Part shown: positions 1 to 64,000 of the stretch, one piece after another
Layout: each line of letters begins with the position of its first letter
Numbering within the stretch: position 1 is the stretch's first letter
Assembly: GCF_000789255.1 (NCBI RefSeq)
Contig: NZ_CP009552.1
Coordinates: 1,364,001-1,428,000 of the forward strand
Direction of reading: 5' to 3'
DNA: 64,000 bases
Source: Geoglobus acetivorans
Lineage (GTDB): Archaea > Halobacteriota > Archaeoglobi > Archaeoglobales > Archaeoglobaceae
Notes under the pieces: model-generated
Seen by the model: only the letters and a program-made list of their open reading frames with translations
Told to the model about the DNA's origin: nothing
The model's database searches: none
Translations under genes and position numbers: made by a program

Positions 1-782
1 AAGACTTGGTTTTGGAGATTGCATATGAAATAGTACAAAGTAACCGATGCGTTTTCCCAGAACTCATCCCTCTCAACTTTTCTGGTAATTTCACCTATCA
101 GATGGAAAAGAAAGTTCTCTGGTATTCTGAACCCTTTTGCTTGCGATGCAAGTTTGCTTTTTTTAATCTCATCAAGTGCACCTTTTGAAAGTTCAAGCAT
201 AAGTTCGTAAGGATACGCATGAATTACCAACACTCTTGAAAGTCTGTAAGACACTAGAGGTAGAAATTGGGTTAAAAATATACAATGTGCACAGATGTCT
301 GCTCCTTTAGGATTTGCTGAATGGAAATAGTTCGTAACCCCACCAGTCCCCAGCAAAGGAAAAACTGAAAGGTAGATTTCTTTACCTGTGTATGCAGGTT
401 TTCTACCACATATAATGCATGTCGGGGAGTCCGGATTTGTGGCATTGGTTTTCTCCAAGATGCTCCATAAATTCTGAGCTATGTTCTCTGGAGATCGTTT
501 CTTAGACATGCTTGGATTGGACATTACTATCCCACTATTTGGAAATATCATGCCATGAAGATAGCTTGAACTCCAATCTTTCGTTGCATAAAGTTCTGCA
601 GCAAAGTCTACAGCCTTTGAAACATCTTCTTTTTGAAGCTCTTCAGGTTTGCTTTTTCCAGCAATTAGTAGAATCGCAGCTAATCCTGCATCCACAAAAG
701 GGTGCCCTGTCCAGTAAAATTCCATACCATTTTCTCTCCTTTTTTCTTCGAAATGATTTTCAGATAAATCAATGTCACTCAT
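1..782 (-). CDS. cas8: Type I CRISPR Cas8 (Cst1-like CXXC-CXXC protein), partial
   Basis: The reverse strand is open from an ATG at 782 to the window edge, giving 260 codons of an unfinished protein. It contains the motif WTGHPFVDAG near residues 24-33 and two cysteine pairs, CIIC (122-125) and CAHC (164-167), with the second about 40 residues after the first. This pattern fits the CXXC-CXXC Cst1 group of Cas8 large subunits of type I-A/I-B Cascade, which recognise the PAM and hold the crRNA complex together. The start overlaps the cas6 stop as ATGA, so the two are translationally coupled; the next cas genes (cas7, cas5, cas3) should lie before base 1. Met20 is an alternative start. The gene is clearly richer in A+T than cas6. 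The family call is by motif only. Confidence 0.75.
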   Translation of the reverse strand, partial: MSDIDLSENHFEEKRRENGMEFYWTGHPFVDAGLAAILLIAGKSKPEELQKEDVSKAVDFAAELYATKDWSSSYLHGMIFPNSGIVMSNPSMSKKRSPENIAQNLWSILEKTNATNPDSPTCIICGRKPAYTGKEIYLSVFPLLGTGGVTNYFHSANPKGADICAHCIFLTQFLPLVSYRLSRVLVIHAYPYELMLELSKGALDEIKKSKLASQAKGFRIPENFLFHLIGEITRKVERDEFWENASVTLYYFICNLQNQV

Positions 783-1504
783 ACCACCTTCACCATCCCG
801 AGCCCCATCGAATTTTTCGCGCCAAAACCGGCCTTGTATCCAACCTCCAGCAGCTCTTTACTCCCCCTGGCCTCGAAAACCATCTCGACGCATCTGTGGT
901 AGGTGTTCTTTATTCTGATCCTCTTGGCCTTGACGCTCAGGGGCTTTATCTCCAGATCAACGTTCTCCGGTGTTTTCCGGTAATGAGCCATGTACTTCTT
1001 CACCAGATTCTGCCTGATTATTTCGTAAAACTCGACATCTTTGGGATAGAGGTCGATCACCCTCCCGTTTCCGTTTTCTCCTGCGTATCTGGAAACGTTT
1101 ATCGGGCTAAGTGTTACGAAGCGCTCCCTGCTTCCAATTTTCTTCTCCCGCATAACTCTGACCTCAGAGACGAGAAACCTGGCACCCGATATCTCGATCT
1201 CAGGTTTTGAAAGCAGGCCCTCGACTAGCCTCTCGGCGATTTCATTCCTCATCGTGGAGAAGAAGAAATGAGCACTGTCACCGTAAACGACCATCTTTTC
1301 GCCCTCGATCCTGAATCTTCTCCCCGGAATCATGAGCTTGCTGAAGGTGAACAGCTTGGGAATTCCTGGCCGGTGGAGTTCAAGGGATAGCGATGGGTCC
1401 GCTCTCTCAATCGCCCTGTAAATTGCAGAGGCGAGGTGGTAATGGTGGTTCAAATCTATGACAGACCTTCGCTCCAAGGGAGCAAGGTTCACCTTCAAAC
1501 GCAT
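779..1504 (-). CDS. cas6: CRISPR endoribonuclease Cas6
   Basis: Cas6 cuts the CRISPR precursor RNA inside each repeat, leaving an 8-nt 5' handle. This 241-residue protein has the usual length and ends in the glycine-rich loop typical of the family (GFGAKNSMGLGMVKV at the C-terminus) after a RAMP-type ferredoxin-like region. His20, His21 and His23 near the N-terminus are candidates for the catalytic histidine. A TATA-like TTTTATTTTT lies about 26 bases before the ATG (near 1525-1535), so the mRNA is probably leaderless. It heads the operon and its TGA overlaps the cas8 ATG. The only array in this window is about 50 kb away, and its repeat ends in ATTGAAAG when read on the same strand, as expected for Cas6 processing. 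Confidence 0.92.
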   Translation of the reverse strand: MRLKVNLAPLERRSVIDLNHHYHLASAIYRAIERADPSLSLELHRPGIPKLFTFSKLMIPGRRFRIEGEKMVVYGDSAHFFFSTMRNEIAERLVEGLLSKPEIEISGARFLVSEVRVMREKKIGSRERFVTLSPINVSRYAGENGNGRVIDLYPKDVEFYEIIRQNLVKKYMAHYRKTPENVDLEIKPLSVKAKRIRIKNTYHRCVEMVFEARGSKELLEVGYKAGFGAKNSMGLGMVKVV

Positions 1505-1725
1505 TGATGAGTCATTATTTCACAAAAATAAAACTTTTTTGCCTGCTTGAAAAGTAAAAAACACTTTGATGAAAAATTTTTACCAGAATGTTTCACAATT
1601 TGGAACGAAAACTTTTCAGAGCACACAGCCATTAAATACCCTGCCGGCATTCAGCTGAGAGGTTCAGAATCCGGCACGGTGTTTGAAATGAGCAGGGCAA
1701 TATCACACAAAGCGGGTGATGAGAG

Positions 1726-2466
1726 ATGAGCGCCACAAACAGGGCAGTCCTCATACTCAGCGGAGGAGTGGACAGCTCGACGCTCCTCTACTGGCTCCTC
1801 GATAGGGGCTATGAGGTTCACGCTCTCACATTCAACTACGGGCAGAAGCATTCAAGAGAGATAGAGCACGCGAGGCTGATAGCAGAGAAAGCTACGGAGA
1901 GAGGCAGGGTAACGCACAGGGTCGTGGACATCTCAGCAATTCACGAGCTCATCTCTTCTGGAGCTTTGACCGGAGATGGCGAGGTTCCAAAGGCATTCTA
2001 CAGCGAGGATGTGCAGAAGAGGACGATAGTCCCCAACAGGAACATGATAATGCTTTCCATCGCTGCAGGCTACGCGGTTAAAATTGGGGCAGGGGAGGTT
2101 TACTATGCCGCCCACAAGAGCGACTACAGCATCTACCCCGACTGCAGGAAGGAGTTCGTTAAAGCTTTGGACACGGCCGTCTATCTTGCCAACCTCTGGA
2201 CGCCCGTTGAGATTAAAGCCCCCTTCGTGGACATGACGAAAGACGAGATAGTCGGGCTCGGGCTGAAGCTTGGAGTTCCATACGAGCTAACCTGGAGCTG
2301 CTACGAGGGCGGGGAAAGACCATGCCTCGAGTGCGGGACGTGTCTGGAAAGGACTGAGGCGTTCCTGCTGAACGGTGCAAGGGATCCGCTGCTGAGTGAT
2401 GAGGAGTGGAAGAGGGCTGTAAAGGCCTACGAGGAAAAGAAGAGAGAGCATGAGGGCAAACATTAG
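1726..2466 (+). CDS. queC: 7-cyano-7-deazaguanine synthase QueC
   Basis: QueC uses ATP and ammonia to turn 7-carboxy-7-deazaguanine into preQ0, the precursor of archaeosine in archaeal tRNA. The 246 residues show the PP-loop SGGVDSS (residues 13-19) and the C-terminal zinc site with cysteines at CYEGG, CLEC and CGTC. The ATG follows a GGTGATGAG site. It heads an operon with queE (17-base overlap) and queD. A TATA-like CATTAAATACC sits near 1630-1640, so a leader of roughly 65 bases is likely. The 221-base gap before it holds divergent promoters for cas6 and queC; a 60-codon frame (1547-1729) ending over the queC ATG shows no recognisable family. Confidence 0.96.
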   Translation: MSATNRAVLILSGGVDSSTLLYWLLDRGYEVHALTFNYGQKHSREIEHARLIAEKATERGRVTHRVVDISAIHELISSGALTGDGEVPKAFYSEDVQKRTIVPNRNMIMLSIAAGYAVKIGAGEVYYAAHKSDYSIYPDCRKEFVKALDTAVYLANLWTPVEIKAPFVDMTKDEIVGLGLKLGVPYELTWSCYEGGERPCLECGTCLERTEAFLLNGARDPLLSDEEWKRAVKAYEEKKREHEGKH

Positions 2467-3127
2467 CGAGATCTTCTACTCCGTTCAGGGAGAGGGCATA
2501 TTCTGCGGAGTGAGGCAGCTTTTCATCAGGTTCTCGGGCTGCAACCTCAACTGCTACTACTGCGACACCCGGTACTCAGAGAGGTGCATGGACTATGCGA
2601 ACAGCAGGGAGCTCGAAAACCCCGTGAGCTTGGATTACATTCAGAACGTTGTGGACTCCTCGAAAAACATACACTCCGTCTCGTTTACGGGTGGGGAGCC
2701 TTTGCTCTACGCGAACTTCATAGCAGGACTGGAAAAGACGAGAGCGTTCTACCTCGAGTCCAACATGTCTCTGCCAGAGGAGGCCAGAAAGCTGAAGCAT
2801 TTCGACATAATTGCGGGAGACCTGAAGGTCAGGGAGGCGTTGAAGGCCGGTTATGAGGAGATCTACGAAAACACCGTGAAGTCATTCAGGATACTGAGGG
2901 ATTCTGAGAGCAGGGTCACCTTCGCCAAGATCGTTCTGCCGGAGCGGTTCGACGTCGAGGATGTGCTGGCAAGAGCCGAGGGCATCGCGGACTGTGTCAG
3001 ATGCTTCGTCCTCCAGCCCGTGTTTGGCTCTGACGTGAGAAACATTTTAAAACTCCAGGAAAAGATGCTGGAGCTTGCCGACACGAGGGTGATTCCGCAG
3101 GTTCACAAATACCTGGGGGTGAGGTAA
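2450..3127 (+). CDS. queE: 7-carboxy-7-deazaguanine synthase QueE (radical SAM)
   Basis: QueE is the radical-SAM enzyme that contracts 6-carboxy-tetrahydropterin to 7-carboxy-7-deazaguanine. The N-terminus reads SEIFYSVQGEGIFCGVRQ, followed by the cluster motif CNLNCYYC (Cx3Cx2C) near residues 31-38, and later the SAM-binding FTGGEPLL. At 225 residues the length is normal. It overlaps queC by 17 bases and is followed directly by queD, so the three preQ0 enzymes are made together. Its order C-E-D matches the pathway set needed for archaeosine. Confidence 0.95.
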   Translation: MRANISEIFYSVQGEGIFCGVRQLFIRFSGCNLNCYYCDTRYSERCMDYANSRELENPVSLDYIQNVVDSSKNIHSVSFTGGEPLLYANFIAGLEKTRAFYLESNMSLPEEARKLKHFDIIAGDLKVREALKAGYEEIYENTVKSFRILRDSESRVTFAKIVLPERFDVEDVLARAEGIADCVRCFVLQPVFGSDVRNILKLQEKMLELADTRVIPQVHKYLGVR

Positions 3128-3791
<664 letters not shown>

Positions 3792-4991
3792 TCACGCGTA
3801 TGCCCTCTCCCCGTGCTGGGATACGTCAAGCCCGACGTACTCCTCCTCTTCCGTAACCCTGAGTCCCATCACCGCATCTACAGCCTTTGCAAGTACGAGC
3901 GTCACTCCGAAGGCGTAGGCTATCGCTGCAAGGGATGCCACCACCTGTGCAGCAAACTGCTCAACGTTGCCGTAAAGCAGTCCGCTGTACCCTCCAACGC
4001 TTTCCATGGCAAAGATCCCCGTTGCCAGAGCGCCCCACAGCCCGCCGATTCCGTGTACCGCCCACGCATCAAGGCTCTCATCCCACCTTCTACTCACCCT
4101 GAAGAGCATCGCTCCATAGCAGAGAACTCCTGCCGCTGCACCAATGGCAATTGCTGATAGGGAATCCACATACCCCGCAGCGGGAGTTATAGCGACAAGA
4201 CCGGCTATAGCACCGCTCACCATTCCGAGGCCACTTGGCTTGTCGTGAAGCCAGCTCGCAACGAGCCATGCGATCGCTCCTGCTGCTGCAGCGGTGTTCG
4301 TTACAAGCAATGCGTTCGCTGCACTTTCTCCAGCAGATAAAGCACTTCCGGCATTGAATCCGAACCAGCCGAACCAGAGCAGTGCAGTTCCGAGCATTGT
4401 CATCGGTATGCTGTGGGGGGTCATGCTGTGCTCCTCATAGCCGAGCCTCCTGCCAATCACGAAGGCGAGAGCTAACGCCGAGAATCCGGAGCTTATGTGC
4501 ACCACGGTTCCTCCGGCGAAGTCTAAAGCTCCAAGCTCTGCGAGCCACCCTCCACCCCACACCCAGTGGGCGAGTGGATCGTAGACGAGGGTCGTCCACA
4601 GCACTCCAAAAACCATGAACGAGCTGAGCTTTATCCTTTCAGCCACACCACTCGACAGTATGGCGAGAGTTACCGCAGCAAAGGTCAGCTGAAATGCAAC
4701 GAAGAGCAGCGAAGGTATGCTGCCCGCATCCCCGGAAACGCCTCTGAGGCCGGCTGCACTCAGGTCACCGATGAATCCTGCGACGTCGTTGCCGAAGGAC
4801 AGGGTGTATCCAAGCAGCACCCACTGAACGCTCACCGCTGCAAGAGCTATGAACGAAAGGGAGAGCATAGAAACCGCGTTCTTCCTCCTCACCATTCCTG
4901 CATAGAAAAGCCCGACTCCCGGTACCATCAGCATAACCATCGCCGTTGAGACCAGCAACCAGGCAGTATCTCCACTGTCCATCCACATCAC
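3792..4991 (-). CDS. amt: Ammonium transporter Amt
   Basis: This is a 399-residue Amt/Rh channel for ammonium uptake, with about eleven hydrophobic helices. Family marks include the N-terminal [20 protein letters not shown], the [18 protein letters not shown] segment with a conserved pore histidine, and [13 protein letters not shown]. The C-terminal tail ([19 protein letters not shown]) matches the conserved cytoplasmic tail that contacts PII. The frame opens with GTG at 4991, with ATG one codon later. A strong TATA (TATTTAAATAC, about 5014-5024) would start transcription next to the first codon, so the message is probably leaderless. It forms an operon with glnK. Confidence 0.96.
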
Positions 4992-5171
4992 CGGGCAGGA
5001 ATCTGACGCCGAAGTATTTAAATATATTTAATCAAATCTGACAGAATTTAATATTTCTTCAGAAAATTTCAGAAATTTCTAAAGAAAATTTAGCAAAAAG
5101 CAGCCATCGGTAAAAATACCCCCATCATGCCACTTCCAAAAAGGTATTAATCCTGAACCGCGTAGAAACAG

Positions 5172-5232
5172 AAGGCCAATGATGAATGATGGGCGATCTG
5201 AGACGTGATGAGAGGGGAGAGGCTGAGGCTGC
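5172..5232 (+). ncRNA. Box C/D sRNA candidate (2'-O-methylation guide)
   Basis: The order and spacing of boxes match an archaeal C/D guide RNA: C box ATGATGA (5179-5185), 12-base guide, D' CTGA (5198-5201), 3-base gap, C' GTGATGA (5205-5211), 11-base guide, D CTGA (5223-5226). GCC before the C box can pair with GGC around the D box as a K-turn stem. A TATA-like GTATTAATC at 5143-5151 would start transcription near 5172. The first guide shares GATGGGCG and the second GGGGAGAG with the complement of 23S rRNA in this window (near 18117 and 17792), so both could pair for 8 bases. The rest of the 422-base gap between amt and the next gene shows no other feature. Confidence 0.7.
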
Positions 5233-5413
5233 CCATCCTTTAAACACCATTTAACCCGGCAAACGATCCTGCCATGTGTCTGTTTTCTACTCTGTAACGC
5301 GAGATTCGAGAAAAGGCACAGCTTGAGTACCAAAAAGGCAAGAGATCGGCAGGTGAACAGTAAACGGAGCAAAAAAGAACAGGTTTATATGTCTCTGAAC
5401 AAAAACATCGGGC

Positions 5414-5605
5414 ATGGATGAAAGGGAGAAAAAAGCACTGACATCGAGTCTCCAGCGCTCGTCAATTGCGGGAACAGCGATAATGAGCTTTGCCCTTGCG
5501 CTTCTCGTGCTGTACTATGCGAAGGTCAGCATGTTCTACTCGATCGTCATCTCTGCAGCTTTCGCAGCCATCACAACCCTCGCAAGAAGTCGCTCAAGGT
5601 TATGA
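5414..5605 (+). CDS. Small two-helix membrane protein
   Basis: This 63-residue protein has a charged N-terminus (MDEREKKALTSSLQRSS), then two hydrophobic stretches (about residues 18-34 and 36-54), and a basic tail. I recognise no family. Support for a real gene is the promoter: a TATA box TTTATATG at 5384-5391 lies 27 bases before the ATG with no ribosome site, the standard leaderless arrangement in this window. Its last 35 bases overlap the end of the hydrolase gene on the other strand. The positively charged ends suggest a helical hairpin in the membrane, with both ends in the cytoplasm. Confidence 0.6.
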   Translation: MDEREKKALTSSLQRSSIAGTAIMSFALALLVLYYAKVSMFYSIVISAAFAAITTLARSRSRL

Positions 5606-6113
5606 TTCTCGCATTGAAAACGTTTTCCATGTGCTTTAAAGCGTACTCATAATCGTAGTCATTCAGTGCTGCGGTGCAGTCCCTTATTACGGCAACCTTG
5701 TAGCCTCTAAGCACGGCATCTCCCGCGGTGTGCAGGACGCAGATGTTCGTCAGGACCCCGGTGATGTAAAGCTTTTCAATGCCAAGCTCCCTGAGGGTCA
5801 GATCAAGGTCGGTGCCGAAGAAAGCGGAATACCTGCGCTTCCTGACGATGTAGTCCTCTTCCCTCACCTCAAGCTCATCTATTATCTCTGCCCCATCACT
5901 TGCAGCAAGACAGTGCTCGGGCCATATATCGAATTCCGGATCGTCCTTTCTGTGCCAGTCCTGGGTGAAAATCACCGGCATCTTCTTTCTCGCCTCTCTG
6001 ACGGCTTTAGCAGTTGGCTCGAAGATGCCTGAGAGGTGCTCTCCACCGAATAGCTTTCCGTCAGGATAGCAGAAGTCCTTCTGCATGTCCACAACGACAA
6101 GGGCGGGCCTCAT
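5571..6113 (-). CDS. Isochorismatase-family hydrolase, probable nicotinamidase
   Basis: The 180-residue cysteine hydrolase carries the catalytic triad of the family: Asp9 in VVVDMQKDF, Lys92 in VRKRRYSAF and Cys125 in GVLTNICVLHT. The segment QDWHRKDDPEFDIWPEHC (residues 51-68) holds the Asp and His expected at the metal site of nicotinamidases, and WPEHC is typical of them, so deamidation of nicotinamide in NAD salvage is the most likely job. Other isochorismatase-like activities cannot be excluded. It stands alone, converging with the small membrane gene by a 35-base overlap. Confidence 0.85.
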   Translation of the reverse strand: MRPALVVVDMQKDFCYPDGKLFGGEHLSGIFEPTAKAVREARKKMPVIFTQDWHRKDDPEFDIWPEHCLAASDGAEIIDELEVREEDYIVRKRRYSAFFGTDLDLTLRELGIEKLYITGVLTNICVLHTAGDAVLRGYKVAVIRDCTAALNDYDYEYALKHMENVFNARIITLSDFLRGL

Positions 6114-6163
6114 GATATGTGCTTGAAAAAAGAGATTAAAAACCTGTCGAACACATGTTCGGT

Positions 6164-6475
6164 TTACTGCAGCTCAAGCACACCCTCCTTAACAGCAATT
6201 CTCTCAACCTCATCCCTCATCTCGTCGAGGGTATCCATCATCACCCTCCACTCCTCGAAGTCGAGGTTGAAAGACCCCATCTGTGCTCTGAGCTCCTTCA
6301 ACCTGAGCTTTAGCCTCCTGAGAACATCCCTGTAGACATCCTCCTTCTCAGTTCCGTAGAAGATGTTCTCCAGCTTCCCAACCGCTGCTCTGAGCAGTCT
6401 TATTCTTTCCTCTACATCTGAGGAGAATTCAAAGCTTTCCAGAAGTACAATAAATCCTGATTTCAGGGATTCCAT
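6164..6475 (-). CDS. Helical protein of unknown function
   Basis: This 103-residue protein is rich in Glu, Arg, Leu and Met and predicts as nearly all helix, with heptad-like runs (for example around residues 50-66) that suggest a coiled coil or helical bundle. I recognise no family. The start is supported by a TATA stretch TTTTTATATTTTT near 6494-6505, about 25 bases before the ATG, giving a leaderless message. It lies between the hydrolase (same strand, 50 bases downstream) and the divergent MNT gene. There is no signal peptide or membrane segment. Confidence 0.65.
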   Translation of the reverse strand: MESLKSGFIVLLESFEFSSDVEERIRLLRAAVGKLENIFYGTEKEDVYRDVLRRLKLRLKELRAQMGSFNLDFEEWRVMMDTLDEMRDEVERIAVKEGVLELQ

Positions 6476-6577
6476 GAATTTATCTCAAGCGCAAAAATAT
6501 AAAAATTTCCGCCTTTGGGCTAACAGAGCAATGTCTCGATAAAACAGTTTACAAAACATGGAGCCATAATTTTCAGC

Positions 6578-6886
6578 GTGAACAAAGAAAAGGCTCTTGA
6601 TTCTTTCATGAGAAGGATTGAAAAGTTCAGAGACATAATCGTCAAGGTAGTCGTATTTGGCTCCTATGCCCGGGGAGAGGCTAAGGAAGACAGCGACATA
6701 GACGTCCTCATAGTGGTGAAAGACAGAGAAACTGAACAGGAAATTATCGGTATGGCCGTCGAAGTCCTACTCGAACATGGCGAGTACATATCCGTGAGGG
6801 TTTTAACCGAGAAAGAATTTGAACTGCTTAAGAACACGGGTTTTGTCAGGAACGTTATGAAGGATGGCATGGTAATTGCTGGATGA
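6578..6886 (+). CDS. mntA: MNT-type minimal nucleotidyltransferase (antitoxin of MNT/HEPN pair)
   Basis: This 102-residue protein is a minimal nucleotidyltransferase: VVFGSYARGEAKEDSDIDVLIV gives the GSxxRG helix followed by the catalytic DxD. In characterised MntA/HepT systems the MNT enzyme adds AMP to the HEPN toxin and silences it. It starts with GTG at 6578; a TTTACAAAAC element near 6547-6557 could be a promoter. The HEPN frame begins with TTG at 6876, eleven bases inside this gene's end, the usual coupled arrangement. Its partner is frameshifted (next entry), which leaves its role in this strain uncertain. Confidence 0.85.
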   Translation: MNKEKALDSFMRRIEKFRDIIVKVVVFGSYARGEAKEDSDIDVLIVVKDRETEQEIIGMAVEVLLEHGEYISVRVLTEKEFELLKNTGFVRNVMKDGMVIAG

Positions 6887-7156
6887 AGTCAATGAATTGA
6901 TAAAAAAGCCGAGGAGAAACTCAGAGCAGCAGAATATCTCCTGAACGGGGGTTACTACTCAGATGCGATAAGCAGGGCGTATTATGCAATGTACTTCGCT
7001 GCGAAGGCTCTGCTCGCATTAAAAAAGATCTACCCAAAAACTCACAGAGGTCTGATCGCCAAATTTGGCCTCGAATACGTTAATATGAGTATTATTGATT
7101 CATACTACGCAAAGGCACTGGCATACGGTGAAGAAAAAGCGGGGGAGTGGCGGTAG
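6876..7156 (+). pseudogene. HEPN-domain protein (HepT-like), frameshifted
   Basis: Two reading frames together encode a normal small HEPN protein. Frame one from TTG at 6876 reads LLDEVNELIKK, then changes at a run of six A (6902-6907); the next frame continues AEEKLRAAEYLLNGGYYSDA and RAYYAMYFAAKALL, the hallmark of HEPN domains, to a TAG at 7154-7156. Seven A would restore one frame of about 94 residues. The break could be a sequencing or assembly error in the homopolymer, a true inactivating mutation, or a site of slippage. The last 18 bases overlap the 3' strand of RNase P RNA helix P1 on the other strand. Confidence 0.75.
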
Positions 7157-7399
7157 TAAGCCCCCTTCTGTTTCAGGCAGCATCCGTCTCAGCGGCACAC
7201 GCCTTGCACCGGCGGGGACGGCCGTTTCAACTCCCGCAGGTGACCTCGGCCTCCCGGCTTCCTCGCATAACCCTGCAGGAGTGTCGTTTCTGTTCCGTTG
7301 CCGTGCCTCTCGGCACGACGCCTTGCGGCGTCCCGCCTTCAAACGGTGGGGGGACTTTCCTCCCGCACAGCGGGAAGCTGCCCTCCGCCTCTCCCCCGG
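7139..7399 (-). ncRNA. rnpB: RNase P RNA (archaeal type A)
   Basis: Read on the minus strand, the RNA contains the conserved GGGAGGAAAGTCC core near its 5' side and the ACAGAAGGGGGCTTA element near its 3' end, the two halves of helix P4. The ends pair as helix P1: CCGGGGGAGAGGCGG (7385-7399) with CCGCCACTCCCCC (about 7141-7153). A TATA sequence TTTATATT at 7419-7426 lies about 24 bases before the inferred 5' end, and a T-run follows the 3' end. At about 260 nt it has a plausible length. Several long open frames on both strands here are by-products of its high G+C. Exact ends may differ by a few bases. Confidence 0.93.
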
Positions 7400-7434
7400 A
7401 GAAGTACCTGAACAAAAGAATATAAAAGAATTTT

Positions 7435-7800
7435 TCAACCGATCGTCGCCTTTCTCAAGAACCAGATTTCGATCTTGAGGCACTCTCTTGGATCGCAGTC
7501 AAAGACCCTGCAGCCAAAGCACGGTGGCAGCCCGGTGATGTCCTCGTATTTCTGCATTATTTCCATGAGGTTCAGCTCATCCTCCTCTTCCTCCTCTGCA
7601 TCAGCAGGAACAATCTTGAAGGTCTTAACGCCGTCCACAACGATTTCCACTCTTCTGATCAGCCCTTCCTTCTCAAGCTTTCTGAGAATTCTTGAGCATT
7701 TGCTGCTGTCTATGTTGAGCTCTTTCCACAAATCTTTCTGCAAAACAGCCCCTTTTTCCTCAACGAGCTTCAAAATCTGGTCCCTGATTTCCATTTTCAC
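7435..7800 (-). CDS. Winged-helix protein with C-terminal Fe-S motif, TFE-beta/RPC34-like
   Basis: The 121 residues split into a winged-helix domain (about 1-65), an acidic linker (DAEEEEEDE, 67-75) and a four-cysteine module at Cys94, 97, 102 and 107 followed by an IEIWF stretch. The pattern C-x2-C-x4-C-x4-C then aromatic-rich helix resembles the [4Fe-4S] end of RNA polymerase III subunit RPC39 and its archaeal homologue TFE-beta, which helps open promoters with TFE-alpha. That reading is an inference from pattern; an Lrp/MarR-type regulator with a metal site is the alternative. The start overlaps the Sm2 stop by four bases. It ends 9 bases before the rnpB TATA box, so readthrough into rnpB is possible. 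Confidence 0.65.
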   Translation of the reverse strand: MKMEIRDQILKLVEEKGAVLQKDLWKELNIDSSKCSRILRKLEKEGLIRRVEIVVDGVKTFKIVPADAEEEEEDELNLMEIMQKYEDITGLPPCFGCRVFDCDPRECLKIEIWFLRKATIG

Positions 7801-8042
7801 TCCTCAAAAGGCTGTATGAGGATAACATTGTTGCCCCTGAGTACAATATCTCCAAGCATTCTAACTTTCTCATTTCCCCTATACTCCATCGCATTTGAGA
7901 GGTGGAGGTTCATGTAGTCATCCACACTCTCAAGCTTTCCAACGAGATTGTTCTCCTCGCCCTTCATTTCAACCCTAATCATTCTGCCAACCATAGACTT
8001 GACCATCTGGTTCGGAAGCACCCGTATCACCTCATCTGTCAT
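7797..8042 (-). CDS. Archaeal Sm-like protein (Sm2 type)
   Basis: This 81-residue protein is an Lsm/Sm fold RNA-binding protein that forms rings on U-rich RNA. The Sm1 motif is seen in the DDYMNLHL stretch and Sm2 in LGDIVLRGNNVILI. The N-terminal VLPNQMVKSMVGRMIRVEMKG is very like what I recall of A. fulgidus AF-Sm2, the variant whose ring assembly depends on RNA. It heads a short operon with the winged-helix Fe-S protein and, further on, RNase P RNA, so several transcription and RNA-processing functions share the locus. Confidence 0.93.
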   Translation of the reverse strand: MTDEVIRVLPNQMVKSMVGRMIRVEMKGEENNLVGKLESVDDYMNLHLSNAMEYRGNEKVRMLGDIVLRGNNVILIQPFEE

Positions 8043-8129
8043 TATTTTTCGTTTTTTTTGGATTTTCTAATTCCCAGCAGACCGTAAATTTATCAAAAAT
8101 AGTATATATACCTTTCCTGAAGTTTGAAC

Positions 8130-9056
8130 ATGATTCTCGTAACCGGTGGGGCGGGCTTCATTGGCAGCCATGTTGTTGACAGGCTCATTTCTGAAGGTCA
8201 TGACGTGAGGGTTATTGACAATCTCTCATCCGGAGATGAAAGTTTTCTTAACAGAGATGCCGAATTCATCAAAGGCGATCTCAGGAATTACCATGTGGCC
8301 GAAATGGCGTTAAAGGATGTTGAAGAGGTGTGGCATATTGCCGCCAATCCTGACGTCAGGGTTTCAAGTCAGAGGCCAGAAGAGATTTACGAAAACAACA
8401 TCCTTGCAACCTACAACCTGCTTGAGGCCATGAGAAAGAGAGGCGTGGACAGAATCATATTCACCTCCACCTCAACCGTTTACGGAGAGGCGGAGAAAAT
8501 ACCAACTCCAGAAGACTACCCAACAGTTCCCATTTCCGTTTACGGTGCATCGAAGCTGGCCGGAGAGGCAATGATAGCATCCTACTGCCATACATTCGAC
8601 ATGAAGTCCTGGGTCTTCAGATTTGCAAACGTGATCGGCAGGAGGAGCAGGCACGGCGTGATCTACGATTTCATAATGAAGCTGAAGAGAAATCCCAAAG
8701 AACTCGAGATCCTGGGAAACGGCGAACAGAATAAATCATACATCTACATTGACGACTGCATTTCAGCAATGTTCCACGCCGTTAGAAATGCGGACGAGAC
8801 TGTCAACATATTCAACATAGGCAGTGAGGACCAGATAAAGGTCAGGAGGATAGCGGAAATCGTGTGTGAGGAGATGGGACTGAATCCTGTTTTCAGATTC
8901 ACCGGGGGAGAAAGGGGCTGGAAAGGAGATGTGCCGGTAATGCTTCTTGCCATAGAGAGACTGAAGAGTCTTGGATGGACACCAGAATACGGCAGCGAAG
9001 AGGCCGTAAGAAAGACCGTGCAGGATTTACTCAACGAGGGCGTAATCAACGGTTAA
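8130..9056 (+). CDS. NAD-dependent nucleotide-sugar epimerase/dehydratase
   Basis: This extended short-chain dehydrogenase (309 residues) has the Rossmann motif GGAGFIGSH at the N-terminus, the STSTVYGEAEKIPTPEDYP substrate loop, and the catalytic YGASK (Tyr-x3-Lys). The family interconverts UDP- or GDP-sugars; UDP-glucose 4-epimerase is the closest general match, but the substrate cannot be read from sequence. The ATG at 8130 is preferred over TTG at 8124 because a TATATATA box at 8103-8110 lies the right distance before it for a leaderless message. The last 30 bases overlap ccmB on the other strand. No other glycan gene is nearby. Confidence 0.88.
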   Translation: MILVTGGAGFIGSHVVDRLISEGHDVRVIDNLSSGDESFLNRDAEFIKGDLRNYHVAEMALKDVEEVWHIAANPDVRVSSQRPEEIYENNILATYNLLEAMRKRGVDRIIFTSTSTVYGEAEKIPTPEDYPTVPISVYGASKLAGEAMIASYCHTFDMKSWVFRFANVIGRRSRHGVIYDFIMKLKRNPKELEILGNGEQNKSYIYIDDCISAMFHAVRNADETVNIFNIGSEDQIKVRRIAEIVCEEMGLNPVFRFTGGERGWKGDVPVMLLAIERLKSLGWTPEYGSEEAVRKTVQDLLNEGVING

Positions 9057-9665
9057 ATACCCCACACCGATCATCGCCATCGTGAATGCAATAATTACTG
9101 AGAGAGGGGCAGAAATTCCCTCAACGTTACCGTTTACTGCCATGGTAAATGCCTGCACGGTAGACAGTACAACTGGAAAGAGAACGGGAAACAGCAAAAC
9201 TGGCAGAAGAAGTTCTCTCGCCCTGGATTTTATTACGAGAAGGGATAGTGAGCTGCTGATGACCACAAATGCAAGATTTCCGAGCGTTATAGACACGACA
9301 GCAAGAAAGAGATTTTCAGGATAAATGCCGAAAACGGCAATGAATATGGGTATCAGAAGTGCCTGAATCATGAGCATCAACACACCATTGAAAACAATTT
9401 TGCCGAAGAGTATCGAGGTTGGTGGCAGGGGTGAGATCTTCAGCGCCTCAAGTGTTCCTGTTTCAACCTCCTTCAGAAAAGCTCTTGAGTAGCCGAGCAT
9501 TCCGGCAAATATGAAGACGAGCCAGAGAATTGCAGGATCGGGATTTTCCATCGTAGCGCTGAAAAGCATGATCGAAAGCAGCGCAAAGAGAAACATGAAA
9601 TTGATCGTGTTTTTCGTTCTGAACTCGATTTTCAGATCCTTAAATGCCACTTTCAGAAATTTCAT
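9027..9665 (-). CDS. ccmB: Heme exporter CcmB-type ABC permease
   Basis: The 212-residue membrane protein has about six hydrophobic helices and the family start FLKVAFKDLKIEFRTKNTIN, with the loop EVETGTLEALKISPLPP typical of CcmB. CcmA and CcmB form the ABC part of the machine that frees holo-CcmE during cytochrome c maturation. Its ATG overlaps the ccmA stop as ATGA. Other ccm genes (ccmC, ccmE, ccmF) are not in the window. Its presence fits an organism with c-type cytochromes. Confidence 0.87.
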   Translation of the reverse strand: MKFLKVAFKDLKIEFRTKNTINFMFLFALLSIMLFSATMENPDPAILWLVFIFAGMLGYSRAFLKEVETGTLEALKISPLPPTSILFGKIVFNGVLMLMIQALLIPIFIAVFGIYPENLFLAVVSITLGNLAFVVISSSLSLLVIKSRARELLLPVLLFPVLFPVVLSTVQAFTMAVNGNVEGISAPLSVIIAFTMAMIGVGYLTVDYALVE

Positions 9666-10321
9666 AGCATCACTCTCCGGTAAGTCTCCTCAACGTCCTC
9701 GATTTCCCCATCATAGACGATTTCGCCATCTCTCAGCATTACAACCCTCTCGCAGAGTTCTTCAGCCTCGCCGAGATTATGGGTGGTGAAGAGTAAAGTG
9801 CTTTTGTAGTCTCTCACTGCCTCAAAAAGCCTTTCCCTGCCCTCAACATCAAGTCCGGTTGTTGGTTCATCCAGTATTAAAATATCCGGCTCGTTGAGCA
9901 GTGCCCTTGCAATCGAGAGCCTCTGCTTCATACCCCGCGAGTAGTTCCGGACGAGGTCGTGTCTCCTCCTCCACAAACCGAACTGTTCGAGAAGCTCTCT
10001 AATCCTGCCATCATCAACACCATAGATTCCGGCAAAAAACCGAAGATTCTCATAAGCGGTCAGATCATCGTAAAGGAATGTGTTGTGGCTGACAACACCC
10101 ATTCTCGACTTGACAGACTCATCAATCCTCTCACTTCCGCAAACAACCACGCTACCCCTTGTAGGCCTGATCTGGCCAGTTATTATTCTGACGGTTGTGG
10201 TCTTCCCGCTTCCGTTGGGACCGAGCAAAGCAACCCTTTCGTTCTCCGATACCGAGAAACTCACCCCTTTAAGAACCTTTACCCTGCCAAAGCTTTTTTC
10301 AACATTTTTAAGCTCAATCAT
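9662..10321 (-). CDS. ccmA: Heme exporter CcmA-type ABC ATPase
   Basis: This ABC ATPase of 219 residues contains Walker A GPNGSGKTT, signature NYSRGMKQRLSIARALL, Walker B ILILDEPTTGLD and the switch histidine in TTHNLGEAEEL. Pairing with CcmB assigns it to cytochrome c biogenesis rather than to a drug exporter. The start is taken at the ATG of MIELKNVEKSFG (10321); an upstream in-frame ATG would run further into the oxidoreductase gene. It overlaps that gene by 8 bases and ccmB by 4, so all belong to one transcript. Confidence 0.88.
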   Translation of the reverse strand: MIELKNVEKSFGRVKVLKGVSFSVSENERVALLGPNGSGKTTTVRIITGQIRPTRGSVVVCGSERIDESVKSRMGVVSHNTFLYDDLTAYENLRFFAGIYGVDDGRIRELLEQFGLWRRRHDLVRNYSRGMKQRLSIARALLNEPDILILDEPTTGLDVEGRERLFEAVRDYKSTLLFTTHNLGEAEELCERVVMLRDGEIVYDGEIEDVEETYRRVML

Positions 10322-11474
10322 ACAGTTCCTCCAGCAAGTTTTCAACGCCGAGAGCTATTCCATCCACCTCGATGTCCTTGCCCTTCGCACCGTCACCGAC
10401 GACATACACGTTCTCAAATGGCGTTCTGCATCCCGTGTCCTTCCCCGCCATAACCCTGTTCACGGGCCAGTCTCCACGATAGCTCTGGACGGCAATGATC
10501 TCATACTCGTATCCTTTAAGAATTTCCCTGAGGTCCCTCAATCCTTCAGCAATCTCCTCAATTCTGCCATCCCTCAGGGGCTGATGTGCCTGAAGCATGT
10601 GCTTTTCTCCAAGATTATCGTCAGCATTGGTTACCTCATTCATGCCAGAGATCTTCCTTCCCGGAGTGAGCAAAACACCACTGTGCCCTATGAAGGGTTC
10701 CTTCAGGGCGATGGTGTATTTAACACCTCTGCTTTCAGGCGGGGTGCTGATTTCCTTTCCGGCAAGCTTCATGGTGAGCCTGTGGCCGATGTTGGAGATC
10801 AGAACGTCAAACTCCCTCTCATCCTTCCCGTAAATCTTAACCGACCCTTCCGGCCTGATAGCACTGATTTCACATCTAAGGTTGATTTTTCCACCGTTGG
10901 ATTCGATGATTTCCACAAGCTCATCAATCACAGCCCTGCATCCGCCCACCGGTACCCCCGGACCCCTGTATTTCATCGTCTGCTCCACTATCGGCATGAG
11001 CTCGCTGAATCGCATCTGGTCAGGAAAAACACTCAGACTCCAGCCGAGGAACGCTTCAAGAGTTTTTGATGCTTTTTCTGATAACGATTTTGAGAATTCG
11101 TCCAGCTTTCTGTCTCTTCCGAGCTTCAGAAGCAATGTTTCAAGATTCAGCTTTAACCCGTCTGAAAAAGGGAAGCTTTTCCTTGTAACCTTCTCAAACT
11201 CCCCATCCCACAGAATTTCAGCTTCAGGATTTGAATTCACAATTTCAACATCTGCACCTGCCTTCCTGAGAAGTCTGGCCAGTGGCCCCCTGCTCCCGTG
11301 AGGTATCATGTGCAGCGCTCCCGTGCTTACCTCATAACCCCTGTATAGGATGGAGGTGAACCTTCCACCGGGAAACGGAAGTTTTTCGAAAATTTCGACT
11401 TCTTCTCCCTTCGAAGCCAGAATTGCTCCAGTTAGCAACCCCCCAAGCCCTGCACCGATTATCCCGACTCTCAT
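10314..11474 (-). CDS. Phytoene-dehydrogenase-like FAD-dependent oxidoreductase
   Basis: The 386-residue protein opens with the FAD-binding GIIGAGLGGLLTGAILASKG and has FPGGRFTS, then a second flavin contact at the end (NVYVVGDGAKGKDIEVDGI). This is the amine-oxidase/phytoene desaturase superfamily that oxidises or saturates isoprenoid chains and other lipids; the substrate is unknown. It overlaps the short ferredoxin as ATGA and ccmA by 8 bases, so the ferredoxin is the obvious electron partner. A geranylgeranyl-lipid or quinone reductase role is possible but not shown by the sequence. Confidence 0.8.
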   Translation of the reverse strand: MRVGIIGAGLGGLLTGAILASKGEEVEIFEKLPFPGGRFTSILYRGYEVSTGALHMIPHGSRGPLARLLRKAGADVEIVNSNPEAEILWDGEFEKVTRKSFPFSDGLKLNLETLLLKLGRDRKLDEFSKSLSEKASKTLEAFLGWSLSVFPDQMRFSELMPIVEQTMKYRGPGVPVGGCRAVIDELVEIIESNGGKINLRCEISAIRPEGSVKIYGKDEREFDVLISNIGHRLTMKLAGKEISTPPESRGVKYTIALKEPFIGHSGVLLTPGRKISGMNEVTNADDNLGEKHMLQAHQPLRDGRIEEIAEGLRDLREILKGYEYEIIAVQSYRGDWPVNRVMAGKDTGCRTPFENVYVVGDGAKGKDIEVDGIALGVENLLEELYD

Positions 11475-11641
11475 TCAACCACCAGTGCCGAAAGCGGACA
11501 GTAATGTATGCATCTTCTGCAGAGGGTGCATTTCTCGTGATCTATCTCCGCCTTCCCCAGAACATCTATCGCATCAAACCTGCACGAAAGCATGCAGAAG
11601 GCACATCCGACACATCTTTCCGTAACAATTACTCTCTCCAC
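11471..11641 (-). CDS. Short 2x[4Fe-4S] ferredoxin
   Basis: A GTG at 11641 opens a 56-residue frame with two cluster motifs: CVGCAFCMLSC and CTLCRRCIHYCP. The first motif has Cys-x2-Cys-x2-Cys-x3-Cys without the usual proline, the second has it. Its TGA overlaps the ATG of the FAD oxidoreductase (11471-11474), so the two are coupled and it probably passes electrons to or from that enzyme. An A/T-rich element near 11662-11674 lies about 27 bases upstream and fits a leaderless GTG start. Confidence 0.85.
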   Translation of the reverse strand: MERVIVTERCVGCAFCMLSCRFDAIDVLGKAEIDHEKCTLCRRCIHYCPLSALVVE

Positions 11642-11684
11642 AACAGTAAATGAAAGGCCGGAATTAAAAAATTTCTTTCCAAGA

Positions 11685-12770
11685 TTATGCCTTCAGAACC
11701 CCAAGCTCTGTGAGTCTTTCCGGCAGATACACATCCGTCACGTAATCGAGACCGTATTTTGCGAGAGCCTGCTGTTCTGATTTCTTTTTAAGATCGAGCT
11801 GAAGCTTGACCTCAGTTTTCCAGAAGTCAGTATCAAACCTCGGATCAGTCAGTATGGCGTTCAGTGCCTTTATGTCCTGCTCGGTTAGCTTGTCAGATGG
11901 AAGCTTGTACTTCACGATATCGGTTGGCCTTATCCCCACGAACATTGCCGAAGGGGTGGCGAGATACTCACTCAGATGTGCAGATTTTATGCTCCCGTAG
12001 GCAACACTGGCGTAAATCCTGTAACTCCAGGGATCACCATCTGTAAAAACCACGACCGGAAGATTTAGTTCGGTGTTAAGCCTTTTAAGCAGTCTTCTGG
12101 TGCTTCTTGCTGGCTGTCCCTTGAGGTGGACTATTATTGCATCAAATTTCTCGTCAAAGCCATTCTCAACAAGCCTGTCTCTCATACCACCTGTTTCTAT
12201 GGCTATGACGAATTTTGCATCGTGATCAACGAATTCAAGCTTATCCACATTAACAGGAATCTGGTATCCTCCCTCACCAACGTCCTCCTGACAGTGAATT
12301 TCTCTCACACCCCTCCTCGTCTCTTCCCTGATTCTCACCGGGCCTATGACTGTTGCACCATCCTCTTCAGGCCTTATGTGGAAATGCTCTCTCTGAAAAG
12401 CCGTTAGAATTTCGAGGTCTTCAATCAGTCTGTCGCTGTCAGACTGGTCGTCAAACTTCGCCAGGCCCCAGTTCTCTGAAATGTAGTAAAGCTCTCTGAG
12501 TGTGGAGGACTTGTTGATTCTCAGCTGATCCTTGATGAAACCCATAACATAAGCCATCCTCAGCATCATGTATGCTCCTTTGAGTGTTTTAGCAGTCCTT
12601 GTAGAGGTTCGGTCTCCGTAAACCCACACCTCACTCTCTTCATTGAATTCTATGTTGTACTTCGTCCTCGTGGAGATCTTTATCTCAGGAATTTCTCCAT
12701 TCTTGAGCTGGTTGTATATAGACTCAGCTATGGAGAGCAGAGACTCAAGTGCTTTCTTCTCCATATTCAT
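11685..12770 (-). CDS. top6A: DNA topoisomerase VI subunit A
   Basis: Subunit A (Spo11 family) makes the double-strand cut of the type IIB enzyme. The 361 residues show the catalytic tyrosine region [15 protein letters not shown] (near residue 98) and the TOPRIM metal residues in VIAIETGG and TDGDPW. It follows top6B on the same strand with a 26-base overlap, the standard pairing. An ATG at 12770 or two codons later could serve as start. Length agrees with archaeal homologues. Confidence 0.97.
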
Positions 12771-14532
12771 AGTTCACAACCTCTGCACCGGCTACAAGTT
12801 CCTTCTCAATCCCCTCAACCAGGGGCCTGCTGTTCACGTGTCTCCCACTGAATTCATACTCTATTCTTTCAGTCTCCCCGGGATTTATTTCAACGTCCCA
12901 CTTTGCAGTTCTGTTACCATTTATCCCTCCGTCACACATCTCATAAATCCTCAACCTTTTTCTGGAATTTGAAAAATTGGATATCTCAACCACAGCTTTA
13001 TTTCCGTTCACAGCCCTTGAAACGTACACCTTGCCCATAATCCTGGCAATGACCTTTTCGGGATCCACCATCTCTTTTTCCACAACCTCGCTTATCTTTT
13101 CTGCAAGCAAAGGCAGAATTCTCATCAGCTCCTCTTCTTTCTTCTTCTTTTTCTGTATCGAAACTTTTCTGTCCAGGTATTCCTTCAGCTTCCTTCCGCA
13201 CTCCTGAAGGGCAAGCTTTGCCTCGTCTATAATCTCAGGCACAGTGGCAACAGCTTCCTTCGATTCAGACACATAAGGAACGTTTGTCGAAGCGACGTGA
13301 ACAAGAATCACCATGGGAGCTACCGGAAGCTCGCTTTTAGACTGCTGAAGGCCGTAATTCTTCCAGTTCACACTCACAATCGCCTGGGTTAAGGCACATC
13401 CGCTTTGCTGGTAAAGCAGGGGGATCTTGTTTGCAAATCTCAGCACAGACACTTTGTCCTCCTTCAGACTGCCTCCATAAGCTATTCCTGCCTCAACGAG
13501 GAAAGGATGGCCGGAATGAACCTTCGGCTTTCTCGTTACGGCATACACAAATTCGGGAGAGTACTCCTGCATGAGACTTTTCATTATGAGCTGGCTTCCG
13601 ATCGGAGAGAGGCAGTCTATGGGGGGCGGAAGGAGATCAGTCTCCCTGAAAGCATTCACCAGCCTTTCGGCATCTTCTCTCGTGAGCTGAGATGGCGTAA
13701 GATCTGGACTCAGGCCCGCTTTCTGGAGAATTTCTTCGCTTATCTTGTCGCCAACCCTGACAAACTCGCTTTTCAGGAAGTTTTTGAGGTCCCTTGCCTT
13801 TGTGGTTTTCAGCATTGCCATCAGCGTACCAATCTCAATGCCGTGAGGGTGGGGTTTGATTTCCTTTGGTGGCTCAGGTGGCACATCGCTGACCCTATCA
13901 AATTCGAAAACCTCACCATCTGGAGAGATGAAGGTTATCTTGGCATGGGGGTTCACGACGGACGTTTCCTTGAGGTATTCCAGAACGCTCTGCTTCCTCT
14001 CCCTCACGTAACTGCCCCTGACTTCGAGCTCAATTCTCGTTCCGTGCGGGCTGTACCACTCAACGTCCTCTTCTCTCAGAATTTCGGGTTCGTTCTTTTT
14101 CGTGTCAATCATAATTTCAAATCTGTACGCCTTTCCACCCTCTACCTTGGACGTTACAACAGCAGGTTTTCCAGTAGTAATCTGGGCGTACAGCACAGCC
14201 GAAGAGATTCCAATTCCCTGCTGTCCTCTGCTCTGCTTGATTGCATGAAATCTCGAACCGTAGAGAAGTTTCCCAAAAACCCTCGGAACGTGTTCTCTGT
14301 CGATTCCAGGACCATTGTCCTCAACAACTATCCTGAACGTGTTTTCCGAGACTTTCGTAATCTTAACAAGAATGTCGGGGAGAATTCCTGCCTCTTCACA
14401 GGCATCGAGACTGTTGTCCACCGCTTCCCTCACACACGTTATCAGGGCTTTGGATGGATTGGAGTAACCGAGAATGTGTTTATTCTTCTCAAAGAATTCT
14501 GCAATGCTTATTTCCTTATGTTCCGAGCTCAT
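12745..14532 (-). CDS. top6B: DNA topoisomerase VI subunit B
   Basis: Subunit B is the ATPase of topoisomerase VI. The GHKL motifs are seen as [39 protein letters not shown] and the [11 protein letters not shown] lid, followed by the helix-two-turn-helix and transducer regions. The transducer carries a lysine in the sequence [16 protein letters not shown]. At 595 residues it includes the extra C-terminal immunoglobulin-like domain that some archaea have (about residues 490-590). It follows the small RAM protein by one base and overlaps top6A. Confidence 0.97.
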
Positions 14533-14533
14533 A

Positions 14534-14764
14534 TCATATTTCTGCGCCTATTACCGTGCTCGTTTTTATAACACCCTCTATCTCCCTTATGGTATCGACG
14601 GTTTTGTTCAGCTCTGAAAGGCTTGATGCCTCGATAATCACAACGAAATCGAACTCTCCAAACACGTGATAAACATCCCTGACATTTTTCATTGCTTTGA
14701 GTTCAGAATAGACCGGTTTTTCCTTGCCGGGCGAGACGCTGACCATTGTAACTCCGATTACCAT
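14534..14764 (-). CDS. Stand-alone Lrp/AsnC ligand-binding (RAM) domain protein
   Basis: The protein is about 76 residues from the ATG at 14764 and consists only of the alpha-beta RAM domain of Lrp-type regulators (VIGVTMVSVSPGKEK, then DVYHVFGEFDFVVIIEA). No DNA-binding helix-turn-helix is present. A TATA sequence TTATATATTTT near 14784-14795 lies 24 bases before this ATG, so a longer frame to 14806 is unlikely. It ends one base before the top6B start and so leads the topoisomerase VI operon. Such stand-alone domains bind amino acids and can pair with full-length Lrp proteins; a role in the topoisomerase operon is unknown. Confidence 0.82.
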   Translation of the reverse strand: MVIGVTMVSVSPGKEKPVYSELKAMKNVRDVYHVFGEFDFVVIIEASSLSELNKTVDTIREIEGVIKTSTVIGAEI

Positions 14765-14886
14765 GTTTTCTTCTTTAACTGGAAAATATATAACGTTTTT
14801 CCTCAAAAAAGAGCCTTGAGCCAGGATTCATGCCTGCAGACCTGCCGGGGACATGAGCAGAAAGAAAAGATATACCAGAGCCCAAA

Positions 14887-15279
14887 TCAATCATCAAGTC
14901 CAAATTCCCCCAGATATGCATGCACGTTGATCAAAAAATCGTTGAGCTTCTCAAATGGAACGATTACAGAATGGTGAAAATAGACCAGATCGTCAATGAG
15001 AGGAACAACCACGGGAACCACCCTCCTTCCAAGAATTCTTTCAAGCCTTTTGCATCTAATCGCATGTTTTTCGGCTTCCCTTTTAATTGCAGAAAGCCTG
15101 TACCACTTTTCAGTATATCTCTTCGCATCTATCCCGAGAACAAGATCAAATCGCTCTGCAACAACATCAATCTCCGCTCTGCCAGATTCATCTCTAAAAA
15201 CATACCTGAACCTCGTCTCGAACCCGTGTTCCTCGAGTATGTTCCTGACGATTTCCTCAAATTCCTGCCAGGAATTCAT
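14887..15279 (-). CDS. PD-(D/E)XK nuclease-like protein
   Basis: The 130 residues begin with WQEFEEIVRNILEEHGFETRF and contain GRAEIDVVAE followed by LVLGIDAKRY, giving the Asp and D-x-Lys of a restriction-endonuclease fold (PD-(D/E)XK). Similar archaeal proteins are annotated as restriction-endonuclease-like or as cousins of Holliday-junction resolvase Hjc; the exact substrate is unknown. It overlaps the DUF1786 gene by 23 bases on the same strand and is probably cotranscribed. No methyltransferase is beside it, which argues against a classical restriction system. Confidence 0.72.
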   Translation of the reverse strand: MNSWQEFEEIVRNILEEHGFETRFRYVFRDESGRAEIDVVAERFDLVLGIDAKRYTEKWYRLSAIKREAEKHAIRCKRLERILGRRVVPVVVPLIDDLVYFHHSVIVPFEKLNDFLINVHAYLGEFGLDD

Positions 15280-16285
15280 GGTTCTTCAGCAGATTGACCA
15301 TGCCGAGGTTTCCAACGACCATGACATCTCCTGCAGGATTTGCCTCTCTGAAATCTGCGATGTGGGCATTGGGGCCTGTTTTTACGAAATCCTTCACATC
15401 CACTACTGCATCAATCCACGCCCCATGCCCTCCCTGTTCATACACGGTCTCGTTATCCAGCTCTCCACGAATAAATTTCCCGGCAAGCTCTTCAACATCC
15501 ATATTCCTCACAATGGACGTGTGATGCTCCATGAGGGAGTAGATTCTGCCATCTCTGTCAACCACCGCAAAAACCGTGTGTCCATTGCCAAAATTCATCA
15601 CCAGTGCCGGGAATTCCACAGCATCAAGCATTGCCCCCCCTATCGCCGCAAACACAGTATCGATGACATACACCTCAGATTCTCCACCAAGAAAGTCCAA
15701 TATTGCGGTAACGGCTGACTTCATCCTGTTGTAATGCTCAGGGACTTCATCGGCAGGATAAAGGAAACTCTCCAAGTATGGGGAATTGTTCAATACCTTC
15801 TCGAACACCCTGAACCTGAATTTTCTGTTGCTCTCAGTAGGAGAAAAGCCGTGATCCTGCACAGCAACAACAAATTTATCGGGCATGCCAATGCCAAATG
15901 ACTCCAGCATTGACGAATATGCAGCCATGTCAACATCAGTCATAAACACTTCACGGGCGTTCTCAACCTTCTCATCCACAATACGAATTCCAAGCTCCTC
16001 AACCCTCTGAAGGTTATCGTTTATCGTGAGAGCAGGCTTCTCAAAAGCATAAACGCTAACTCTCTCCAGCGCATCCCTGACTGCCCTTGAACTCGGACCT
16101 CCTCCCATCGTGTAGCCCGTGAGCAATATATCCTCTCCTTCAGCAGCCAGTTTGCGTACCCTTTCCGCCACAATTATCGTTGGGGAAGGCATTACAGCCT
16201 TGGGACAGTTTCGAACATTCTCTCCCTCAATATACAGCAAGAAGTCCTGAGTCCCCGTACCAACATCCAGCGTGAAAACCTTCAC
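15257..16285 (-). CDS. DUF1786 family protein
   Basis: This 342-residue protein starts MKVFTLDVGTGTQDFLLY, an actin/hexokinase-like phosphate-binding start, and continues LLTGYTMGGGPSSRAV and VMNFGNGHTVFAVVDRDGR, features that match the archaeal and bacterial DUF1786 family (often labelled putative pyruvate-formate-lyase activating protein without proof). No radical-SAM cysteine motif is present. ATP binding is an inference from the glycine pattern. It overlaps the nuclease-like gene by 23 bases and lies 32 bases after the radical-SAM gene. Confidence 0.75.
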   Translation of the reverse strand: MKVFTLDVGTGTQDFLLYIEGENVRNCPKAVMPSPTIIVAERVRKLAAEGEDILLTGYTMGGGPSSRAVRDALERVSVYAFEKPALTINDNLQRVEELGIRIVDEKVENAREVFMTDVDMAAYSSMLESFGIGMPDKFVVAVQDHGFSPTESNRKFRFRVFEKVLNNSPYLESFLYPADEVPEHYNRMKSAVTAILDFLGGESEVYVIDTVFAAIGGAMLDAVEFPALVMNFGNGHTVFAVVDRDGRIYSLMEHHTSIVRNMDVEELAGKFIRGELDNETVYEQGGHGAWIDAVVDVKDFVKTGPNAHIADFREANPAGDVMVVGNLGMVNLLKNHEFLAGI

Positions 16286-16317
16286 ATCATCTCAGAAATT
16301 CGCATGAGATATAAAGC

Positions 16318-17343
16318 TTAACCAGTTTTGATTCCAAAGTCCTGAAGCTTCCTCTGAGATGGGTCGAATGCTACCGCGCGCCTGATGCTGAAGCCCAGCT
16401 TCTTCAGTTCAAGCAAACTGCGCCCCTCTTCTACAAGCCTGGAGGTTTTTAATCCTAAACCCGGAACCTCCAAGGGTCTCAGCTTTTCCCCTTTCTCAAG
16501 CTTTCTGAGTGCAAGAAGTATTTTTGGATCCTCATTCGTGAGATTACCGTCAACCATGACTTCTTCCAGCTCTTTAACATCAAAGCCATACAGTCTGATG
16601 AGCGCATCAGCCCTGTAAAGCTTCACGACCCTGACCCTTCTCTCACCCCTCATGTCCTCAAGGGGCGTCCCTTTGAGTGGTGTAAAGCGGGAATAGTACA
16701 CCCTCTTAACTCCCTTCCCGTAAAGCTTCTCCGCCACCTTAAGAATCTGCACGTCTTTTTCTCCGAGTCCCGCAATCATCTGCGTGGTAAAACTCCTACC
16801 AGCTCTCCTCGCCATTTTTAGAGCAATTCTGAGAGTTCTTGAAAAATCGGACCTTGACTTTGTGGAACACAGCTCGGTTAGAAGCGAGTATGATGGGCTT
16901 TCCAGATTAACACTGATCCTGTCGGCAAGCATTACCGCCTGTTTTATCTGATCTCTGCTGCAACCCGGTATGATTTTGAGGTGAAGATAGCCGTCAAAAT
17001 TTCTTCTTATTATCTCCGCGCTTTCGATGATTTCATCCATCGACCTTTCAGGGTCTTTTATAGAGTTTGAGATAAAAGCGCCATTCACAAGCCTCTTTTC
17101 CATTAGAAGTTCAAAAGCCCTGGTTATTTCTCCAGGTGTGGCTCTGTAACCCCTATTCCAGGCATTATTGCAGTAACGACAATCGTACGAACATGAAGAG
17201 CTTATCAGCGTCTTGAAAAGGTTCAGTCCTGCCGAACGATAGATCGCTCTAAAAGGATCAAACACACACCTTTCATGACATACGTCGAAACGGGAAAGCT
17301 GAATCAGCCTTCTAAGCTTAGATAGTTCCACAAAAAAGAACAT
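16318..17343 (-). CDS. Radical-SAM protein, putative DNA modification/repair family
   Basis: The 341 residues carry the cluster motif CSYDCRYCNN (near residues 51-60) preceded by CHERCVFDPF, and end with a helix-hairpin-helix-like LRPLEVPGLGLKTSRLVEEG. This layout matches the family described as putative DNA modification/repair radical-SAM protein, where the bacterial forms are somewhat longer. The helix-hairpin-helix suggests nucleic-acid contact. The chemistry is unknown. It is the last gene before the 23S rRNA 3' end and is read in the same direction, so readthrough from the rRNA operon could reach it. Confidence 0.75.
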   Translation of the reverse strand: MFFFVELSKLRRLIQLSRFDVCHERCVFDPFRAIYRSAGLNLFKTLISSSCSYDCRYCNNAWNRGYRATPGEITRAFELLMEKRLVNGAFISNSIKDPERSMDEIIESAEIIRRNFDGYLHLKIIPGCSRDQIKQAVMLADRISVNLESPSYSLLTELCSTKSRSDFSRTLRIALKMARRAGRSFTTQMIAGLGEKDVQILKVAEKLYGKGVKRVYYSRFTPLKGTPLEDMRGERRVRVVKLYRADALIRLYGFDVKELEEVMVDGNLTNEDPKILLALRKLEKGEKLRPLEVPGLGLKTSRLVEEGRSLLELKKLGFSIRRAVAFDPSQRKLQDFGIKTG

Positions 17344-17373
17344 GCGATGAAGTCAATAAAAGAATTTCTCAGA

Positions 17374-17395
17374 CCGTGTACAGGTCTGTTCCCAG
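17374..17395. repeat. 23S rRNA processing stem, 3' arm
   Basis: The 22 bases here are a perfect inverted copy of 20393-20414, on the other side of the 23S gene. In archaea the pre-rRNA folds such flanking arms into a long helix that the splicing endonuclease cuts at a bulge-helix-bulge motif. The arms sit directly outside the mature 23S ends. Confidence 0.85.
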
Positions 17396-17399
17396 CATA

Positions 17400-20385
<2,986 letters not shown>

Positions 20386-20392
20386 TAAGTAC

Positions 20393-20414
20393 CTGGGAAC
20401 AGACCTGTACACGG
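20393..20414. repeat. 23S rRNA processing stem, 5' arm
   Basis: This is the exact inverted partner of 17374-17395 and lies just upstream of the 23S 5' end. A second hairpin, CCCGGCGA with TCGCCGGG (around 20453-20468), lies in the spacer between this arm and tRNA-Ala. Confidence 0.85.
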
Positions 20415-20491
20415 CCTCACCGCCCCCATGGGGCTAAGCCCTTCCCCGGCGACTTTTCCATCGCCGGGTGCACCTGAAATACAAGAATTAA

Positions 20492-20564
20492 TGGACTCGT
20501 CGGGATTTGAACCCGAGGCCTCCGCCTCGCAAAGGCGGCGCTCTCCCAGCTGAGCTACGAGCCC
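20492..20564 (-). tRNA. tRNA-Ala (UGC)
   Basis: The minus strand folds as a 73-nt tRNA: acceptor GGGCUCG with CGAGUCC, which contains the G3-U70 pair that marks alanine tRNAs, D arm GCUCAGCUGGGAGAGC, anticodon loop UUUGCGA with anticodon UGC, and T arm CGGGUUCAAAUCCCG. CCA is not encoded. It lies in the 16S-23S spacer, the usual place in euryarchaea, and is cut out of the precursor. Confidence 0.98.
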
Positions 20565-20586
20565 ATGGACCTGTCAGCATTTAGGC

Positions 20587-20599
20587 TCCGGTGGGAGAA
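20587..20599. repeat. 16S rRNA processing stem, 3' arm
   Basis: The sequence TCCGGTGGGAGAA is the inverse of 22137-22149 on the other side of 16S. The two arms form the helix from which 16S is released. Confidence 0.8.
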
Positions 20600-20613
20600 A
20601 GGCCCGCTACGTT

Positions 20614-22109
<1,496 letters not shown>

Positions 22110-22136
22110 TGGCGGGGAAAAGGGTGAATACGTCCC

Positions 22137-22149
22137 TTCTCCCACCGGA
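22137..22149. repeat. 16S rRNA processing stem, 5' arm
   Basis: TTCTCCCACCGGA here is complementary to 20587-20599. It lies about 28 bases upstream of the 16S 5' end, in the leader of the operon. Confidence 0.8.
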
Positions 22150-22299
22150 TCTGCCTTGCTGACAGGCCCATCTCAGACGTGTCTCACCGGACACGTCCTC
22201 CTTAGCTATACCGCGGGTGGGAACACCGCCCCTCATTACAGGCATTACGCCCTTTCGGGGCCCTTGCCGGTCCCGCGGTTTTGGTAATATGTTATTGAG

Positions 22300-22470
22300 A
22301 CTTTATGATTTATAAGCTTTATCGTGCATCTCAACCCCCCTTGCGGGGATTTTTCTGCTGATGCTTGGTTATATAAACCTTGCCCTTGATCTCAGGGGCC
22401 TTCAACCTCGGAAAGCCCCCGCACGTGTAATTCCGCTAAGTACAGGGTGGAAATATAAAGCTTTTGGCTG
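22300..22470 (-). promoter_or_regulatory. Three tandem rRNA promoters
   Basis: Three TATA boxes face the 16S gene: CTTTATATTT (22451-22460), GTTTATATAA (about 22368-22378) and CTTATAAATC (about 22308-22317), each with a purine-rich BRE-like stretch before it. Between the second and third lies a hairpin with CCCC-GCAA-GGGG. Stacked promoters raise rRNA output, and loss of one would be buffered. The 480-base gap between fap7 and 16S otherwise holds only the leader with its processing arm and an A/T-rich stretch behind fap7 (22480-22592). Confidence 0.7.
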
Positions 22471-22592
22471 AAACCCAAGTGAAAAATAATTAAGGATGTT
22501 AAGAAAAGAGATTTCTGCAGGGATACTGCCAGATGCTGAATAGTTCAAGTTCTGGAGAAATAATCAAAACTGAATTTAGGGATGTCAGTAAG

Positions 22593-23123
22593 CTAAAGCC
22601 TCTTCCTGATAAATCCGTCAATTTCCCCTCCGATTTCGGATATCCAGTCCACGTTACCGGGGGGAGATGCAGCCTGCCTTAGATATATGCTTTCTACAAT
22701 TCCGGCAACTTCGTGAGGAGTCTTTCCTGTTGTATCAATTTCGTGCACTTCCGCACACATTTCGAGAGATTCAACAAGGATGTAGTCCACTATTTCCGCT
22801 TCAAGGTTCTCCAGAATCTTGTCCTCATCCCAGTTCTTGCTCTTCATCCTTTCTAAAAGCTCGGCCGGGTGACACCTCAGGACAGCACATCTGTCAGCAA
22901 CATGGTGGCTGAGATGTCCCTCCACAAAATCGCATTCCCATTCGTCCGGATCGAATCTCTCGGCAAGACAGTCGAGGTCGACCACGAGTTCATCTCCTTC
23001 TCTGGATATGCAGCCATAATATTCAGCCACCTCATTCAGATGAATGACTCTGTAACCTTTTTTCCTGAGTATCTCCGAAACCGTGGTTTTTCCAACTCCA
23101 GGAGTGCCGGTTATTGCGAACAT
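22593..23123 (-). CDS. AK6/Fap7-type adenylate kinase, ribosome assembly factor
   Basis: The 176-residue P-loop protein starts MFAITGTPGVGKTT and shows the AK6/Fap7 pattern FVEGHLSHHVADRCAVLRCHPAELLERM. In eukaryotes and archaea this protein acts in final maturation of the small-subunit rRNA with ribosomal protein S11/uS11. Its gene lies directly upstream of the 16S operon on the same strand, with the rRNA promoters in between. It overlaps hisC by 13 bases, so its expression comes from the mobA-moaA-hisC operon. The link to rRNA is suggestive, not proven. Confidence 0.88.
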   Translation of the reverse strand: MFAITGTPGVGKTTVSEILRKKGYRVIHLNEVAEYYGCISREGDELVVDLDCLAERFDPDEWECDFVEGHLSHHVADRCAVLRCHPAELLERMKSKNWDEDKILENLEAEIVDYILVESLEMCAEVHEIDTTGKTPHEVAGIVESIYLRQAASPPGNVDWISEIGGEIDGFIRKRL

Positions 23124-24157
23124 AGTACTTCCCTCAGCGCATCAACGAAGATTCTGTTCTGCTCCTCGGTCCCAACACTCACCCTGACCGCATTTTCGCC
23201 AGCGCCATCGAAATTCCTTAGAGATCTTACAATCACGCCCCTCCTTTCAAGCCTCTCTGCAAGATCACGGGAGGAAATATCAGTCTCGAAAAAGATGAAG
23301 TTGGCATCAGATTTCACAGGCCTTGCGATTTTTTTAAGCTCGGAATAAAGCCATCCTCTGCCATAAATGATTTTTCTCACCGTTTCCTTCATCCACTCGG
23401 TGTCCTCCAGTGCCGCAAGTGCGGCAGATATTGCAATGGATGAAAGAGAGAAAGGTGGATTGACCTTCATGAATGCCTTTCTCAACGACGGGTGCATAAT
23501 CCCGTAGCCAACTCTGAGGTTCGCCAGCCCAAACGCCTTTGAAAACGTTCTACCTATGATCACGTTCTCATATTCTGCAAGTTTCAGCATATCCCTTTCC
23601 GCAAACTCAGCATAGGCCTCATCAATAAACACGTATCCTCTTACAGACTCTATCACCTCCCGGACAAAGTCAAAATCTTCAGAGTTGCCTGTGGGATTGT
23701 TTGGCGTACAGATGATTGTAAGTTTCGCTCCTTTCACATATTCTGCCATTCTGTAATTCGCATCCCTTTTCAGCCTGATCTCATCCGCTCTGTAAATTCT
23801 GGCGAGAATGGAGTAATACGGAAAGGTTGGAGGAGCATAGCAAACACCATCTCCAGGATCAATGAGCATCTTGAAAACCGATTCAAGGACTCCGTCCATT
23901 CCGGCTGAGAGTGCAATCATTTCTGGCTCATATCCGATGTATTCAGAAATTCTCTCCCTGAGTTCCTCAGGATCGGAAGGGGGATAGACGTTGAGGCGAT
24001 ATGGATTCTTCAGAATCTCCGCCACCAGTGGGGAAAAGCCGTAAGGATTCTCGTTGGATGCAAGCTTGATGATTCTCTTCAACCCGTATTTTTTCTTTAT
24101 CTCTTCGATGCTCTTTCCGGGAACATATTCCGGTATCCTGTCTATGTCACTCCTCAT
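23111..24157 (-). CDS. hisC: Histidinol-phosphate aminotransferase
   Basis: This fold-type I PLP enzyme of 348 residues transfers the amino group from glutamate to imidazole-acetol phosphate in histidine synthesis. Visible marks are KLASNENPYG at the N-terminus, TPNNPTGN, YVFIDEAYAEF and the PLP lysine in RTFSKAFGLANLRVGYG. No other his genes are near, so the alternative of another aromatic or phosphonate aminotransferase is possible but less likely. It overlaps the 55-residue gene by 11 bases and fap7 by 13. Confidence 0.9.
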   Translation of the reverse strand: MRSDIDRIPEYVPGKSIEEIKKKYGLKRIIKLASNENPYGFSPLVAEILKNPYRLNVYPPSDPEELRERISEYIGYEPEMIALSAGMDGVLESVFKMLIDPGDGVCYAPPTFPYYSILARIYRADEIRLKRDANYRMAEYVKGAKLTIICTPNNPTGNSEDFDFVREVIESVRGYVFIDEAYAEFAERDMLKLAEYENVIIGRTFSKAFGLANLRVGYGIMHPSLRKAFMKVNPPFSLSSIAISAALAALEDTEWMKETVRKIIYGRGWLYSELKKIARPVKSDANFIFFETDISSRDLAERLERRGVIVRSLRNFDGAGENAVRVSVGTEEQNRIFVDALREVLCSQ

Positions 24158-24314
24158 CTTCTCTGCTTATTTTTATTTCAATCTCAGACCATTTCTCCGG
24201 CACACCCTTCAGGGTTGACACGAGGGCAACGATGACCTTCAGAAAGACATCCTTCACGTAGCGGTTTACAGGAATCTCCTTTCCATCTATTTTTATCTCG
24301 ACCAAATCAATCAC
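24147..24314 (-). CDS. Conserved-looking 55-residue protein between moaA and hisC
   Basis: A GTG at 24314 opens a 55-codon frame that overlaps moaA by 8 bases and hisC by 11, filling the only gap of the operon. The protein starts VIDLVEIKIDGKEIPVNRYV, goes on through a hydrophobic DVFLKVIVALVSTLKG helix and ends WSEIEIKISREDEE, a compact alpha/beta pattern. The coupled overlaps at both ends and the amphipathic composition make it a real gene. I recognise no family. Confidence 0.72.
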   Translation of the reverse strand: MIDLVEIKIDGKEIPVNRYVKDVFLKVIVALVSTLKGVPEKWSEIEIKISREDEE

Positions 24315-25191
24315 CCCTGTAATAAGGCTCTCTCAACAGTATCGCATCTCTTATAACGTTTAATAATCTTTCTCCGCTTAAGCCACGAACGTCAACAAGA
24401 TTGTCGTTTCTCATAAGACATGGTTTTATTTTTCCATCAGCTGTAACCCTTATTCTGTTGCAGGAATGGCAGAACTCCGAATTATCAACAGGCTTTACAA
24501 GTTCAACGGCAAAGTCATCGAATATGTACTGCCTTCTTTTCTGCATGCCCCTGACCCTGATTTCCCTCGCACTTCTTTCAAATCGCTCTTTAAGCCGGAA
24601 CACGTCAAAATACCCCTCCCCATTATAGTTAAGATTGACAAGTTCTATAAATTGCAGAATAAGTTTTCCTCTGAACCTTCTGGCGAATTCGATCATTCCA
24701 TCAATTTCATCAAGATTCAGTCCAGCAATTAGGACCATGTTGAGCTTTACGGGAGTCAAACCGGCTTTAATTGCTTCTTCTATCCCCTCAATGACCCTTT
24801 CAATCTTCCCGCCTCTCGTCATTGCCCGGTATTTTTTCGCATCAAGGGTGTCAAGACTCACGTTAACTCTGTCCAGTCCAGCACGTTTCAAATCATCGAC
24901 ATACCTGCTCAAAAGCTGTCCGTTGGTTGTCATCGAGATTTCATCAAATTTTGGAAGCTTTTCTACGACCTCTACGATATCCTTCCTCACAAGGGGTTCT
25001 CCCCCTGTGATCTTGACCTTCCTGATACCCAGTTCTTTGAAAGCTTCGGCAATTTCGGCTATCTCGTCTGGAGAAAGCTCATCTCCACTATGATAACCTT
25101 CCCTGTGACAGTAAAAACAGTTCAGGTTGCACCTCGAAGTTACAGAAATCCTCAGATTCGTGATCTTTCTTCCAAATCTGTCGACAAGCAT
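24307..25191 (-). CDS. moaA: GTP 3',8-cyclase MoaA
   Basis: MoaA is the radical-SAM enzyme that starts molybdopterin synthesis from GTP. The N-terminal cluster motif is CNLNCFYCHREG (Cx3Cx2C), the C-terminal cluster is CHSCNRIRVTADGKIKPC, and the SAM site KITGGEPLVRKD is present. At 294 residues it is slightly short but complete for archaea. The start overlaps the end of mobA by 40 bases. Together with mobA it points to Mo or W enzymes in this organism. Confidence 0.96.
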   Translation of the reverse strand: MLVDRFGRKITNLRISVTSRCNLNCFYCHREGYHSGDELSPDEIAEIAEAFKELGIRKVKITGGEPLVRKDIVEVVEKLPKFDEISMTTNGQLLSRYVDDLKRAGLDRVNVSLDTLDAKKYRAMTRGGKIERVIEGIEEAIKAGLTPVKLNMVLIAGLNLDEIDGMIEFARRFRGKLILQFIELVNLNYNGEGYFDVFRLKERFERSAREIRVRGMQKRRQYIFDDFAVELVKPVDNSEFCHSCNRIRVTADGKIKPCLMRNDNLVDVRGLSGERLLNVIRDAILLREPYYRGD

Positions 25192-25769
25192 AGTTTTTCA
25201 GCTCGCTCCACGTCTTCACGGGTATTTACATTAAAGAAAGATATCAGATTTTTATCAATTTTTCGTAAACATTCAATATCATAAAGAGCAACGTTATTGC
25301 TCCGGAATACGGGAGCAAGTATCTTTCTCTCGTTTTTTTCGAAGCTTCTCTCGATTTCGTGAATAATATTCGGAGAGTATACAGCCAGCAAAGGCTCAAG
25401 TCTTCCATCATTCCAGACCGGCAGCAGCACATCTGCATCACATTTTTCAGCCTCAGCATACAGCTTTTCCAAAACTTTTGCCTTAACAAAGGGCATATCG
25501 CAGGCAACAACTACTGTCCTGCGCCTGAAGTGTTTTAAAGCTGAATGTATCCCTGCAAGGGGGCCAAAATTCCTCACGGAATCCACAACACAGCAGTGGC
25601 CTTCAAAAAGCCGCTTTTGGCCTTCATCTCTGCAGACAATAACTGTTTCAAATTCGGCAAATTCCTCTGTGAGCCTTTCAATAATCTTTTTTCCACAAAT
25701 TCTTATCTGAGACTTTTCAGCACCGCCAAGCCTCCTCCCCTTCCCCCCGACGAGAATTGCGACGTTCAC
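25152..25769 (-). CDS. mobA: Molybdenum cofactor guanylyltransferase MobA
   Basis: MobA attaches GMP to molybdopterin to form the bis-MGD cofactor used by the DMSO-reductase family. The N-terminus AILVGGKGRRLGG is the nucleotide-binding LxxGxxRRxG, followed by CGKKIIERL and VVACDMPFVKAKVLEKL with the metal-binding Asp. The length of 205 residues is normal. A TATA-like TATTTAAATAG (25787-25799) shared with the divergent mfnA probably serves both. It heads the operon mobA-moaA-small gene-hisC-fap7. Confidence 0.93.
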   Translation of the reverse strand: MNVAILVGGKGRRLGGAEKSQIRICGKKIIERLTEEFAEFETVIVCRDEGQKRLFEGHCCVVDSVRNFGPLAGIHSALKHFRRRTVVVACDMPFVKAKVLEKLYAEAEKCDADVLLPVWNDGRLEPLLAVYSPNIIHEIERSFEKNERKILAPVFRSNNVALYDIECLRKIDKNLISFFNVNTREDVERAEKLCLSTDLEERSRI

Positions 25770-25816
25770 ATCAGAAATGGATTAGTTATTTAAATAGTTG
25801 TTCCCAAACGCCAGAC

Positions 25817-26935
25817 ATGGATGTGATTGAAGAACTCAAAGCTGTCAGAGGCAGAGATATCCCCTACTCGAGAGTTCTCAGCTCAATGTGCACTGTCCCG
25901 CATCCTGTTGCGGCTGAAGCTCACAGTTTATTTATTGAAACAAACCTTGGAGACCCGGGCATTTTCGTCGGAACCATGGAGCTTGAAAAAAAGGTCATCT
26001 CAATGCTGGGCAGACTGCTGGGCAACGAAAATGCTGCCGGGTACATATCATCCGGAGGGACTGAAGCAAATATTCAGGGAATCAGGGCTGCAAGAAACCT
26101 GAAAAAAGTGGAGAAACCAAACATAGTCATTCCAAAATCTGCCCACTTTTCATTCGAAAAAATAGGCGACATCCTCGGAGTAGAGATAAGAAGAGCAAAG
26201 CTGGACGAAAACTATTGCGTGGATGTATCGGAAGTTGAAAAACTTGTGAACGATAACACCGTGGCGCTCGTGGGCATAGCCGGAACAACAGAGCTTGGAC
26301 AGGTGGACGATATCAAAGAGCTGGGAAGAATTGCAGAAGAACAGGACGTTTTTCTGCACATCGATGCAGCTTTTGGTGGACTTGTTCTACCATTTCTTGA
26401 CGAGAGAATCCCGTTTGATTTCGAAGTAAGGGCTGTGAGCTCGATAACCGTCGATCCCCACAAAATGGGCATGGCCACGATCCCCGCGGGAGGGATACTT
26501 TTCAGAGACGAGAACTTCCTCAAAGCCCTCGAAGTTGAAACACCCTACCTGACAACGAGGTTTCAGTACACCCTAACCGGAACGCGACCCGGAACAGGTG
26601 TCGCCTCAACCTATGCGGTGCTAAAGCATCTTGGATACGATGGGATGAAAAGGATCGTGAGGGAGTGTCTCAGAAACACCAGAGCGCTCGTGGAGGAGAT
26701 GAAAACCCTTGGGTTTGAGCCTGTGGTGGAGCCTGTGATGAACGTGGTTTCATTCCACGCACGTGATGCCGGCAGGCTGAAGGATGAACTATACAGGAGA
26801 AGATGGGTGATATCAACCATCCGGGAACCTGAAGCCATCAGGATGGTCATAATGCCACACGTAAATGAGGAAATGATAAAGGAATTCATTTCAGATTTCA
26901 GGCAGATGCTCATCCAGCTCGGATATCAAAGTTAA
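25817..26935 (+). CDS. mfnA: L-tyrosine/L-aspartate decarboxylase MfnA
   Basis: MfnA is a PLP decarboxylase that makes tyramine for methanofuran or beta-alanine for coenzyme A. The 372 residues show SSGGTEANIQGI, HIDAAFGGLVLPFL and the PLP lysine in TVDPHKMGMATIPAGG. The start is placed at the ATG of MDVIEELKAVRGRD because a TATTTAAATAG box lies about 26 bases upstream; an earlier in-frame ATG would overlap the promoter. Archaeoglobales use methanofuran in one-carbon metabolism, so tyrosine is the likely main substrate. It faces away from mobA. Confidence 0.93.
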   Translation: MDVIEELKAVRGRDIPYSRVLSSMCTVPHPVAAEAHSLFIETNLGDPGIFVGTMELEKKVISMLGRLLGNENAAGYISSGGTEANIQGIRAARNLKKVEKPNIVIPKSAHFSFEKIGDILGVEIRRAKLDENYCVDVSEVEKLVNDNTVALVGIAGTTELGQVDDIKELGRIAEEQDVFLHIDAAFGGLVLPFLDERIPFDFEVRAVSSITVDPHKMGMATIPAGGILFRDENFLKALEVETPYLTTRFQYTLTGTRPGTGVASTYAVLKHLGYDGMKRIVRECLRNTRALVEEMKTLGFEPVVEPVMNVVSFHARDAGRLKDELYRRRWVISTIREPEAIRMVIMPHVNEEMIKEFISDFRQMLIQLGYQS

Positions 26936-26973
26936 TCCAAAGATTTAACTAAGAAGCAGGGAAAGGTAAGGTA

Positions 26974-27576
26974 ATGATACTGGGAATATGTGGAAGTCCC
27001 AGGAAGAAAGCAACGCATTTCGTTCTTGAAAGAGCCTTGGAAATGCTCGAAGAAATGGGATACGAAACGGAATTTTTCACCGTGAGAGGCAAGAAAATAA
27101 ATTTCTGCACTCACTGCGATTACTGTCTCAAGCACAAAAAGTGCGTGTTCAGCGACGATGTTTCCGAACTTTACGAGCTGATTGAAAAAGCAGACGGCCT
27201 CATTCTCGCCACCCCCACATATAACAGCGGCGTCTCAGCACAGCTCAAGGCGATCATGGACAGGACGAGGGCTATTCTGGCAAAGGACCCAAACATCCTC
27301 AGAGGAAAGGTGGGCATGGGCATTGCGGTCGGTGGCGACAGAATGGGGGGGCAGGAGATTGCCCTTCTTCAGATCCACGCATTCTTTATTCTGAACGGAG
27401 TTATTCCCGCTGGGGGAGGTGCTTACGGGGCAAATCTGGGGGCAACGTTCTGGAGCAAAGATACGCTTGAGGGAGTCATGGAGGATGAAGAGGGTTTCCG
27501 AAGCCTGAAAAAAACAATTAAAAAATTCGCAAAATTTATTGCCGAATACAGAACCGGAAAGGTTAAAAGTGCCTGA
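26974..27576 (+). CDS. Iron-sulfur flavoprotein (Isf)
   Basis: The 200-residue protein has the FMN-binding flavodoxin-like start GICGSPRKKATH and the compact cysteine motif CTHCDYCLKHKKC (Cx2Cx2Cx5C) typical of Isf, which passes electrons between ferredoxin and small acceptors such as O2 or H2O2. ATPTYNSGVSAQLKAIMDR forms the second FMN loop. It lies 15 bases ahead of afpA, a pair known from Archaeoglobus, so they probably work together. Confidence 0.9.
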   Translation: MILGICGSPRKKATHFVLERALEMLEEMGYETEFFTVRGKKINFCTHCDYCLKHKKCVFSDDVSELYELIEKADGLILATPTYNSGVSAQLKAIMDRTRAILAKDPNILRGKVGMGIAVGGDRMGGQEIALLQIHAFFILNGVIPAGGGAYGANLGATFWSKDTLEGVMEDEEGFRSLKKTIKKFAKFIAEYRTGKVKSA

Positions 27577-27591
27577 AATGTAATTATTTTT

Positions 27592-28164
27592 ATGGATAAA
27601 AAGCTCAGAATTGCCTGGGGAATCACGGGAGCAGGGGATAGAATCAAAGAGACATTTGACGTTATGAAGAATATAAAAAGGAACCACCCCGTCGAAATAA
27701 AGGTATTTGCCTCCAAGGCAGGTGAGCAGGTTTTAAAATGGTATAAAATGGTGGACGATGTTAAAAACTCTTTTGACGGTTACAGGGTGGAAGTAAACGC
27801 CAATTCTCCATTTCTCGCAGGTTCGATTCAAACGGGGAAGTATTCCTGTCTGGTGATAGCTCCCGCAACCGCAAACACAATTGCAAAGATATCGATGGGT
27901 ATTGCCGACACTCTGCTGTGCAATTCTGCCCTCATGGCTCTAAAGGCGTATGTACCCGTCATAGTAATGCCCTCCGATTACGAGGAAGGAGAGGTCATCA
28001 CAGACCTTCCAGATGGCAAAAAACTCAGACTGAGAATCAGAAAAGAGGACGTGGACCACGTTGAAAAGCTTAAAATGATAGATGGCATACTGGTCGTAAC
28101 CGAACCTGAGGAAATCGAGAGAAAAATAGCAGAAATACTGAAATCGAGATTGAATGAAGAATGA
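27592..28164 (+). CDS. afpA: Archaeoflavoprotein AfpA
   Basis: This 190-residue protein is of the flavoprotein/HFCD fold: WGITGAGDRIKETFDVMK at the start and a flavin-binding VIAPATANTIAKISMGIADTLLCN in the middle. The sequence matches AfpA, first described from A. fulgidus as an FMN protein next to Isf, with ferredoxin-linked electron transfer suggested. It follows isf by 15 bases. Its physiological substrate is unknown. Confidence 0.9.
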   Translation: MDKKLRIAWGITGAGDRIKETFDVMKNIKRNHPVEIKVFASKAGEQVLKWYKMVDDVKNSFDGYRVEVNANSPFLAGSIQTGKYSCLVIAPATANTIAKISMGIADTLLCNSALMALKAYVPVIVMPSDYEEGEVITDLPDGKKLRLRIRKEDVDHVEKLKMIDGILVVTEPEEIERKIAEILKSRLNEE

Positions 28165-28241
28165 ACTCTGGCAGCAGAATGCTCTAAACCAGCAGTATGG
28201 ATTCCGAGGAATATAAATACCACCTGCGCTAACCTGTTATT

Positions 28242-28436
28242 ATGAGTTTGAGAATTCTCGTTTGTCCGGTGTGCAACTCCACGGACGTGGAGCTTGACAC
28301 AGGCGGGGTTTCTGGAAAGTACTACTGCAAGAACTGCGGGTACATTGGCAGCTATGTAATGGAAATGACTGAAGGGGAATATGAAGAGATGCACAAAATG
28401 GAGGAAATGAAAAAGGAACATGATGAAAGTAAATGA
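28242..28436 (+). CDS. Small zinc-ribbon protein
   Basis: The 64 residues contain one zinc ribbon, CPVCNSTDVEL then YYCKNCGYIG, followed by a charged helical tail (residues 38-64) rich in Glu, Met and Lys. It may act as a nucleic-acid or protein adaptor. A TATA (AATATAAATAC) near 28210-28220 lies about 27 bases before the ATG, which supports the start. Its end overlaps the ribA-like gene by 17 bases. Confidence 0.82.
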   Translation: MSLRILVCPVCNSTDVELDTGGVSGKYYCKNCGYIGSYVMEMTEGEYEEMHKMEEMKKEHDESK

Positions 28437-29592
28437 GAAACTTCTCAAAAATTATATACCCAGAGTGTCCCCGCTGAGCATGGACTGCAACGGCACAGTA
28501 ATTCATGATGGAAAAAAGGCAATTGTGAGTTTTCCTGCCGAATTGGTGGATACACAATCCATAAATCTCCTGATGAAGAACTGTGACAGGATTATTCTCG
28601 CAATGCCCTGGAAGAATATCGTTTATCTCGGGCTTAACAGGTACAGATTCTATGACGGGAGGTACATACCTGTGGATTACAGAGACAACGGAGAGGCGGG
28701 GAAAAAAGCCGAATTCATCAGAAAACTTGCAGAAGGTAAAATAAAGCAGGATGAAATAATATATCCCGGAAATATTTTCGTTGAAGAGGTTAAGGAAAAC
28801 GGAGTTCTCGAAAGACCCTTTTTTGGCGAAGCCAGTATTGACGTTTCAAGGCTGAATAATCTGAAGCTAACAGCGGTCTACGGGTACCTCATGAACGAGG
28901 ATGGAAGCTATGCAGACCCGGACTTTGCAAGAGACTTTGCCGACGAGAAAGGTTTCGAGTTTACATCAATACAGGAGATAATCGATAAAAGATTGAAGGG
29001 GGAAAAGCTCGTCAGACGGGTTGTTGAGGCAACACTTCCAACCAAATTTTACGGCACGTTCAGAGCGGTGGGGTACGAGACGCCCCTCGGAGAAATCGTG
29101 GCCCTCGTGAGAGGAAGCAACCTAAGAGAGGTTCCTGTCAGAATTCATTCTGAATGTCTCACCGGCGACATTTTCCACTCCCTGAGATGCGATTGCGGAG
29201 AACAGCTTGAAAAGGCACTGAAAAAAATTGATGTCGAAAACAGAGGTGTTCTTATATACATGAGGGGTCATGAGGGCAGAGGAATTGGCCTGCTCAACAA
29301 GCTCATGGCATACAGGCTTCAGGAAGATGGCAAGGATACGGTCGAGGCAAACCTGGAGCTTGGATTCCCATCAGACATGAGAAGTTACGGCATAGCGGCG
29401 CAGATCTTGCTTGACCTCGGAGTGAAAAAAGTGAGACTCATGACAAACAATCCGGAAAAAATTGAGGAACTCAAGGCCTACGGATTTGAGGTCGTGAGAG
29501 AGCCGATAGAGATTGAGCCGCACGAAGAAAACTACGTTTACCTGAAAACCAAGAAGGAAAAGATGGGGCACATGATCTGCATAAATGATTGA
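28420..29592 (+). CDS. GTP cyclohydrolase II-like protein with degenerate RibB-like N-terminus
   Basis: The C-terminal half (about residue 205 to 390) is a complete GTP cyclohydrolase II: zinc ligands in SECLTGDIFHSLRCDCGEQL, the MRGHEGRGIGLLNK loop and the catalytic DMRSYGIAAQILLDLG. It would open GTP to the pyrimidine used for riboflavin. The N-terminal half looks like a DHBP synthase (RibB) relative, seen in GEASIDVSRLNNLKLTAVYGYLMNEDG, but the acidic RibB active-site motif is absent and HTEA has become GEAS, so this half is probably inactive. The order resembles bacterial RibBA fusions. Start could be Met1 or Met2. Confidence 0.85.
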   Translation: MMKVNEKLLKNYIPRVSPLSMDCNGTVIHDGKKAIVSFPAELVDTQSINLLMKNCDRIILAMPWKNIVYLGLNRYRFYDGRYIPVDYRDNGEAGKKAEFIRKLAEGKIKQDEIIYPGNIFVEEVKENGVLERPFFGEASIDVSRLNNLKLTAVYGYLMNEDGSYADPDFARDFADEKGFEFTSIQEIIDKRLKGEKLVRRVVEATLPTKFYGTFRAVGYETPLGEIVALVRGSNLREVPVRIHSECLTGDIFHSLRCDCGEQLEKALKKIDVENRGVLIYMRGHEGRGIGLLNKLMAYRLQEDGKDTVEANLELGFPSDMRSYGIAAQILLDLGVKKVRLMTNNPEKIEELKAYGFEVVREPIEIEPHEENYVYLKTKKEKMGHMICIND

Positions 29593-29664
29593 TTGTATTT
29601 GCAATACCCGTACCCACCACCATTATTTCAGCCATCCGGGTGCCTTGGGAAAGATAAACAAGCT

Positions 29665-30072
29665 TCAGAACTCCTCCTCCCACGTGAGAATCGTATGAGT
29701 GTAGGTGCCTTCTTCCTCCCTGATACCCCTCCTGACCTCGGAAACGTGGGCATGCTTTGCCCCTATCCTTTCGAGAATGAAGTCCACAGCCTCCTCAGGA
29801 TTGGAGTCGCCACATGTGTAGACGTCTATGGCTGCATACCCAAGCTCAGGCCAGGTATGAATCGAGATGTGAGATTCGGCAATTATAACTGCCCCTGACA
29901 CCCCGGCAGGCATGAACTTGAAAAAATGAGATGCCTTCACAGTCATTTTTGCGTGCTTTGCAGCATCCTTGAAAATCCTCTCTATCTTCTTTGGATCCGA
30001 GAGAACGTCCGGATTGCACCCTGAAGCCTCCACTATAATGTGTGTCCCCTCTGTTCCCACGACGGGAGTCAT
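29665..30072 (-). CDS. speD: S-adenosylmethionine decarboxylase proenzyme (SpeD)
   Basis: The 135-residue proenzyme cuts itself between Glu66 and Ser67 in AESHISIHTWPE to form its pyruvoyl group; His71 and the later Cys (YTCGDSNP) are the conserved processing and proton-transfer residues. The class 1B size is right for archaea. In archaea the product may serve polyamines, or some homologues decarboxylate arginine, so the substrate needs care, though the TEGTHIIVEASGC start is closer to the SAM enzymes. It sits 66 bases downstream of topA on the same strand. Confidence 0.93.
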   Translation of the reverse strand: MTPVVGTEGTHIIVEASGCNPDVLSDPKKIERIFKDAAKHAKMTVKASHFFKFMPAGVSGAVIIAESHISIHTWPELGYAAIDVYTCGDSNPEEAVDFILERIGAKHAHVSEVRRGIREEEGTYTHTILTWEEEF

Positions 30073-30138
30073 CGCCTTGAGTTTCTCGTCTGGATTTTAA
30101 AATCTATTCCTCTCCTGAGGGCCGATGAACTGCAATCA

Positions 30139-32133
30139 CTACCCCCGACTCTGATTATCTCTGCTCTTCCACTCGAGATAGCTGCAGTAAGGGCAGAACG
30201 TCCATGATTTGCCCTTTGAAGGCCTGATTCTGAGAATAGACATGTCATGCTTATCGCATTTTCTGGCTGTGATCTCAAGCCTCCCCTTCTGCGGTAAGGG
30301 CAGTGTAAATCTGCATTCAGGATAGGATGTGCATCCGATAAATCTCCCTCTCGCTTTCCTTATCTCAAGGTCTTTGCCGCATTCTGGGCATTTTCCGACA
30401 ACCCTGTCCTTTCTGACACCCTCACGTATTGCCTTTCCAAGCTCCTCTTCATTGACGTTATCCAGGACGTCCTCGAGGAATTTTGCGCTTTCCTCAACAA
30501 CTACCCTCTGATCCTGCCTTCCTTCTTCAATCTTATCCATATCCTCCTCCAGCTTTGCAGTCATGTCGGGGAGGGTTATAACCTCGGCTTCCTTTTTGAG
30601 TGCATCTATAACAGCAAAGGCCACTTCAGTCGGTTTCAGAGGGTTGCCCCTTATGTATCCTCTCGAATAGAGCTTTCTCAGGATTTCGTGCCTTGTAGAC
30701 TTTGTTCCGAGGTTGTACTTTTCCATGAGCTTTATTATTGAACTCATCGTGTATCTGCCGGGCGGTTTTGTCTTCTTTTCCTCGATTCTCTTTGAGAGCA
30801 CTTTCAGGGTCTGACCCTCATGCAATACGGGCAAAAAGCTCTCCTCAGCCTTGTAATAAATGTATATTGCCCTCCATCCCGGATTTACCAGCTGTTTTCC
30901 TGTTGCCTTGAAAATCTCACCACTGGCGTCAATTTCCACCTGTCTCACCGCCCACAGTGCGTCAGGAGCGAGAGTGGCAAGGAATCTCCTCACAACAAGC
31001 TCGTAAATTCTCCACTCATCTTTGGAAAGGTCTTTTCTGCTCGCCACATCGACGGGATGGATTGGTGGGTGATCCTTCGTCTCCTTCTTACCCCTTGACG
31101 GTTTCATGTGCGCTAAAGCAATTTCCGCCTCAGCCTTGAACTCCGAATTCAGAAATTTGCTCACGATCGCTTTCAGATTTATTGATGGCGGATAAACGGT
31201 ATTGTCCGTCCTGGGATAGGATATGTAACCATTCATGTAAAGGTTTTCAGCAATGCTCATCGCCTTATCTGGAGCCATGAACTTGCCAGCCTCCCTCAGA
31301 AACTCGGTTGTGTTGAACGGTATCGGCTTCCTTTCAGAAACATCCTTTTCGACGTACTTCTTTACGACAGCATTATCACCGATCCTTGAAAACGCCTCTT
31401 CCGCTTCTTCTTTCTTCAGAAATCTTTTAATGTGTTTGGCAGAAAACTTCTCTCCGTTTTTGAACTCTGCAAAAATTTCCCAGTATGGAATGGGCTTGAA
31501 TTGCTGAATCTCCCTCTCTCTTTCGACTATAAATCTGAGAGTCGGAGACTGCACCCTTCCAACGCTCAGAAAATCCTTTCCAAGCCTTCCTGATGAAAGG
31601 GAAAGAAGTCTCGTGAGCAGCGCACCCCACATGAGATCCACAATCTGTCTCGTCTCTGCCGCCTTGGCGAGATTGAAGTTTATCTCTGTCGTGCTGGAAA
31701 ATGCCTTTTTTATCTCCTGAGGGGTGATGGCAGAGTATTTTGCTCTATCGGCTTTAACTGATGGATTTGCCTTTTTTATGATTTCCAGAGCCTCTACTCC
31801 AATCAGCTCTCCTTCCCTGTCATAATCCGTCGCGATGGTTACTCTCTCTGCTTTCTGTGCAAGCTGAGACAGGGCTTTCGCAATATTTCTCGCCTTCACC
31901 TTCTTTACCAGATCTGCCTTAAGCAACGACTTTAACGGAACCTTGCTCCAGTTGTTGTATTCCTTTGGATAATCAAGCTCAACTATGTGTCCTCTCAATC
32001 CAACAACCGCATTTTTTTCATCCTGCGAGAAATAAACGTTAACTCCGTCTATCTTCCTTACCTTAACCTTGCCGAAGAGAATTCCGGCTATCCTCCTGGC
32101 GGTGTTGTCCTTCTCAGTTACTATCAGCCACAT
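30139..32133 (-). CDS. topA: DNA topoisomerase I (type IA)
   Basis: The 664-residue protein has the TOPRIM start LIVTEKDNTARRIAGILFG, YDREGELIGVEAL, the active-site tyrosine in NGYISYPRTDN, and two C-terminal zinc fingers: CPECGKDLEIRKARGRFIGC and CDKHDMS with CPYC. It relaxes negative supercoils. The ATG at 32133 (MWLIVTEKDN) is preferred to one five codons upstream. It overlaps the CYTH gene by 20 bases. Reverse gyrase is a different enzyme and is not in the window. Confidence 0.95.
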   Translation of the reverse strand: MWLIVTEKDNTARRIAGILFGKVKVRKIDGVNVYFSQDEKNAVVGLRGHIVELDYPKEYNNWSKVPLKSLLKADLVKKVKARNIAKALSQLAQKAERVTIATDYDREGELIGVEALEIIKKANPSVKADRAKYSAITPQEIKKAFSSTTEINFNLAKAAETRQIVDLMWGALLTRLLSLSSGRLGKDFLSVGRVQSPTLRFIVEREREIQQFKPIPYWEIFAEFKNGEKFSAKHIKRFLKKEEAEEAFSRIGDNAVVKKYVEKDVSERKPIPFNTTEFLREAGKFMAPDKAMSIAENLYMNGYISYPRTDNTVYPPSINLKAIVSKFLNSEFKAEAEIALAHMKPSRGKKETKDHPPIHPVDVASRKDLSKDEWRIYELVVRRFLATLAPDALWAVRQVEIDASGEIFKATGKQLVNPGWRAIYIYYKAEESFLPVLHEGQTLKVLSKRIEEKKTKPPGRYTMSSIIKLMEKYNLGTKSTRHEILRKLYSRGYIRGNPLKPTEVAFAVIDALKKEAEVITLPDMTAKLEEDMDKIEEGRQDQRVVVEESAKFLEDVLDNVNEEELGKAIREGVRKDRVVGKCPECGKDLEIRKARGRFIGCTSYPECRFTLPLPQKGRLEITARKCDKHDMSILRIRPSKGKSWTFCPYCSYLEWKSRDNQSRG

Positions 32134-32641
32134 CCAGAACCATCTCAAGGTATGACTTTCTTATGCTTTTCTCTCCACCAAGCCCAAGCATTTCAGCATA
32201 CTTGAAAATCCTCCTTTTTGCATCCTCGACATCATCGCTCTCAATCTCAAGCTCAACAAAGCTCCCAACACCCTCAAGATGGTCGAGACAGATTACAACA
32301 TCTCCATCTCTGTAGATCTTCCTTTTTTTCACAACTTCCCCTGCCTTTCTGAATCCCAGTTTTTCAAGTATTTTCCTTGCTGTTTCAGAGTCGTCCAGCC
32401 TCACCTTAAACTCTTCCCTCGTTTTCGTCTCCAAGTCAATTTTCCTGCCCTTATATGTCAGCGTTATGCCCTCAACATCTCTTCTGATTCTGAGAGCCTC
32501 ATCGGTTTCACGAAAATCCCTGCATGGATGATTGAAATAATAATCGTGCTCAATCTTTTCTATTACAAATTCAGCCCTATCCCTCAAAATCCTCTCGATT
32601 TTTTCGGGGTCCGAGATTCTGAATTTAATCTCAACTTCCAT
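32114..32641 (-). CDS. CYTH-domain (CyaB/ThTPase-like) phosphohydrolase
   Basis: The 175 residues start MEVEIKFRI, giving the ExExK signature of CYTH enzymes, and contain ALRIRRDVEGITLTYKG and LDHLEGVGSFVELEIES, which supply the Arg/Lys and Glu of the tunnel that binds triphosphates. Class IV adenylate cyclase, thiamine triphosphatase and inorganic triphosphatase all share this fold, and archaeal members are mostly of unknown substrate. A TATA (GTTATAAGT) near 32660-32668 fits a leaderless start. It overlaps topA. Confidence 0.9.
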   Translation of the reverse strand: MEVEIKFRISDPEKIERILRDRAEFVIEKIEHDYYFNHPCRDFRETDEALRIRRDVEGITLTYKGRKIDLETKTREEFKVRLDDSETARKILEKLGFRKAGEVVKKRKIYRDGDVVICLDHLEGVGSFVELEIESDDVEDAKRRIFKYAEMLGLGGEKSIRKSYLEMVLDVADSN

Positions 32642-32721
32642 AACGCCCCTTTAATGGTAAACTTATAACCTTAACCATACTTTTTTAAATCCAGTATTTG
32701 AGTGGGTCTCAGGTGGTAACA

Positions 32722-33459
32722 ATGATCAAAAAGGGAGACTTTGTCAGGGTAAGCTATACCGCAAAGCTTGAGGATGGAACCGTGATAGACTCCACAGACG
32801 AAAGCGTGGCGAAGGAGCACGGAGTCTATGAGGAGGGAGCAAGATACGGCAGCATTGTTGTCGTGGTTGGAGAGGGGCATGTGCTTAAGGGTCTCGATGA
32901 GGACCTTGAAGGAAAGGAGGCAGGCTACAAGGGAAGCGTGGAGGTCCCTCCGGAAAAAGCGTTCGGAGAATATAACCCGGATAACAAGGAAGTAATTTCA
33001 ATAACAAAATTCAAGGAAAGGCCTGTTCCGGGCCAGAGAGTCCAGGTTGGAGAAAAGGTTGGTACCGTTGAGAAGGTTATTGGGAGGAGAGCCATTGTTG
33101 ATTTCAATCATCCGCTCGCAGGGAAGAAAATCATATTCGAATACGAGATTGAGGAGATTATAGAAAAGCCTGAAGAGAAGATAAAATACCTCTTCCTGAT
33201 CTACACCGGGAGAGAGCTTGAGCCAAAAATCGAGGATGGAAAGGTTATTGTCGAAGTTCCTAAGGATGCCTCATTCAACCAGTACTTCCTGCTGGGCAAA
33301 TACACAGTTGTGGATCAGATCTTCAAGCACATAGAGGGTGTTGGAGAAGTCGTGTTCATGGAGGTCTTTGAAAAACCGGAAGAGAAGAAAGAAGAGCAAA
33401 ACGACACAGAGGCAGAAAAAGAACAGAAATCTGAAGACACAGAAGAAGAGAAAGAATAA
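32722..33459 (+). CDS. FKBP-type peptidyl-prolyl isomerase (SlyD-like, long archaeal form)
   Basis: The 245-residue protein begins with a FKBP domain interrupted by an IF chaperone domain (VRVSYTAKLEDGTVIDST, VVVGEGHVLKGLDEDLEG, PPEKAFGEYNP, PGQRVQVG). It goes on with a second archaeal domain (YLFLIYTGRELEPKIEDGKVIVEV) and a very acidic Glu-rich tail from about residue 220. This is the large 25-30 kDa archaeal FKBP. The ATG at 32722 follows an AGGTGGT site. It folds proteins in the cytoplasm. The last gene of its strand here, it meets the CoA-ligase gene end to end. Confidence 0.93.
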   Translation: MIKKGDFVRVSYTAKLEDGTVIDSTDESVAKEHGVYEEGARYGSIVVVVGEGHVLKGLDEDLEGKEAGYKGSVEVPPEKAFGEYNPDNKEVISITKFKERPVPGQRVQVGEKVGTVEKVIGRRAIVDFNHPLAGKKIIFEYEIEEIIEKPEEKIKYLFLIYTGRELEPKIEDGKVIVEVPKDASFNQYFLLGKYTVVDQIFKHIEGVGEVVFMEVFEKPEEKKEEQNDTEAEKEQKSEDTEEEKE

Positions 33460-33464
33460 AAACC

Positions 33465-34778
33465 CTACAATTCTTTTCTTAAATCAAGAACCCTTTTTGC
33501 TTTTCCTTCAAATCTTTCAAGGGTCCCCTTCTCAACAAGATCCACATTCACCCTTATGCTGAGTTCCTTCTGCAACGCCCGCATGACATTATTCCTGATC
33601 CTGCTGAAGTCCCTCAGTTCACCCGTAAAGATTTCATCTCTCATCTCCACTCTGACAGTAATTTCATCGAGGCTGCCATTTCTCGTTATCACAACCTGAA
33701 AATGATCTCCAACCTCAGGCAGATTCATTAAAACATGCTCAATCTGGCTCGGATAGACGTTTATTCCCCTGACCACAATCATGTCGTCTGCCCTGCCAAT
33801 TATCCTGTGAATCCTGGGATGAGTTCTGCCACAGGAACACCTGTCATACTCCATCAGGTATGTGATATCTCCCGTCCTGTATCTCAGCAGGGGCATTGCT
33901 TCCTTTGTCAGCGGAGTTAAAACAAGCTCACCCTTTTCACCTTCTCCAAGCTGTTCGCCCGTTTCAGGATCAACAATTTCAACCAGGTAGTGATCATGCC
34001 AGATGTGCAGCCCATTCTGTTCCCCGCACTCGAAGGCAACTCCCGGACCATTCATCTCACTCAAACCATAGCTATCGAAGGCTTTCAAATCAAACGCTTC
34101 CTCAAGCCTTTTCCTGGTGCTGTCGCTCCAAGGCTCTGCCCCGAAACATCCGATACGGAGGGGGAGGCTTTGAGTGTCTATGCCCTTTTCCTCCGCAACC
34201 TCCTTTATTCTGAGAGCATAGCTCGGGGTTGCATGGATGACCGTGGTGCCGAAATCCACCATGTACTGAAGCTGTTTCTCGGTGTTACCGGTACCTGTGG
34301 GAACCACCATCGCCCCTATTCTCTCAGCGGCATAGTGAAAGCCCAGTCCTCCAGTAAAGAGTGTGTAGCTGACAAGATTTTGAAAAACATCTCCCCTCCT
34401 CACTCCAACCATGTAAAGACATCTCGCAACCATGTTTATCCAGTTCTCAAGGTCCCTCTCAGTGTAGGCAACGACTTTGGGCTTTCCCGAAGTTCCTGAA
34501 GACATGTGAATTCGAACAAGCTCGGATTTATCGACAGCCATCAGGCCAAATGGATAATTCGCTCTCAGATCATCTTTCGTCGTGAAGGGAAGCTTGACAA
34601 CGTCTTCTATCCTCCTGATGTCATGGGGAGTGATATCCATTTCCCTCATCTTTTTCCTGTAAAAGGGGACATTATCATAAGCCCGCCTGACAACCCATCT
34701 CAGCCTCTTGACCTGAAGCTCCTCAAGCTGATTCAGGGGCATGATTTCCTCACGTTGCCAATAGCTACCAAATGGCAT
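33465..34778 (-). CDS. Phenylacetate-CoA ligase-like adenylate-forming enzyme
   Basis: The protein is 437 residues from the ATG at 34778. It has PaaK-family marks: NVPFYRKKMREMDI, the ATP-binding MSSGTSGKPKVVAYTERDL and a C-terminal VVRGINVYPSQIEHVLM with the CoA-binding part. Such enzymes activate aryl or other organic acids as CoA thioesters; phenylacetate is the name of the family, not a proven substrate here. A TTTTAAAAC box at about 34800-34808 lies 26 bases before the ATG. The longer upstream open frame to 34928 is not used in my view. The 268 bases before the next gene hold only promoters. Confidence 0.86.
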   Translation of the reverse strand: MPFGSYWQREEIMPLNQLEELQVKRLRWVVRRAYDNVPFYRKKMREMDITPHDIRRIEDVVKLPFTTKDDLRANYPFGLMAVDKSELVRIHMSSGTSGKPKVVAYTERDLENWINMVARCLYMVGVRRGDVFQNLVSYTLFTGGLGFHYAAERIGAMVVPTGTGNTEKQLQYMVDFGTTVIHATPSYALRIKEVAEEKGIDTQSLPLRIGCFGAEPWSDSTRKRLEEAFDLKAFDSYGLSEMNGPGVAFECGEQNGLHIWHDHYLVEIVDPETGEQLGEGEKGELVLTPLTKEAMPLLRYRTGDITYLMEYDRCSCGRTHPRIHRIIGRADDMIVVRGINVYPSQIEHVLMNLPEVGDHFQVVITRNGSLDEITVRVEMRDEIFTGELRDFSRIRNNVMRALQKELSIRVNVDLVEKGTLERFEGKAKRVLDLRKEL

Positions 34779-35046
34779 ACTTTGGACATCGGTGCATGAG
34801 GTTTTAAAAAATTTATCTAAAAGAGACGAAGTTGATTCCAGAGACGTTTCACTATCAGGTTGGGTAAAAGGTACCGGTATTGCTGCCAAATTACCGAATC
34901 TGCATTTTCGGGATTGAAGCACAGCCAATGGAATTGAGTTTCATAAAGAAGAATAATATCGCCCGTAAGATTGCGAAATTGGGACATGTATTGCGGATTC
35001 ATATTCCAAAAATAATTTATATTGAATTTATCAAAAATACTGTTGG

Positions 35047-35532
35047 ATGACCCAGTTAGTCGTAAATCTGAACAGCAAGATTCTCGCAAGGTTGCTCGCA
35101 AGGGCGTATGTGGCAGAACACACAGAATGCGAGGCCATTTCCGAGACCATGCTTCAGCTGGGAGACGAGAACATATCCAAGTCGTTTTTCAACCTGATAA
35201 AAGACAATGAGATCCACAAGATGATGATTGAAAATGTAATCGAAAGATTGAGCTTCAGTATTGAAGATTTCAAAGAGTATTCCATCAGAACAATAGGAGT
35301 AAAAAAGTTCGATTTTACGGAAGACTTTACAACCCAGCAGTTAAACGAGATACTCAAATGGGAGAGATGGGCAAGAGACTACTACCGGAACCTGCTTGAG
35401 CAGGACTTCTCCCAGATATCACAGGAACTCGGGGAGGAGACTGCAGAATTCGTGAAAGATACACTCAGAAAACTCATCCAGTGGGAAGAGATGCACATAA
35501 AACTGATAGAAGACCTGATGTCCAAAGCGTGA
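35047..35532 (+). CDS. Ferritin-like helical protein
   Basis: This 161-residue all-helical protein has paired Glu/His sites spread as in ferritin-like diiron proteins: AEHTECEAISETM, NEIHKMMIENVIE and WERWARDYYRN, with QWEEMHIKLIEDL at the end (E-x2-H type pairs). A four-helix bundle that binds two irons is likely, close to rubrerythrin or bacterioferritin-like proteins but without the rubredoxin tail. Its role may be iron storage or peroxide removal. A TATA (AATTTATATTG) near 35013-35022 lies about 29 bases upstream. Confidence 0.72.
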   Translation: MTQLVVNLNSKILARLLARAYVAEHTECEAISETMLQLGDENISKSFFNLIKDNEIHKMMIENVIERLSFSIEDFKEYSIRTIGVKKFDFTEDFTTQQLNEILKWERWARDYYRNLLEQDFSQISQELGEETAEFVKDTLRKLIQWEEMHIKLIEDLMSKA

Positions 35533-35551
35533 GGTAAAAAATAGGAAAGAA

Positions 35552-35755
35552 TCAGAGCTGGCTTGTTGCGAGCTTGATGTCCTCAATCTTGACTGTCTTC
35601 CTGCCAGAATGCTTGGCAAGCTCTACAGCCTTCTTAGCAACCTGAAGAGCATAGTCCTCTATTGCCTCCGCCAGTGCTTTCTTTGCATCCTCACTAACCC
35701 TCTGCGCACCAGCCTGCCTAATAATCCTCTCAACTGGAGCAAGTGGCAGTTCCAT
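35552..35755 (-). CDS. Archaeal histone
   Basis: The 67-residue protein is a single histone fold: [33 protein letters not shown] followed by [15 protein letters not shown]. It has no tails and is the HMf/HTa-like kind that forms dimers and longer polymers on DNA. A GAGGTG site precedes the ATG. It sits on its own strand between two plus-strand genes. It is one of the few histones expected in the genome. Confidence 0.97.
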
Positions 35756-35952
35756 CAAAACACCTCCTTAGCTTTTTTCGAGTATAAATTAAGTAATTCC
35801 ATTATATAAATTTTTGGGTTGTTTCGGGATGAGACTGAACTCAGTTCAACCAATAAAAGATGTTACCAATCACATCACCAATTCGATATTCCTTCAACGC
35901 TCCATTGAGGAAAATCAGCAAACTTTATACTCAGGACAGTATTACTGCCAGT

Positions 35953-36444
35953 ATGGAAAGGCTGTTTGCCCCATGGAGAATAAGATACATCCAGGCTCCA
36001 AAATACGAAGGCTGTATTTTCTGCGATTTTCCAGGAGAAAACAGAGACGAAGATAGGTTGATATTATTCAGGGGGAAGAGAAATTTTGTCATAATGAACA
36101 ACTACCCCTACAACCCGGGACATGTGATGGTGGCTCCTTTCAGACATGTTGGCAATCTTGAAGACCTGAGTCAGGAGGAGCTTACAGAGATGATGAGGCT
36201 CGCCCAGACCTGCACAAAGGTCATAAAAGAGGTCATGTCTCCTGATGGTTTCAATATCGGAATAAACATGGGCAAAGTTGCGGGAGCCGGAATAGAAGAG
36301 CATATCCACCTGCACATCGTGCCGAGATGGAATGGCGACACCAATTTCATGCCTGTGCTTGCAGATGTGCGGGTGATACCGGAGGCTGTTAAGGAGACCT
36401 ACAAAAAATTAAAAGATGGCTTTGAGAAATTCAGCGACCTTTGA
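35953..36444 (+). CDS. HIT-family nucleotide hydrolase/transferase
   Basis: The 163-residue protein carries the zinc site CIFC near the start, PYNPGHVMVAPFRH, and the catalytic HIHLHIVPRW (HxHxHxx). This matches archaeal HIT proteins that split AMP-linked substrates such as diadenosine polyphosphates. The ATG at 35953 follows a TTTATACT box by about 26 bases, so the longer frame from 35860 is not used. Its end overlaps the acyl-CoA dehydrogenase gene by 14 bases on the other strand. Confidence 0.92.
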   Translation: MERLFAPWRIRYIQAPKYEGCIFCDFPGENRDEDRLILFRGKRNFVIMNNYPYNPGHVMVAPFRHVGNLEDLSQEELTEMMRLAQTCTKVIKEVMSPDGFNIGINMGKVAGAGIEEHIHLHIVPRWNGDTNFMPVLADVRVIPEAVKETYKKLKDGFEKFSDL

Positions 36445-37603
36445 ACCCGAACAGATTCCTTGCAATTATGAGCTTCTCAACTTCTTTCGCTCCCTCATAG
36501 ATTTCAGTAATCTTGGCATCCCTGTAGAACTGATTCACAGGATACTCATCAATGTAGCCGTAGCCACCATGGAACTGCAACGCCCAGTTGGCGGTTTCAA
36601 CAGCAATTTCTCCGGCATACCATTTCGCCATTGCCGATAGAGTGTTGTCCGGCTTACCCTGCTCGACCTGAAGCGCTGCAGCTCTGTATGTAAGGGTTCT
36701 TGCCGCTTCGATCTTGGTCGCAAGCTCGGCAATCTTGAACTGAATGTACTGGAAAGCTGCCAGAGGCACTCCAAATGCCTTCCTCTGCTTCACATAATCG
36801 ATGACAAGCTTCAAAGCGCCCCTCGCAATTCCAACTGCCTGGGCGGCCACCCAGACTCTGCTGATGTCAAAGAATTCCATCATGTAGTAGAAGCCCTTAC
36901 CCTCCTCACCGACAAGGTTGCTTGCCGGAACTCTGACGTTGCTCAGGCTCACTTCTGCGGTGTCCGTCGCTCTTATGCCCATCTTGCCCTTTATCTTGTC
37001 CGCTTTATAGCCCTCTCTATCTGTTTCAACGATAAAGTAGCTTATGCCCCTGTGTCTTGTTTCAAAGCTTTCCAGCTCACTCGTTCTTGCAGTTACAAGA
37101 ATGAAGTCCGCTATCGAACCATTGGATATGAACTGCTTTGTGCCATTCAGCACCCATTCATTGCCGTCCTTAACCGCCCTCGTCTTGATGCTCGCCGAAT
37201 CACTGCCTGCATCCGGCTCCGTGTTTGCCATGCCCATTATCGCATCTCCGCTGGCAACCTTTGTAACGTACTGCTCTTTCTGCTCCTCACTGCCGTGCAG
37301 AAGGAGAATTTCAACTCCAAACGTTGGAAGGAGGCACGCAAGGCCGAGGCCCGGATTGACAGCCGAGAACTCCTCCATCACAATCATCTGTTCGATTGGC
37401 CCATAGCCTCCACCGCCATACTCTTCAGGAATCGAGACCGCATGGAACCCGAGCTTTGCGCACTTTTTGAAAAGCTCCCTTGGAAACTTCTCCTCTCTGT
37501 CACACTCTATCGCAAGCTCCGGTGTGAATTCCTTTTCAGCAAATTCCCTCGCAGCCCTTCTTATATCCTCCTGTTCCTCCGTAAACTGAAAGCTTATCGC
37601 CAT
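36431..37603 (-). CDS. Acyl-CoA dehydrogenase
   Basis: This FAD enzyme of 390 residues performs the first oxidation of fatty acyl-CoA. It starts FTEEQEDIRRAAREFAEKEF and shows MANTEPDAGSDSASIKT, AFGVPLAAFQYIQFKIAELATK and the C-terminal FHGGYGYIDEYPVNQFYRDAKITEIYEG, in which Glu acts as base. Electrons would pass to the EtfAB pair encoded 4 kb away. A leader of about 23 bases with GAGGTGGT precedes the ATG and a TATA (ATTATATAC) lies at 37649-37657. It runs opposite to the thiolase operon. Confidence 0.94.
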   Translation of the reverse strand: MAISFQFTEEQEDIRRAAREFAEKEFTPELAIECDREEKFPRELFKKCAKLGFHAVSIPEEYGGGGYGPIEQMIVMEEFSAVNPGLGLACLLPTFGVEILLLHGSEEQKEQYVTKVASGDAIMGMANTEPDAGSDSASIKTRAVKDGNEWVLNGTKQFISNGSIADFILVTARTSELESFETRHRGISYFIVETDREGYKADKIKGKMGIRATDTAEVSLSNVRVPASNLVGEEGKGFYYMMEFFDISRVWVAAQAVGIARGALKLVIDYVKQRKAFGVPLAAFQYIQFKIAELATKIEAARTLTYRAAALQVEQGKPDNTLSAMAKWYAGEIAVETANWALQFHGGYGYIDEYPVNQFYRDAKITEIYEGAKEVEKLIIARNLFGFKGR

Positions 37604-37844
37604 AACACCACCTCACAATCAAACGTGAAGATTTAGTGTATTTCGGAGTATATAATTTTTTTCGGTTGGATAATTTGTTTAACGGCTCCGTCAAAACATA
37701 GTAAAATATTTAAAAGAAAATTTGAAAAAATCTTAAAATTCATGACAGATTTGGCCAAAATAAAACGTTTTCCATTTTTTTCGAGGTGAAAAAGCCCGGA
37801 CAGCGTCAAAAGGCTTATATAATGAACTAATGTTACAAATAACT

Positions 37845-39029
37845 ATGGCAGTTGCAATTATTGGCGCCGGACAGACAAAGTTCGGCACAAGAAAAGACGT
37901 TAACATGCCAGAACTTGCATGGGAAGCCATTAAACAGGCAATGCAGACAGCAAACGTGGAACAGAAGGACATCGATTTTATGGTTGTGGGCAATGCCGGC
38001 ATGTGGAGCAGTGAAGCAGCAGTACCCGCCCTGATGTATGAATACGGCAAATTTGAGAATGTTGGGAGCATGAGAGTAGAGGCTGCATGCGCCACAGGAA
38101 ATGCCGCAATCAGGGTTGGTTACACGGCAATCGAGAGCGGTGAGGCAGATGCTGTGCTTATTCTCGGAGTCGAGAAGATGCAGGAATCACCAAACCCAAC
38201 AGTCATAGAGCTGATCGGAAGGTTTGGAAGCTATTTCTGGGAGTTTGAGAACCTCGGCCTCACGTTCCCCGGATACTACGCAATTCACGCAACAGCATAC
38301 ATGGCGAAGTATGGGGCAACTGAAGAAGACTTTGCAAAGGTAGCTGTGAAGAACCACCACTACGGGGCCAAGAACCCCTACGCCCAGTTCCAGAGAGAAA
38401 TAAAGCTTGAACAGGCACTTAACGCCCCGTATGTGGCCTGGCCATTCAAGCTATTCGACTGTTCTCCGATAACAGATGGTTCAGCAGCCGTAATTCTTGC
38501 AAGTGAGGAGAAGGTAAAGGAATGGGGCATCGAAGAGAAAATCTGGATACACAGCCAGGGTGTTGGCACTGGCACAGCCAACCTCAGCAGAAGAGAGAGC
38601 TTCACTTCTCTGAAGTCGGCATCATACGCTGCAGAGGTTGCCTACAAGAAGGCAGGAATTGATATAGACGCTCCATACAAGTACTTGGATGGAGCTGACG
38701 TCCATGACTGCTTCACAGCAGCCGAAGTTATCGCTTACGAGGATTTGAGATTTGCGAAGAGAGGAGAGGGTGTGCAGCTTGTGAGAGAGGAGCAGACATA
38801 CATAGGCGGAAGAATACCTGTCAATGTTGATGGCGGTCTGAAGGCCAAAGGACACCCGATTGGTGCTACTGGTGTCAGTCAGGCAGTGGAGGCATGGAAA
38901 CAGCTCCTCAGCAAGGCCGAGAACGGCAGGCAGGTTGATGTGAAGAACGGAAGATATCTCGCTCACAATGTTGGCGGAACAGGTCATTACAGCTATGTTA
39001 CAATATACGGGCTTGAAAAGCCGAGGTGA
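37845..39029 (+). CDS. Thiolase (acetyl-CoA acyltransferase, SCP-x type)
   Basis: The 394-residue protein is a thiolase of the archaeal SCP-x/non-classical type: MAVAIIGAGQTKFG at the start, VEAACATGNAAIRVG with the nucleophile Cys, and KGHPIGATGVSQ near the C-terminus with the catalytic His. It cleaves 3-ketoacyl-CoA or condenses acetyl-CoA. A TATA (CTTATATAATG, 37814-37824) lies 26 bases before the ATG. It heads the operon with the DUF35 partner protein, six bases downstream. Confidence 0.94.
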   Translation: MAVAIIGAGQTKFGTRKDVNMPELAWEAIKQAMQTANVEQKDIDFMVVGNAGMWSSEAAVPALMYEYGKFENVGSMRVEAACATGNAAIRVGYTAIESGEADAVLILGVEKMQESPNPTVIELIGRFGSYFWEFENLGLTFPGYYAIHATAYMAKYGATEEDFAKVAVKNHHYGAKNPYAQFQREIKLEQALNAPYVAWPFKLFDCSPITDGSAAVILASEEKVKEWGIEEKIWIHSQGVGTGTANLSRRESFTSLKSASYAAEVAYKKAGIDIDAPYKYLDGADVHDCFTAAEVIAYEDLRFAKRGEGVQLVREEQTYIGGRIPVNVDGGLKAKGHPIGATGVSQAVEAWKQLLSKAENGRQVDVKNGRYLAHNVGGTGHYSYVTIYGLEKPR

Positions 39030-39035
39030 TGAAGT

Positions 39036-39539
39036 ATGGAAGATTTGAGAAAAGCTGCTGAAACGAATATTAAGGAATACGGATTTCCGGTAGCGATAGA
39101 TGAGAAAAGCGGGGCCCTTCAGTGGGTCGATATGAGGGAACTCCACCTGAAGTACATAATATCAATCGAGAACATTCAGGAATTCTTCGAGGGGTTGAGA
39201 GATGGCAAGCTTCTCGCCACCAAGTGCAAGAAGTGCGGAGAACTGTTCTTCCCCCCACAAAAGGACTGTCCAACGTGCATGGACAGCGACATGGAGTGGT
39301 TCGAGCTGAAGAAGGAGGGTGTGCTCGAAACCCTGACAGTTATATTCGTCAGGCCTCCAAGCTTCTCCGCCTATGAGCCATACACGGTTGCGATTGCAAA
39401 ACTTGACGATGGTGTTAGAGTTACTGCATGGCTCAGAGGAGATCCGCAGAAGGTCAGACCTGGTCAGAGAGTAAAAATCGAAATCGCTAAAAGAAAGGAA
39501 GGATACCTGATGTACGAAATCGTTCCTGTTGAGGGGTGA
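39036..39539 (+). CDS. DUF35 zinc-ribbon/OB-fold protein, thiolase partner
   Basis: The 167 residues form a rubredoxin-like zinc ribbon CKKCGELFFPPQKDCPTC followed by an OB fold (LETLTVIFVRPPSFSAYEPYTVAIAKL). In archaea this protein forms a complex with thiolase and HMG-CoA synthase, giving a channel between them. The N-terminal 50 residues are an extra helical part. It starts 6 bases behind thiolase and overlaps the start region of the next fusion gene. Here the context is beta-oxidation rather than the mevalonate pathway. Confidence 0.91.
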   Translation: MEDLRKAAETNIKEYGFPVAIDEKSGALQWVDMRELHLKYIISIENIQEFFEGLRDGKLLATKCKKCGELFFPPQKDCPTCMDSDMEWFELKKEGVLETLTVIFVRPPSFSAYEPYTVAIAKLDDGVRVTAWLRGDPQKVRPGQRVKIEIAKRKEGYLMYEIVPVEG

Positions 39540-39543
39540 TAGA

Positions 39544-41502
39544 ATGGAAATAAAGAAGGTTGCCGTCCTCGGCGCTGGAGCAATGGGTTCGGGAATCGCA
39601 CAGGTTGTGGCCCAGGCAGGTTATGAAGTCTGGGTTAGAGACATTAAAGAAGAGTTCATTCAGAAGGGGAAGCAAACAATCGAGAAAAACCTGAGAAAGG
39701 CGGTAAACAAGGGGAAAATCAGCCTTCCGAAATACAAGGAAATCTCGTCAAGATTGCACTTCACAACAGACATGAAAGAGGCTGTTGAAGATGCAGACCT
39801 CGTTATCGAGGCTGTCCCCGAGGTAATGGACATCAAAAAGCAGGTATTCCAGGAAGTGTGCCAGCTCAACAAAAAGGCGATCCTTGCCTCAAACACATCC
39901 GGTCTGAGCATAACAGAACTTGCAAAGGCAACGGACAGGCCTGAGAGATTTGTGGGAATGCACTTCTTCAACCCCGTGCCAGTAATGGCACTCGTTGAGG
40001 TTATCAGAGGAGAGCAGACAAACGACGAGACTGTTAATGCTGCCGTGGAATTCGTTAAGAGTATCGGAAAGATACCTGTTGTCGTCAAAAAGGACGTTGA
40101 GGGGTTCATAGTTAACAGATGCCTCGTACCATACCTCGTTCTCGCAATTGATGATGTCGAGAAAGGCGTTGCTGAACCTGAAGAGATAGACGCCACACTG
40201 CTTTACGAGTACAAGATGCCAATGGGACCACTTGAACTTGCAGACTTTGTGGGACTTGACATCCTCTACTTTGCAGGCCAGCAGTGGTCGATTGTTCCAA
40301 AATCAAAACTGCTTGAAGAGAAGTTCAACAACAAGGAGCTGGGAATGAAAACCGCCAGAGGATTCTATGACTGGAGAGCCGGCAGGCCGAAGATACCCAA
40401 AGAGAAGGCAGGGAAGTACGATGGCCTGAGAATTATCGCACCAATGGTGAACATCGCCGCTGGACTCATAGAGATGGGCGTTGCTGATGCGAAGGAAATC
40501 GACACGGCCATGAAGCTGGGCACAAACATGCCGAAAGGGCCTCTTGAACTGGCCGATGAGATCGGGCTCGATGCCGTGCTTGCCAAAGCAGAGGAGATAT
40601 ACAAGGAGAAGGGCTACGAAATCCTCAAACCATCAGAATACCTGAAGAAGCTCGTTTCTGAAGGCAAACTCGGAAAGAAGAGCGGAGAAGGATTTTACAA
40701 GTATGAGGCAGGAACATACCAGAACATCAGAATAGAGAAGCTCGAGGGTGGCATAGCAAAGGTCGTGCTTAACAGACCTCACAGACTGAACGCAATAACA
40801 CTCGAACTTCTTGATGAGCTTAAGAGAGCCTTTGCAGAGCTGGAGTTCGACGATGAGGTCAGGGTGGTCATAATAACAGGAGAGGGCAAGGCATTCTCAG
40901 CGGGACTCGACCTGCAGGCCGCTGGCACGGATGACGTGCTCAACCCACCCGTTGCCATGCTTCTCGCCGCAAAAGGACAGGATACCTTCACCACAATAGA
41001 GAAGTTCCCCAAGCCTGTGATAGCAGCAATAAACGGATACGCATTTGGAGGCGGATGCGAGCTTTCACTTGCGTGTGATTTCAGAATAATGGCAAAGAAC
41101 GCACAGATCGGCCTTACAGAGACGGCACTTGGCCTCATTCCGGGATGGGGTGGTACGCAGAGAATGGCGAAGATTCTTGGAATAGCCAAAGCCAAGGAGC
41201 TGATAATGTTCGCCGAAAGAATCAGCGGAGAAGAGGCAGAGAGAATAGGGCTCGTGAACAAGGCAGTGGAGCCAGAGAAGCTCTGGGATGAAGTCATGGC
41301 ATTCGCAAAGAGGCTTGCCGAGGGGGCACCGGTTGCTCTCAGACTTGCAAAGTACGCAATCAACTTCGGTTACGAGCTGCCCGTTGAGACAGGACAGGCT
41401 CTCGAATCGGCATACTTCGGCCTTGTGGCAGCCACACAGGACGTCAGAGAGGGATTTGCAGCGTTCTTTGAGAGAAGAAAACCCAATTTCAGGGGCAAAT
41501 AA
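39544..41502 (+). CDS. 3-hydroxyacyl-CoA dehydrogenase/enoyl-CoA hydratase fusion
   Basis: The 652-residue enzyme carries out the two middle steps of beta-oxidation. The N-terminal NAD domain begins VAVLGAGAMGSGIAQVVAQAGYEV and has NTSGLSITELAKATDRPERFVGMHFFNPVPVM; two dehydrogenase C-domains follow. From about residue 390 a crotonase domain starts (IAKVVLNRPHRLNAIT) with GEGKAFSAGLDL, NGYAFGGGCELSLACD and ALGLIPGWGGTQR, whose Glu acts in hydration. The dehydrogenase-first order is the archaeal/Actinobacterial type and differs from bacterial FadB. The start follows GGGGTGAT. Confidence 0.95.
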   Translation: MEIKKVAVLGAGAMGSGIAQVVAQAGYEVWVRDIKEEFIQKGKQTIEKNLRKAVNKGKISLPKYKEISSRLHFTTDMKEAVEDADLVIEAVPEVMDIKKQVFQEVCQLNKKAILASNTSGLSITELAKATDRPERFVGMHFFNPVPVMALVEVIRGEQTNDETVNAAVEFVKSIGKIPVVVKKDVEGFIVNRCLVPYLVLAIDDVEKGVAEPEEIDATLLYEYKMPMGPLELADFVGLDILYFAGQQWSIVPKSKLLEEKFNNKELGMKTARGFYDWRAGRPKIPKEKAGKYDGLRIIAPMVNIAAGLIEMGVADAKEIDTAMKLGTNMPKGPLELADEIGLDAVLAKAEEIYKEKGYEILKPSEYLKKLVSEGKLGKKSGEGFYKYEAGTYQNIRIEKLEGGIAKVVLNRPHRLNAITLELLDELKRAFAELEFDDEVRVVIITGEGKAFSAGLDLQAAGTDDVLNPPVAMLLAAKGQDTFTTIEKFPKPVIAAINGYAFGGGCELSLACDFRIMAKNAQIGLTETALGLIPGWGGTQRMAKILGIAKAKELIMFAERISGEEAERIGLVNKAVEPEKLWDEVMAFAKRLAEGAPVALRLAKYAINFGYELPVETGQALESAYFGLVAATQDVREGFAAFFERRKPNFRGK

Positions 41503-41584
41503 ACAATTAATCATTTAATTTTTAATTTTTGGAAAGAGTTATTAAATTTCCCGGAAGGAAGTCCAGTTAACCGGAGGTGGTAAA

Positions 41585-42325
41585 TTGAACATTATCGTGC
41601 TGGCAAAACATGCAGCTGACCCTGAAAGTGAAATTAGGGTTTCTCAGGATGGAAAAAGTGTTGACGAGAGAGGGCTGGTTTTCGATATAAACGACTGGGA
41701 CAGGTATGCTGTTGAAGAGGCAATCAGGCTGAAGGAAGAGCATGGTGGAGAGGTCGTGGTTGTAGGTGTCGGGCAAACAGAAGATACACTGAGAAAGTGC
41801 CTTGCGATGGGTGCGGACAGGGCGATCAAGGTTCCTGTAGAGCCAGGAATGGATTCATATCAGACAGCGATGGCAGTAAAAGAGGCAATCTCGGGAGAGA
41901 AATTTGATCTGATACTTGCAGGCCTGATGAGCCAGGACTACAACAATGCACTTGTGGGTGTCCTTCTTGCTGGAATGCTCGACATTCCGTTCGCCACTGC
42001 AGTTACGAGCATAAAGGTGGAGGATGGCAGAGTAAGGATCATAAGAGAGCTTGAAGGAGGCTTTGGAGAGGAAAACGTCCTCTCACTTCCGGCGCTCCTC
42101 ACAGTGCAGAGCGGTATAAACGAGCCGAGATACGTATCAATCATGGGTATCAAGAGGGCAAAGTCAAAGGAACTTAAGGAGGTAAGCGTTTCTGTTGAGG
42201 GTGGCTACACGGAAATCGACAGAATATATACTCCACCTGTAAAGAAGGCTGAACTGATTGAGGGTTCACCGGAAGAGGTTGCGGAAAAGCTTATTCAGAT
42301 TCTCAAGGACAGGGGGCTGATCTGA
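41585..42325 (+). CDS. etfB: Electron transfer flavoprotein beta subunit
   Basis: EtfB with EtfA takes electrons from acyl-CoA dehydrogenase. The 246 residues show MNIIVLAKHAADPESEIRV, the signature VVGVGQTEDTLRKCLAMGADRAIKV and the loop LILAGLMSQDYNNALVGVLLAGMLD. The gene starts with TTG, preceded by GGAGGTGG in good position, so translation starts on a long leader. It is followed by etfA two bases later. No ETF:quinone oxidoreductase gene is beside them, so the electron acceptor is unknown. Confidence 0.94.
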   Translation: MNIIVLAKHAADPESEIRVSQDGKSVDERGLVFDINDWDRYAVEEAIRLKEEHGGEVVVVGVGQTEDTLRKCLAMGADRAIKVPVEPGMDSYQTAMAVKEAISGEKFDLILAGLMSQDYNNALVGVLLAGMLDIPFATAVTSIKVEDGRVRIIRELEGGFGEENVLSLPALLTVQSGINEPRYVSIMGIKRAKSKELKEVSVSVEGGYTEIDRIYTPPVKKAELIEGSPEEVAEKLIQILKDRGLI

Positions 42326-42326
42326 A

Positions 42327-43283
42327 ATGAGGGTTTTTGCAGTAGCAGAAATCAAGTTTGGGGAGCTTGATCCGGTCAGCATCGAGCTGCTCAATCTTGC
42401 AAACTCCATTAAAGGAGACGGGACTGCTGAAGCAGTAGTTATTGGAAACAACATTTCAAACTACGCTGAAGAGCTTGCAAAGTATGCAGACAAGGTATGG
42501 AAAATAGAGGACGCCAGCCTGGAGAACTACAACCCGGAGCTTTACGTGGACGTGCTGTTCCAGCTTTTCAGCAAGGAAAAGCCAGATATTGTACTGGTTG
42601 CCAACTCATCCAGAGGTTCCGAGTTCGCTCCGGCACTTGCGACAAAGCTGAACGCCCCAGTAATTACGGACATCGTTGGACTCGACACCAGCAATGGAAT
42701 AAAGGCAACAAGATACATATTCCAGGGCAAGCTGCTTGTGGATATTCTTGTGAAGGATGGCGAAACCAGCGTGTTCACAGTAAGGCAGGGTGTATTCAAA
42801 GAAGGCAGCGAAGTCGGAGGAGAAGTTGTTGATGCGGGTATAAAGCCTTCAATAACTCCAAAAAGAGAGTTCTCACAGATCATAGAGCCAGAAGTTGGAG
42901 AGGTGGATATAAGCCAGGCAGACATAATTGTCTCTGTGGGCAGAGGTATAGAGGATGCGTCAAACATAGAGCTTGCAGAAGAGCTTGCCGATGCACTTGG
43001 AGGTGTTGTTGCAGGAAGCAGGCCTGTTATCGACAGCGGCTGGCTTCCAAAGGACAGACAGGTTGGTATTTCAGGTAAGACCGTAAAGCCCAAACTCTAC
43101 CTCGCACTCGGTATAAGCGGTGCCTTCCAGCACATCATGGGTATGAAGGACAGTGAACTCATAATAGCCGTGAACAAAGATCCTGAGGCTCCAATATTCG
43201 GAGTGGCACAGTACGGAATCGTCGGAGACATATTCGAAATCGTGCCAGCCCTCGTAGACAAGCTCAGAGAGATAAAGGGCTGA
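42327..43283 (+). CDS. etfA: Electron transfer flavoprotein alpha subunit
   Basis: The 318-residue subunit holds the FAD that moves electrons on. It shows VVDAGIKPSITPKREFSQIIEP, IIVSVGRGIEDASNIELAEELADALGG and the FAD signature DRQVGISGKTVKPKLYLALGISGAFQHIMGMKD. The start lies one base after the etfB stop. With the dehydrogenase and thiolase genes it completes the core beta-oxidation set of this locus. There is no extra ferredoxin domain, so classic rather than bifurcating ETF is more likely, although this is not certain. Confidence 0.94.
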   Translation: MRVFAVAEIKFGELDPVSIELLNLANSIKGDGTAEAVVIGNNISNYAEELAKYADKVWKIEDASLENYNPELYVDVLFQLFSKEKPDIVLVANSSRGSEFAPALATKLNAPVITDIVGLDTSNGIKATRYIFQGKLLVDILVKDGETSVFTVRQGVFKEGSEVGGEVVDAGIKPSITPKREFSQIIEPEVGEVDISQADIIVSVGRGIEDASNIELAEELADALGGVVAGSRPVIDSGWLPKDRQVGISGKTVKPKLYLALGISGAFQHIMGMKDSELIIAVNKDPEAPIFGVAQYGIVGDIFEIVPALVDKLREIKG

Positions 43284-43318
43284 AATCAGCCTTTAATTTT
43301 TTATTTCAGGGTGATAGT

Positions 43319-43738
43319 ATGGGTGATGAGGCAATAGTCAACGCCACAGTTCTGCTTGCTGAAAAACTCTCAAAAGATGAGGAAAAGCTCTCCGAGGTTG
43401 TTTCAAAAATTGTCGAGCTGGTAGAAAGCGGAAACGCATCGAGATTGCTTGAGCTTGCAGGTACTCTTGCTCCACTCATCGAGACTGCTGGCGTGTTTTT
43501 TGACAAGGAAACAGAAGAAGTTGTTCAGAATCTGATTGAAACGCTTGGCGCAGTTGCGCTCAGCATTGACAGCAATACCATCAGGGTTGTTGAGGCCATG
43601 GTTGATGCCCTGAACGCAAGCACCGAATTCACCCCGGTCACGCTTACAGGATTGATCAGAGCAATGAGAGATGAGAATGTGCAGAAAACGCTTGGATTCT
43701 GTATAAAATTCGCCCAGGAGTTCGGAAAAAGACTTTAA
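43319..43738 (+). CDS. DUF1641 helical protein
   Basis: The 139-residue helical protein matches DUF1641, whose hallmark is the end LTGLIRAMRDENVQKTLGFCIKFAQEFGKRL. The role is unknown; in bacteria it is often found beside formate dehydrogenase or NAD-linked oxidoreductase genes. Here it follows etfA by 35 bases after a GGGTGAT site and so is probably made with EtfBA. The only cysteine lies near the C-terminus (GFC), and there is no signal peptide. Confidence 0.78.
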   Translation: MGDEAIVNATVLLAEKLSKDEEKLSEVVSKIVELVESGNASRLLELAGTLAPLIETAGVFFDKETEEVVQNLIETLGAVALSIDSNTIRVVEAMVDALNASTEFTPVTLTGLIRAMRDENVQKTLGFCIKFAQEFGKRL

Positions 43739-43745
43739 CCATTTT

Positions 43746-43970
43746 TTAGATTTTGCCCAGCAGAAGTAAGGCAATAAGGGCGATTACTACCAGAATAGCC
43801 ACATCGATAATTCTTAGAATGACCGTTCCATTCTCCTCCGAGCCTGCAAACAGCACGACTTTCTCGCCTGAGGGTACACCTTTTTCCGTGCTACCTCTGC
43901 TTTCAGAGGGAGCTTCCGAAATCTCAATCTCACCATCGTCCATTAAAACCCTGAACAGTTCATCTTTCAT
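43746..43970 (-). CDS. Small tail-anchored membrane protein next to MinD
   Basis: The 74-residue protein has a hydrophilic, acidic N-terminal part (residues 1-50, MKDELFRVLMDDGEIEISEA) and one strongly hydrophobic C-terminal helix (VILRIIDVAILVVIALIALLLLGKI). That is the layout of a tail-anchored protein with the domain in the cytoplasm. Its ATG overlaps the minD stop as ATGA, so it is coupled to MinD and may be its membrane partner. I recognise no family. Confidence 0.7.
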   Translation of the reverse strand: MKDELFRVLMDDGEIEISEAPSESRGSTEKGVPSGEKVVLFAGSEENGTVILRIIDVAILVVIALIALLLLGKI

Positions 43971-44734
43971 GCCAACCCCAGAAGATACTTCAGCTTACCA
44001 TACTTTTTAATTTCGGTCCTGATGCCGGCAATGTTCATGGCCAGTCGGGTCACATCTCTGGATACTGCTGATGAAGGGTGGCTCACAACGAACGGTATGC
44101 CGTTCTCCCACGACCTCCTGACGATGCTGGATTCTCTGATGATTCCGGCAATCTCAGTATGGACTCTTTCCTGTATTTCATCAAGAGCCTTTTTATCTCC
44201 CCTGTACCTGTTCACCACAACCCCGCTCACATAAACTCCTGCCTCAGTCGCAACATTCACAACCCTGCTGGCATCAGAAACAGAGATTCTGTCCGGGTTC
44301 GTTACAACGTATGTTTTTTCAGCAGACAGCATTGGCATCAGAGCGTATTTGCTCAGCCCTGCTGCAACATCAATTATGAGAAAATCATAGTCCGGCTCGA
44401 GAATTTCAACTATATCACCAAATCTGGTGATGTCAGCTTTTTCAAGAGAATCAAGTGAGGTCGATGCAGGAAGAACATCGACGGACACCTTCGCCCTTCC
44501 GACAACGTACTCCACCCTCTTTATGGCATCCTCAACCATCCCGGGATTTCTGAGGGCATCCAGGAATGTCTGGTCAAACTCCTCAAGTCCTATGAGGACG
44601 TGAACATTCGGGAGAGCAATATCACCATCAATTATCAGAGTTCTTCCGACAGACGAAAGAGCGATGGCAGTATTTACGGAAATTGTGGTTTTTCCAACGC
44701 CACCTTTCCCAGAAGTGATCGCTATTACGGGCAT
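43967..44734 (-). CDS. minD: MinD/ParA-family ATPase
   Basis: The 255-residue deviant Walker ATPase starts VIAITSGKGGVGKTTISVN and has LIIDGDIALPNVHVLIGLEE and DFLIIDVAAGLSKYALMPML. It belongs to the archaeal MinD group, which localises cell-surface or motility complexes; the C-terminal amphipathic end (GKLKYLLGLA) may contact the membrane. It is followed by the tail-anchored protein with an ATGA overlap. No ParB or MinE is seen. Confidence 0.9.
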   Translation of the reverse strand: MPVIAITSGKGGVGKTTISVNTAIALSSVGRTLIIDGDIALPNVHVLIGLEEFDQTFLDALRNPGMVEDAIKRVEYVVGRAKVSVDVLPASTSLDSLEKADITRFGDIVEILEPDYDFLIIDVAAGLSKYALMPMLSAEKTYVVTNPDRISVSDASRVVNVATEAGVYVSGVVVNRYRGDKKALDEIQERVHTEIAGIIRESSIVRRSWENGIPFVVSHPSSAVSRDVTRLAMNIAGIRTEIKKYGKLKYLLGLA

Positions 44735-44842
44735 CCAATCATTTATGCAGCGGATTAAAATATAATTTTTTTGAATTTCTAATTTAGCACGAATTTTAGG
44801 TTCCCGAAATTTATTTATTCATTAAGTCTCAAGCTCTGGGGA

Positions 44843-46066
44843 ATGACAGTCATAAGATTTCTCGGAGGATGCAGGGAAGTTGGAAGATCAGCAATAATGG
44901 TAGATTCAATCATACTGGATTACGGTCTGAAGCCGTCGTCCCCTCCAGAATTCCCTGTAAATGGTGTCAGCCCAAAGAGCATCATAATATCTCATGGCCA
45001 CCTTGACCATGTCGGTGTCGCTCCGAACCTGATGGATGTTGACCCCAAGGTATTCATGACCCCGCCAACAAGAGACCTTTCAGACATTCTGCTCAAAGAC
45101 TCGATGAACATTATGGAGAATCCGCCGTTCGGAAAGAGAGAGTACATGCAGTTCCACAGCAACACGAGAGAGGTTGGTTATGATGAGCCGTTTCTGTTTG
45201 ACGGATGGGAAGTTACGCTTTTCAACGCCGGACATATTCCCGGAAGTGCCTCAATATACATGTCGAGAGACGTGAACATACTCTACACCGGAGACATTAA
45301 GCTCGAAGACACCAGACTGCTCGAAGGTGCAGATACATCATTTCCGGAGACGGACATCCTCATCGTCGAGTCCACGTACTTCGGTGTCAAGCACCCCGAA
45401 AGGAAAGAACTGGAGAAGCAGTTCGTCGAGAGCGTGATAGACACGCTCGATAAAGGAGGGCATGCAATCATTCCTGCTTTTGCCGTTGGAAGAACTCAGG
45501 AGATTATGATGATCCTGACCAAACACGGGATAACCCCATACGTGGATGGAATGGGAAAGGAAGTTTCAAGAATGCTTGAGAACTACCCCGACTATCTGAA
45601 AAGCGTTAGAGAGCTGAAAAGGGCGATTAAAAGATCAATAATAGTGGAGAGGGGCAAAAGAGAGAAAGTCCTGGAAGAGCCGTCAGCAATAGTAACCACT
45701 GCGGGAATGCTCAACGGGGGACCTGCACTGTTCTACATCTCAAAACTGTACGGCGATGAGCGTTCCAAGATTATACTGACCGGGTATCAGGTCGAGGGCA
45801 CCAACGGGGACAAAGCACTCAAAACCGGCGAGATAGATCTCGGAATGAAGACCGTGAAGCTCAAAATGAAGGTCGAACAGTACGATTTTTCTGCGCATGC
45901 AGATGATGCCCAGCTCAAGGAACTCGTAAAAAAGGTTGTGGACAGGGGGGCCGAGAAGGTCTTTGCAGTTCACGGAGAGGACACAGAGGCTTTCGCAAGC
46001 TGGATTTCTGAAGAAATAGGTGTTGAGAGCTATGCTCCAAGAAATGGAGACATGTATGTAATATGA
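44843..46066 (+). CDS. Archaeal CPSF2-type beta-CASP ribonuclease (aCPSF2)
   Basis: The 407-residue metallo-beta-lactamase/beta-CASP nuclease has HGHLDHVG for zinc binding, the beta-CASP motif A region AFAVGRTQEIMMIL, GGMLNGGPALFYISKLY, and FSAHADDAQL with the later VHGEDTEAF. There is no KH domain at the front, which makes it aCPSF2 rather than aCPSF1. Homologues trim or cut RNA 5' to 3' and take part in rRNA and mRNA processing. Its last four bases overlap the start of the phosphoesterase gene. Confidence 0.92.
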   Translation: MTVIRFLGGCREVGRSAIMVDSIILDYGLKPSSPPEFPVNGVSPKSIIISHGHLDHVGVAPNLMDVDPKVFMTPPTRDLSDILLKDSMNIMENPPFGKREYMQFHSNTREVGYDEPFLFDGWEVTLFNAGHIPGSASIYMSRDVNILYTGDIKLEDTRLLEGADTSFPETDILIVESTYFGVKHPERKELEKQFVESVIDTLDKGGHAIIPAFAVGRTQEIMMILTKHGITPYVDGMGKEVSRMLENYPDYLKSVRELKRAIKRSIIVERGKREKVLEEPSAIVTTAGMLNGGPALFYISKLYGDERSKIILTGYQVEGTNGDKALKTGEIDLGMKTVKLKMKVEQYDFSAHADDAQLKELVKKVVDRGAEKVFAVHGEDTEAFASWISEEIGVESYAPRNGDMYVI

Positions 46067-46695
46067 GGATACTGGCAGTTTCAGACATCCATTCTGAGTT
46101 TGAAATGCTTGAAAGGCTGATAAAAAAAGAAAGGGCAGATGTTCTCGCAGTTGCCGGAGATGTAACTCACTTTCGCCCCTCAGACGTCAGAACATTTGAA
46201 GCGATAATCGAGGATTTCGACGGCGAAATTTTGGTTGTTCACGGGAACTGCGACTATAGGGACTCACTGGACAGAGAGGATGGAAGGTACAGGTTCATAC
46301 ACGGAAAGAGCTACAGAATAGAGCAGCTTACCTTCCACGGTCTCGGTGGTTCCCCAATCACACCATTCAGCACACCCTCAGAATACCCTGAAAAACATTA
46401 CAGGGACATCCTCAAAAGTCTGAGCTACGGGGAGACCAATGTACTCCTGTCCCACTCTCCACCATACGGGATACTCGACAGGACATATTCAGGAATCAAT
46501 GCTGGAAATACGGTGATAAGAGAGAATCTCGATAAGTTCAACCTGATAATATGCGGACACATCCATGAGTCAATAGGAGCAGTGAGGGTGGGGAGAAATA
46601 CCCTTGTAGTCAATCCCGGTCCGCTGAACAGAGGATATTACTCGATCATCGAGATTGATGATGAGATGCGCCCCACGCTGCTGAAGCTTCCCTGA
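46063..46695 (+). CDS. Calcineurin-like metallophosphoesterase
   Basis: The 210 residues show the dinuclear metal motif: AVSDIHSEFE, AVAGDVTHF, VVHGNCDY, LLSHSPP and ICGHIHES. It belongs to the YfcE/MJ0936-like phosphodiesterase group; the substrate is unknown. The ATG overlaps the aCPSF2 stop (ATGA), so the two are made together and a role in RNA end processing is conceivable but not shown. Confidence 0.9.
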   Translation: MRILAVSDIHSEFEMLERLIKKERADVLAVAGDVTHFRPSDVRTFEAIIEDFDGEILVVHGNCDYRDSLDREDGRYRFIHGKSYRIEQLTFHGLGGSPITPFSTPSEYPEKHYRDILKSLSYGETNVLLSHSPPYGILDRTYSGINAGNTVIRENLDKFNLIICGHIHESIGAVRVGRNTLVVNPGPLNRGYYSIIEIDDEMRPTLLKLP

Positions 46696-46849
46696 CGGTT
46701 TCCACCGGCTGCGGGTCAGTTTCCTGTAAACAATCATCAGCAATACCTTTTTATCCGGCTTGTTAACACAATAAACAGAAAAGTATATCACCTCTACAGG
46801 TAACTTAAGAAAAATTGATATGGTATCAAATTAACTTGATGGTGGTAGA

Positions 46850-49120
46850 ATGGAACTGAGCAATACTGCAAAGGTTGTTCTGGAAAAGAGATATCTCCTG
46901 AAAAACGAAAACGGGGAACCTGTTGAAACACCCGAAGAAATGTTCTGGAGAGTTGCAAGGGCGATAGCAAAAGCAGAGGAGAATTACGGGGGAGATCCGG
47001 AAAAATGGGCCAGGAAGTTTTTCGAGATAATGGACAGGCAGGAGTTCATGCCCAACTCCCCGACACTCATGAACGCCGGCACACCTCTGGGCCAGCTTTC
47101 AGCCTGCTTCGTCATCCCCGTTGATGACAGCATCGACGGAATATTCAAGGCCCTCTGGGACATGGCGAGAGTTCAGAAGAGCGGAGGAGGGACTGGATTC
47201 AGCTTCTCGAGAATCAGGCCCAAGGGGGACATAGTGAAGTCAACCATGGGTGTGGCAAGCGGGCCTGTGAGCTTCATGAAGATCTTCGATGCCGCGACAG
47301 AGCAGATAAAGCAGGGCGGGAAGAGGAGAGGCGCGAACATGGGAGTTCTGAACGTCCACCACCCGGACATAGAGGAGTTCATAACCGCAAAGTGGGAAGA
47401 GGGTGTGCTCAGGAATTTCAACATAAGCGTCGCCGTAACCGAGAAGTTCATGGAGGCGCTGAAGAGCGACGGGGATTACGAGCTCATAAACCCGAGAACG
47501 GGCGAGGTCATGAGGAGGATTCCCGCCAGGAAGATCTTCAACCTGATTGTTGAGGGGGCATGGAGAAACGGAGAGCCGGGAGTGATTTTCATAGATGAGA
47601 TAAACAGGCACAACCCCACCCCACACGCTGGAGAGATAGAGGCCACGAATCCCTGCGGTGAACAGCCCCTCCTTCCGTATGAGTCCTGCAACCTCGGCTC
47701 AATAAACCTCTCAAAGTTTGTTGACGAGGGCAAAAAGGACTTCGACTGGAAGAGGCTGAGAGAGGTCGTACGACTCGCAACAAGATTCCTCGATAACGTC
47801 ATAGACGTGAACAGCTACCCCATCCCGGAAATTGCGGAAATGACCAAGAAGAACAGAAAAATTGGTCTGGGAGTTATGGGCTGGGCCGATGCGCTGTTCA
47901 AGCTCGGCATACCCTACGACAGCCCCGAAGCCGTAAGCCTGGCAGAAAAGGTGATGAAGTTCATTCAGGAAGAGAGTCACAGAATGTCTCAGGAGCTTGC
48001 AGAGGAGAGGGGCGTGTTCCCCAACTGGGAGGGGAGCGTGTGGGAAAAGGAGGGCATCAGGATAAGGAACGCCACCACCACCACAATAGCACCAACGGGG
48101 ACGATAAGCATCATCGCAGGATGCAGCAGCGGAATCGAACCCGTGTTTGCCTTGGCATACAAGAGGGCGAACATCCTCGACGGCGATGAGTTCTTCGAGG
48201 TGAATCCTGTCTTTGAGAGAACACTAAAGGCCCTCGACCTCTATAATGAGGACATCCTCACCAAGGTCGTTGAGGAGGGCAGCATTCAGGGGATCGACGA
48301 GATTCCCGAAGAGATTCGGAGAGTGTTCAAGTGCGCCCTCGACATCTCGCCAGAGTGGCACGTCAGAATGCAGGCTGCCTTCCAGAAGTACACGGACAAT
48401 GCGGTGAGCAAGACAATAAACCTGCCCAACCACGCAACGAGGGCAGATGTGGAGAAAGCGTTCCTGCTTGCCTACGAGCTGAAGTGCAAGGGTATAACGG
48501 TGTACAGAGACGGGAGCAGAGAGGAGCAGGTGTTATCTGTAAAGAAGACCGAGAAGAAGAAAGAGGAGGAGAAGGTCAGACCGCCTGCCAGGTTCCAGAA
48601 GCCGAGACCCAGACCCAGAATAACGAAGGGGACGACGGTGGAGACGAGGACTGGATGCGGTTCTCTCTACGTCACGATAAACGAGGACGAACACGGAATA
48701 GCGGAAGTTTTCGTGCAGCTCGGAAAGAGCGGTGGGTGTGCTGCATCCCAGACAGAGGCAATAGGCAGGCTGTTGAGTGTTGCTCTGCGAAGCTGGGTTG
48801 ATCCGGAAGATCTGATAAGGCAGCTCAAGGGAATAAGGTGCCCCTCAGTTGGCTTCGACAACGGAGAGATAATAACGAGCTGCGCAGACGGTGTTGCGAA
48901 GGTTCTGGAGAAGCACCTAAGGGGAGAGTTCAGGAAGATAAAAATGGACGTTAAGGGCGTGAAGCCACTGACCGAGTTCACCGGTGAGGCTCAGGAGGAA
49001 AGCCACGAAGCCCAGAGGACAAAGCTCATAGGCGGGATGTGTCCGGAGTGCGGAAACATTCTCGAGTACGGAGAGGGCTGCATGACCTGCAGGATGTGTG
49101 GATTCACCAAGTGCGGCTGA
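46850..49120 (+). CDS. nrdJ: Adenosylcobalamin-dependent (class II) ribonucleotide reductase
   Basis: The 756-residue enzyme makes deoxyribonucleotides with coenzyme B12. It has PGVIFIDEINRHNP and NPCGEQPLLPYESCNLGSINL, with the active-site cysteine and the NxCxE residues, and TTTTIAPTGTISIIAGCSSG that binds substrate. The C-terminus holds a zinc-ribbon CPECGNILEYGEGC and CRMCGF, a C-terminal tail with cysteines for rereduction. No intein is present, although archaeal homologues often carry one. The ATG follows GATGGTGGTAG. The nearby thioredoxin (next gene) could reduce it. Confidence 0.95.
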   Translation: MELSNTAKVVLEKRYLLKNENGEPVETPEEMFWRVARAIAKAEENYGGDPEKWARKFFEIMDRQEFMPNSPTLMNAGTPLGQLSACFVIPVDDSIDGIFKALWDMARVQKSGGGTGFSFSRIRPKGDIVKSTMGVASGPVSFMKIFDAATEQIKQGGKRRGANMGVLNVHHPDIEEFITAKWEEGVLRNFNISVAVTEKFMEALKSDGDYELINPRTGEVMRRIPARKIFNLIVEGAWRNGEPGVIFIDEINRHNPTPHAGEIEATNPCGEQPLLPYESCNLGSINLSKFVDEGKKDFDWKRLREVVRLATRFLDNVIDVNSYPIPEIAEMTKKNRKIGLGVMGWADALFKLGIPYDSPEAVSLAEKVMKFIQEESHRMSQELAEERGVFPNWEGSVWEKEGIRIRNATTTTIAPTGTISIIAGCSSGIEPVFALAYKRANILDGDEFFEVNPVFERTLKALDLYNEDILTKVVEEGSIQGIDEIPEEIRRVFKCALDISPEWHVRMQAAFQKYTDNAVSKTINLPNHATRADVEKAFLLAYELKCKGITVYRDGSREEQVLSVKKTEKKKEEEKVRPPARFQKPRPRPRITKGTTVETRTGCGSLYVTINEDEHGIAEVFVQLGKSGGCAASQTEAIGRLLSVALRSWVDPEDLIRQLKGIRCPSVGFDNGEIITSCADGVAKVLEKHLRGEFRKIKMDVKGVKPLTEFTGEAQEESHEAQRTKLIGGMCPECGNILEYGEGCMTCRMCGFTKCG

Positions 49121-49239
49121 CTTCCGATCTCTTTTTTATTTCAGACTTTTATTTCGCGAATTCGTTTTCCCGGCTGTGATGCAGCAACCAAATCCGGGGA
49201 TGCTTTTTAACGCCTGCTGGAGAGAGTCAAGAGATAGGT

Positions 49240-49605
49240 ATGGGTTTGATGGACAGGCTGTTCAGGAGGGGTGAGAACGCAGCAGGCAGGCCCATCAGTG
49301 TCGACCATTCCAGCTTTGACGAGATCCTGAAGTCCAGCAGATATGCAGTCGTGGACTTCTGGGGAAAAAACTGCCCACCATGCGAGGCCATGGAGCCGAT
49401 CCTGAAAAAGCTCGCCAGAGAGTACGAGGGAGAGGTCATCTTCCTGAAGGTAAATGCAGCTTCCAGTCAGGAGATATCCCGGAGGTTCAGAGTGAAGAGC
49501 GTCCCCGCGTTCCTGTTCTTCGAAAATGGAAGGCTGAAGGGCAGAAGGGTCGGAGCAATGTCGTACGAAGCCTTCAAAAAGTGGGTTGAGAGCATGATGT
49601 CCTGA
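49240..49605 (+). CDS. Thioredoxin-like protein with CPPC active site
   Basis: The 121-residue protein has a thioredoxin fold with FWGKNCPPCEAMEPI, so the active site is CPPC instead of CGPC, and the usual Trp before it is Asn. SVPAFLFFENGRLKGRRVGA supplies the cis-Pro. The first 20 residues are an extra basic N-terminal part (MGLMDRLFRRGEN) without a clear signal. It follows nrdJ on the same strand and may serve as its reductant. Two other thioredoxins lie at 56 kb. Confidence 0.88.
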   Translation: MGLMDRLFRRGENAAGRPISVDHSSFDEILKSSRYAVVDFWGKNCPPCEAMEPILKKLAREYEGEVIFLKVNAASSQEISRRFRVKSVPAFLFFENGRLKGRRVGAMSYEAFKKWVESMMS

Positions 49606-49607
49606 AA

Positions 49608-51026
49608 TCACTCCAGATCGATGACCTTCCCCGGATTCAGAATGCCGTTGGGGTCAAAGACCTTTTTTATTGCCTTCATGAGCTCTATGCTTTTTTCGGG
49701 CAGGGTTTTCAGCATGTCCGCTTTTTTGACCGAACCTATACCGTGCTCTCCGGTGATGTACCCCCCAAGCCTGCTCGCCACGCCAAACGCAAACTCCTTG
49801 AATTTCAGATATTTTTCCAGCCATTCGTCCTCACCCATTCCCGACTTCAGTATCTGCTGGTGGACATTTCCATCTCCCGCATGCCCGAAGTGCAGAACCC
49901 GAATGCCGAGCCTTTCAGCCTCCTTCTGGCAGGTTTCAACAAACTCCGCTATGCTCGCAGGCGGAACCGAGACGTCAAGAACCTCAATCGTCTCGCCCTT
50001 GAGTCCCTCGTAAATCAGGCTTCGAATCTCAAGTATTTCCCTCTGCTCCCTCCTGCTCACCCCAACAAGAACGTCAAGTGCGCCGTGATTTTTCGATATT
50101 CTCTCAATTACCTCAGCCTTTCTGATCAGCTCGTCCTCATCCATTCCATCAACGATTACCATCAGGTGAGCCTTACCTCCGCTGCAAGGCCACCTCTTGC
50201 CGGTTACCCTCTCCCCAGCCCTTATGGCCTCGATATCCATGTATTCCATCGCGAGAGGAGTGATCCCGCTCCTGAGTATCTCCGGCACAGCCCTGATTGC
50301 GTTCTCTGCGCTTTCAAATGGGATGACGAGCGTGTATGTCGCCCCTGACTCCGGAATCAGGCGGAGAACTGCTTTCGTTACAGCGCACAGCGTCCCCTCG
50401 CTCCCAATTATGAGGTGAAGCAGATCGTAGCCTGTTGCGTTCTTTATCACCTTTCCGCCGAGATTCAGCACCTCGCCGGTTGGCAGCACAACCTCAAGGC
50501 CAACCACATAGTTTCTCATCACCCCGTACTTCACCGCTCTGGCCCCACCAGCGTTGTTCACGACAAGCCCTCCAATCTGAGCACCCTCGTCACCGGGGTG
50601 AGGCGGAAACGACAGGCCTGGAATTCTCTCAACAGCATCGAGCAGCTGTCTAAGCGTAACTCCTGCCTCGCAGACTGCCATCAGATTCTGCTCGTCAATC
50701 TCAATTATCCTGTTCATCCTTTCCATTGAGAGAACGATCCCCGGTCTCGTGGGTATTGCTCCACCGCTCAGCCCCGTACCACCGCCCCTGACAAACACCG
50801 GAATTTTACGCTCGTTTGCAAGCTTCATTATCCTGGAAACCTCTTCCGTGCTTCCCGGCTTTACCACAGCCACATCCCTTGATGCCTCCGGTCTTATCAG
50901 AGGGGGAGTTTCGTCGTAGAGGTAGCTCTCAGGATCGAGAACCACGTTCTCACTACCAACAATTTCCCGGAGCTTCAGAACCACGTCCCTGGAGAGAGAA
51001 GAGGACACCGCAACCACCGGGCACAT
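49608..51026 (-). CDS. FAD-linked oxidase, D-lactate/glycolate dehydrogenase type
   Basis: The protein is about 472 residues from the ATG at 51026. It belongs to the FAD-binding 4 / GlcD-Dld family: FVRGGGTGLSGGAIPTRPGIVLSMERMN forms the flavin phosphate loop, and GHAGDGNVHQQILKS with GEHGIGSVKK marks the C-domain. Such enzymes oxidise D-lactate, glycolate or 2-hydroxy acids; A. fulgidus is known to have a D-lactate dehydrogenase of this type. Alternative starts at 51044 and 51104 exist. It is divergent from a small membrane gene and shares with it a palindrome at 51035-51046. Confidence 0.86.
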   Translation of the reverse strand: MCPVVAVSSSLSRDVVLKLREIVGSENVVLDPESYLYDETPPLIRPEASRDVAVVKPGSTEEVSRIMKLANERKIPVFVRGGGTGLSGGAIPTRPGIVLSMERMNRIIEIDEQNLMAVCEAGVTLRQLLDAVERIPGLSFPPHPGDEGAQIGGLVVNNAGGARAVKYGVMRNYVVGLEVVLPTGEVLNLGGKVIKNATGYDLLHLIIGSEGTLCAVTKAVLRLIPESGATYTLVIPFESAENAIRAVPEILRSGITPLAMEYMDIEAIRAGERVTGKRWPCSGGKAHLMVIVDGMDEDELIRKAEVIERISKNHGALDVLVGVSRREQREILEIRSLIYEGLKGETIEVLDVSVPPASIAEFVETCQKEAERLGIRVLHFGHAGDGNVHQQILKSGMGEDEWLEKYLKFKEFAFGVASRLGGYITGEHGIGSVKKADMLKTLPEKSIELMKAIKKVFDPNGILNPGKVIDLE

Positions 51027-51034
51027 TTGGAAAT

Positions 51035-51046
51035 GATTAATCATAA
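51035..51046. promoter_or_regulatory. Palindrome ATGATTAATCAT between divergent genes
   Basis: The 12 bases are a perfect palindrome in the short gap between the FAD oxidase and the membrane protein. The position, near the expected transcription start of each gene, suits an operator or a bidirectional TATA element. The half site ATGATTAAT also occurs twice before the hydrogenase gene (62595-62626). Short A/T-rich palindromes do occur by chance. Confidence 0.4.
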
Positions 51047-51061
51047 ATGTTACGATATCCC

Positions 51062-51484
51062 ATGAGCCAGATAGAGCCGGAAATTCACCTGGACAGATAC
51101 TCACAGAAAGGCTTTTCTATAGCTGACCAGATCCAGTACATGACCCTCAGAGACGCAGTATATTACACTGGAATCGCCATATCGGCAATATCCACGTTTC
51201 TCCTGTTCGTTTCATACATCATGCTGGTTTCAGGCAGCGCAATCGCCATCACCGGAATACTTCTCCTGGCATATTACATCCTTGCAGGCTCTGCAGGTAG
51301 TATTCTCACAGCACTCGGCCGAACCCCGGAAAATCCCACAAGATTTGCACCACCGGTTCTCGGGTTGATTCAAACAGTCATCGTGCTCTTCCTGATCATA
51401 AAGATAAACACATTCAGCATCGCAATTCTGCTGCTGTTCATCCCGCCACTTCTGCTGATGGGAAAGAGAGTGATTTTTCGCTGA
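51062..51484 (+). CDS. Four-helix membrane protein of unknown function
   Basis: The 140 residues begin with a polar N-terminus (MSQIEPEIHLDRYSQKG) and then carry about four hydrophobic helices, such as YTGIAISAISTFLLFVSYIM and VLGLIQTVIVLFLIIKI. I recognise no family. The ATG at 51062 is preferred over one at 51047 because the latter is too near the shared promoter. It starts 35 bases from the FAD oxidase on the other strand and is followed, 11 bases after its stop, by the CRISPR array. Confidence 0.6.
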   Translation: MSQIEPEIHLDRYSQKGFSIADQIQYMTLRDAVYYTGIAISAISTFLLFVSYIMLVSGSAIAITGILLLAYYILAGSAGSILTALGRTPENPTRFAPPVLGLIQTVIVLFLIIKINTFSIAILLLFIPPLLLMGKRVIFR

Positions 51485-51495
51485 ACTGATACAGC

Positions 51496-52339
51496 CTTTC
51501 GGTCTCTTAAAGGTTTGATTTTAACGGAGATTTACAGCGTTGATGGAGTTCTGCAGGCTTCCTTTCAATCCCTTAAAGGTCTGATTTTAACGAAGAAGGC
51601 CATGAGTGGAATTGCTGAGACGAGAAGGACTTTCAATCCCTTAAAGGTCTGATTTTAACCCACTACAGAAGGCCGAACTCACAGAACATATATGAAACTT
51701 TCAATCCCTTAAAGGTCTGATTTTAACATATATGCTTGTTTTCGTGTCTGGCTTTATCCTTGCTCTTTCAATCCCTTAAAGGTCTGATTTTAACGAAACT
51801 GTCTGAAGTCCTTGAACCTGATTCCTCTGCTTTCTTTCAATCCCTTAAAGGTCTGATTTTAACCACCGAGCATGGCAACGAGATTAAGTCCGACTGCGAG
51901 AGTCTTTCAATCCCTTAAAGGTCTGATTTTAACCTTGTACTTCGTTACCTGTGTACATTCCTGCACCACACGCTTTCAATCCCTTAAAGGTCTGATTTTA
52001 ACAACGAAAACGAGCATATAAGCCCAATTATAAAGATCCCCTTTCAATCCCTTAAAGGTCTGATTTTAACTAGAAACCCTTAAAAAGTTGAATTGCAGAA
52101 AAGTTAATCTTTCAATCCCTTAAAGGTCTGATTTTAACTCAATTATTTTTGGAGGTGTATATGTGTGGTGAGGGTCTTTCAATCCCTTAAAGGTCTGATT
52201 TTAACGGATTTCGAAAAAACGGCTTTGGTTGATTATGATTTCTTTCAATCCCTTAAAGGTCTGATTTTAACTGAGAGTATTGAGTGTATCACCACGCCAA
52301 GCACAAGTACTTTCAATCCCTTAAAGGTCTGATTTTAAC
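51496..52339 (-). CRISPR. CRISPR array: 13 repeats of 30 bp, 12 spacers
   Basis: On the plus strand the repeat is CTTTCAATCCCTTAAAGG followed by TCTGATTTTAAC (30 bp); spacers are 36-40 bp. Twelve copies are identical. The first, at 51496-51525, differs at four positions (CTTTCGGTCTC..., AGGTTTG), which marks the leader-distal end. The array is therefore read on the minus strand, where each repeat ends GGGATTGAAAG and would leave the handle ATTGAAAG after Cas6 cutting. This repeat type is shared with A. fulgidus and other type I-A/I-B systems. No cas gene lies within 48 kb of it inside the window; the only ones are at 1-1.5 kb. Confidence 0.98.
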
Positions 52340-52707
52340 CTCCGGTAATAATCTCTCAAATTCCTTTAAAAAGCTTTCTTCCCGCTTCTTTCATTTAAAT
52401 ACTGCAGCGAACCTCCGGTGATGCGTGTTGTTTATAACGTTGTGCGACTTTTATCCTGGGGTTTGTTTTTCGATTGTGGATTTTTTATGGGCTTTTTTCT
52501 GAATTTAATAAAATCTGTCAGGGATGAGTCAGATAATAAAAATAAACTGGCTCAATTTCAGGAAAGGAGGAAGCGAAAATTAAAAGTTTTTGCTATAAAA
52601 ATCTAAGATAAAAAGATGTGCGACCCTGTTTGAGACATTGTTTGAAGAAAAGAAAGCAGAAAAAGTTCGAAAATTTGAAACATGCCTCAATCCTCTAAGA
52701 TTGCGGA
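52340..52707 (-). promoter_or_regulatory. CRISPR leader region
   Basis: This A/T-rich stretch lies on the side of the array opposite the degenerate repeat and carries a TATA-like CTTTTTAAAGG at 52363-52373 facing the array, so transcription would start about at the first repeat. A second A/T box, TTTAAATACT, is at about 52394-52403. The 62-codon frame at 52418-52606 has no recognisable family and I do not call it. The rest of the stretch, up to the trpS 3' end, shows nothing more. Confidence 0.65.
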
Positions 52708-53970
52708 TCAGACAATTATGTTGTACATATCCAGCCTGCTCTCAACCTCGTTCATCCTCTCCTGGAGCTCTTTAAGAAAGTTCTCCACCCTCTCGACAGC
52801 AAGCCTCTTGCATTTACCGCATAAAAGCCTGCCCTCCCTGCAGTCCCTTTCGATTTCCTCAAGCTCCCTATCGTCCAGCAGGTGTATGGTGTAGAGCTCG
52901 AAAATCACGCACTTCTCGGGCTGCCCGCCAAGCCTCCTCTGCTCCTCTGCAGTAGCTCTCCCTCCAGTAAGGGCTCTCATGACCTTTTTTCCAGCATCTT
53001 CGGGAGTGTCAAGCAGGGAGATAAAGCTCTCCGGTTTTGAAGAGCTCATCTTCCCGCCCTGAAGTCCGGTTATGAAGCGGTGGTATGTGGAGGATGGGGG
53101 AATGAACGCATATCCGCCAGCACTGACCTCCAGCTCCCTGATTCTCTCCTCAACTTCCTCAGGCTGAGCGAAAACATCAACATGCTCCTCGTAGAACTTC
53201 ATCTCAAAGTCCAGATCTCTCAACCTCTCCAGATATTCACTTCCCTTCCTGCTTCTCACCCTCACACCATTTTCAATCCTCTCGAAAGCAAATATGGAGA
53301 CTCTCGCAGCCAGATCTCTTGTCAGCCTTATGTGGGGGTCCTGATCAGCCCCGACGGGAACGACGGTGGGCTTGGGGCCGCCATAAAATGCAATCTGGGG
53401 CAGGAGAATGTCGCCTGCCTGGACAGATGTCACGAACATCTTTGCGAGAGTTGTTTCACCATCAAAACCGTATATCGCCTTCAGCTCGCTCCAGTTGACC
53501 TCCTCGGCAAGCTCGAAGGCAAGACTTTTCACCCTCTCGTTAGCGCTCTGGAAGTAAATGACTGAGTTTTCGCTGAGACCGAGGGCGATTATCGCCTTGA
53601 TGTACTCCATACCTATTTCTCTTGTCCTCTCCCAGCTCAGTCGCCTTACAGCGTGGGCCTCCATGTCAGCAATGCCAACAAAGGCAATACCACCCATCCG
53701 GTTGTGCCAGACAATCTCGTCCATGGTCATCTTGTGGCCGAAATGCGGTAAGCCTGAGGGCATGAACCCAGACATCACCGCAAATTTTTCACCGCTTTTC
53801 ATCGCCCTGACAATTCTGTAATAATCACGATGTCCGAAAATTATCCCCCTCTTCATCAGGTGCATGGGTTCATCAATCTGATCAAGGATCGGGCTGAATG
53901 GCTCGATACCGAATTCCTGAATCAGCCTGTCGTAGTCAACCTCACCGCTGACCTCCCAGGGAGTGATCAT
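52708..53970 (-). CDS. trpS: Tryptophanyl-tRNA synthetase
   Basis: This class I synthetase charges tRNA-Trp. It has the HIGH-like PSGLPHFGHKMTMDE and the signature loop GGKMSSSKPESF, with the archaeal/eukaryotic-type N-terminal part FSPILDQIDEPMHLMKRGIIFGHRD. The start at 53970 (MITPWEVSGEVDYDRL) is chosen because TTTTTATTTAC at 53991-54001 lies about 25 bases upstream; the open frame continues up to 54186 but that extension would run through the divergent promoter. Length is then 420 residues, normal for archaea. Confidence 0.94.
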   Translation of the reverse strand: MITPWEVSGEVDYDRLIQEFGIEPFSPILDQIDEPMHLMKRGIIFGHRDYYRIVRAMKSGEKFAVMSGFMPSGLPHFGHKMTMDEIVWHNRMGGIAFVGIADMEAHAVRRLSWERTREIGMEYIKAIIALGLSENSVIYFQSANERVKSLAFELAEEVNWSELKAIYGFDGETTLAKMFVTSVQAGDILLPQIAFYGGPKPTVVPVGADQDPHIRLTRDLAARVSIFAFERIENGVRVRSRKGSEYLERLRDLDFEMKFYEEHVDVFAQPEEVEERIRELEVSAGGYAFIPPSSTYHRFITGLQGGKMSSSKPESFISLLDTPEDAGKKVMRALTGGRATAEEQRRLGGQPEKCVIFELYTIHLLDDRELEEIERDCREGRLLCGKCKRLAVERVENFLKELQERMNEVESRLDMYNIIV

Positions 53971-54054
53971 GGGCATAGCTCTTGATGAGTAAATAAAAAC
54001 TCTTTGATTTGCCTGCAGAAAACTATTTATCTTTGACTGTATAAAATAAAAATC

Positions 54055-54378
54055 ATGGCAAAAACATCTCTCGGTCTTGATGAAAACGTTGAGGCTGCTC
54101 TGAGCTACGTGCTGGGCTTTCTCACAGGAATTGTATTTTATCTGCTTGAAAAAGAGAGTAAATTCGTGAGGTTCCACGCAATGCAATCCATAGTTGTCTT
54201 TCTCTCAATCGCAGTCCTCCAGAAAGTTCTCATGTTCATACCGTTTTTCGGGTGGCTCGTCTCCTGGCTCCTCGGACTTCTCGGCTTTGCACTGTGGATC
54301 GTGCTGATAATCAAGGCATACCAGGGTGAGATGTTCAGGGTGCCGGTAGCCGGAGATTTCGCCGAGAAATACGTTTGA
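54055..54378 (+). CDS. DUF4870 membrane protein
   Basis: The 107-residue protein begins with LDENVEAALSYVLGFLTGIVFYLLEKESKFVRFHAMQS, the hallmark of the DUF4870 family, followed by two more membrane helices ending LIIKAYQGEMFRVPVAGDFAEKYV. The role is unknown; the fold resembles small Tic20-like proteins. A TATA (CTATTTATCTT) near 54024-54034 fits a leaderless start. It is divergent from trpS. Confidence 0.86.
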   Translation: MAKTSLGLDENVEAALSYVLGFLTGIVFYLLEKESKFVRFHAMQSIVVFLSIAVLQKVLMFIPFFGWLVSWLLGLLGFALWIVLIIKAYQGEMFRVPVAGDFAEKYV

Positions 54379-54452
54379 ACCCACCGCACACCAAATTTTT
54401 TACGCCCGCAGTTTTACGGAAACTTTAAAATACGATAAGCAGTGGTGGATTC

Positions 54453-54923
54453 ATGGGTTTCTTCGGCACAAGGGCTGGAACCTTCTCAGACGTGAGCCTC
54501 GTGCTTGAGTTCCTCGTCACATTCGCATTTCTGCTGGGATACTATTTCGCAAGGAAAAAGGACATAAGCTCGCACTACAGGACAATGGTATCCGCCTTCG
54601 CCCTGGATACGTCGTTCATGGTGAGCTACATGGTGAAGTCACTCGTCGAAGGGAGAACCGAGTTCGTGGGGCCAGCAGTCATCAAGACCTACATTTACCT
54701 GCCAACAGTCATTTTTCACTCGATAATCTCCATCGTCGTTCTGGTGATGGCCGGATACATGGTTTACCACGGTTTCAGGAACACGGAGAAGACCAACGGC
54801 AGAAGGATGCTGAGGGGCGTGCAGAAGCATCACAGGCTCGGAAGGCTAACCATAATAACCTGGCTGCTTTCGTTTGCGAGCGGGCTCGCGATATACTATC
54901 TGCTTTACGTTGCAGAGTTTTAA
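54453..54923 (+). CDS. DUF420 (YozB-like) membrane protein
   Basis: The 156 residues form about four helices with HYRTMVSAFALDTSFMVSYM, VIFHSIISIVVLVMAGYMVYHGF and HHRLGRLTIITWLLSFASG. The four His placed at helix ends resemble heme-binding membrane proteins; the family DUF420 includes YozB/CtaM, linked to cytochrome oxidase assembly. Heme binding here is an inference. It is read in the same direction as the DUF4870 gene, 74 bases after it. Confidence 0.78.
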   Translation: MGFFGTRAGTFSDVSLVLEFLVTFAFLLGYYFARKKDISSHYRTMVSAFALDTSFMVSYMVKSLVEGRTEFVGPAVIKTYIYLPTVIFHSIISIVVLVMAGYMVYHGFRNTEKTNGRRMLRGVQKHHRLGRLTIITWLLSFASGLAIYYLLYVAEF

Positions 54924-54982
54924 ATCCCCATTTTTTGCGTGCGAAATTCTGAGTCAGCATTTTCATGCGCATAAAACCCAAT

Positions 54983-55204
54983 ATGGGACGCCCAAACCAG
55001 AACAAAACCCGTGTGAACCTGACAATAAACAGGGATAGATTGAAAGCTTCGAGGCAATACATACCCGATCTCTCCGATTTCGTGGAGAAGAAGCTCTTAG
55101 AATTCTTAGAATTCGTAAACCACCCAGTAGAAAAAAGTTTGATATGCGGCCGCCGGGATTCGAACCCGGGCAACGGGCTCGGGAGGCCCGTGTCCTACCG
55201 CTAG
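54983..55204 (+). CDS. Ribbon-helix-helix-like protein, C-terminus running into tRNA-Gly
   Basis: From ATG at 54983 the frame reads MGRPNQNKTRVNLTINRDRL and IPDLSDFVEKKLLEFLEF, a ribbon-helix-helix pattern like type II antitoxins of the CcdA/CopG kind. The last 20 codons (the GRRDSNPGNGLGRPVSY region) are antisense to tRNA-Gly and its stop lies in the tRNA D-arm, so the end of the protein was probably not selected. It may be a gene cut by an integration event at the tRNA, or an accidental frame. No toxin partner is visible. Confidence 0.45.
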   Translation: MGRPNQNKTRVNLTINRDRLKASRQYIPDLSDFVEKKLLEFLEFVNHPVEKSLICGRRDSNPGNGLGRPVSYR

Positions 55205-55215
55205 ACTACGACCGC
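55145..55215 (-). tRNA. tRNA-Gly (CCC)
   Basis: The minus strand folds as a 71-nt tRNA: acceptor GCGGUCG with CGGCCGC, D arm GUCUAGCGGUAGGAC, anticodon loop CUCCCGA giving anticodon CCC, T arm CCGGGUUCGAAUCCCGG, and discriminator A. CCA is not encoded. It stands alone; the plus-strand RHH frame runs into it from its 3' side. Confidence 0.97.
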
Positions 55216-55314
55216 CTTCTCACAGACTTAAGTTGCTCGGGTAATATATCCCTTTCGCTGGGTTCTGGAACCTACCTTCAGAAAGATTTTTGGTAGCCAG
55301 CACAGAAAAGCCAT

Positions 55315-55995
55315 GTGAGCATTCTGGATGAACTTGAGAGGATTGAGAAAAAGCTGAAAAGAGGGGAAGACGTCAGGAGAGAATTCTGGTTGCTCGCAGG
55401 CAGAATAAAGAGGTCAAACGTTCGGGATGACGACATCCTATCAAGAGTAGCAAGGATCAGAGACGAGATGTTCGACAGAAAAGTTCTCTTCGGATTCAGA
55501 GCAGGTTTTTCCGCATTCTCATTCCTGTTTATTCTATCCAACACCCTGCTTTACCTGATTGCCTTTAAACCCATGCCTGACAATCTTAAACTCGTCAGCA
55601 TTGCCGCTGTGGAACTCGCAGCCCTGTACACCTCATTTCTTGTGGGCAGGTGTCTTTCGGCAACTCTGACGGGGATAGAGGTGGATGGCTTTTACAGATA
55701 CACCCCTCTCGAGTTTGGAGTCAAGATCAACTACCTGAGCTACCTGAAAGCATCCCAGAGAGACAGAGTGCTGCTCTATTCAGGAGCGATCGTTCTTGAA
55801 CACATCACAATGCTTGCCCACACGCTGTTTCTTCTCTCCATCAAATCGAGCTGCTGGATCATTCCGGCATTCTTTCTGATCGCAAATCTGCCATTCTCAT
55901 ACCTGATGCACAGAGCTATGAGAACGGGAGAGCTTCACAGACTGATCAGAGAGTACAGAATTTTAAGAGAGGTGAGAGCAAAAGCCAATAAATAA
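55315..55995 (+). CDS. Membrane protein of unknown function with N-terminal coiled part
   Basis: The 226-residue protein starts with GTG at 55315. Residues 1-52 are charged helix (ILDELERIEKKLKRGED), then follow about five hydrophobic helices, among them FLFILSNTLLYLIAF and LFLLSIKSSCWIIPAFFLIANL. I recognise no family. A soluble front plus several helices suits a sensor or transporter subunit. It lies 84 bases before the redox operon on the same strand but has its own stop and gap. Confidence 0.62.
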   Translation: MSILDELERIEKKLKRGEDVRREFWLLAGRIKRSNVRDDDILSRVARIRDEMFDRKVLFGFRAGFSAFSFLFILSNTLLYLIAFKPMPDNLKLVSIAAVELAALYTSFLVGRCLSATLTGIEVDGFYRYTPLEFGVKINYLSYLKASQRDRVLLYSGAIVLEHITMLAHTLFLLSIKSSCWIIPAFFLIANLPFSYLMHRAMRTGELHRLIREYRILREVRAKANK

Positions 55996-56078
55996 TCATT
56001 TGGTTTTTACCGTTTTTGTCAAAACCACTCTCAGCTTAAATACATGTTCTGACAAAGTAGGTACTGAGGTGATGAAGG

Positions 56079-56339
56079 ATGATCTCAATAAAGCTCCTCA
56101 CGTCCCCAACCTGCCCGTACTGTCCGAGGGCGAGGGAAGTCGTAAAGAAACTGACTGAGGAAGACGGGAACGTTATCGCTCTGGAGCTGAGTGTTACCAC
56201 GGACGAAGGTCTGAAAGAGGCTCTGAAATTCGGAATATCCGGTGTTCCCGCGATAATTATAAACGACGCTGACGTGATACTGGGTGTCCCTAAGCTCTCA
56301 GACCTGAAAAGGCTTGTTGAAAAATACAGGTACAATTGA
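56079..56339 (+). CDS. Glutaredoxin/thioredoxin-like protein (CPYC)
   Basis: The 86-residue thioredoxin-fold protein has the active site TCPYCPRAREVV and the cis-Pro in GVPAIIIND. CPYC is glutaredoxin-like, but archaea of this type lack glutathione, so the partner is likely another thiol system. It opens an operon of six genes: this, thioredoxin, radical SAM, HTH, ferredoxin, unknown. A GAGGTGATGAAGG site precedes the ATG. Confidence 0.9.
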   Translation: MISIKLLTSPTCPYCPRAREVVKKLTEEDGNVIALELSVTTDEGLKEALKFGISGVPAIIINDADVILGVPKLSDLKRLVEKYRYN

Positions 56340-56357
56340 GATGGAGGTGAAAAAAGA

Positions 56358-56681
56358 ATGAAGGCACTCACAGAAAAGGATTTTGATGAGGAAATAAACA
56401 AAGATAAGCTCGTTGTAGTGGATTTCTGGGCAGAGTGGTGCATGCCGTGCAGAATGCTCACTCCGGTACTGGAAAAGCTGGAGAAGGAGTACGATGGAGT
56501 TGAGTTCGCGAAACTGAATACCGACGAATGCCCCAACGTCGCAATGAGATTTGGGATATTCAGCATCCCCACGGTGATGATGTTTTACAGAGGAGAAGTG
56601 GTAAACAGCTTTGTCGGAGCCATGCCAGAGAGCGTTGTCAGAAGAGAAGTGGAAAAGGCGCTTGAAAAGATACAGGCATGA
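56358..56681 (+). CDS. Thioredoxin (CMPC)
   Basis: The 107 residues are a normal thioredoxin with FWAEWCMPCRMLTPVL; the active site CMPC differs from the usual CGPC, which changes its redox potential. The rest is standard, with SIPTVMMFYRGEVV for cis-Pro. It follows the glutaredoxin-like gene by 18 bases and overlaps the radical-SAM gene start by four bases (ATGA), so all are translated together. Confidence 0.92.
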   Translation: MKALTEKDFDEEINKDKLVVVDFWAEWCMPCRMLTPVLEKLEKEYDGVEFAKLNTDECPNVAMRFGIFSIPTVMMFYRGEVVNSFVGAMPESVVRREVEKALEKIQA

Positions 56682-57346
56682 GAGTCATAAATTACGGGGA
56701 TTGCAGGGTCGATGTAGGCCTTTGCAATCTCCGGTGCCCCTACTGCGTTCATCTGGAACATGAGTTAAGAGACGTCAGCCCGGATGAGATAGCTTCATCG
56801 CTCAAAGGCTGTGAAAGTGTGTACATTGGCGGAGCAGAACCGACAGTCCATGCAGACCTTGCAAAACTGCTCGAAAAACTGAAAGAGAACGGTTCATACA
56901 TTACACTGAAAACAAACGGATATCTGCCGTCAAAGATTGAAGAAGTCCTGCATTATGTTGACAGGTTCGTATTCGAGATAAAGGGAGATTTTAACGACAT
57001 TGACACCGTGGCATTCATGTCTGGTTTGAGCAGAGAAAGAGCGAGAAAATACATCAGTAATCTGGAAAAGAGTCTGGAAATTGCAAGAAAGGGTGGAAAA
57101 ACCATAAGACTCTGGTTCAGAATAATTCCCGGATATGTGGATGAAAAACGCTTCACCAGAATGCTTGAAAAAGTTGGCATCGTGGACGAAATCCTCCTCT
57201 ACCAGTTCCTTTCGAGACCTGACTGGGATAAACCCGTAGAGGGTCTTGAAAAGCCCGATTACAAGTTTGTGAGAAAGCTGGGTGCAATCGCAAAACAGTA
57301 TGCAGGCAGGGTCATAATCATCGGAGACAGGCGGGAATCGATATGA
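56678..57346 (+). CDS. Radical-SAM protein of redox operon
   Basis: The 222-residue protein has the cluster motif CNLRCPYCVH near residues 16-25 and SVYIGGAEPTVHADLAK, in place of the usual GGEP. It resembles activases of the pyruvate-formate-lyase type and organic-radical activators, but no glycyl-radical enzyme is nearby. Its start overlaps the thioredoxin stop and its stop overlaps the HTH start (57343-57346), both as ATGA. The substrate is unknown. Confidence 0.82.
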   Translation: MRVINYGDCRVDVGLCNLRCPYCVHLEHELRDVSPDEIASSLKGCESVYIGGAEPTVHADLAKLLEKLKENGSYITLKTNGYLPSKIEEVLHYVDRFVFEIKGDFNDIDTVAFMSGLSRERARKYISNLEKSLEIARKGGKTIRLWFRIIPGYVDEKRFTRMLEKVGIVDEILLYQFLSRPDWDKPVEGLEKPDYKFVRKLGAIAKQYAGRVIIIGDRRESI

Positions 57347-57708
57347 GAACCATAAAGGATTCAATTACAAGCTTGAACTGCGAAACAATTCTGGAGTGCT
57401 TTTACGGGATCAACGACAGTGATGCACAGATATACCGTCTGCTAATAAAAAGAAATCTCAAAATAGAAGAAATAAGCCAGATCCTCGGGAGAGGGGAAAA
57501 TTCCGTCTACAAATCTCTGCAGAAACTTCTGATTGCCGGACTCGTTGTTAGAGAGAAAAAAGTGCTCCCGGGAGGGGGCTACTACTACACATACAGATCA
57601 GTATCTCCAGGCAAGTTAGCTGAAGAGATGCGCAGGATTATGAAAGAATGGTGCGAAAAAGTTGCATTTACGATAAATGAGTTTGAGGAAAAGTTCGGAG
57701 GTGATTGA
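57343..57708 (+). CDS. Winged-helix transcriptional regulator (TrmB/MarR-like)
   Basis: The 121 residues hold one winged helix: YRLLIKRNLKIEEISQILGRGENSVYKSLQKLLIAGLVVREKK, close to the TrmB/MarR type. The C-terminal helix (AEEMRRIMKEWCEKVAF) likely makes the dimer. It sits in the middle of the redox operon, coupled to the radical-SAM gene before and the ferredoxin after it (stop TGA directly followed by ATG), so it may be an autoregulator. One Cys in the last helix could sense redox state. Confidence 0.85.
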   Translation: MRTIKDSITSLNCETILECFYGINDSDAQIYRLLIKRNLKIEEISQILGRGENSVYKSLQKLLIAGLVVREKKVLPGGGYYYTYRSVSPGKLAEEMRRIMKEWCEKVAFTINEFEEKFGGD

Positions 57709-57882
57709 ATGCCACCTGCAGTTCTTGGATGTCAGGGTTGCGGAAGGTGTTCACAGGTGTGTCCAACGGACGCCCTGATAAGACAGGGCGGCAAGGTCGT
57801 GAGAATCGATGCGGACAGATGTATGGAGTGCTACAAGTGTGTTGAGGTATGTCCGTACGGTGCACTGATAAAGATGGACTGA
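57709..57882 (+). CDS. 2x[4Fe-4S] ferredoxin
   Basis: The 57-residue ferredoxin has CQGCGRCSQVCP and CMECYKCVEVCP, both full Cx2Cx2Cx3CP motifs. It starts in the base after the HTH stop. In the operon it would supply electrons to the radical-SAM protein or thioredoxins. Its end overlaps the unknown gene by 34 bases. Confidence 0.92.
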   Translation: MPPAVLGCQGCGRCSQVCPTDALIRQGGKVVRIDADRCMECYKCVEVCPYGALIKMD

Positions 57883-58412
57883 ATGACGAGACGGCACGGA
57901 AGGGTTTCACGCTTCTCGAAAAATATGCTGAAAGCGGAATCATACCTGAAAAAGAACTTGACCACGAACTGATTCTGTTCTTTTATTCCGAAAAACTTGC
58001 CTTTCCCGTTTCCGCTCGCAAAGACTCTCTGTCATGGGGTATGAGAGAAATATCTCTGCAGGACCTCGAAATCCCGTACATCATAAGAGAGCTTTTGAAA
58101 AACAACTGTGACTGGAAGAAGGCAGTGAGAGAATATTTCAGGAGGATCGGTGAAAGTCATCCTGAAGATTTTGTGGAGATTGTTGAAGAACTCATCAAAA
58201 GAAGGAGAAAGTTTTTGATTTCAGGGACAGAGATCGTGGATCTCTGCAAAAAATATAACAGAGATGGGGGAGTCGTGATAGCCGAACTAAAAGGCGCCGG
58301 TGTGATAAGCCCACATTCAGGCTGTGGCAGAGCAGTTTCCAGGCTGGAAAGGATCCATGGTTCTCCACTGTACGAAATAAACAGATTTCTGATAAAGCTC
58401 GTAGAAGGCTAA
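57849..58412 (+). CDS. Unknown protein closing the redox operon
   Basis: The 187-residue protein is mostly helical and hydrophilic; its middle (ESHPEDFVEIVEELIKRRR) and end (GTEIVDLCKKYNRDGGVVIAELKGAGVIS) look like two winged-helix-type units without a recognised family. The only start in frame is ATG 57849, inside the ferredoxin gene, giving a 34-base overlap. It has four cysteines, two of them in CKKY and GCG. It shares the operon and strand with the radical-SAM protein. Confidence 0.68.
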   Translation: MSVRCTDKDGLNDETARKGFTLLEKYAESGIIPEKELDHELILFFYSEKLAFPVSARKDSLSWGMREISLQDLEIPYIIRELLKNNCDWKKAVREYFRRIGESHPEDFVEIVEELIKRRRKFLISGTEIVDLCKKYNRDGGVVIAELKGAGVISPHSGCGRAVSRLERIHGSPLYEINRFLIKLVEG

Positions 58413-58807
58413 AGTATGTGCAGAGCCACCTTTCTTTTTCTCTTTCTGGTGTCAAAATTTATCAGGACTATCTGCTGCCAGGTTCCGAGCACGAGCCTCT
58501 CCTCACTGAAAGGAACAATCAGGCTCGTCCCGATTACGGCAGATTTCACGTGAGATGAACCATTGTCGTCGTTCCATGTTTCATGGTGTGCATAGTGTTC
58601 GCCATAGGGTGCAAGCCGGTCCATCATTCTCGGCAGGTCTTTTTTCAAACCCGGCTCATATTCAAGCGTTGTTACTGCACCTGTCGAACCAACGCTGAAT
58701 ACAAGAACTGCCCCCTCCTTTTTCCCGCTCTGCTTAACAAACTCCTGAACCTCAGGAGTTATATCCATAACCTGATCCCTGTCCATTTCAAACTCCAGAA
58801 ACTTCAT
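58409..58807 (-). CDS. YjbQ/UPF0047 family protein
   Basis: The 132 residues match YjbQ: VLVFSVGSTGAVTTLEYEPGL, APYGEHYAHHETWNDDNGSSHVKSAVIG and EERLVLGTWQQIVLINFD. Metal-binding histidines in the YAHHETW/SSH parts are conserved in the family. Some members have weak thiamine-phosphate synthase activity, but the true role is unknown. Its ATG overlaps the stop of the upstream SLOG gene (ATGA). Confidence 0.92.
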   Translation of the reverse strand: MKFLEFEMDRDQVMDITPEVQEFVKQSGKKEGAVLVFSVGSTGAVTTLEYEPGLKKDLPRMMDRLAPYGEHYAHHETWNDDNGSSHVKSAVIGTSLIVPFSEERLVLGTWQQIVLINFDTRKRKRKVALHIL

Positions 58808-59250
58808 CTGAGTCCCTCCAGTGCAAGATTCACAGCTTCTTCAGGGCTTTCAGCAAGAACCAGCCCATCAAGCTTTACAGCAGGCCTGTAAGCCACCACT
58901 CTTTTTCCCTCCTTGAGGGCAATCGCCATCTCGGAGATTGTGCCATAACTGCCCCCAACGGCTATGAGAGCATCGCTCGAATGGACAATGACCATGTTCC
59001 TCGCATGACCCATATCGGTTGCAATGATGTAATCACAGTATCTGTTTGCAAGCTTTTTGTCTTTAAATGGGATTATGCCAATGACCGTGCCACCTCTGCT
59101 CTTTGCACCTCTGCTAACAGCCTCCATCACTCCCCCAAGACCGCCATTTATCACCACCGCACCGTTTTCGGCAAGAAGCTGTCCTATCCTGTAAGCAGTG
59201 TCACAGATATCCCCATAACACCTCCCGCTTCCTATTATTCCTATCTGCAT
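58804..59250 (-). CDS. TIGR00725/LOG-like (SLOG) Rossmann protein
   Basis: The 148-residue protein starts MQIGIIGSGRCYGD and shows GGLGGVMEAVSRGAKSRGGTVIGI and VAVGGSYGTISEMAIALKEGK, the PGGxGTxxE-like motif of lysine-decarboxylase-fold proteins. It may bind a nucleotide-linked ligand; LOG enzymes release cytokinins from AMP, but the archaeal group is uncharacterised. The start is the ATG after AGAGGTGGTATC. It is divergent from the acetyl-CoA-synthase-like gene and shares the ATATTTAAC box near 59287-59296. Confidence 0.85.
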   Translation of the reverse strand: MQIGIIGSGRCYGDICDTAYRIGQLLAENGAVVINGGLGGVMEAVSRGAKSRGGTVIGIIPFKDKKLANRYCDYIIATDMGHARNMVIVHSSDALIAVGGSYGTISEMAIALKEGKRVVAYRPAVKLDGLVLAESPEEAVNLALEGLR

Positions 59251-59317
59251 GATACCACCTCTGAGAGAGGTTGAAAAACCCGGACAGATATTTAACGGCC
59301 CGAAACAATATAAAAAT

Positions 59318-60406
59318 ATGCTTGAAAGGGTCATCGATCCAGAGAAGATTAACGTTCAGGCCGATTGCATCGAGATGAGTGAACTGTACGCTGGAGAGAG
59401 AGTGAAGGAGGGCAGAATTGTAAAGGGATTTGAGCTTGTGGAGGTAGGCAGGGGTGACGGGATCGAGATCGTTGGAGATCGCAGAGACATAATGGGTATC
59501 CACGTTCTGGTTTCAGGTGTAACTGATGACTCTGCCCAGGCAATTGAGAGCATTTTTTCCGAAGTTATAAACAGGATGAGAGGGGTAGAATACAGATTCA
59601 GGAAGGAAAACGTCAGAATAATCGTATCTGAAGAAGTCGAAGAAAAATTTTCGGCTGAATGCGTTGGCAGAATCATATACGACGCAGTAAAATCGATTCC
59701 AGCCGTCAAATCGGTGAAAGTCAGAATGATATGCGATGAAAACGAGTTTATGAAAATCATTGAAAAAAGCCGGAGAGTCCATGAAAATCGAGAAAAGAAG
59801 TCAGAAAGTTTAAAGGACAGTGACGTGGGCAGGTTTTATGGCTGTGTGTCCTGTCAGGTTTACCTTCCCCATCACGTATGCACAATCACTCCTGACAGAC
59901 CCTCGCCGTGCGGAACTATCTACAGCGAGGCAAAAGCAGCAGAGGAGCTCAAGCTCGTACACTACTATTTCCCGGTTGACAGAGGCAGAACCATCGACGA
60001 ACACAAAGGAGAATACGAAGGTGTGAACAGAGCTGTTGAGGAAATGAGTGAGGGAGCAATAACAAAAGTAAAACTGCATTCAGCTCTCGATTCCCCTCCA
60101 CCCACCGGAAATTATGCCGAAGCGATAGTATTTTACATTCCGGAGGAGGACGGTTTCGGAATTGTTGACAGAGGCTACCGAAAAAAGACACCCACAGGAC
60201 TCACGTTCGACAGTATGGAAAAAATCATCGTCGGACAGCAGGTTGAGGGGTTCGTTGGAGTGAGCTTCGCATACATGCGATCCAGGAGCTTCCTCAAAGG
60301 CGATGGAGGGTGGAACAGGGTGAAATGGGTCTCGCCGAATGTCTATGACTTCATAATGGAGTTCCTGCCATACGAGCTGCTGAAAAGTATAAAAACCATG
60401 GGCTAA
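59318..60406 (+). CDS. Acetyl-CoA synthase beta (CdhC)-like protein lacking the Ni-binding CGC
   Basis: The 362-residue protein is clearly related to CdhC/ACS, which builds acetyl-CoA from CO, methyl and CoA at the A-cluster. YAGERVKEGRIVKGFELVEV and GRFYGCVSCQVYLPHHVC match the family. The four cluster cysteines Cys176, 179, 188 and 198 have the exact spacing Cx2Cx8Cx9C known for the [4Fe-4S] half of the A-cluster. The CGC motif that binds the two nickels is absent; the site reads PTGNYAE (262-268), just before the conserved AIVFYIPE. The [4Fe-4S] half may form, but the nickel site cannot be built in the known way. ATG 59318 lies 26 bases after a GATATTTAAC box. Confidence 0.85.
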   Translation: MLERVIDPEKINVQADCIEMSELYAGERVKEGRIVKGFELVEVGRGDGIEIVGDRRDIMGIHVLVSGVTDDSAQAIESIFSEVINRMRGVEYRFRKENVRIIVSEEVEEKFSAECVGRIIYDAVKSIPAVKSVKVRMICDENEFMKIIEKSRRVHENREKKSESLKDSDVGRFYGCVSCQVYLPHHVCTITPDRPSPCGTIYSEAKAAEELKLVHYYFPVDRGRTIDEHKGEYEGVNRAVEEMSEGAITKVKLHSALDSPPPTGNYAEAIVFYIPEEDGFGIVDRGYRKKTPTGLTFDSMEKIIVGQQVEGFVGVSFAYMRSRSFLKGDGGWNRVKWVSPNVYDFIMEFLPYELLKSIKTMG

Positions 60407-60504
60407 GCCCTGAAAACTCCAGTTCTTCTAACCATCTACGTATTCCGGGCAGGATGCAGAAAAACCCTCTTCTCCGGACTCGTTTACACAATGCAACATC
60501 TGAC

Positions 60505-61422
60505 TCACATAAACCCAAGAATCCTCCCCAGGTAATAAACGTAAAATATCACAAGCATCCCGCCCTCCCACCTTGTCATCTGCCTGTCCTGCGTCATGAA
60601 AAAGTACAGCAGGGTCGCAACAACCATCAGGGGCAGTGCAAATGACCTTATAGTCTCAGGGAAGATTACTGTTCCGAACAGTGCTGAAATCCCGGTTACT
60701 CCGAAAGAGTTGAAAATATTGGAGCCGAGAATGTTACCTATTGCCATCTCGGATTTTCCTCTTCTCGCCGCCATCAGGCTAACTGATAGCTCTGGTAGAG
60801 ACGTTCCGAGTGCAACGGCAGTTGCCGCTATTATTTCGGCACCCACACCAAGCTCGTGCGATATTTCAACAACCGACCTTACAGTGTATTCTGCACTCAG
60901 GTACAGGAGGATTGCACTTCCTGCAAGCACCACAGCATCTTTAATGCTGAATTGCTCTGATCTGCCCCCACCATCACCCGCAGTCGTAACCGCATATCCG
61001 AGATAGACTGCGAGCCCGGCAATCGAGATTACACCATCTGCAATGGAAAAGCTGCCATCGTAAGCAAGGATTGCCAGCATAAAAGCCGATGCAATGAGAA
61101 GTGGCAGATCAACCCTGAGCAAATCATACTGAATTGTGATCTTTTTTCCCACAATCCCGGAAAGACCTATGATGAGGAAAATGTTGGTTATGTTCGATCC
61201 CACCACGTTACCTGCCACAATCTCGGGAGACCCCATTGCCACTGCGGCAACAGATGAGGCAAGTTCTGGGAGAGAGGTGCCTATCGCAACAACTGTAACG
61301 CCAACTATAAAGTGAGGCAGGCCAAGACGGATGCCCAGTTTTTCCGCAGATCCCGTAAAGTAGTCTGAAGATTTTATCAGAGTGCCCAGACTCAAAATGA
61401 ACACGGCTACCCAGAAAATCAC
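60505..61422 (-). CDS. CaCA-family cation exchanger
   Basis: The 305-residue membrane protein has two alpha repeats: GTSLPELASSVAAVAMGSPEIVAGNVVGSNITN and GTSLPELSVSLMAARRGKSEMAIGNILGSNIFN, which carry the ion-binding Glu and Asn of K-dependent Na/Ca exchangers. About ten helices are visible. It exports calcium or a like cation for Na+ or H+. It stands alone, converging with the acetyl-CoA-synthase-like gene and diverging from rtcA. Confidence 0.93.
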   Translation of the reverse strand: MIFWVAVFILSLGTLIKSSDYFTGSAEKLGIRLGLPHFIVGVTVVAIGTSLPELASSVAAVAMGSPEIVAGNVVGSNITNIFLIIGLSGIVGKKITIQYDLLRVDLPLLIASAFMLAILAYDGSFSIADGVISIAGLAVYLGYAVTTAGDGGGRSEQFSIKDAVVLAGSAILLYLSAEYTVRSVVEISHELGVGAEIIAATAVALGTSLPELSVSLMAARRGKSEMAIGNILGSNIFNSFGVTGISALFGTVIFPETIRSFALPLMVVATLLYFFMTQDRQMTRWEGGMLVIFYVYYLGRILGFM

Positions 61423-61518
61423 GATGTTTCTGCTACAGCACTACTTTTTATAATTTTCCGAACAGAAGAGAATTCTAAAATACATTTTCCAGCATTGTGA
61501 CCAAACGGGGGATGAAAG

Positions 61519-62514
61519 ATGATCAGGATTGACGGAAGTTATGGTGAGGGAGGAGGGCAGATTTTAAGGAGCTCCATCGCTCTTTCCTGTATAACCGGTG
61601 AAGACGTTGAGATTTACAATATCAGAGCCAGCAGGCCAAAACCGGGGCTTGCGGCCCAGCACCTGAAAGGAATCGAAACGGCAAAGGTGCTGTGTAACGG
61701 AAGGGTTGAGGGTCTGAGGGTTGGGTCTACAAGAGTCATATTCAGGCCTGGAAGGATACGCGTAAGGGACCTGAAGGTAGATATAGGCACTGCTGGGAGC
61801 ATAACTCTCCTTTTGCAGACACTCATGCCCCCACTGCTTCATGCTGGTAGAGAGTGCCGAATCGAAATAACAGGCGGAACGGACGTCAAGTGGAGTCCAA
61901 GTGTGGATTATTTCGCATTCGTGCTTGGAGATGTGCTGAAAGAAATGGGTGCAGAATTCGAAATCGAACTGATAAGAAGGGGGTATTACCCCAGAGGTGG
62001 GGGCAAAATTGTCGTAAAAATACTAAGCGGAGAACTGAAAGGAAAGAAATTCAAAAGAGTGGAATGCTGCACAGTCAGGGGAATAAGCCACTGCTCGAAT
62101 CTTCCCGCACATGTTGCCGAAAGACAGGCAAAAAGTGCCGAAGAGGTTTTGAGAGAACATGGGTTACAAAGCGAAATAAGGACAGAGGTCAGGAGAGATG
62201 TGTCCACTGGCTCAGGTATTACGCTGTTCTGCAAGTACAAAGGCTCAATATCGTACGGAGAAAAAGGCAAGCCCGCAGAAAAGGTTGGTGGTGGGGCTGC
62301 ACTCGAAATTATAGGAGAGATTGGCTCGCCCGGTACATTCGACAGACACCTTGCCGATCAGGTGATGATCCCAGGCGTTATCGCAAGAGGAGTTACGGTG
62401 TACAGCTCAACAGAGATCACACGGCACATACTCAGCAACGCCTATGTCATCAACAGCTTTATCGATGGTTCCGTAGAAATAAAAGACGACACAATCAGAA
62501 TATCGGGGATCTGA
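61519..62514 (+). CDS. rtcA: RNA 3'-terminal phosphate cyclase
   Basis: RtcA turns an RNA 3'-phosphate into a 2',3'-cyclic phosphate through an AMP intermediate. The 331 residues begin IRIDGSYGEGGGQILRSSIALS and contain RGYYPRGGGKIVVK and PGTFDRHLADQVMIP, with the catalytic histidine. It may act in tRNA or rRNA repair together with the RtcB ligase, which is not in the window. The ATG follows GGGGGATGAAAG. Confidence 0.95.
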   Translation: MIRIDGSYGEGGGQILRSSIALSCITGEDVEIYNIRASRPKPGLAAQHLKGIETAKVLCNGRVEGLRVGSTRVIFRPGRIRVRDLKVDIGTAGSITLLLQTLMPPLLHAGRECRIEITGGTDVKWSPSVDYFAFVLGDVLKEMGAEFEIELIRRGYYPRGGGKIVVKILSGELKGKKFKRVECCTVRGISHCSNLPAHVAERQAKSAEEVLREHGLQSEIRTEVRRDVSTGSGITLFCKYKGSISYGEKGKPAEKVGGGAALEIIGEIGSPGTFDRHLADQVMIPGVIARGVTVYSSTEITRHILSNAYVINSFIDGSVEIKDDTIRISGI

Positions 62515-62594
62515 ACCTCATATACCCATACTGGGAGATCTGCTCTTTATGAATAAAAATTAACGGCGAAAACCTTAAATATGAGTTTATATTA

Positions 62595-62626
62595 ATTAAT
62601 CATGCGAAAAAAAGTAAATGATTAAT
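62595..62626. promoter_or_regulatory. Inverted repeat before hydrogenase operon
   Basis: ATTAATCAT (62595-62603) and ATGATTAAT (62618-62626) are a perfect 9-bp inverted repeat with a 14-base gap. The TATA box GTTTATATT (about 62585-62593) lies just before it, so the predicted transcription start falls inside the repeat. A bound repressor would block initiation. A GGAGGTG ribosome site follows at 62637-62643. Confidence 0.5.
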
Positions 62627-62648
62627 AGTTATATTTGGAGGTGTCTCA

Positions 62649-63716
62649 ATGCAACTGAGCAGGAGAGATTTTAGCAAAGCTCTTGCAACCCTGGGCGCAA
62701 CCGGATTTCTGCTGAGATACAAAACAGAGATTGTAAATGCTTTTGAAACGGCAAAAAGCAATGGGGTGAATCTGTTCTGGTTGCAGGGTCAGAGTGATAC
62801 TGCCTGTACGGTTTCACTTCTTCAGGCCTCCGATCCAGACCTTTACGACGCTGTTGAAGAACTGAAGGTTGGAATCAACTTCCACCCAACAATCATGCCA
62901 TCATTTGGAGATGAGGCAATAAGTGTTCTGGAGAATACTGAACCAGATATACTCGTTCTCGAAGGTTCCATTCCCACAGGAGACATGGAATACGCATGCA
63001 CCTTTGGAGAGAGAAACGGAAAGGAGGTAACTCTTGTCGAGTGGCTGGACGAGCTGATTCCAAGGACGAAAGTGGCGATAGTCGGTTTTGGAAGCTGTGC
63101 CACGTACGGAGGGATACCCTCTGGAAGGGATTTCGACGGAAAAAGCCCGACAAATGCTGTGGGGCTTTACCAGTTCCTGAAGGACAGGAAACCATCAGTG
63201 CCGGTGGTGCTGATACCCGGCTGTCCGGGACACCCAGACTGGCTGATGGTCACGCTCGCAAGTGTGCTGCTCGGGATTGTTCCCGAGCTTGACGACCACT
63301 GGAGGCCCAAAGCATTCTTCTCAAACCTGATACACGACAACTGCGCGAGGAGGGGATTCTACGACGAAGGGTGGTTTGCTGAGAGCTTCATGGAGAGCGA
63401 CATGAGGTACAACAAGTGCCTGTTCAAGCTGGGGTGCAGGGGGCCGATGACGCTCTCCGCATGCAGCGAGACCAAGTGGAACGGAGGAATAAACGTCTGC
63501 ATGAATGCCGGAGCGCCCTGCATAGGGTGCATGCACCCCGGATTTCCGGACGAGACTTCGCCGTTCTTCAAGGCCCAGAGCAGGCTGGAGATAGACCTGA
63601 CGAAGACCGTATTCACGACACTGACCGGAGCGGTTCTGGTTGGTGCGGGAGCCTACATTGTAACCCATGCAGTAAGGGAGAGCAAGATTGAGAAGGAAAG
63701 GAGGAAAGAGAAATGA
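62649..63716 (+). CDS. [NiFe]-hydrogenase small subunit with Tat signal
   Basis: The 355-residue protein starts with a Tat signal (LSRRDFSKALATLGATGF) and carries Fe-S clusters for electron transfer. Distal ligands: His229, Cys232, Cys257, Cys263. Medial: Cys272, Cys291, Cys294, plus Cys284 in place of the usual Pro, so this cluster is probably [4Fe-4S]. Proximal: Cys53, Cys150, Cys192, but the first Cys of the usual CTGC is Asp50 (QSDTACTVSLL). A C-terminal helix (TVFTTLTGAVLVGAGAYIV) anchors it. A b-type cytochrome gene follows with ATGA overlap. The nearest group is methanophenazine-type Vht of archaea, but gene order differs. Confidence 0.9.
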   Translation: MQLSRRDFSKALATLGATGFLLRYKTEIVNAFETAKSNGVNLFWLQGQSDTACTVSLLQASDPDLYDAVEELKVGINFHPTIMPSFGDEAISVLENTEPDILVLEGSIPTGDMEYACTFGERNGKEVTLVEWLDELIPRTKVAIVGFGSCATYGGIPSGRDFDGKSPTNAVGLYQFLKDRKPSVPVVLIPGCPGHPDWLMVTLASVLLGIVPELDDHWRPKAFFSNLIHDNCARRGFYDEGWFAESFMESDMRYNKCLFKLGCRGPMTLSACSETKWNGGINVCMNAGAPCIGCMHPGFPDETSPFFKAQSRLEIDLTKTVFTTLTGAVLVGAGAYIVTHAVRESKIEKERRKEK

Positions 63717-64000
63717 GGTACGTTCTGAGGTTTGATGTCCACCAGAGGCTCCAGCATCTGCTCCTTCTCACCAGCTTCATAATTCTCGCAGTCACAGGCC
63801 TTCCACTTCTCTACAGATATACGGACTGGGGCATGGGGCTGATCAATGCTATGGGAGGGGTTGAAAACGTACGAGGGTGGCACAGACTTGCCAGTTTCGT
63901 GATGATTTTCGCAGGAATTTACCACATCCTGTGGGCCCTGGCAAAAAGACCGACAACAATGATACCCAGGATGAAGGATGTCCGGGACTTCATAGCGGAC
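63713..64000 (+). CDS. Hydrogenase b-type cytochrome subunit, partial
   Basis: The frame starts at ATG 63713 inside the stop of the small subunit and runs off the window after 96 codons. It shows FDVHQRLQHLLLLTSFIILAVTGLPLL with the first helix and heme histidine, then WHRLASFVMIFAGIYHILWALA with a second pair of His, typical of hydrogenase/formate dehydrogenase cytochrome b. It would take electrons from the small subunit to membrane quinone or methanophenazine. The large subunit should lie further to the right. Confidence 0.85.
   Translation, partial: MRYVLRFDVHQRLQHLLLLTSFIILAVTGLPLLYRYTDWGMGLINAMGGVENVRGWHRLASFVMIFAGIYHILWALAKRPTTMIPRMKDVRDFIAD

Follow-up and report, generated by a model that had tools for sequence, protein, structure and literature searches.

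A conserved redoxin and regulator cassette of Geoglobus and other Archaeoglobales as a probable autoregulated thiol-redox operon

Results

A compact six-gene operon preceded by a palindrome

The window, i.e. the whole 64,000-nucleotide stretch of DNA analysed here, covers positions 1364001-1428000 of contig C1 (1,860,815 bases) of a Geoglobus genome (G000), that of an archaeon which lives in heat and reduces iron. It contains six tightly packed genes, together with a palindrome and a promoter element:

56003-56033, no strand: imperfect palindrome, conserved, predicted operator of the HTH protein; core TTTTTACCGTTTTTGTCAAAACC at 56004-56026
56036-56043, + strand: TATA-like element TTAAATAC, directly downstream of the palindrome, read by eye
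56079-56339, + strand: GRX, 86 aa, glutaredoxin-like/MJ0307-type thioredoxin with CPYC (TIGR00411, 93.4 bits vs cutoff 92.75)
56358-56681, + strand: TRX, 107 aa, thioredoxin with CMPC (TIGR01068, 119 bits)
56678-57346, + strand: rSAM, 222 aa, short radical-SAM protein with CNLRCPYC (PF04055, 48 bits), an optional member
57343-57708, + strand: HTH, 121 aa, single-domain TrmB-family (OxsR/Lrs14-type) regulator (PF01978) with invariant C13 and C19
57709-57882, + strand: FDX, 57 aa, 2x[4Fe-4S] ferredoxin (PF00037)
57849-58412, + strand: U187, 187 aa, uncharacterised, no Pfam or NCBIfam family; C-terminal half winged-helix-like by weak structural matches

The preliminary description had listed these six genes as one set, and all six open reading frames were indeed found on the + strand at the coordinates listed above. 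The joints, read from the sequence, are also as described, four of the five overlapping or abutting. Namely, GRX and TRX are separated by an 18-base gap, the TRX/rSAM and rSAM/HTH joints are both ATGA, HTH and FDX abut as TGA/ATG, and FDX and U187 overlap by 34 bases. This last overlap stands, since no other in-frame ATG, GTG or TTG was found ahead of the conserved domain of U187; the first 9 residues of U187 are modelled with a pLDDT below 50. The active sites of the two redoxins had been called unusual, which they are not within their own clusters (CPYC in 23/23, CMPC in 32/33). CPYC is, moreover, the textbook glutaredoxin site. A sigma-70 promoter scan is meaningless on this DNA.

The cassette is conserved across Archaeoglobales

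Gene neighbourhoods were compared over 34 rows, made up of 33 fetched loci and the window, with U187 present at 31 loci. In what follows, we take G000 to be G. acetivorans, G001 A. fulgidus, G014 A. sulfaticallidus, G020 A. veneficus, G023 F. placidus and G026 G. ahangari, and family f5 to be the Methanosarcinaceae; genus g1 is Geoglobus and includes both G000 and G027 (locus L102 lies on G027:C25). The genes are not scattered in relatives: U187 occurs in 30 of the 57 genomes of the order and in 8 of its 15 genera, and the set is conserved around it. TRX adjoins U187 at 30 of the 31 loci, the remaining one being a contig start, while FDX and HTH are each adjacent at 29 (HTH at 28 by the ORF caller and at L096 by tblastn) and GRX at 22 (21 by the ORF caller and L079 by tblastn). 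By comparison, rSAM is found at only 7, the other 24 lacking it with the rest of the cassette intact. These adjacency counts make TRX, HTH, FDX and U187 the core and rSAM an insert. In other words, the conserved cassette is TRX, the TrmB-type HTH, FDX and U187, usually with GRX. The most constant partner of HTH is TRX, and a genome of family f2 (G055) has the order GRX-TRX-rSAM-HTH-FDX without U187.

The grouping exceeds what chance would produce, for up to 8 genera share the gene order, at U187 identities of 41-89%, and differ in the genes that flank it. In particular, the upstream neighbour of the Geoglobus cassette is replaced by another gene at 21 of the 31 loci, presumably, judging by its sequence, a DRG-type GTPase. 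A search of open-licence papers on A. fulgidus AF2144, TrmB/thioredoxin, Geoglobus thioredoxin, OxsR and DsrE/TusA returned no title or abstract describing the cassette or the palindrome.

A palindrome that follows the regulator

In nearly every genus, the cassette is preceded by a 29-bp palindrome. In A. fulgidus, G001, 26 of 29 positions are symmetric, compared with 16 of 29 for the best 29-base symmetry in the window. Across the cassette promoters compared, a conserved promoter block, TTTTTACCGnTTTTGTCAAAACCGGTAAAA, lies directly 5' of the TATA box, and relatives carry cTTTATATA at the position of the window's TATA-like element. The pattern matches the window once, with 0 mismatches (0 expected in shuffles), and this is the only match with at most 2 mismatches in the whole window genome. 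Scored with a PSSM, the site reaches 38.9, and the next best independent match in the window 8.6.

For 28 of the 34 rows, the best site between -200 and +30 relative to the first cassette gene has at most 3 mismatches, a count to be read as descriptive because the pattern was composed from those promoters; random windows (up to 60 per locus) never gave fewer than 4. The six other rows are L098 (5 mismatches), L099 (4), L100 (4), L079 (9), L072 (a contig start) and L083 (rSAM alone). The score of L079 arises because GRX was not called there, and the genome scan places a 1-mismatch site for this locus at G005:C12:16272.

Loci that played no part in building the pattern bear on this independently. 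Namely, the genome scan places the palindrome before TRX-HTH pairs lacking the rest of the cassette in G040, G041, G042, G044 and G020, all without U187, and for this reason the palindrome tracks HTH rather than U187. Two cassette loci lack HTH by tblastn, L098 and L099, and their palindromes are decayed, being among the three weakest of all loci with a proper 5' end. At L100, HTH is present and yet the site has 4 mismatches. We predict that HTH binds the 29-bp palindrome. The preliminary description had given the operon its own regulator, and this is strongly supported.

The regulator and its cysteines

HTH matches PF01978 with 47.2 bits (cutoff 25.6) and, with 121 aa and no second domain, is a single winged-helix TrmB protein. 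It is related to the Sta1 family NF053606 (68.6 bits, E 4e-19) without being a member by the NCBI cutoff of 80. The nearest solved structure is MM_1094 (PDB 3r0a; E 8e-16), followed by AbfR2. All 33 HTH proteins compared, cassette and TRX-HTH copies together, have both C13 and C19, and two HTH paralogues without C13 keep the second cysteine. C19 aligns with C17 of MM_1094, a protein with intersubunit C6-C17 disulfides, and this cysteine has in turn been aligned to C24 of OxsR (HVO_2970 of Haloferax volcanii, TrmB family arCOG02242), which is needed for function and forms an intersubunit disulfide (PMC9426492). Via MM_1094, C19 is thus the equivalent of the N-terminal cysteine of OxsR. On the best reading, HTH is an OxsR-type single-domain TrmB thiol regulator, with redox and DNA-binding behaviour predicted from these likenesses.

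U187 and rSAM

U187 had been called a protein of unknown type, and a profile search bears this out: nothing was found in Pfam or NCBIfam, and nothing convincing in the PDB by sequence. Its AlphaFold model is confident (pLDDT 89.3), and the structural matches are weak, the best being E 0.21 with Foldseek (none at or below 0.001) and Z 7.7 with VIA (none at or above 8). For residues 76-187 they are mostly winged-helix domains, and judging by this model U187 is probably a second winged-helix protein. A GCG motif occurs in 30 of the 31 cassette copies and is absent in eight distant relatives (L124-L131). The distant relatives, from bacteria and other archaea, lie near genes for DUF1684, a CooC-like ATPase, DUF1638, DUF2284 or ferredoxin. 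As a separate observation, a DUF1684 protein is also among the OxsR targets reported in PMC9426492, a faint independent link. Across genera, U187 and NrdD are mutually exclusive, which may reflect phylogeny only.

The rSAM protein, a short enzyme resembling NrdG and PflA, is represented by strong orthologues in 10 of the 57 genomes examined in the order and in 47 of the 392 in the phylum. It shares the short radical-SAM fold and the CX3CX2C motif with NrdG2 and PFL-activating enzymes; unlike NrdG2, it falls below the family cutoff, has no NrdD partner and coexists with a true NrdG2 in methanogens. The idea of an orphan NrdG (rSAM adjoins nrdD in Syntrophoarchaeum) was ruled out by a separate NrdG2 in those genomes.

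Sites elsewhere in the genomes

The genome scan gave 62 matches, compared with 35 for a reversed control pattern. Cassettes or TRX-HTH pairs account for 32 of the 62, which leaves 30, a number that does not exceed the 35 of the control. Since these 30 are at chance level, any wider regulon rests on gene families that recur, rather than on totals. The palindrome precedes a DsrE-TusA-flavoprotein operon in G014, G049, G052 and G054, in genera g3 and g13 (PSSM 23.8 to 33.3), and a ferredoxin gene in both G001 and G023. It also stands before thioredoxin reductase in G014 (31.6) and, more weakly, in G027 (24.1). As a general regulon member, thioredoxin reductase was rejected: only these two of 50 loci score well, a few others reach 14, and the rest less. 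In the window genome, where there is no second site with at most 2 mismatches, the thioredoxin reductase locus scores nothing. In G001, one such site is flanked by genes for a cytochrome c and an HdrA-like protein; the sites at the cytochrome c, HdrA and ferredoxin genes of this genome are near 1104488 and 1107242. We infer that this cytochrome c is AF1237, reported to be upregulated on CO without electron acceptor (PMC4543118).

Discussion

In our view, the six genes are an autoregulated OxsR-type thiol-redox stress operon encoding its own reductants, a reading to which we assign a probability of roughly 70%. Two new facts explain why we read the operon in this way, namely the palindrome before the cassette and the invariant cysteines of HTH. 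HTH would be a dimeric single winged-helix switch, in which C19, together with C13, would change state upon exposure to oxidants or reactive sulfur. Bound to the palindrome beside the BRE/TATA box, it would set the transcription of its own operon. TRX and GRX would mend protein thiols that have become oxidised or persulfidated and would also reset HTH, with FDX supplying electrons to the set and U187 working with HTH as a second winged-helix protein; rSAM would have been added in Geoglobus, Ferroglobus and a few relatives. The palindrome next to a TATA element upstream of GRX and TRX is present, and HTH is its predicted binder.

Several known systems invite comparison. Among the strong targets of OxsR are thioredoxins, glutaredoxins, thioredoxin reductase and a DUF1684 protein, and at promoters that it activates its semi-palindromic motif is found 5' of BRE/TATA (PMC9426492); the predicted site of the window operon stands next to a TATA element. 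OxsR, too, is a TrmB protein with one winged-helix domain, about 120 aa long, and has an N-terminal cysteine equivalent to C19. In contrast to HTH with its two invariant cysteines six apart, OxsR has one cysteine, and it has a CG-rich motif and a large network (PMC9426492), unlike the AT-rich 29-bp palindrome and nearly single-site regulon predicted for HTH. The Haloferax paralogue HVO_1360, in the same source, has C15 and C21, i.e. the spacing of C13 and C19 (PMC9426492). Unlike OxsR, HTH has reductants in its own operon. According to a review, SurR with the protein disulfide oxidoreductase of Thermococcales is alike in being a winged-helix thiol switch that responds to sulfur and is reset by a protein of thioredoxin fold, and unlike HTH in its ArsR family, CXXC switch and other DNA site (PMC7278568). 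MsvR with the thioredoxin system of Methanosarcina, in the same text, is redox-sensitive, acts on its own promoter and is reactivated by thioredoxin; unlike HTH, it belongs to the ArsR family, has several cysteines and is not of TrmB type (PMC7278568).

Would a different reading serve as well? In the preliminary description, the genes had been proposed to form a maturation or modification system, possibly linked to a nearby acetyl-CoA-synthase-like protein. In such a system the radical-SAM enzyme, powered by FDX, would act on a substrate, perhaps this neighbour, and the redoxins would serve as its thiol partners. It is true that strong rSAM orthologues extend across Archaeoglobales, Methanosarcinaceae and Syntrophoarchaeum, that rSAM is translationally coupled in the window operon, and that G055, which has no U187, carries it between TRX and HTH. 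However, maturation as a core function is not supported: 24 of the 31 U187 loci do without rSAM while keeping the rest of the cassette, FDX is retained in its absence, and in methanogens rSAM sits apart from TRX and HTH. The link to the acetyl-CoA-synthase-like protein fails, because only Geoglobus has this neighbour (5 of 31 loci), and it lies beyond two genes on the opposite strand. The neighbour (59249-60406) has no CGC nickel-ligand motif, aligning PPTGNYAE opposite HTSCGCFE, and does not qualify as a catalytic acetyl-CoA synthase/CdhC. All told, we regard a maturation system as unlikely. Far more improbable, and largely refuted, is a remnant of or stand-in for class III ribonucleotide reductase, with rSAM as an NrdG-type activase and the redoxins as NrdH-like reductants. 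The best NCBIfam match of rSAM is NrdG2 and its best PDB match a PFL-activating enzyme, and the Syntrophoarchaeum orthologue is divergent from nrdH-nrdD; that said, rSAM scores only 62 bits against NrdG2 (TIGR02495, cutoff 131), NrdD passes its cutoff in none of the 10 rSAM-bearing Archaeoglobales genomes, and in all 4 NrdD genomes tested (G067, G232, G127 and G078) a separate NrdG2 passes where the rSAM orthologue fails. PFL-type glycyl-radical enzymes occur in 4 of 10 rSAM genomes, the one in G000 having an rSAM-type match beside it.

The regulator could, finally, be unrelated to a housekeeping redoxin cluster, with the palindrome bound by another factor or acting as a promoter-strength element. 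HTH is a predicted partner of the palindrome, and since the latter abuts the TATA box, core-promoter constraint could contribute to its conservation. However, the palindrome is essentially unique in each genome and thus no general promoter feature, is kept with TRX-HTH alone, and has decayed where the HTH gene is missing. We therefore give this explanation rather little weight, somewhat less than a maturation system. In sum, our best reading replaces a maturation system linked to acetyl-CoA synthase by a thiol-redox operon that regulates itself in the manner of OxsR and has rSAM as an optional member.

A bolder extension of the thiol-redox operon is conceivable, although we hold it only tentatively and think it on balance doubtful. 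Namely, the sites elsewhere could belong to an order-wide Archaeoglobales regulon for thiol and persulfide sensing, resting on one 29-bp palindrome and on a regulator of OxsR type with two cysteines whose gene lies beside those of its reductants. In several lineages this regulon would also take in thioredoxin reductase and a sulfur relay of DsrE, TusA and flavoprotein. U187 would then be a second DNA-binding partner, and rSAM would carry out a new thiol- or cluster-related modification of the switch.

With a DNA site and two cysteines as sharply defined as these, the operon model can be tested directly. Two unnamed families, U187 and the short radical-SAM protein, are now defined with a clear genomic context. 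Three groups of thiol-switch regulators are known in archaea, namely SurR, MsvR and OxsR. If our reading is true, strictly anaerobic sulfate and iron reducers would own an OxsR-type switch in the same operon as the redoxins that reset it, and OxsR-type sensing would extend from oxidant-exposed haloarchaea to anaerobes, where it would be linked to sulfur handling.

Neighbours of the operon

55315-55995, +: 226-residue protein, assigned to no family by the family search
59249-60406, +: ACS/CdhC-like protein, by alignment with ACS/CdhC
49240-49605, +: thioredoxin-like protein, active site CPPC (WGKNCPPCE)

In the ACS/CdhC-like protein, which the preliminary description had tentatively tied to the operon, the alignment shows the four aligned cysteines of the Fe-S cluster region to be retained and the CGC nickel motif to be gone, with PPTGNYAE standing opposite HTSCGCFE; the copy in genome G025 has suffered the same loss of the motif. 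Because of this loss, the protein, judged by its sequence, probably does not function as an acetyl-CoA synthase. Among the loci examined, its gene is restricted to Geoglobus. Likewise, in the neighbourhood comparison, the gene of the 226-residue protein, probably a membrane protein, lies immediately upstream of the operon solely in this genus. The thioredoxin-like gene, a second one in the window, is not part of the operon.

Distribution across and beyond Archaeoglobales

About 10850-15596, contig C14 of genome G055: cassette region L082, family f2

At this locus, the cassette adjoins what we take to be CcmH/CcmF-like cytochrome c maturation genes. Beyond Archaeoglobales, the neighbourhoods show a CooC-like ATPase gene repeatedly adjoining U187-like proteins (L160, L161, L165 and L130). 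Within the order (57 genomes surveyed), only genera g4, g5, g11 and g12 have a class III ribonucleotide reductase (NrdD) scoring over the curated family cutoff, and all four are without U187. This split of NrdD and U187 between genera may reflect common ancestry.

Follow-up and report, generated by a model that had tools for sequence, protein, structure and literature searches.

What remains of an acetyl-CoA synthase (ACS) once its nickel site has been lost, and what might such a protein still do for the cell? The question is raised by a single gene of the hyperthermophilic archaeon Geoglobus acetivorans, situated in the window, a stretch of 64,000 nucleotides from a closed genome of 1,860,815 bases. 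An earlier note, made from the letters of the window only, had described it as matching CdhC/ACS along its whole length, with the spacing of the iron-sulfur cysteines intact and the nickel-binding Cys-Gly-Cys (CGC) motif replaced, and had seen in it a paralogue of changed function standing apart from the cdh genes. This description is well supported by the results presented here, except for its assertion that only the nickel ligands were lost.

The gene encodes a 362-aa homologue of the A2 and A3 domains of CdhC/ACS (Table 1). An ATG at 59249 lengthens the frame to 385 aa; the orthologues, which start with M[IL]xR[FYV]IDP, set the beginning of the protein at the Met at 59318, in agreement with the coordinates given earlier. 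The Pfam match is ACS_CODH_B_C, the A3 domain (PF19436, E=1.4e-46, 159.5 bits versus a cut-off of 25). The NCBIfam models for CdhC span residues 37-383 of the 385-aa frame, and neither curated cut-off is reached: NF003379 yields 356.3 bits (E 2.3e-106; cut-off 372) and TIGR00316 249 bits (cut-off 355.95). The best solved match is Methanosarcina ACS (PDB 9c0s_E, 3.5e-50), of which residues 7-375 are covered by the family profile of the paralogue. As judged by these comparisons, the likeness to ACS is far beyond chance, and homology can be regarded as demonstrated. A normal CdhC, the presence of which had been a point to be checked, exists in the same genome as the one further match: a protein of 521 aa with PHTSCGCFE, 29% identical to the paralogue. 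Its operon comprises a full-length CdhA (1392 bits) and, as read from the sequences, CdhB-, CdhD- and CdhE-like genes.

Table 1. Positions of the features discussed. Plain numbers refer to the window; numbers preceded by L refer to loci of other genomes.
Feature	Position	Strand	Basis
Ni-free CdhC/ACS paralogue, A2+A3, 362 aa	59318..60406	+	PF19436; NF003379, 356 bits; 21 orthologues; start set by orthologues
A2-like N-terminal half, missing in short orthologues	59318..59830	+	Alignment; contains C17 (59366) and C115 (59660)
[4Fe-4S] ligand block C176-x2-C179-x8-C188-x9-C198 (CVSC...C...RPSPC)	59843..59911	+	Sequence; no exception among 21 paralogues and 44 canonical CdhC/ACS rows
G264-N265-Y266 at the place of the Ni-binding Cys-Gly-Cys	60107..60115	+	Alignment to Cys278-Gly279-Cys280 of 9c0s_E
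E301, invariant Glu; loop is MAG..GGG in canonical CdhC	60218..60220	+	Ala in 44/44 canonical rows
Intergenic region between paralogue and SLOG gene, divergent, 64 bp	59254..59317	.	SLOG start set by orthologues
SLOG/TIGR00725 protein, Moco-carrier-like group, divergent	58804..59253	-	PF18306, 1.1e-43; TIGR00725, 2.8e-44
YjbQ/UPF0047 gene behind SLOG gene	58409..58807	-	PF01894, 2.5e-34; same order in g1 and g5 genomes
Third MoeA (~360 aa) and SAMP1/MoaD behind paralogue, genus g3	L047:6599-9847; corresponding loci L041-L044, L046
CdhC of genus g133	L142:7628-8860	+
CdhC of genus g133	L143:6934-7554	-
CdhC of genus g133	L154:8078-9328	+
CdhC of genus g133	L155:8867-9829	+
CdhC of genus g133	L156:2031-3293	+

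The four cluster cysteines (first bases at 59843, 59852, 59879 and 59909) have the exact spacing Cx2Cx8Cx9C and are demonstrably kept throughout the 21 paralogues and the 44 canonical rows of one alignment. In that same alignment the CGC motif occurs in 44/44 canonical rows versus 0/21 of the Archaeoglobaceae orthologues, which establishes at the level of sequence that the nickel site is gone, and not in this species alone. Its place, 66 residues past C198, corresponds to the residues named Cys278-Gly279-Cys280 in Methanosarcina ACS (PMC11474084). Across the paralogues it is occupied by G/S/A, then N/L/P or a gap, then Y/F/L.

The changes extend beyond the nickel ligands. The phenylalanine of the CO alcove (F195 in Methanosarcina, F512 in Moorella) is replaced in all 21 paralogues, with Y, R, H, S or K instead and Y182 in the G. 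acetivorans protein. The role of this alcove residue has been described (PMC11474084, PMC11321310). Also missing are W132 and R134 of the A2 domain of CdhC, one Gly of the GGG loop and the C-terminal tail. S178 and E301 are new invariants of the paralogues with respect to the canonical rows, and among the long forms C17 is found in 14/15 and C115 in 16/16 of the rows in which the position is filled. These additional losses, together with the new invariants, indicate a rebuilt active site rather than a point loss, and acetyl-CoA synthase chemistry by the paralogue is very unlikely. What has been retained is the iron-sulfur domain.

In comparison with the structurally characterized CdhC of Methanosarcina thermophila (9c0s/9c0t), the paralogue has the same combination of A2 and A3 without A1, the same cysteine spacing, many of the fold-defining Gly and Pro residues and W337, while it lacks Cys278/Gly279/Cys280, Phe195, the Trp/Arg pair of A2 and the C-terminal extension, and is encoded outside the cdh operon. 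The A2 and A3 domains also align with those of bacterial ACS/AcsB from Moorella (1oao, 1ru3, 6ytt), but the paralogue has neither A1 domain nor nickel site and is half as long.

The distribution of the gene was followed in 57 genomes of the order Archaeoglobales. The 21 orthologues, all in Archaeoglobaceae, come from independent assemblies and have open frames. Members of genera g1, g3, g6, g7 and g8 have the long form of ~360 aa, while five members, from genera g5 and g12, have a short form of ~175 aa consisting of the A3 domain only. Genus g2 and several other genera lack the gene, as do single members of g1 and g5, and no gene remnant was seen at the SLOG locus of genomes without it. For the nearest pair, dN/dS amounts to 0.17 (NG86) or 0.24 (YN00), which demonstrates purifying selection on the paralogue.

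In a tree of 69 rows, from which the CGC columns were left out, the 21 paralogues come out as a single clade (100/100), whose stem measures 1.67 changes per column. Within it the short forms are placed among the long ones, beside g8 (96/85), and their existence implies that the A3 iron-sulfur domain can stand alone in some lineages. An origin of the paralogue within the CdhC of Archaeoglobales was rejected (AU p=0.0066), a result to be read with caution in view of the long stem. Profile and signature searches in the phylum sample find the family in Archaeoglobaceae only; the signature P[DE]RPSPCG, sought in 393 genomes of the phylum, marks the paralogue itself in 21 Archaeoglobaceae genomes and occurs as single sites in 3 others, taken as chance. 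The viral contigs searched contained no paralogue, and among plasmids the sole match was a distant one (29%), to a chromosome-sized record of Acetoanaerobium. Second matches were also seen in other families of the phylum, and those that were read keep CGC, except in genus g133.

In this genus of the Methanosarcinaceae, CdhC carries HTTGSV instead of HTSCGC. As in the Archaeoglobaceae paralogues, CGC and the alcove Phe are both lost and the four cysteines are kept; unlike them, the g133 protein retains the N-terminal domain PF03598 and is encoded next to CdhD-CdhE. One genome (G372) has two copies, and no CdhA reaching the cut-off was found in four g133 genomes. Methanimicrococcus has been reported to be without CdhA and CdhB (PMC11362671, PMC9723798), and from the fit with the absence of CdhA, g133 is probably this genus. 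For Methanimicrococcus, a functional CdhCDE has been considered possible (PMC9723798); the g133 sequences make it unlikely that their CdhC produces acetyl-CoA. Grouping of g133 CdhC with the Archaeoglobaceae paralogues has a support of 69/90, and grouping with the CdhC of its own family is not rejected (AU p=0.19), so that the two groups may go back to a shared loss of CGC or to independent losses.

For the role of the paralogue, the best lead comes from gene context, and it points to Mo/W-pterin cofactor or sulfur metabolism. A Moco-carrier-like SLOG gene lies near the paralogue, divergently oriented, at 12/21 loci from 5 genera. The solved relatives of the SLOG protein include two Moco carriers, 6y01 (5.6e-21, the best; PMC7470044) and 2iz5 (6.4e-16), so that by its nearest structures the neighbour appears Moco-carrier-like, within a superfamily that also includes LOG enzymes and others. 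The SLOG gene is nearly universal in the order (48/57 genomes, also those without the paralogue), and co-occurrence was discarded as an argument since its presence does not track that of the paralogue. Furthermore, an old syntenic stretch of SLOG, LSm and epimerase genes extends to family f2. Given this near-universality and old synteny, the adjacency may be mere inheritance and is weak evidence.

In genus g3, all six genomes have the paralogue, SAMP1/MoaD and MoeA genes in a row on one strand with short gaps, and this MoeA comes in addition to the two usual copies at other sites; the link with MoaD and MoeA is seen in this one genus only. An ApbC/Mrp iron-sulfur carrier gene is located directly upstream of the paralogue in one g3 genome, MoaA-MobA adjoin it in one g12 genome, and in another g12 genome the short paralogue lies behind SepCysS in the same orientation (L051:6176-8027(+)). 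No partner gene is universal across the 21 loci, and the numbers of molybdopterin oxidoreductase and AOR genes per genome show no clear tie to the paralogue.

Some further features of the surroundings can be recorded here. In the host genome, the nearest relative of the third MoeA is situated at G000:C1:1439141-1440229, ~15 kb from the paralogue and ~11 kb past the end of the window, and in four other Geoglobus genomes it is similarly found at 14-19 kb. Within the window, 57849-58412(+) encodes a 187-aa protein without Pfam or NCBIfam match that is kept in five of the loci compared (cluster C14), while 56079-57346(+) contains glutaredoxin-like, thioredoxin and short radical-SAM genes in a row (222 aa for the last, NrdG2-like below cut-off). 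The redox/radical-SAM neighbourhood mentioned in the earlier note is conserved in Geoglobus alone.

The reading that we favour, while judging it somewhat short of probable, is that of a stand-alone [4Fe-4S] protein built from the A2 and A3 domains of ACS, with partners in Mo/W-pterin or sulfur-carrier metabolism. With the dinickel site lost, acetyl-CoA chemistry would have been given up. The four cysteines would bind a conventional [4Fe-4S] cluster, which may be used for redox purposes or for iron-sulfur or sulfur transfer. More speculatively, and with less support, the partners could be SAMP1/MoaD, MoeA and the Moco-carrier-like SLOG protein, and the paralogue could deliver electrons or sulfur to a cofactor-assembly step or protect it. 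A conserved role as carrier of CoA or acyl groups, on the other hand, is argued against by the short members, which are devoid of the whole A2 domain. It could also be envisaged that an ancient, vertically inherited Ni-free ACS domain has become a [4Fe-4S] factor in the assembly of Mo/W-pterin or sulfur carriers, while in parallel a methanogen CdhC, now working only with CdhDE, lost its nickel site; this wider scenario we consider rather unlikely.

Alternatively, the protein might still serve CODH/ACS, either as an inactive look-alike of CdhC binding CdhA or the corrinoid protein CdhDE, or as a scaffold or chaperone for loading of the A-cluster, much as NifEN resembles NifDK. The paralogue is derived from CdhC, a CdhC is present in 18/18 well-assembled genomes that possess it, and in the second lineage without CGC, CdhC has stayed together with CdhD and CdhE in one operon. 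However, at none of the 21 loci is the paralogue in or near a cdh operon, its co-occurrence with CdhC is not significant (Fisher p=0.25), the C-terminal tail of CdhC is missing, short members have lost A2, and the A. fulgidus-like group, among other genera that possess CODH/ACS, lacks the paralogue. An accessory of this kind would be a doubtful candidate.

Less plausible is a redox or ligand sensor that would regulate genes or enzymes through the [4Fe-4S] cluster. The single copy, patchy occurrence and varying neighbours would suit a sensor, as would the sufficiency of the iron-sulfur domain alone in the short members, but there is no DNA-binding or effector domain, nor a constant neighbour that could be regulated. 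It seems improbable that H254, D284 and E301 act with the cluster to hold a different metal or a substrate at the former place of the two nickel ions. Each of the three is invariant (21/21), and canonical CdhC has Ala instead of E301. Yet the equivalent His is found in 30/44 and the equivalent Asp in 15/44 canonical rows, which leaves only E301 as paralogue-specific; the commonest residues at the CGC place (G/S/A-x-Y/F/L) do not make a good set of metal ligands, and an AlphaFold2 model from two sequences (window and L003) was discarded as unusable (pLDDT 41). That the gene is accessory and absent from several genera and from single g1 and g5 members might suggest a decaying CdhC duplicate or a sequencing error, but the chance of this is negligible, as 21 orthologues from independent assemblies, all open and all without CGC, the dN/dS values, the invariant cysteines and the lack of remnants where the gene is absent rule out an error at the site, a fragment or a pseudogene.

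In the open-access literature searched, the coverage of which is incomplete, no description of CdhC/ACS homologues without CGC was found, and novelty is thus provisional. ACS is regarded as among the oldest enzymes. A descendant that is free of nickel and still under selection represents a natural experiment on its iron-sulfur domain by itself. It also carries a warning for annotation: a match to CdhC/ACS that is accepted without a check for CGC can pass for an acetyl-CoA synthase and affect claims of autotrophy, a misreading to which the g133 genomes have probably been subject. If the link of this stand-alone iron-sulfur protein to Mo/W-pterin metabolism holds, the finding would bear on the question of how carriers of the MoaD/SAMP type receive their sulfur and electrons in archaea.
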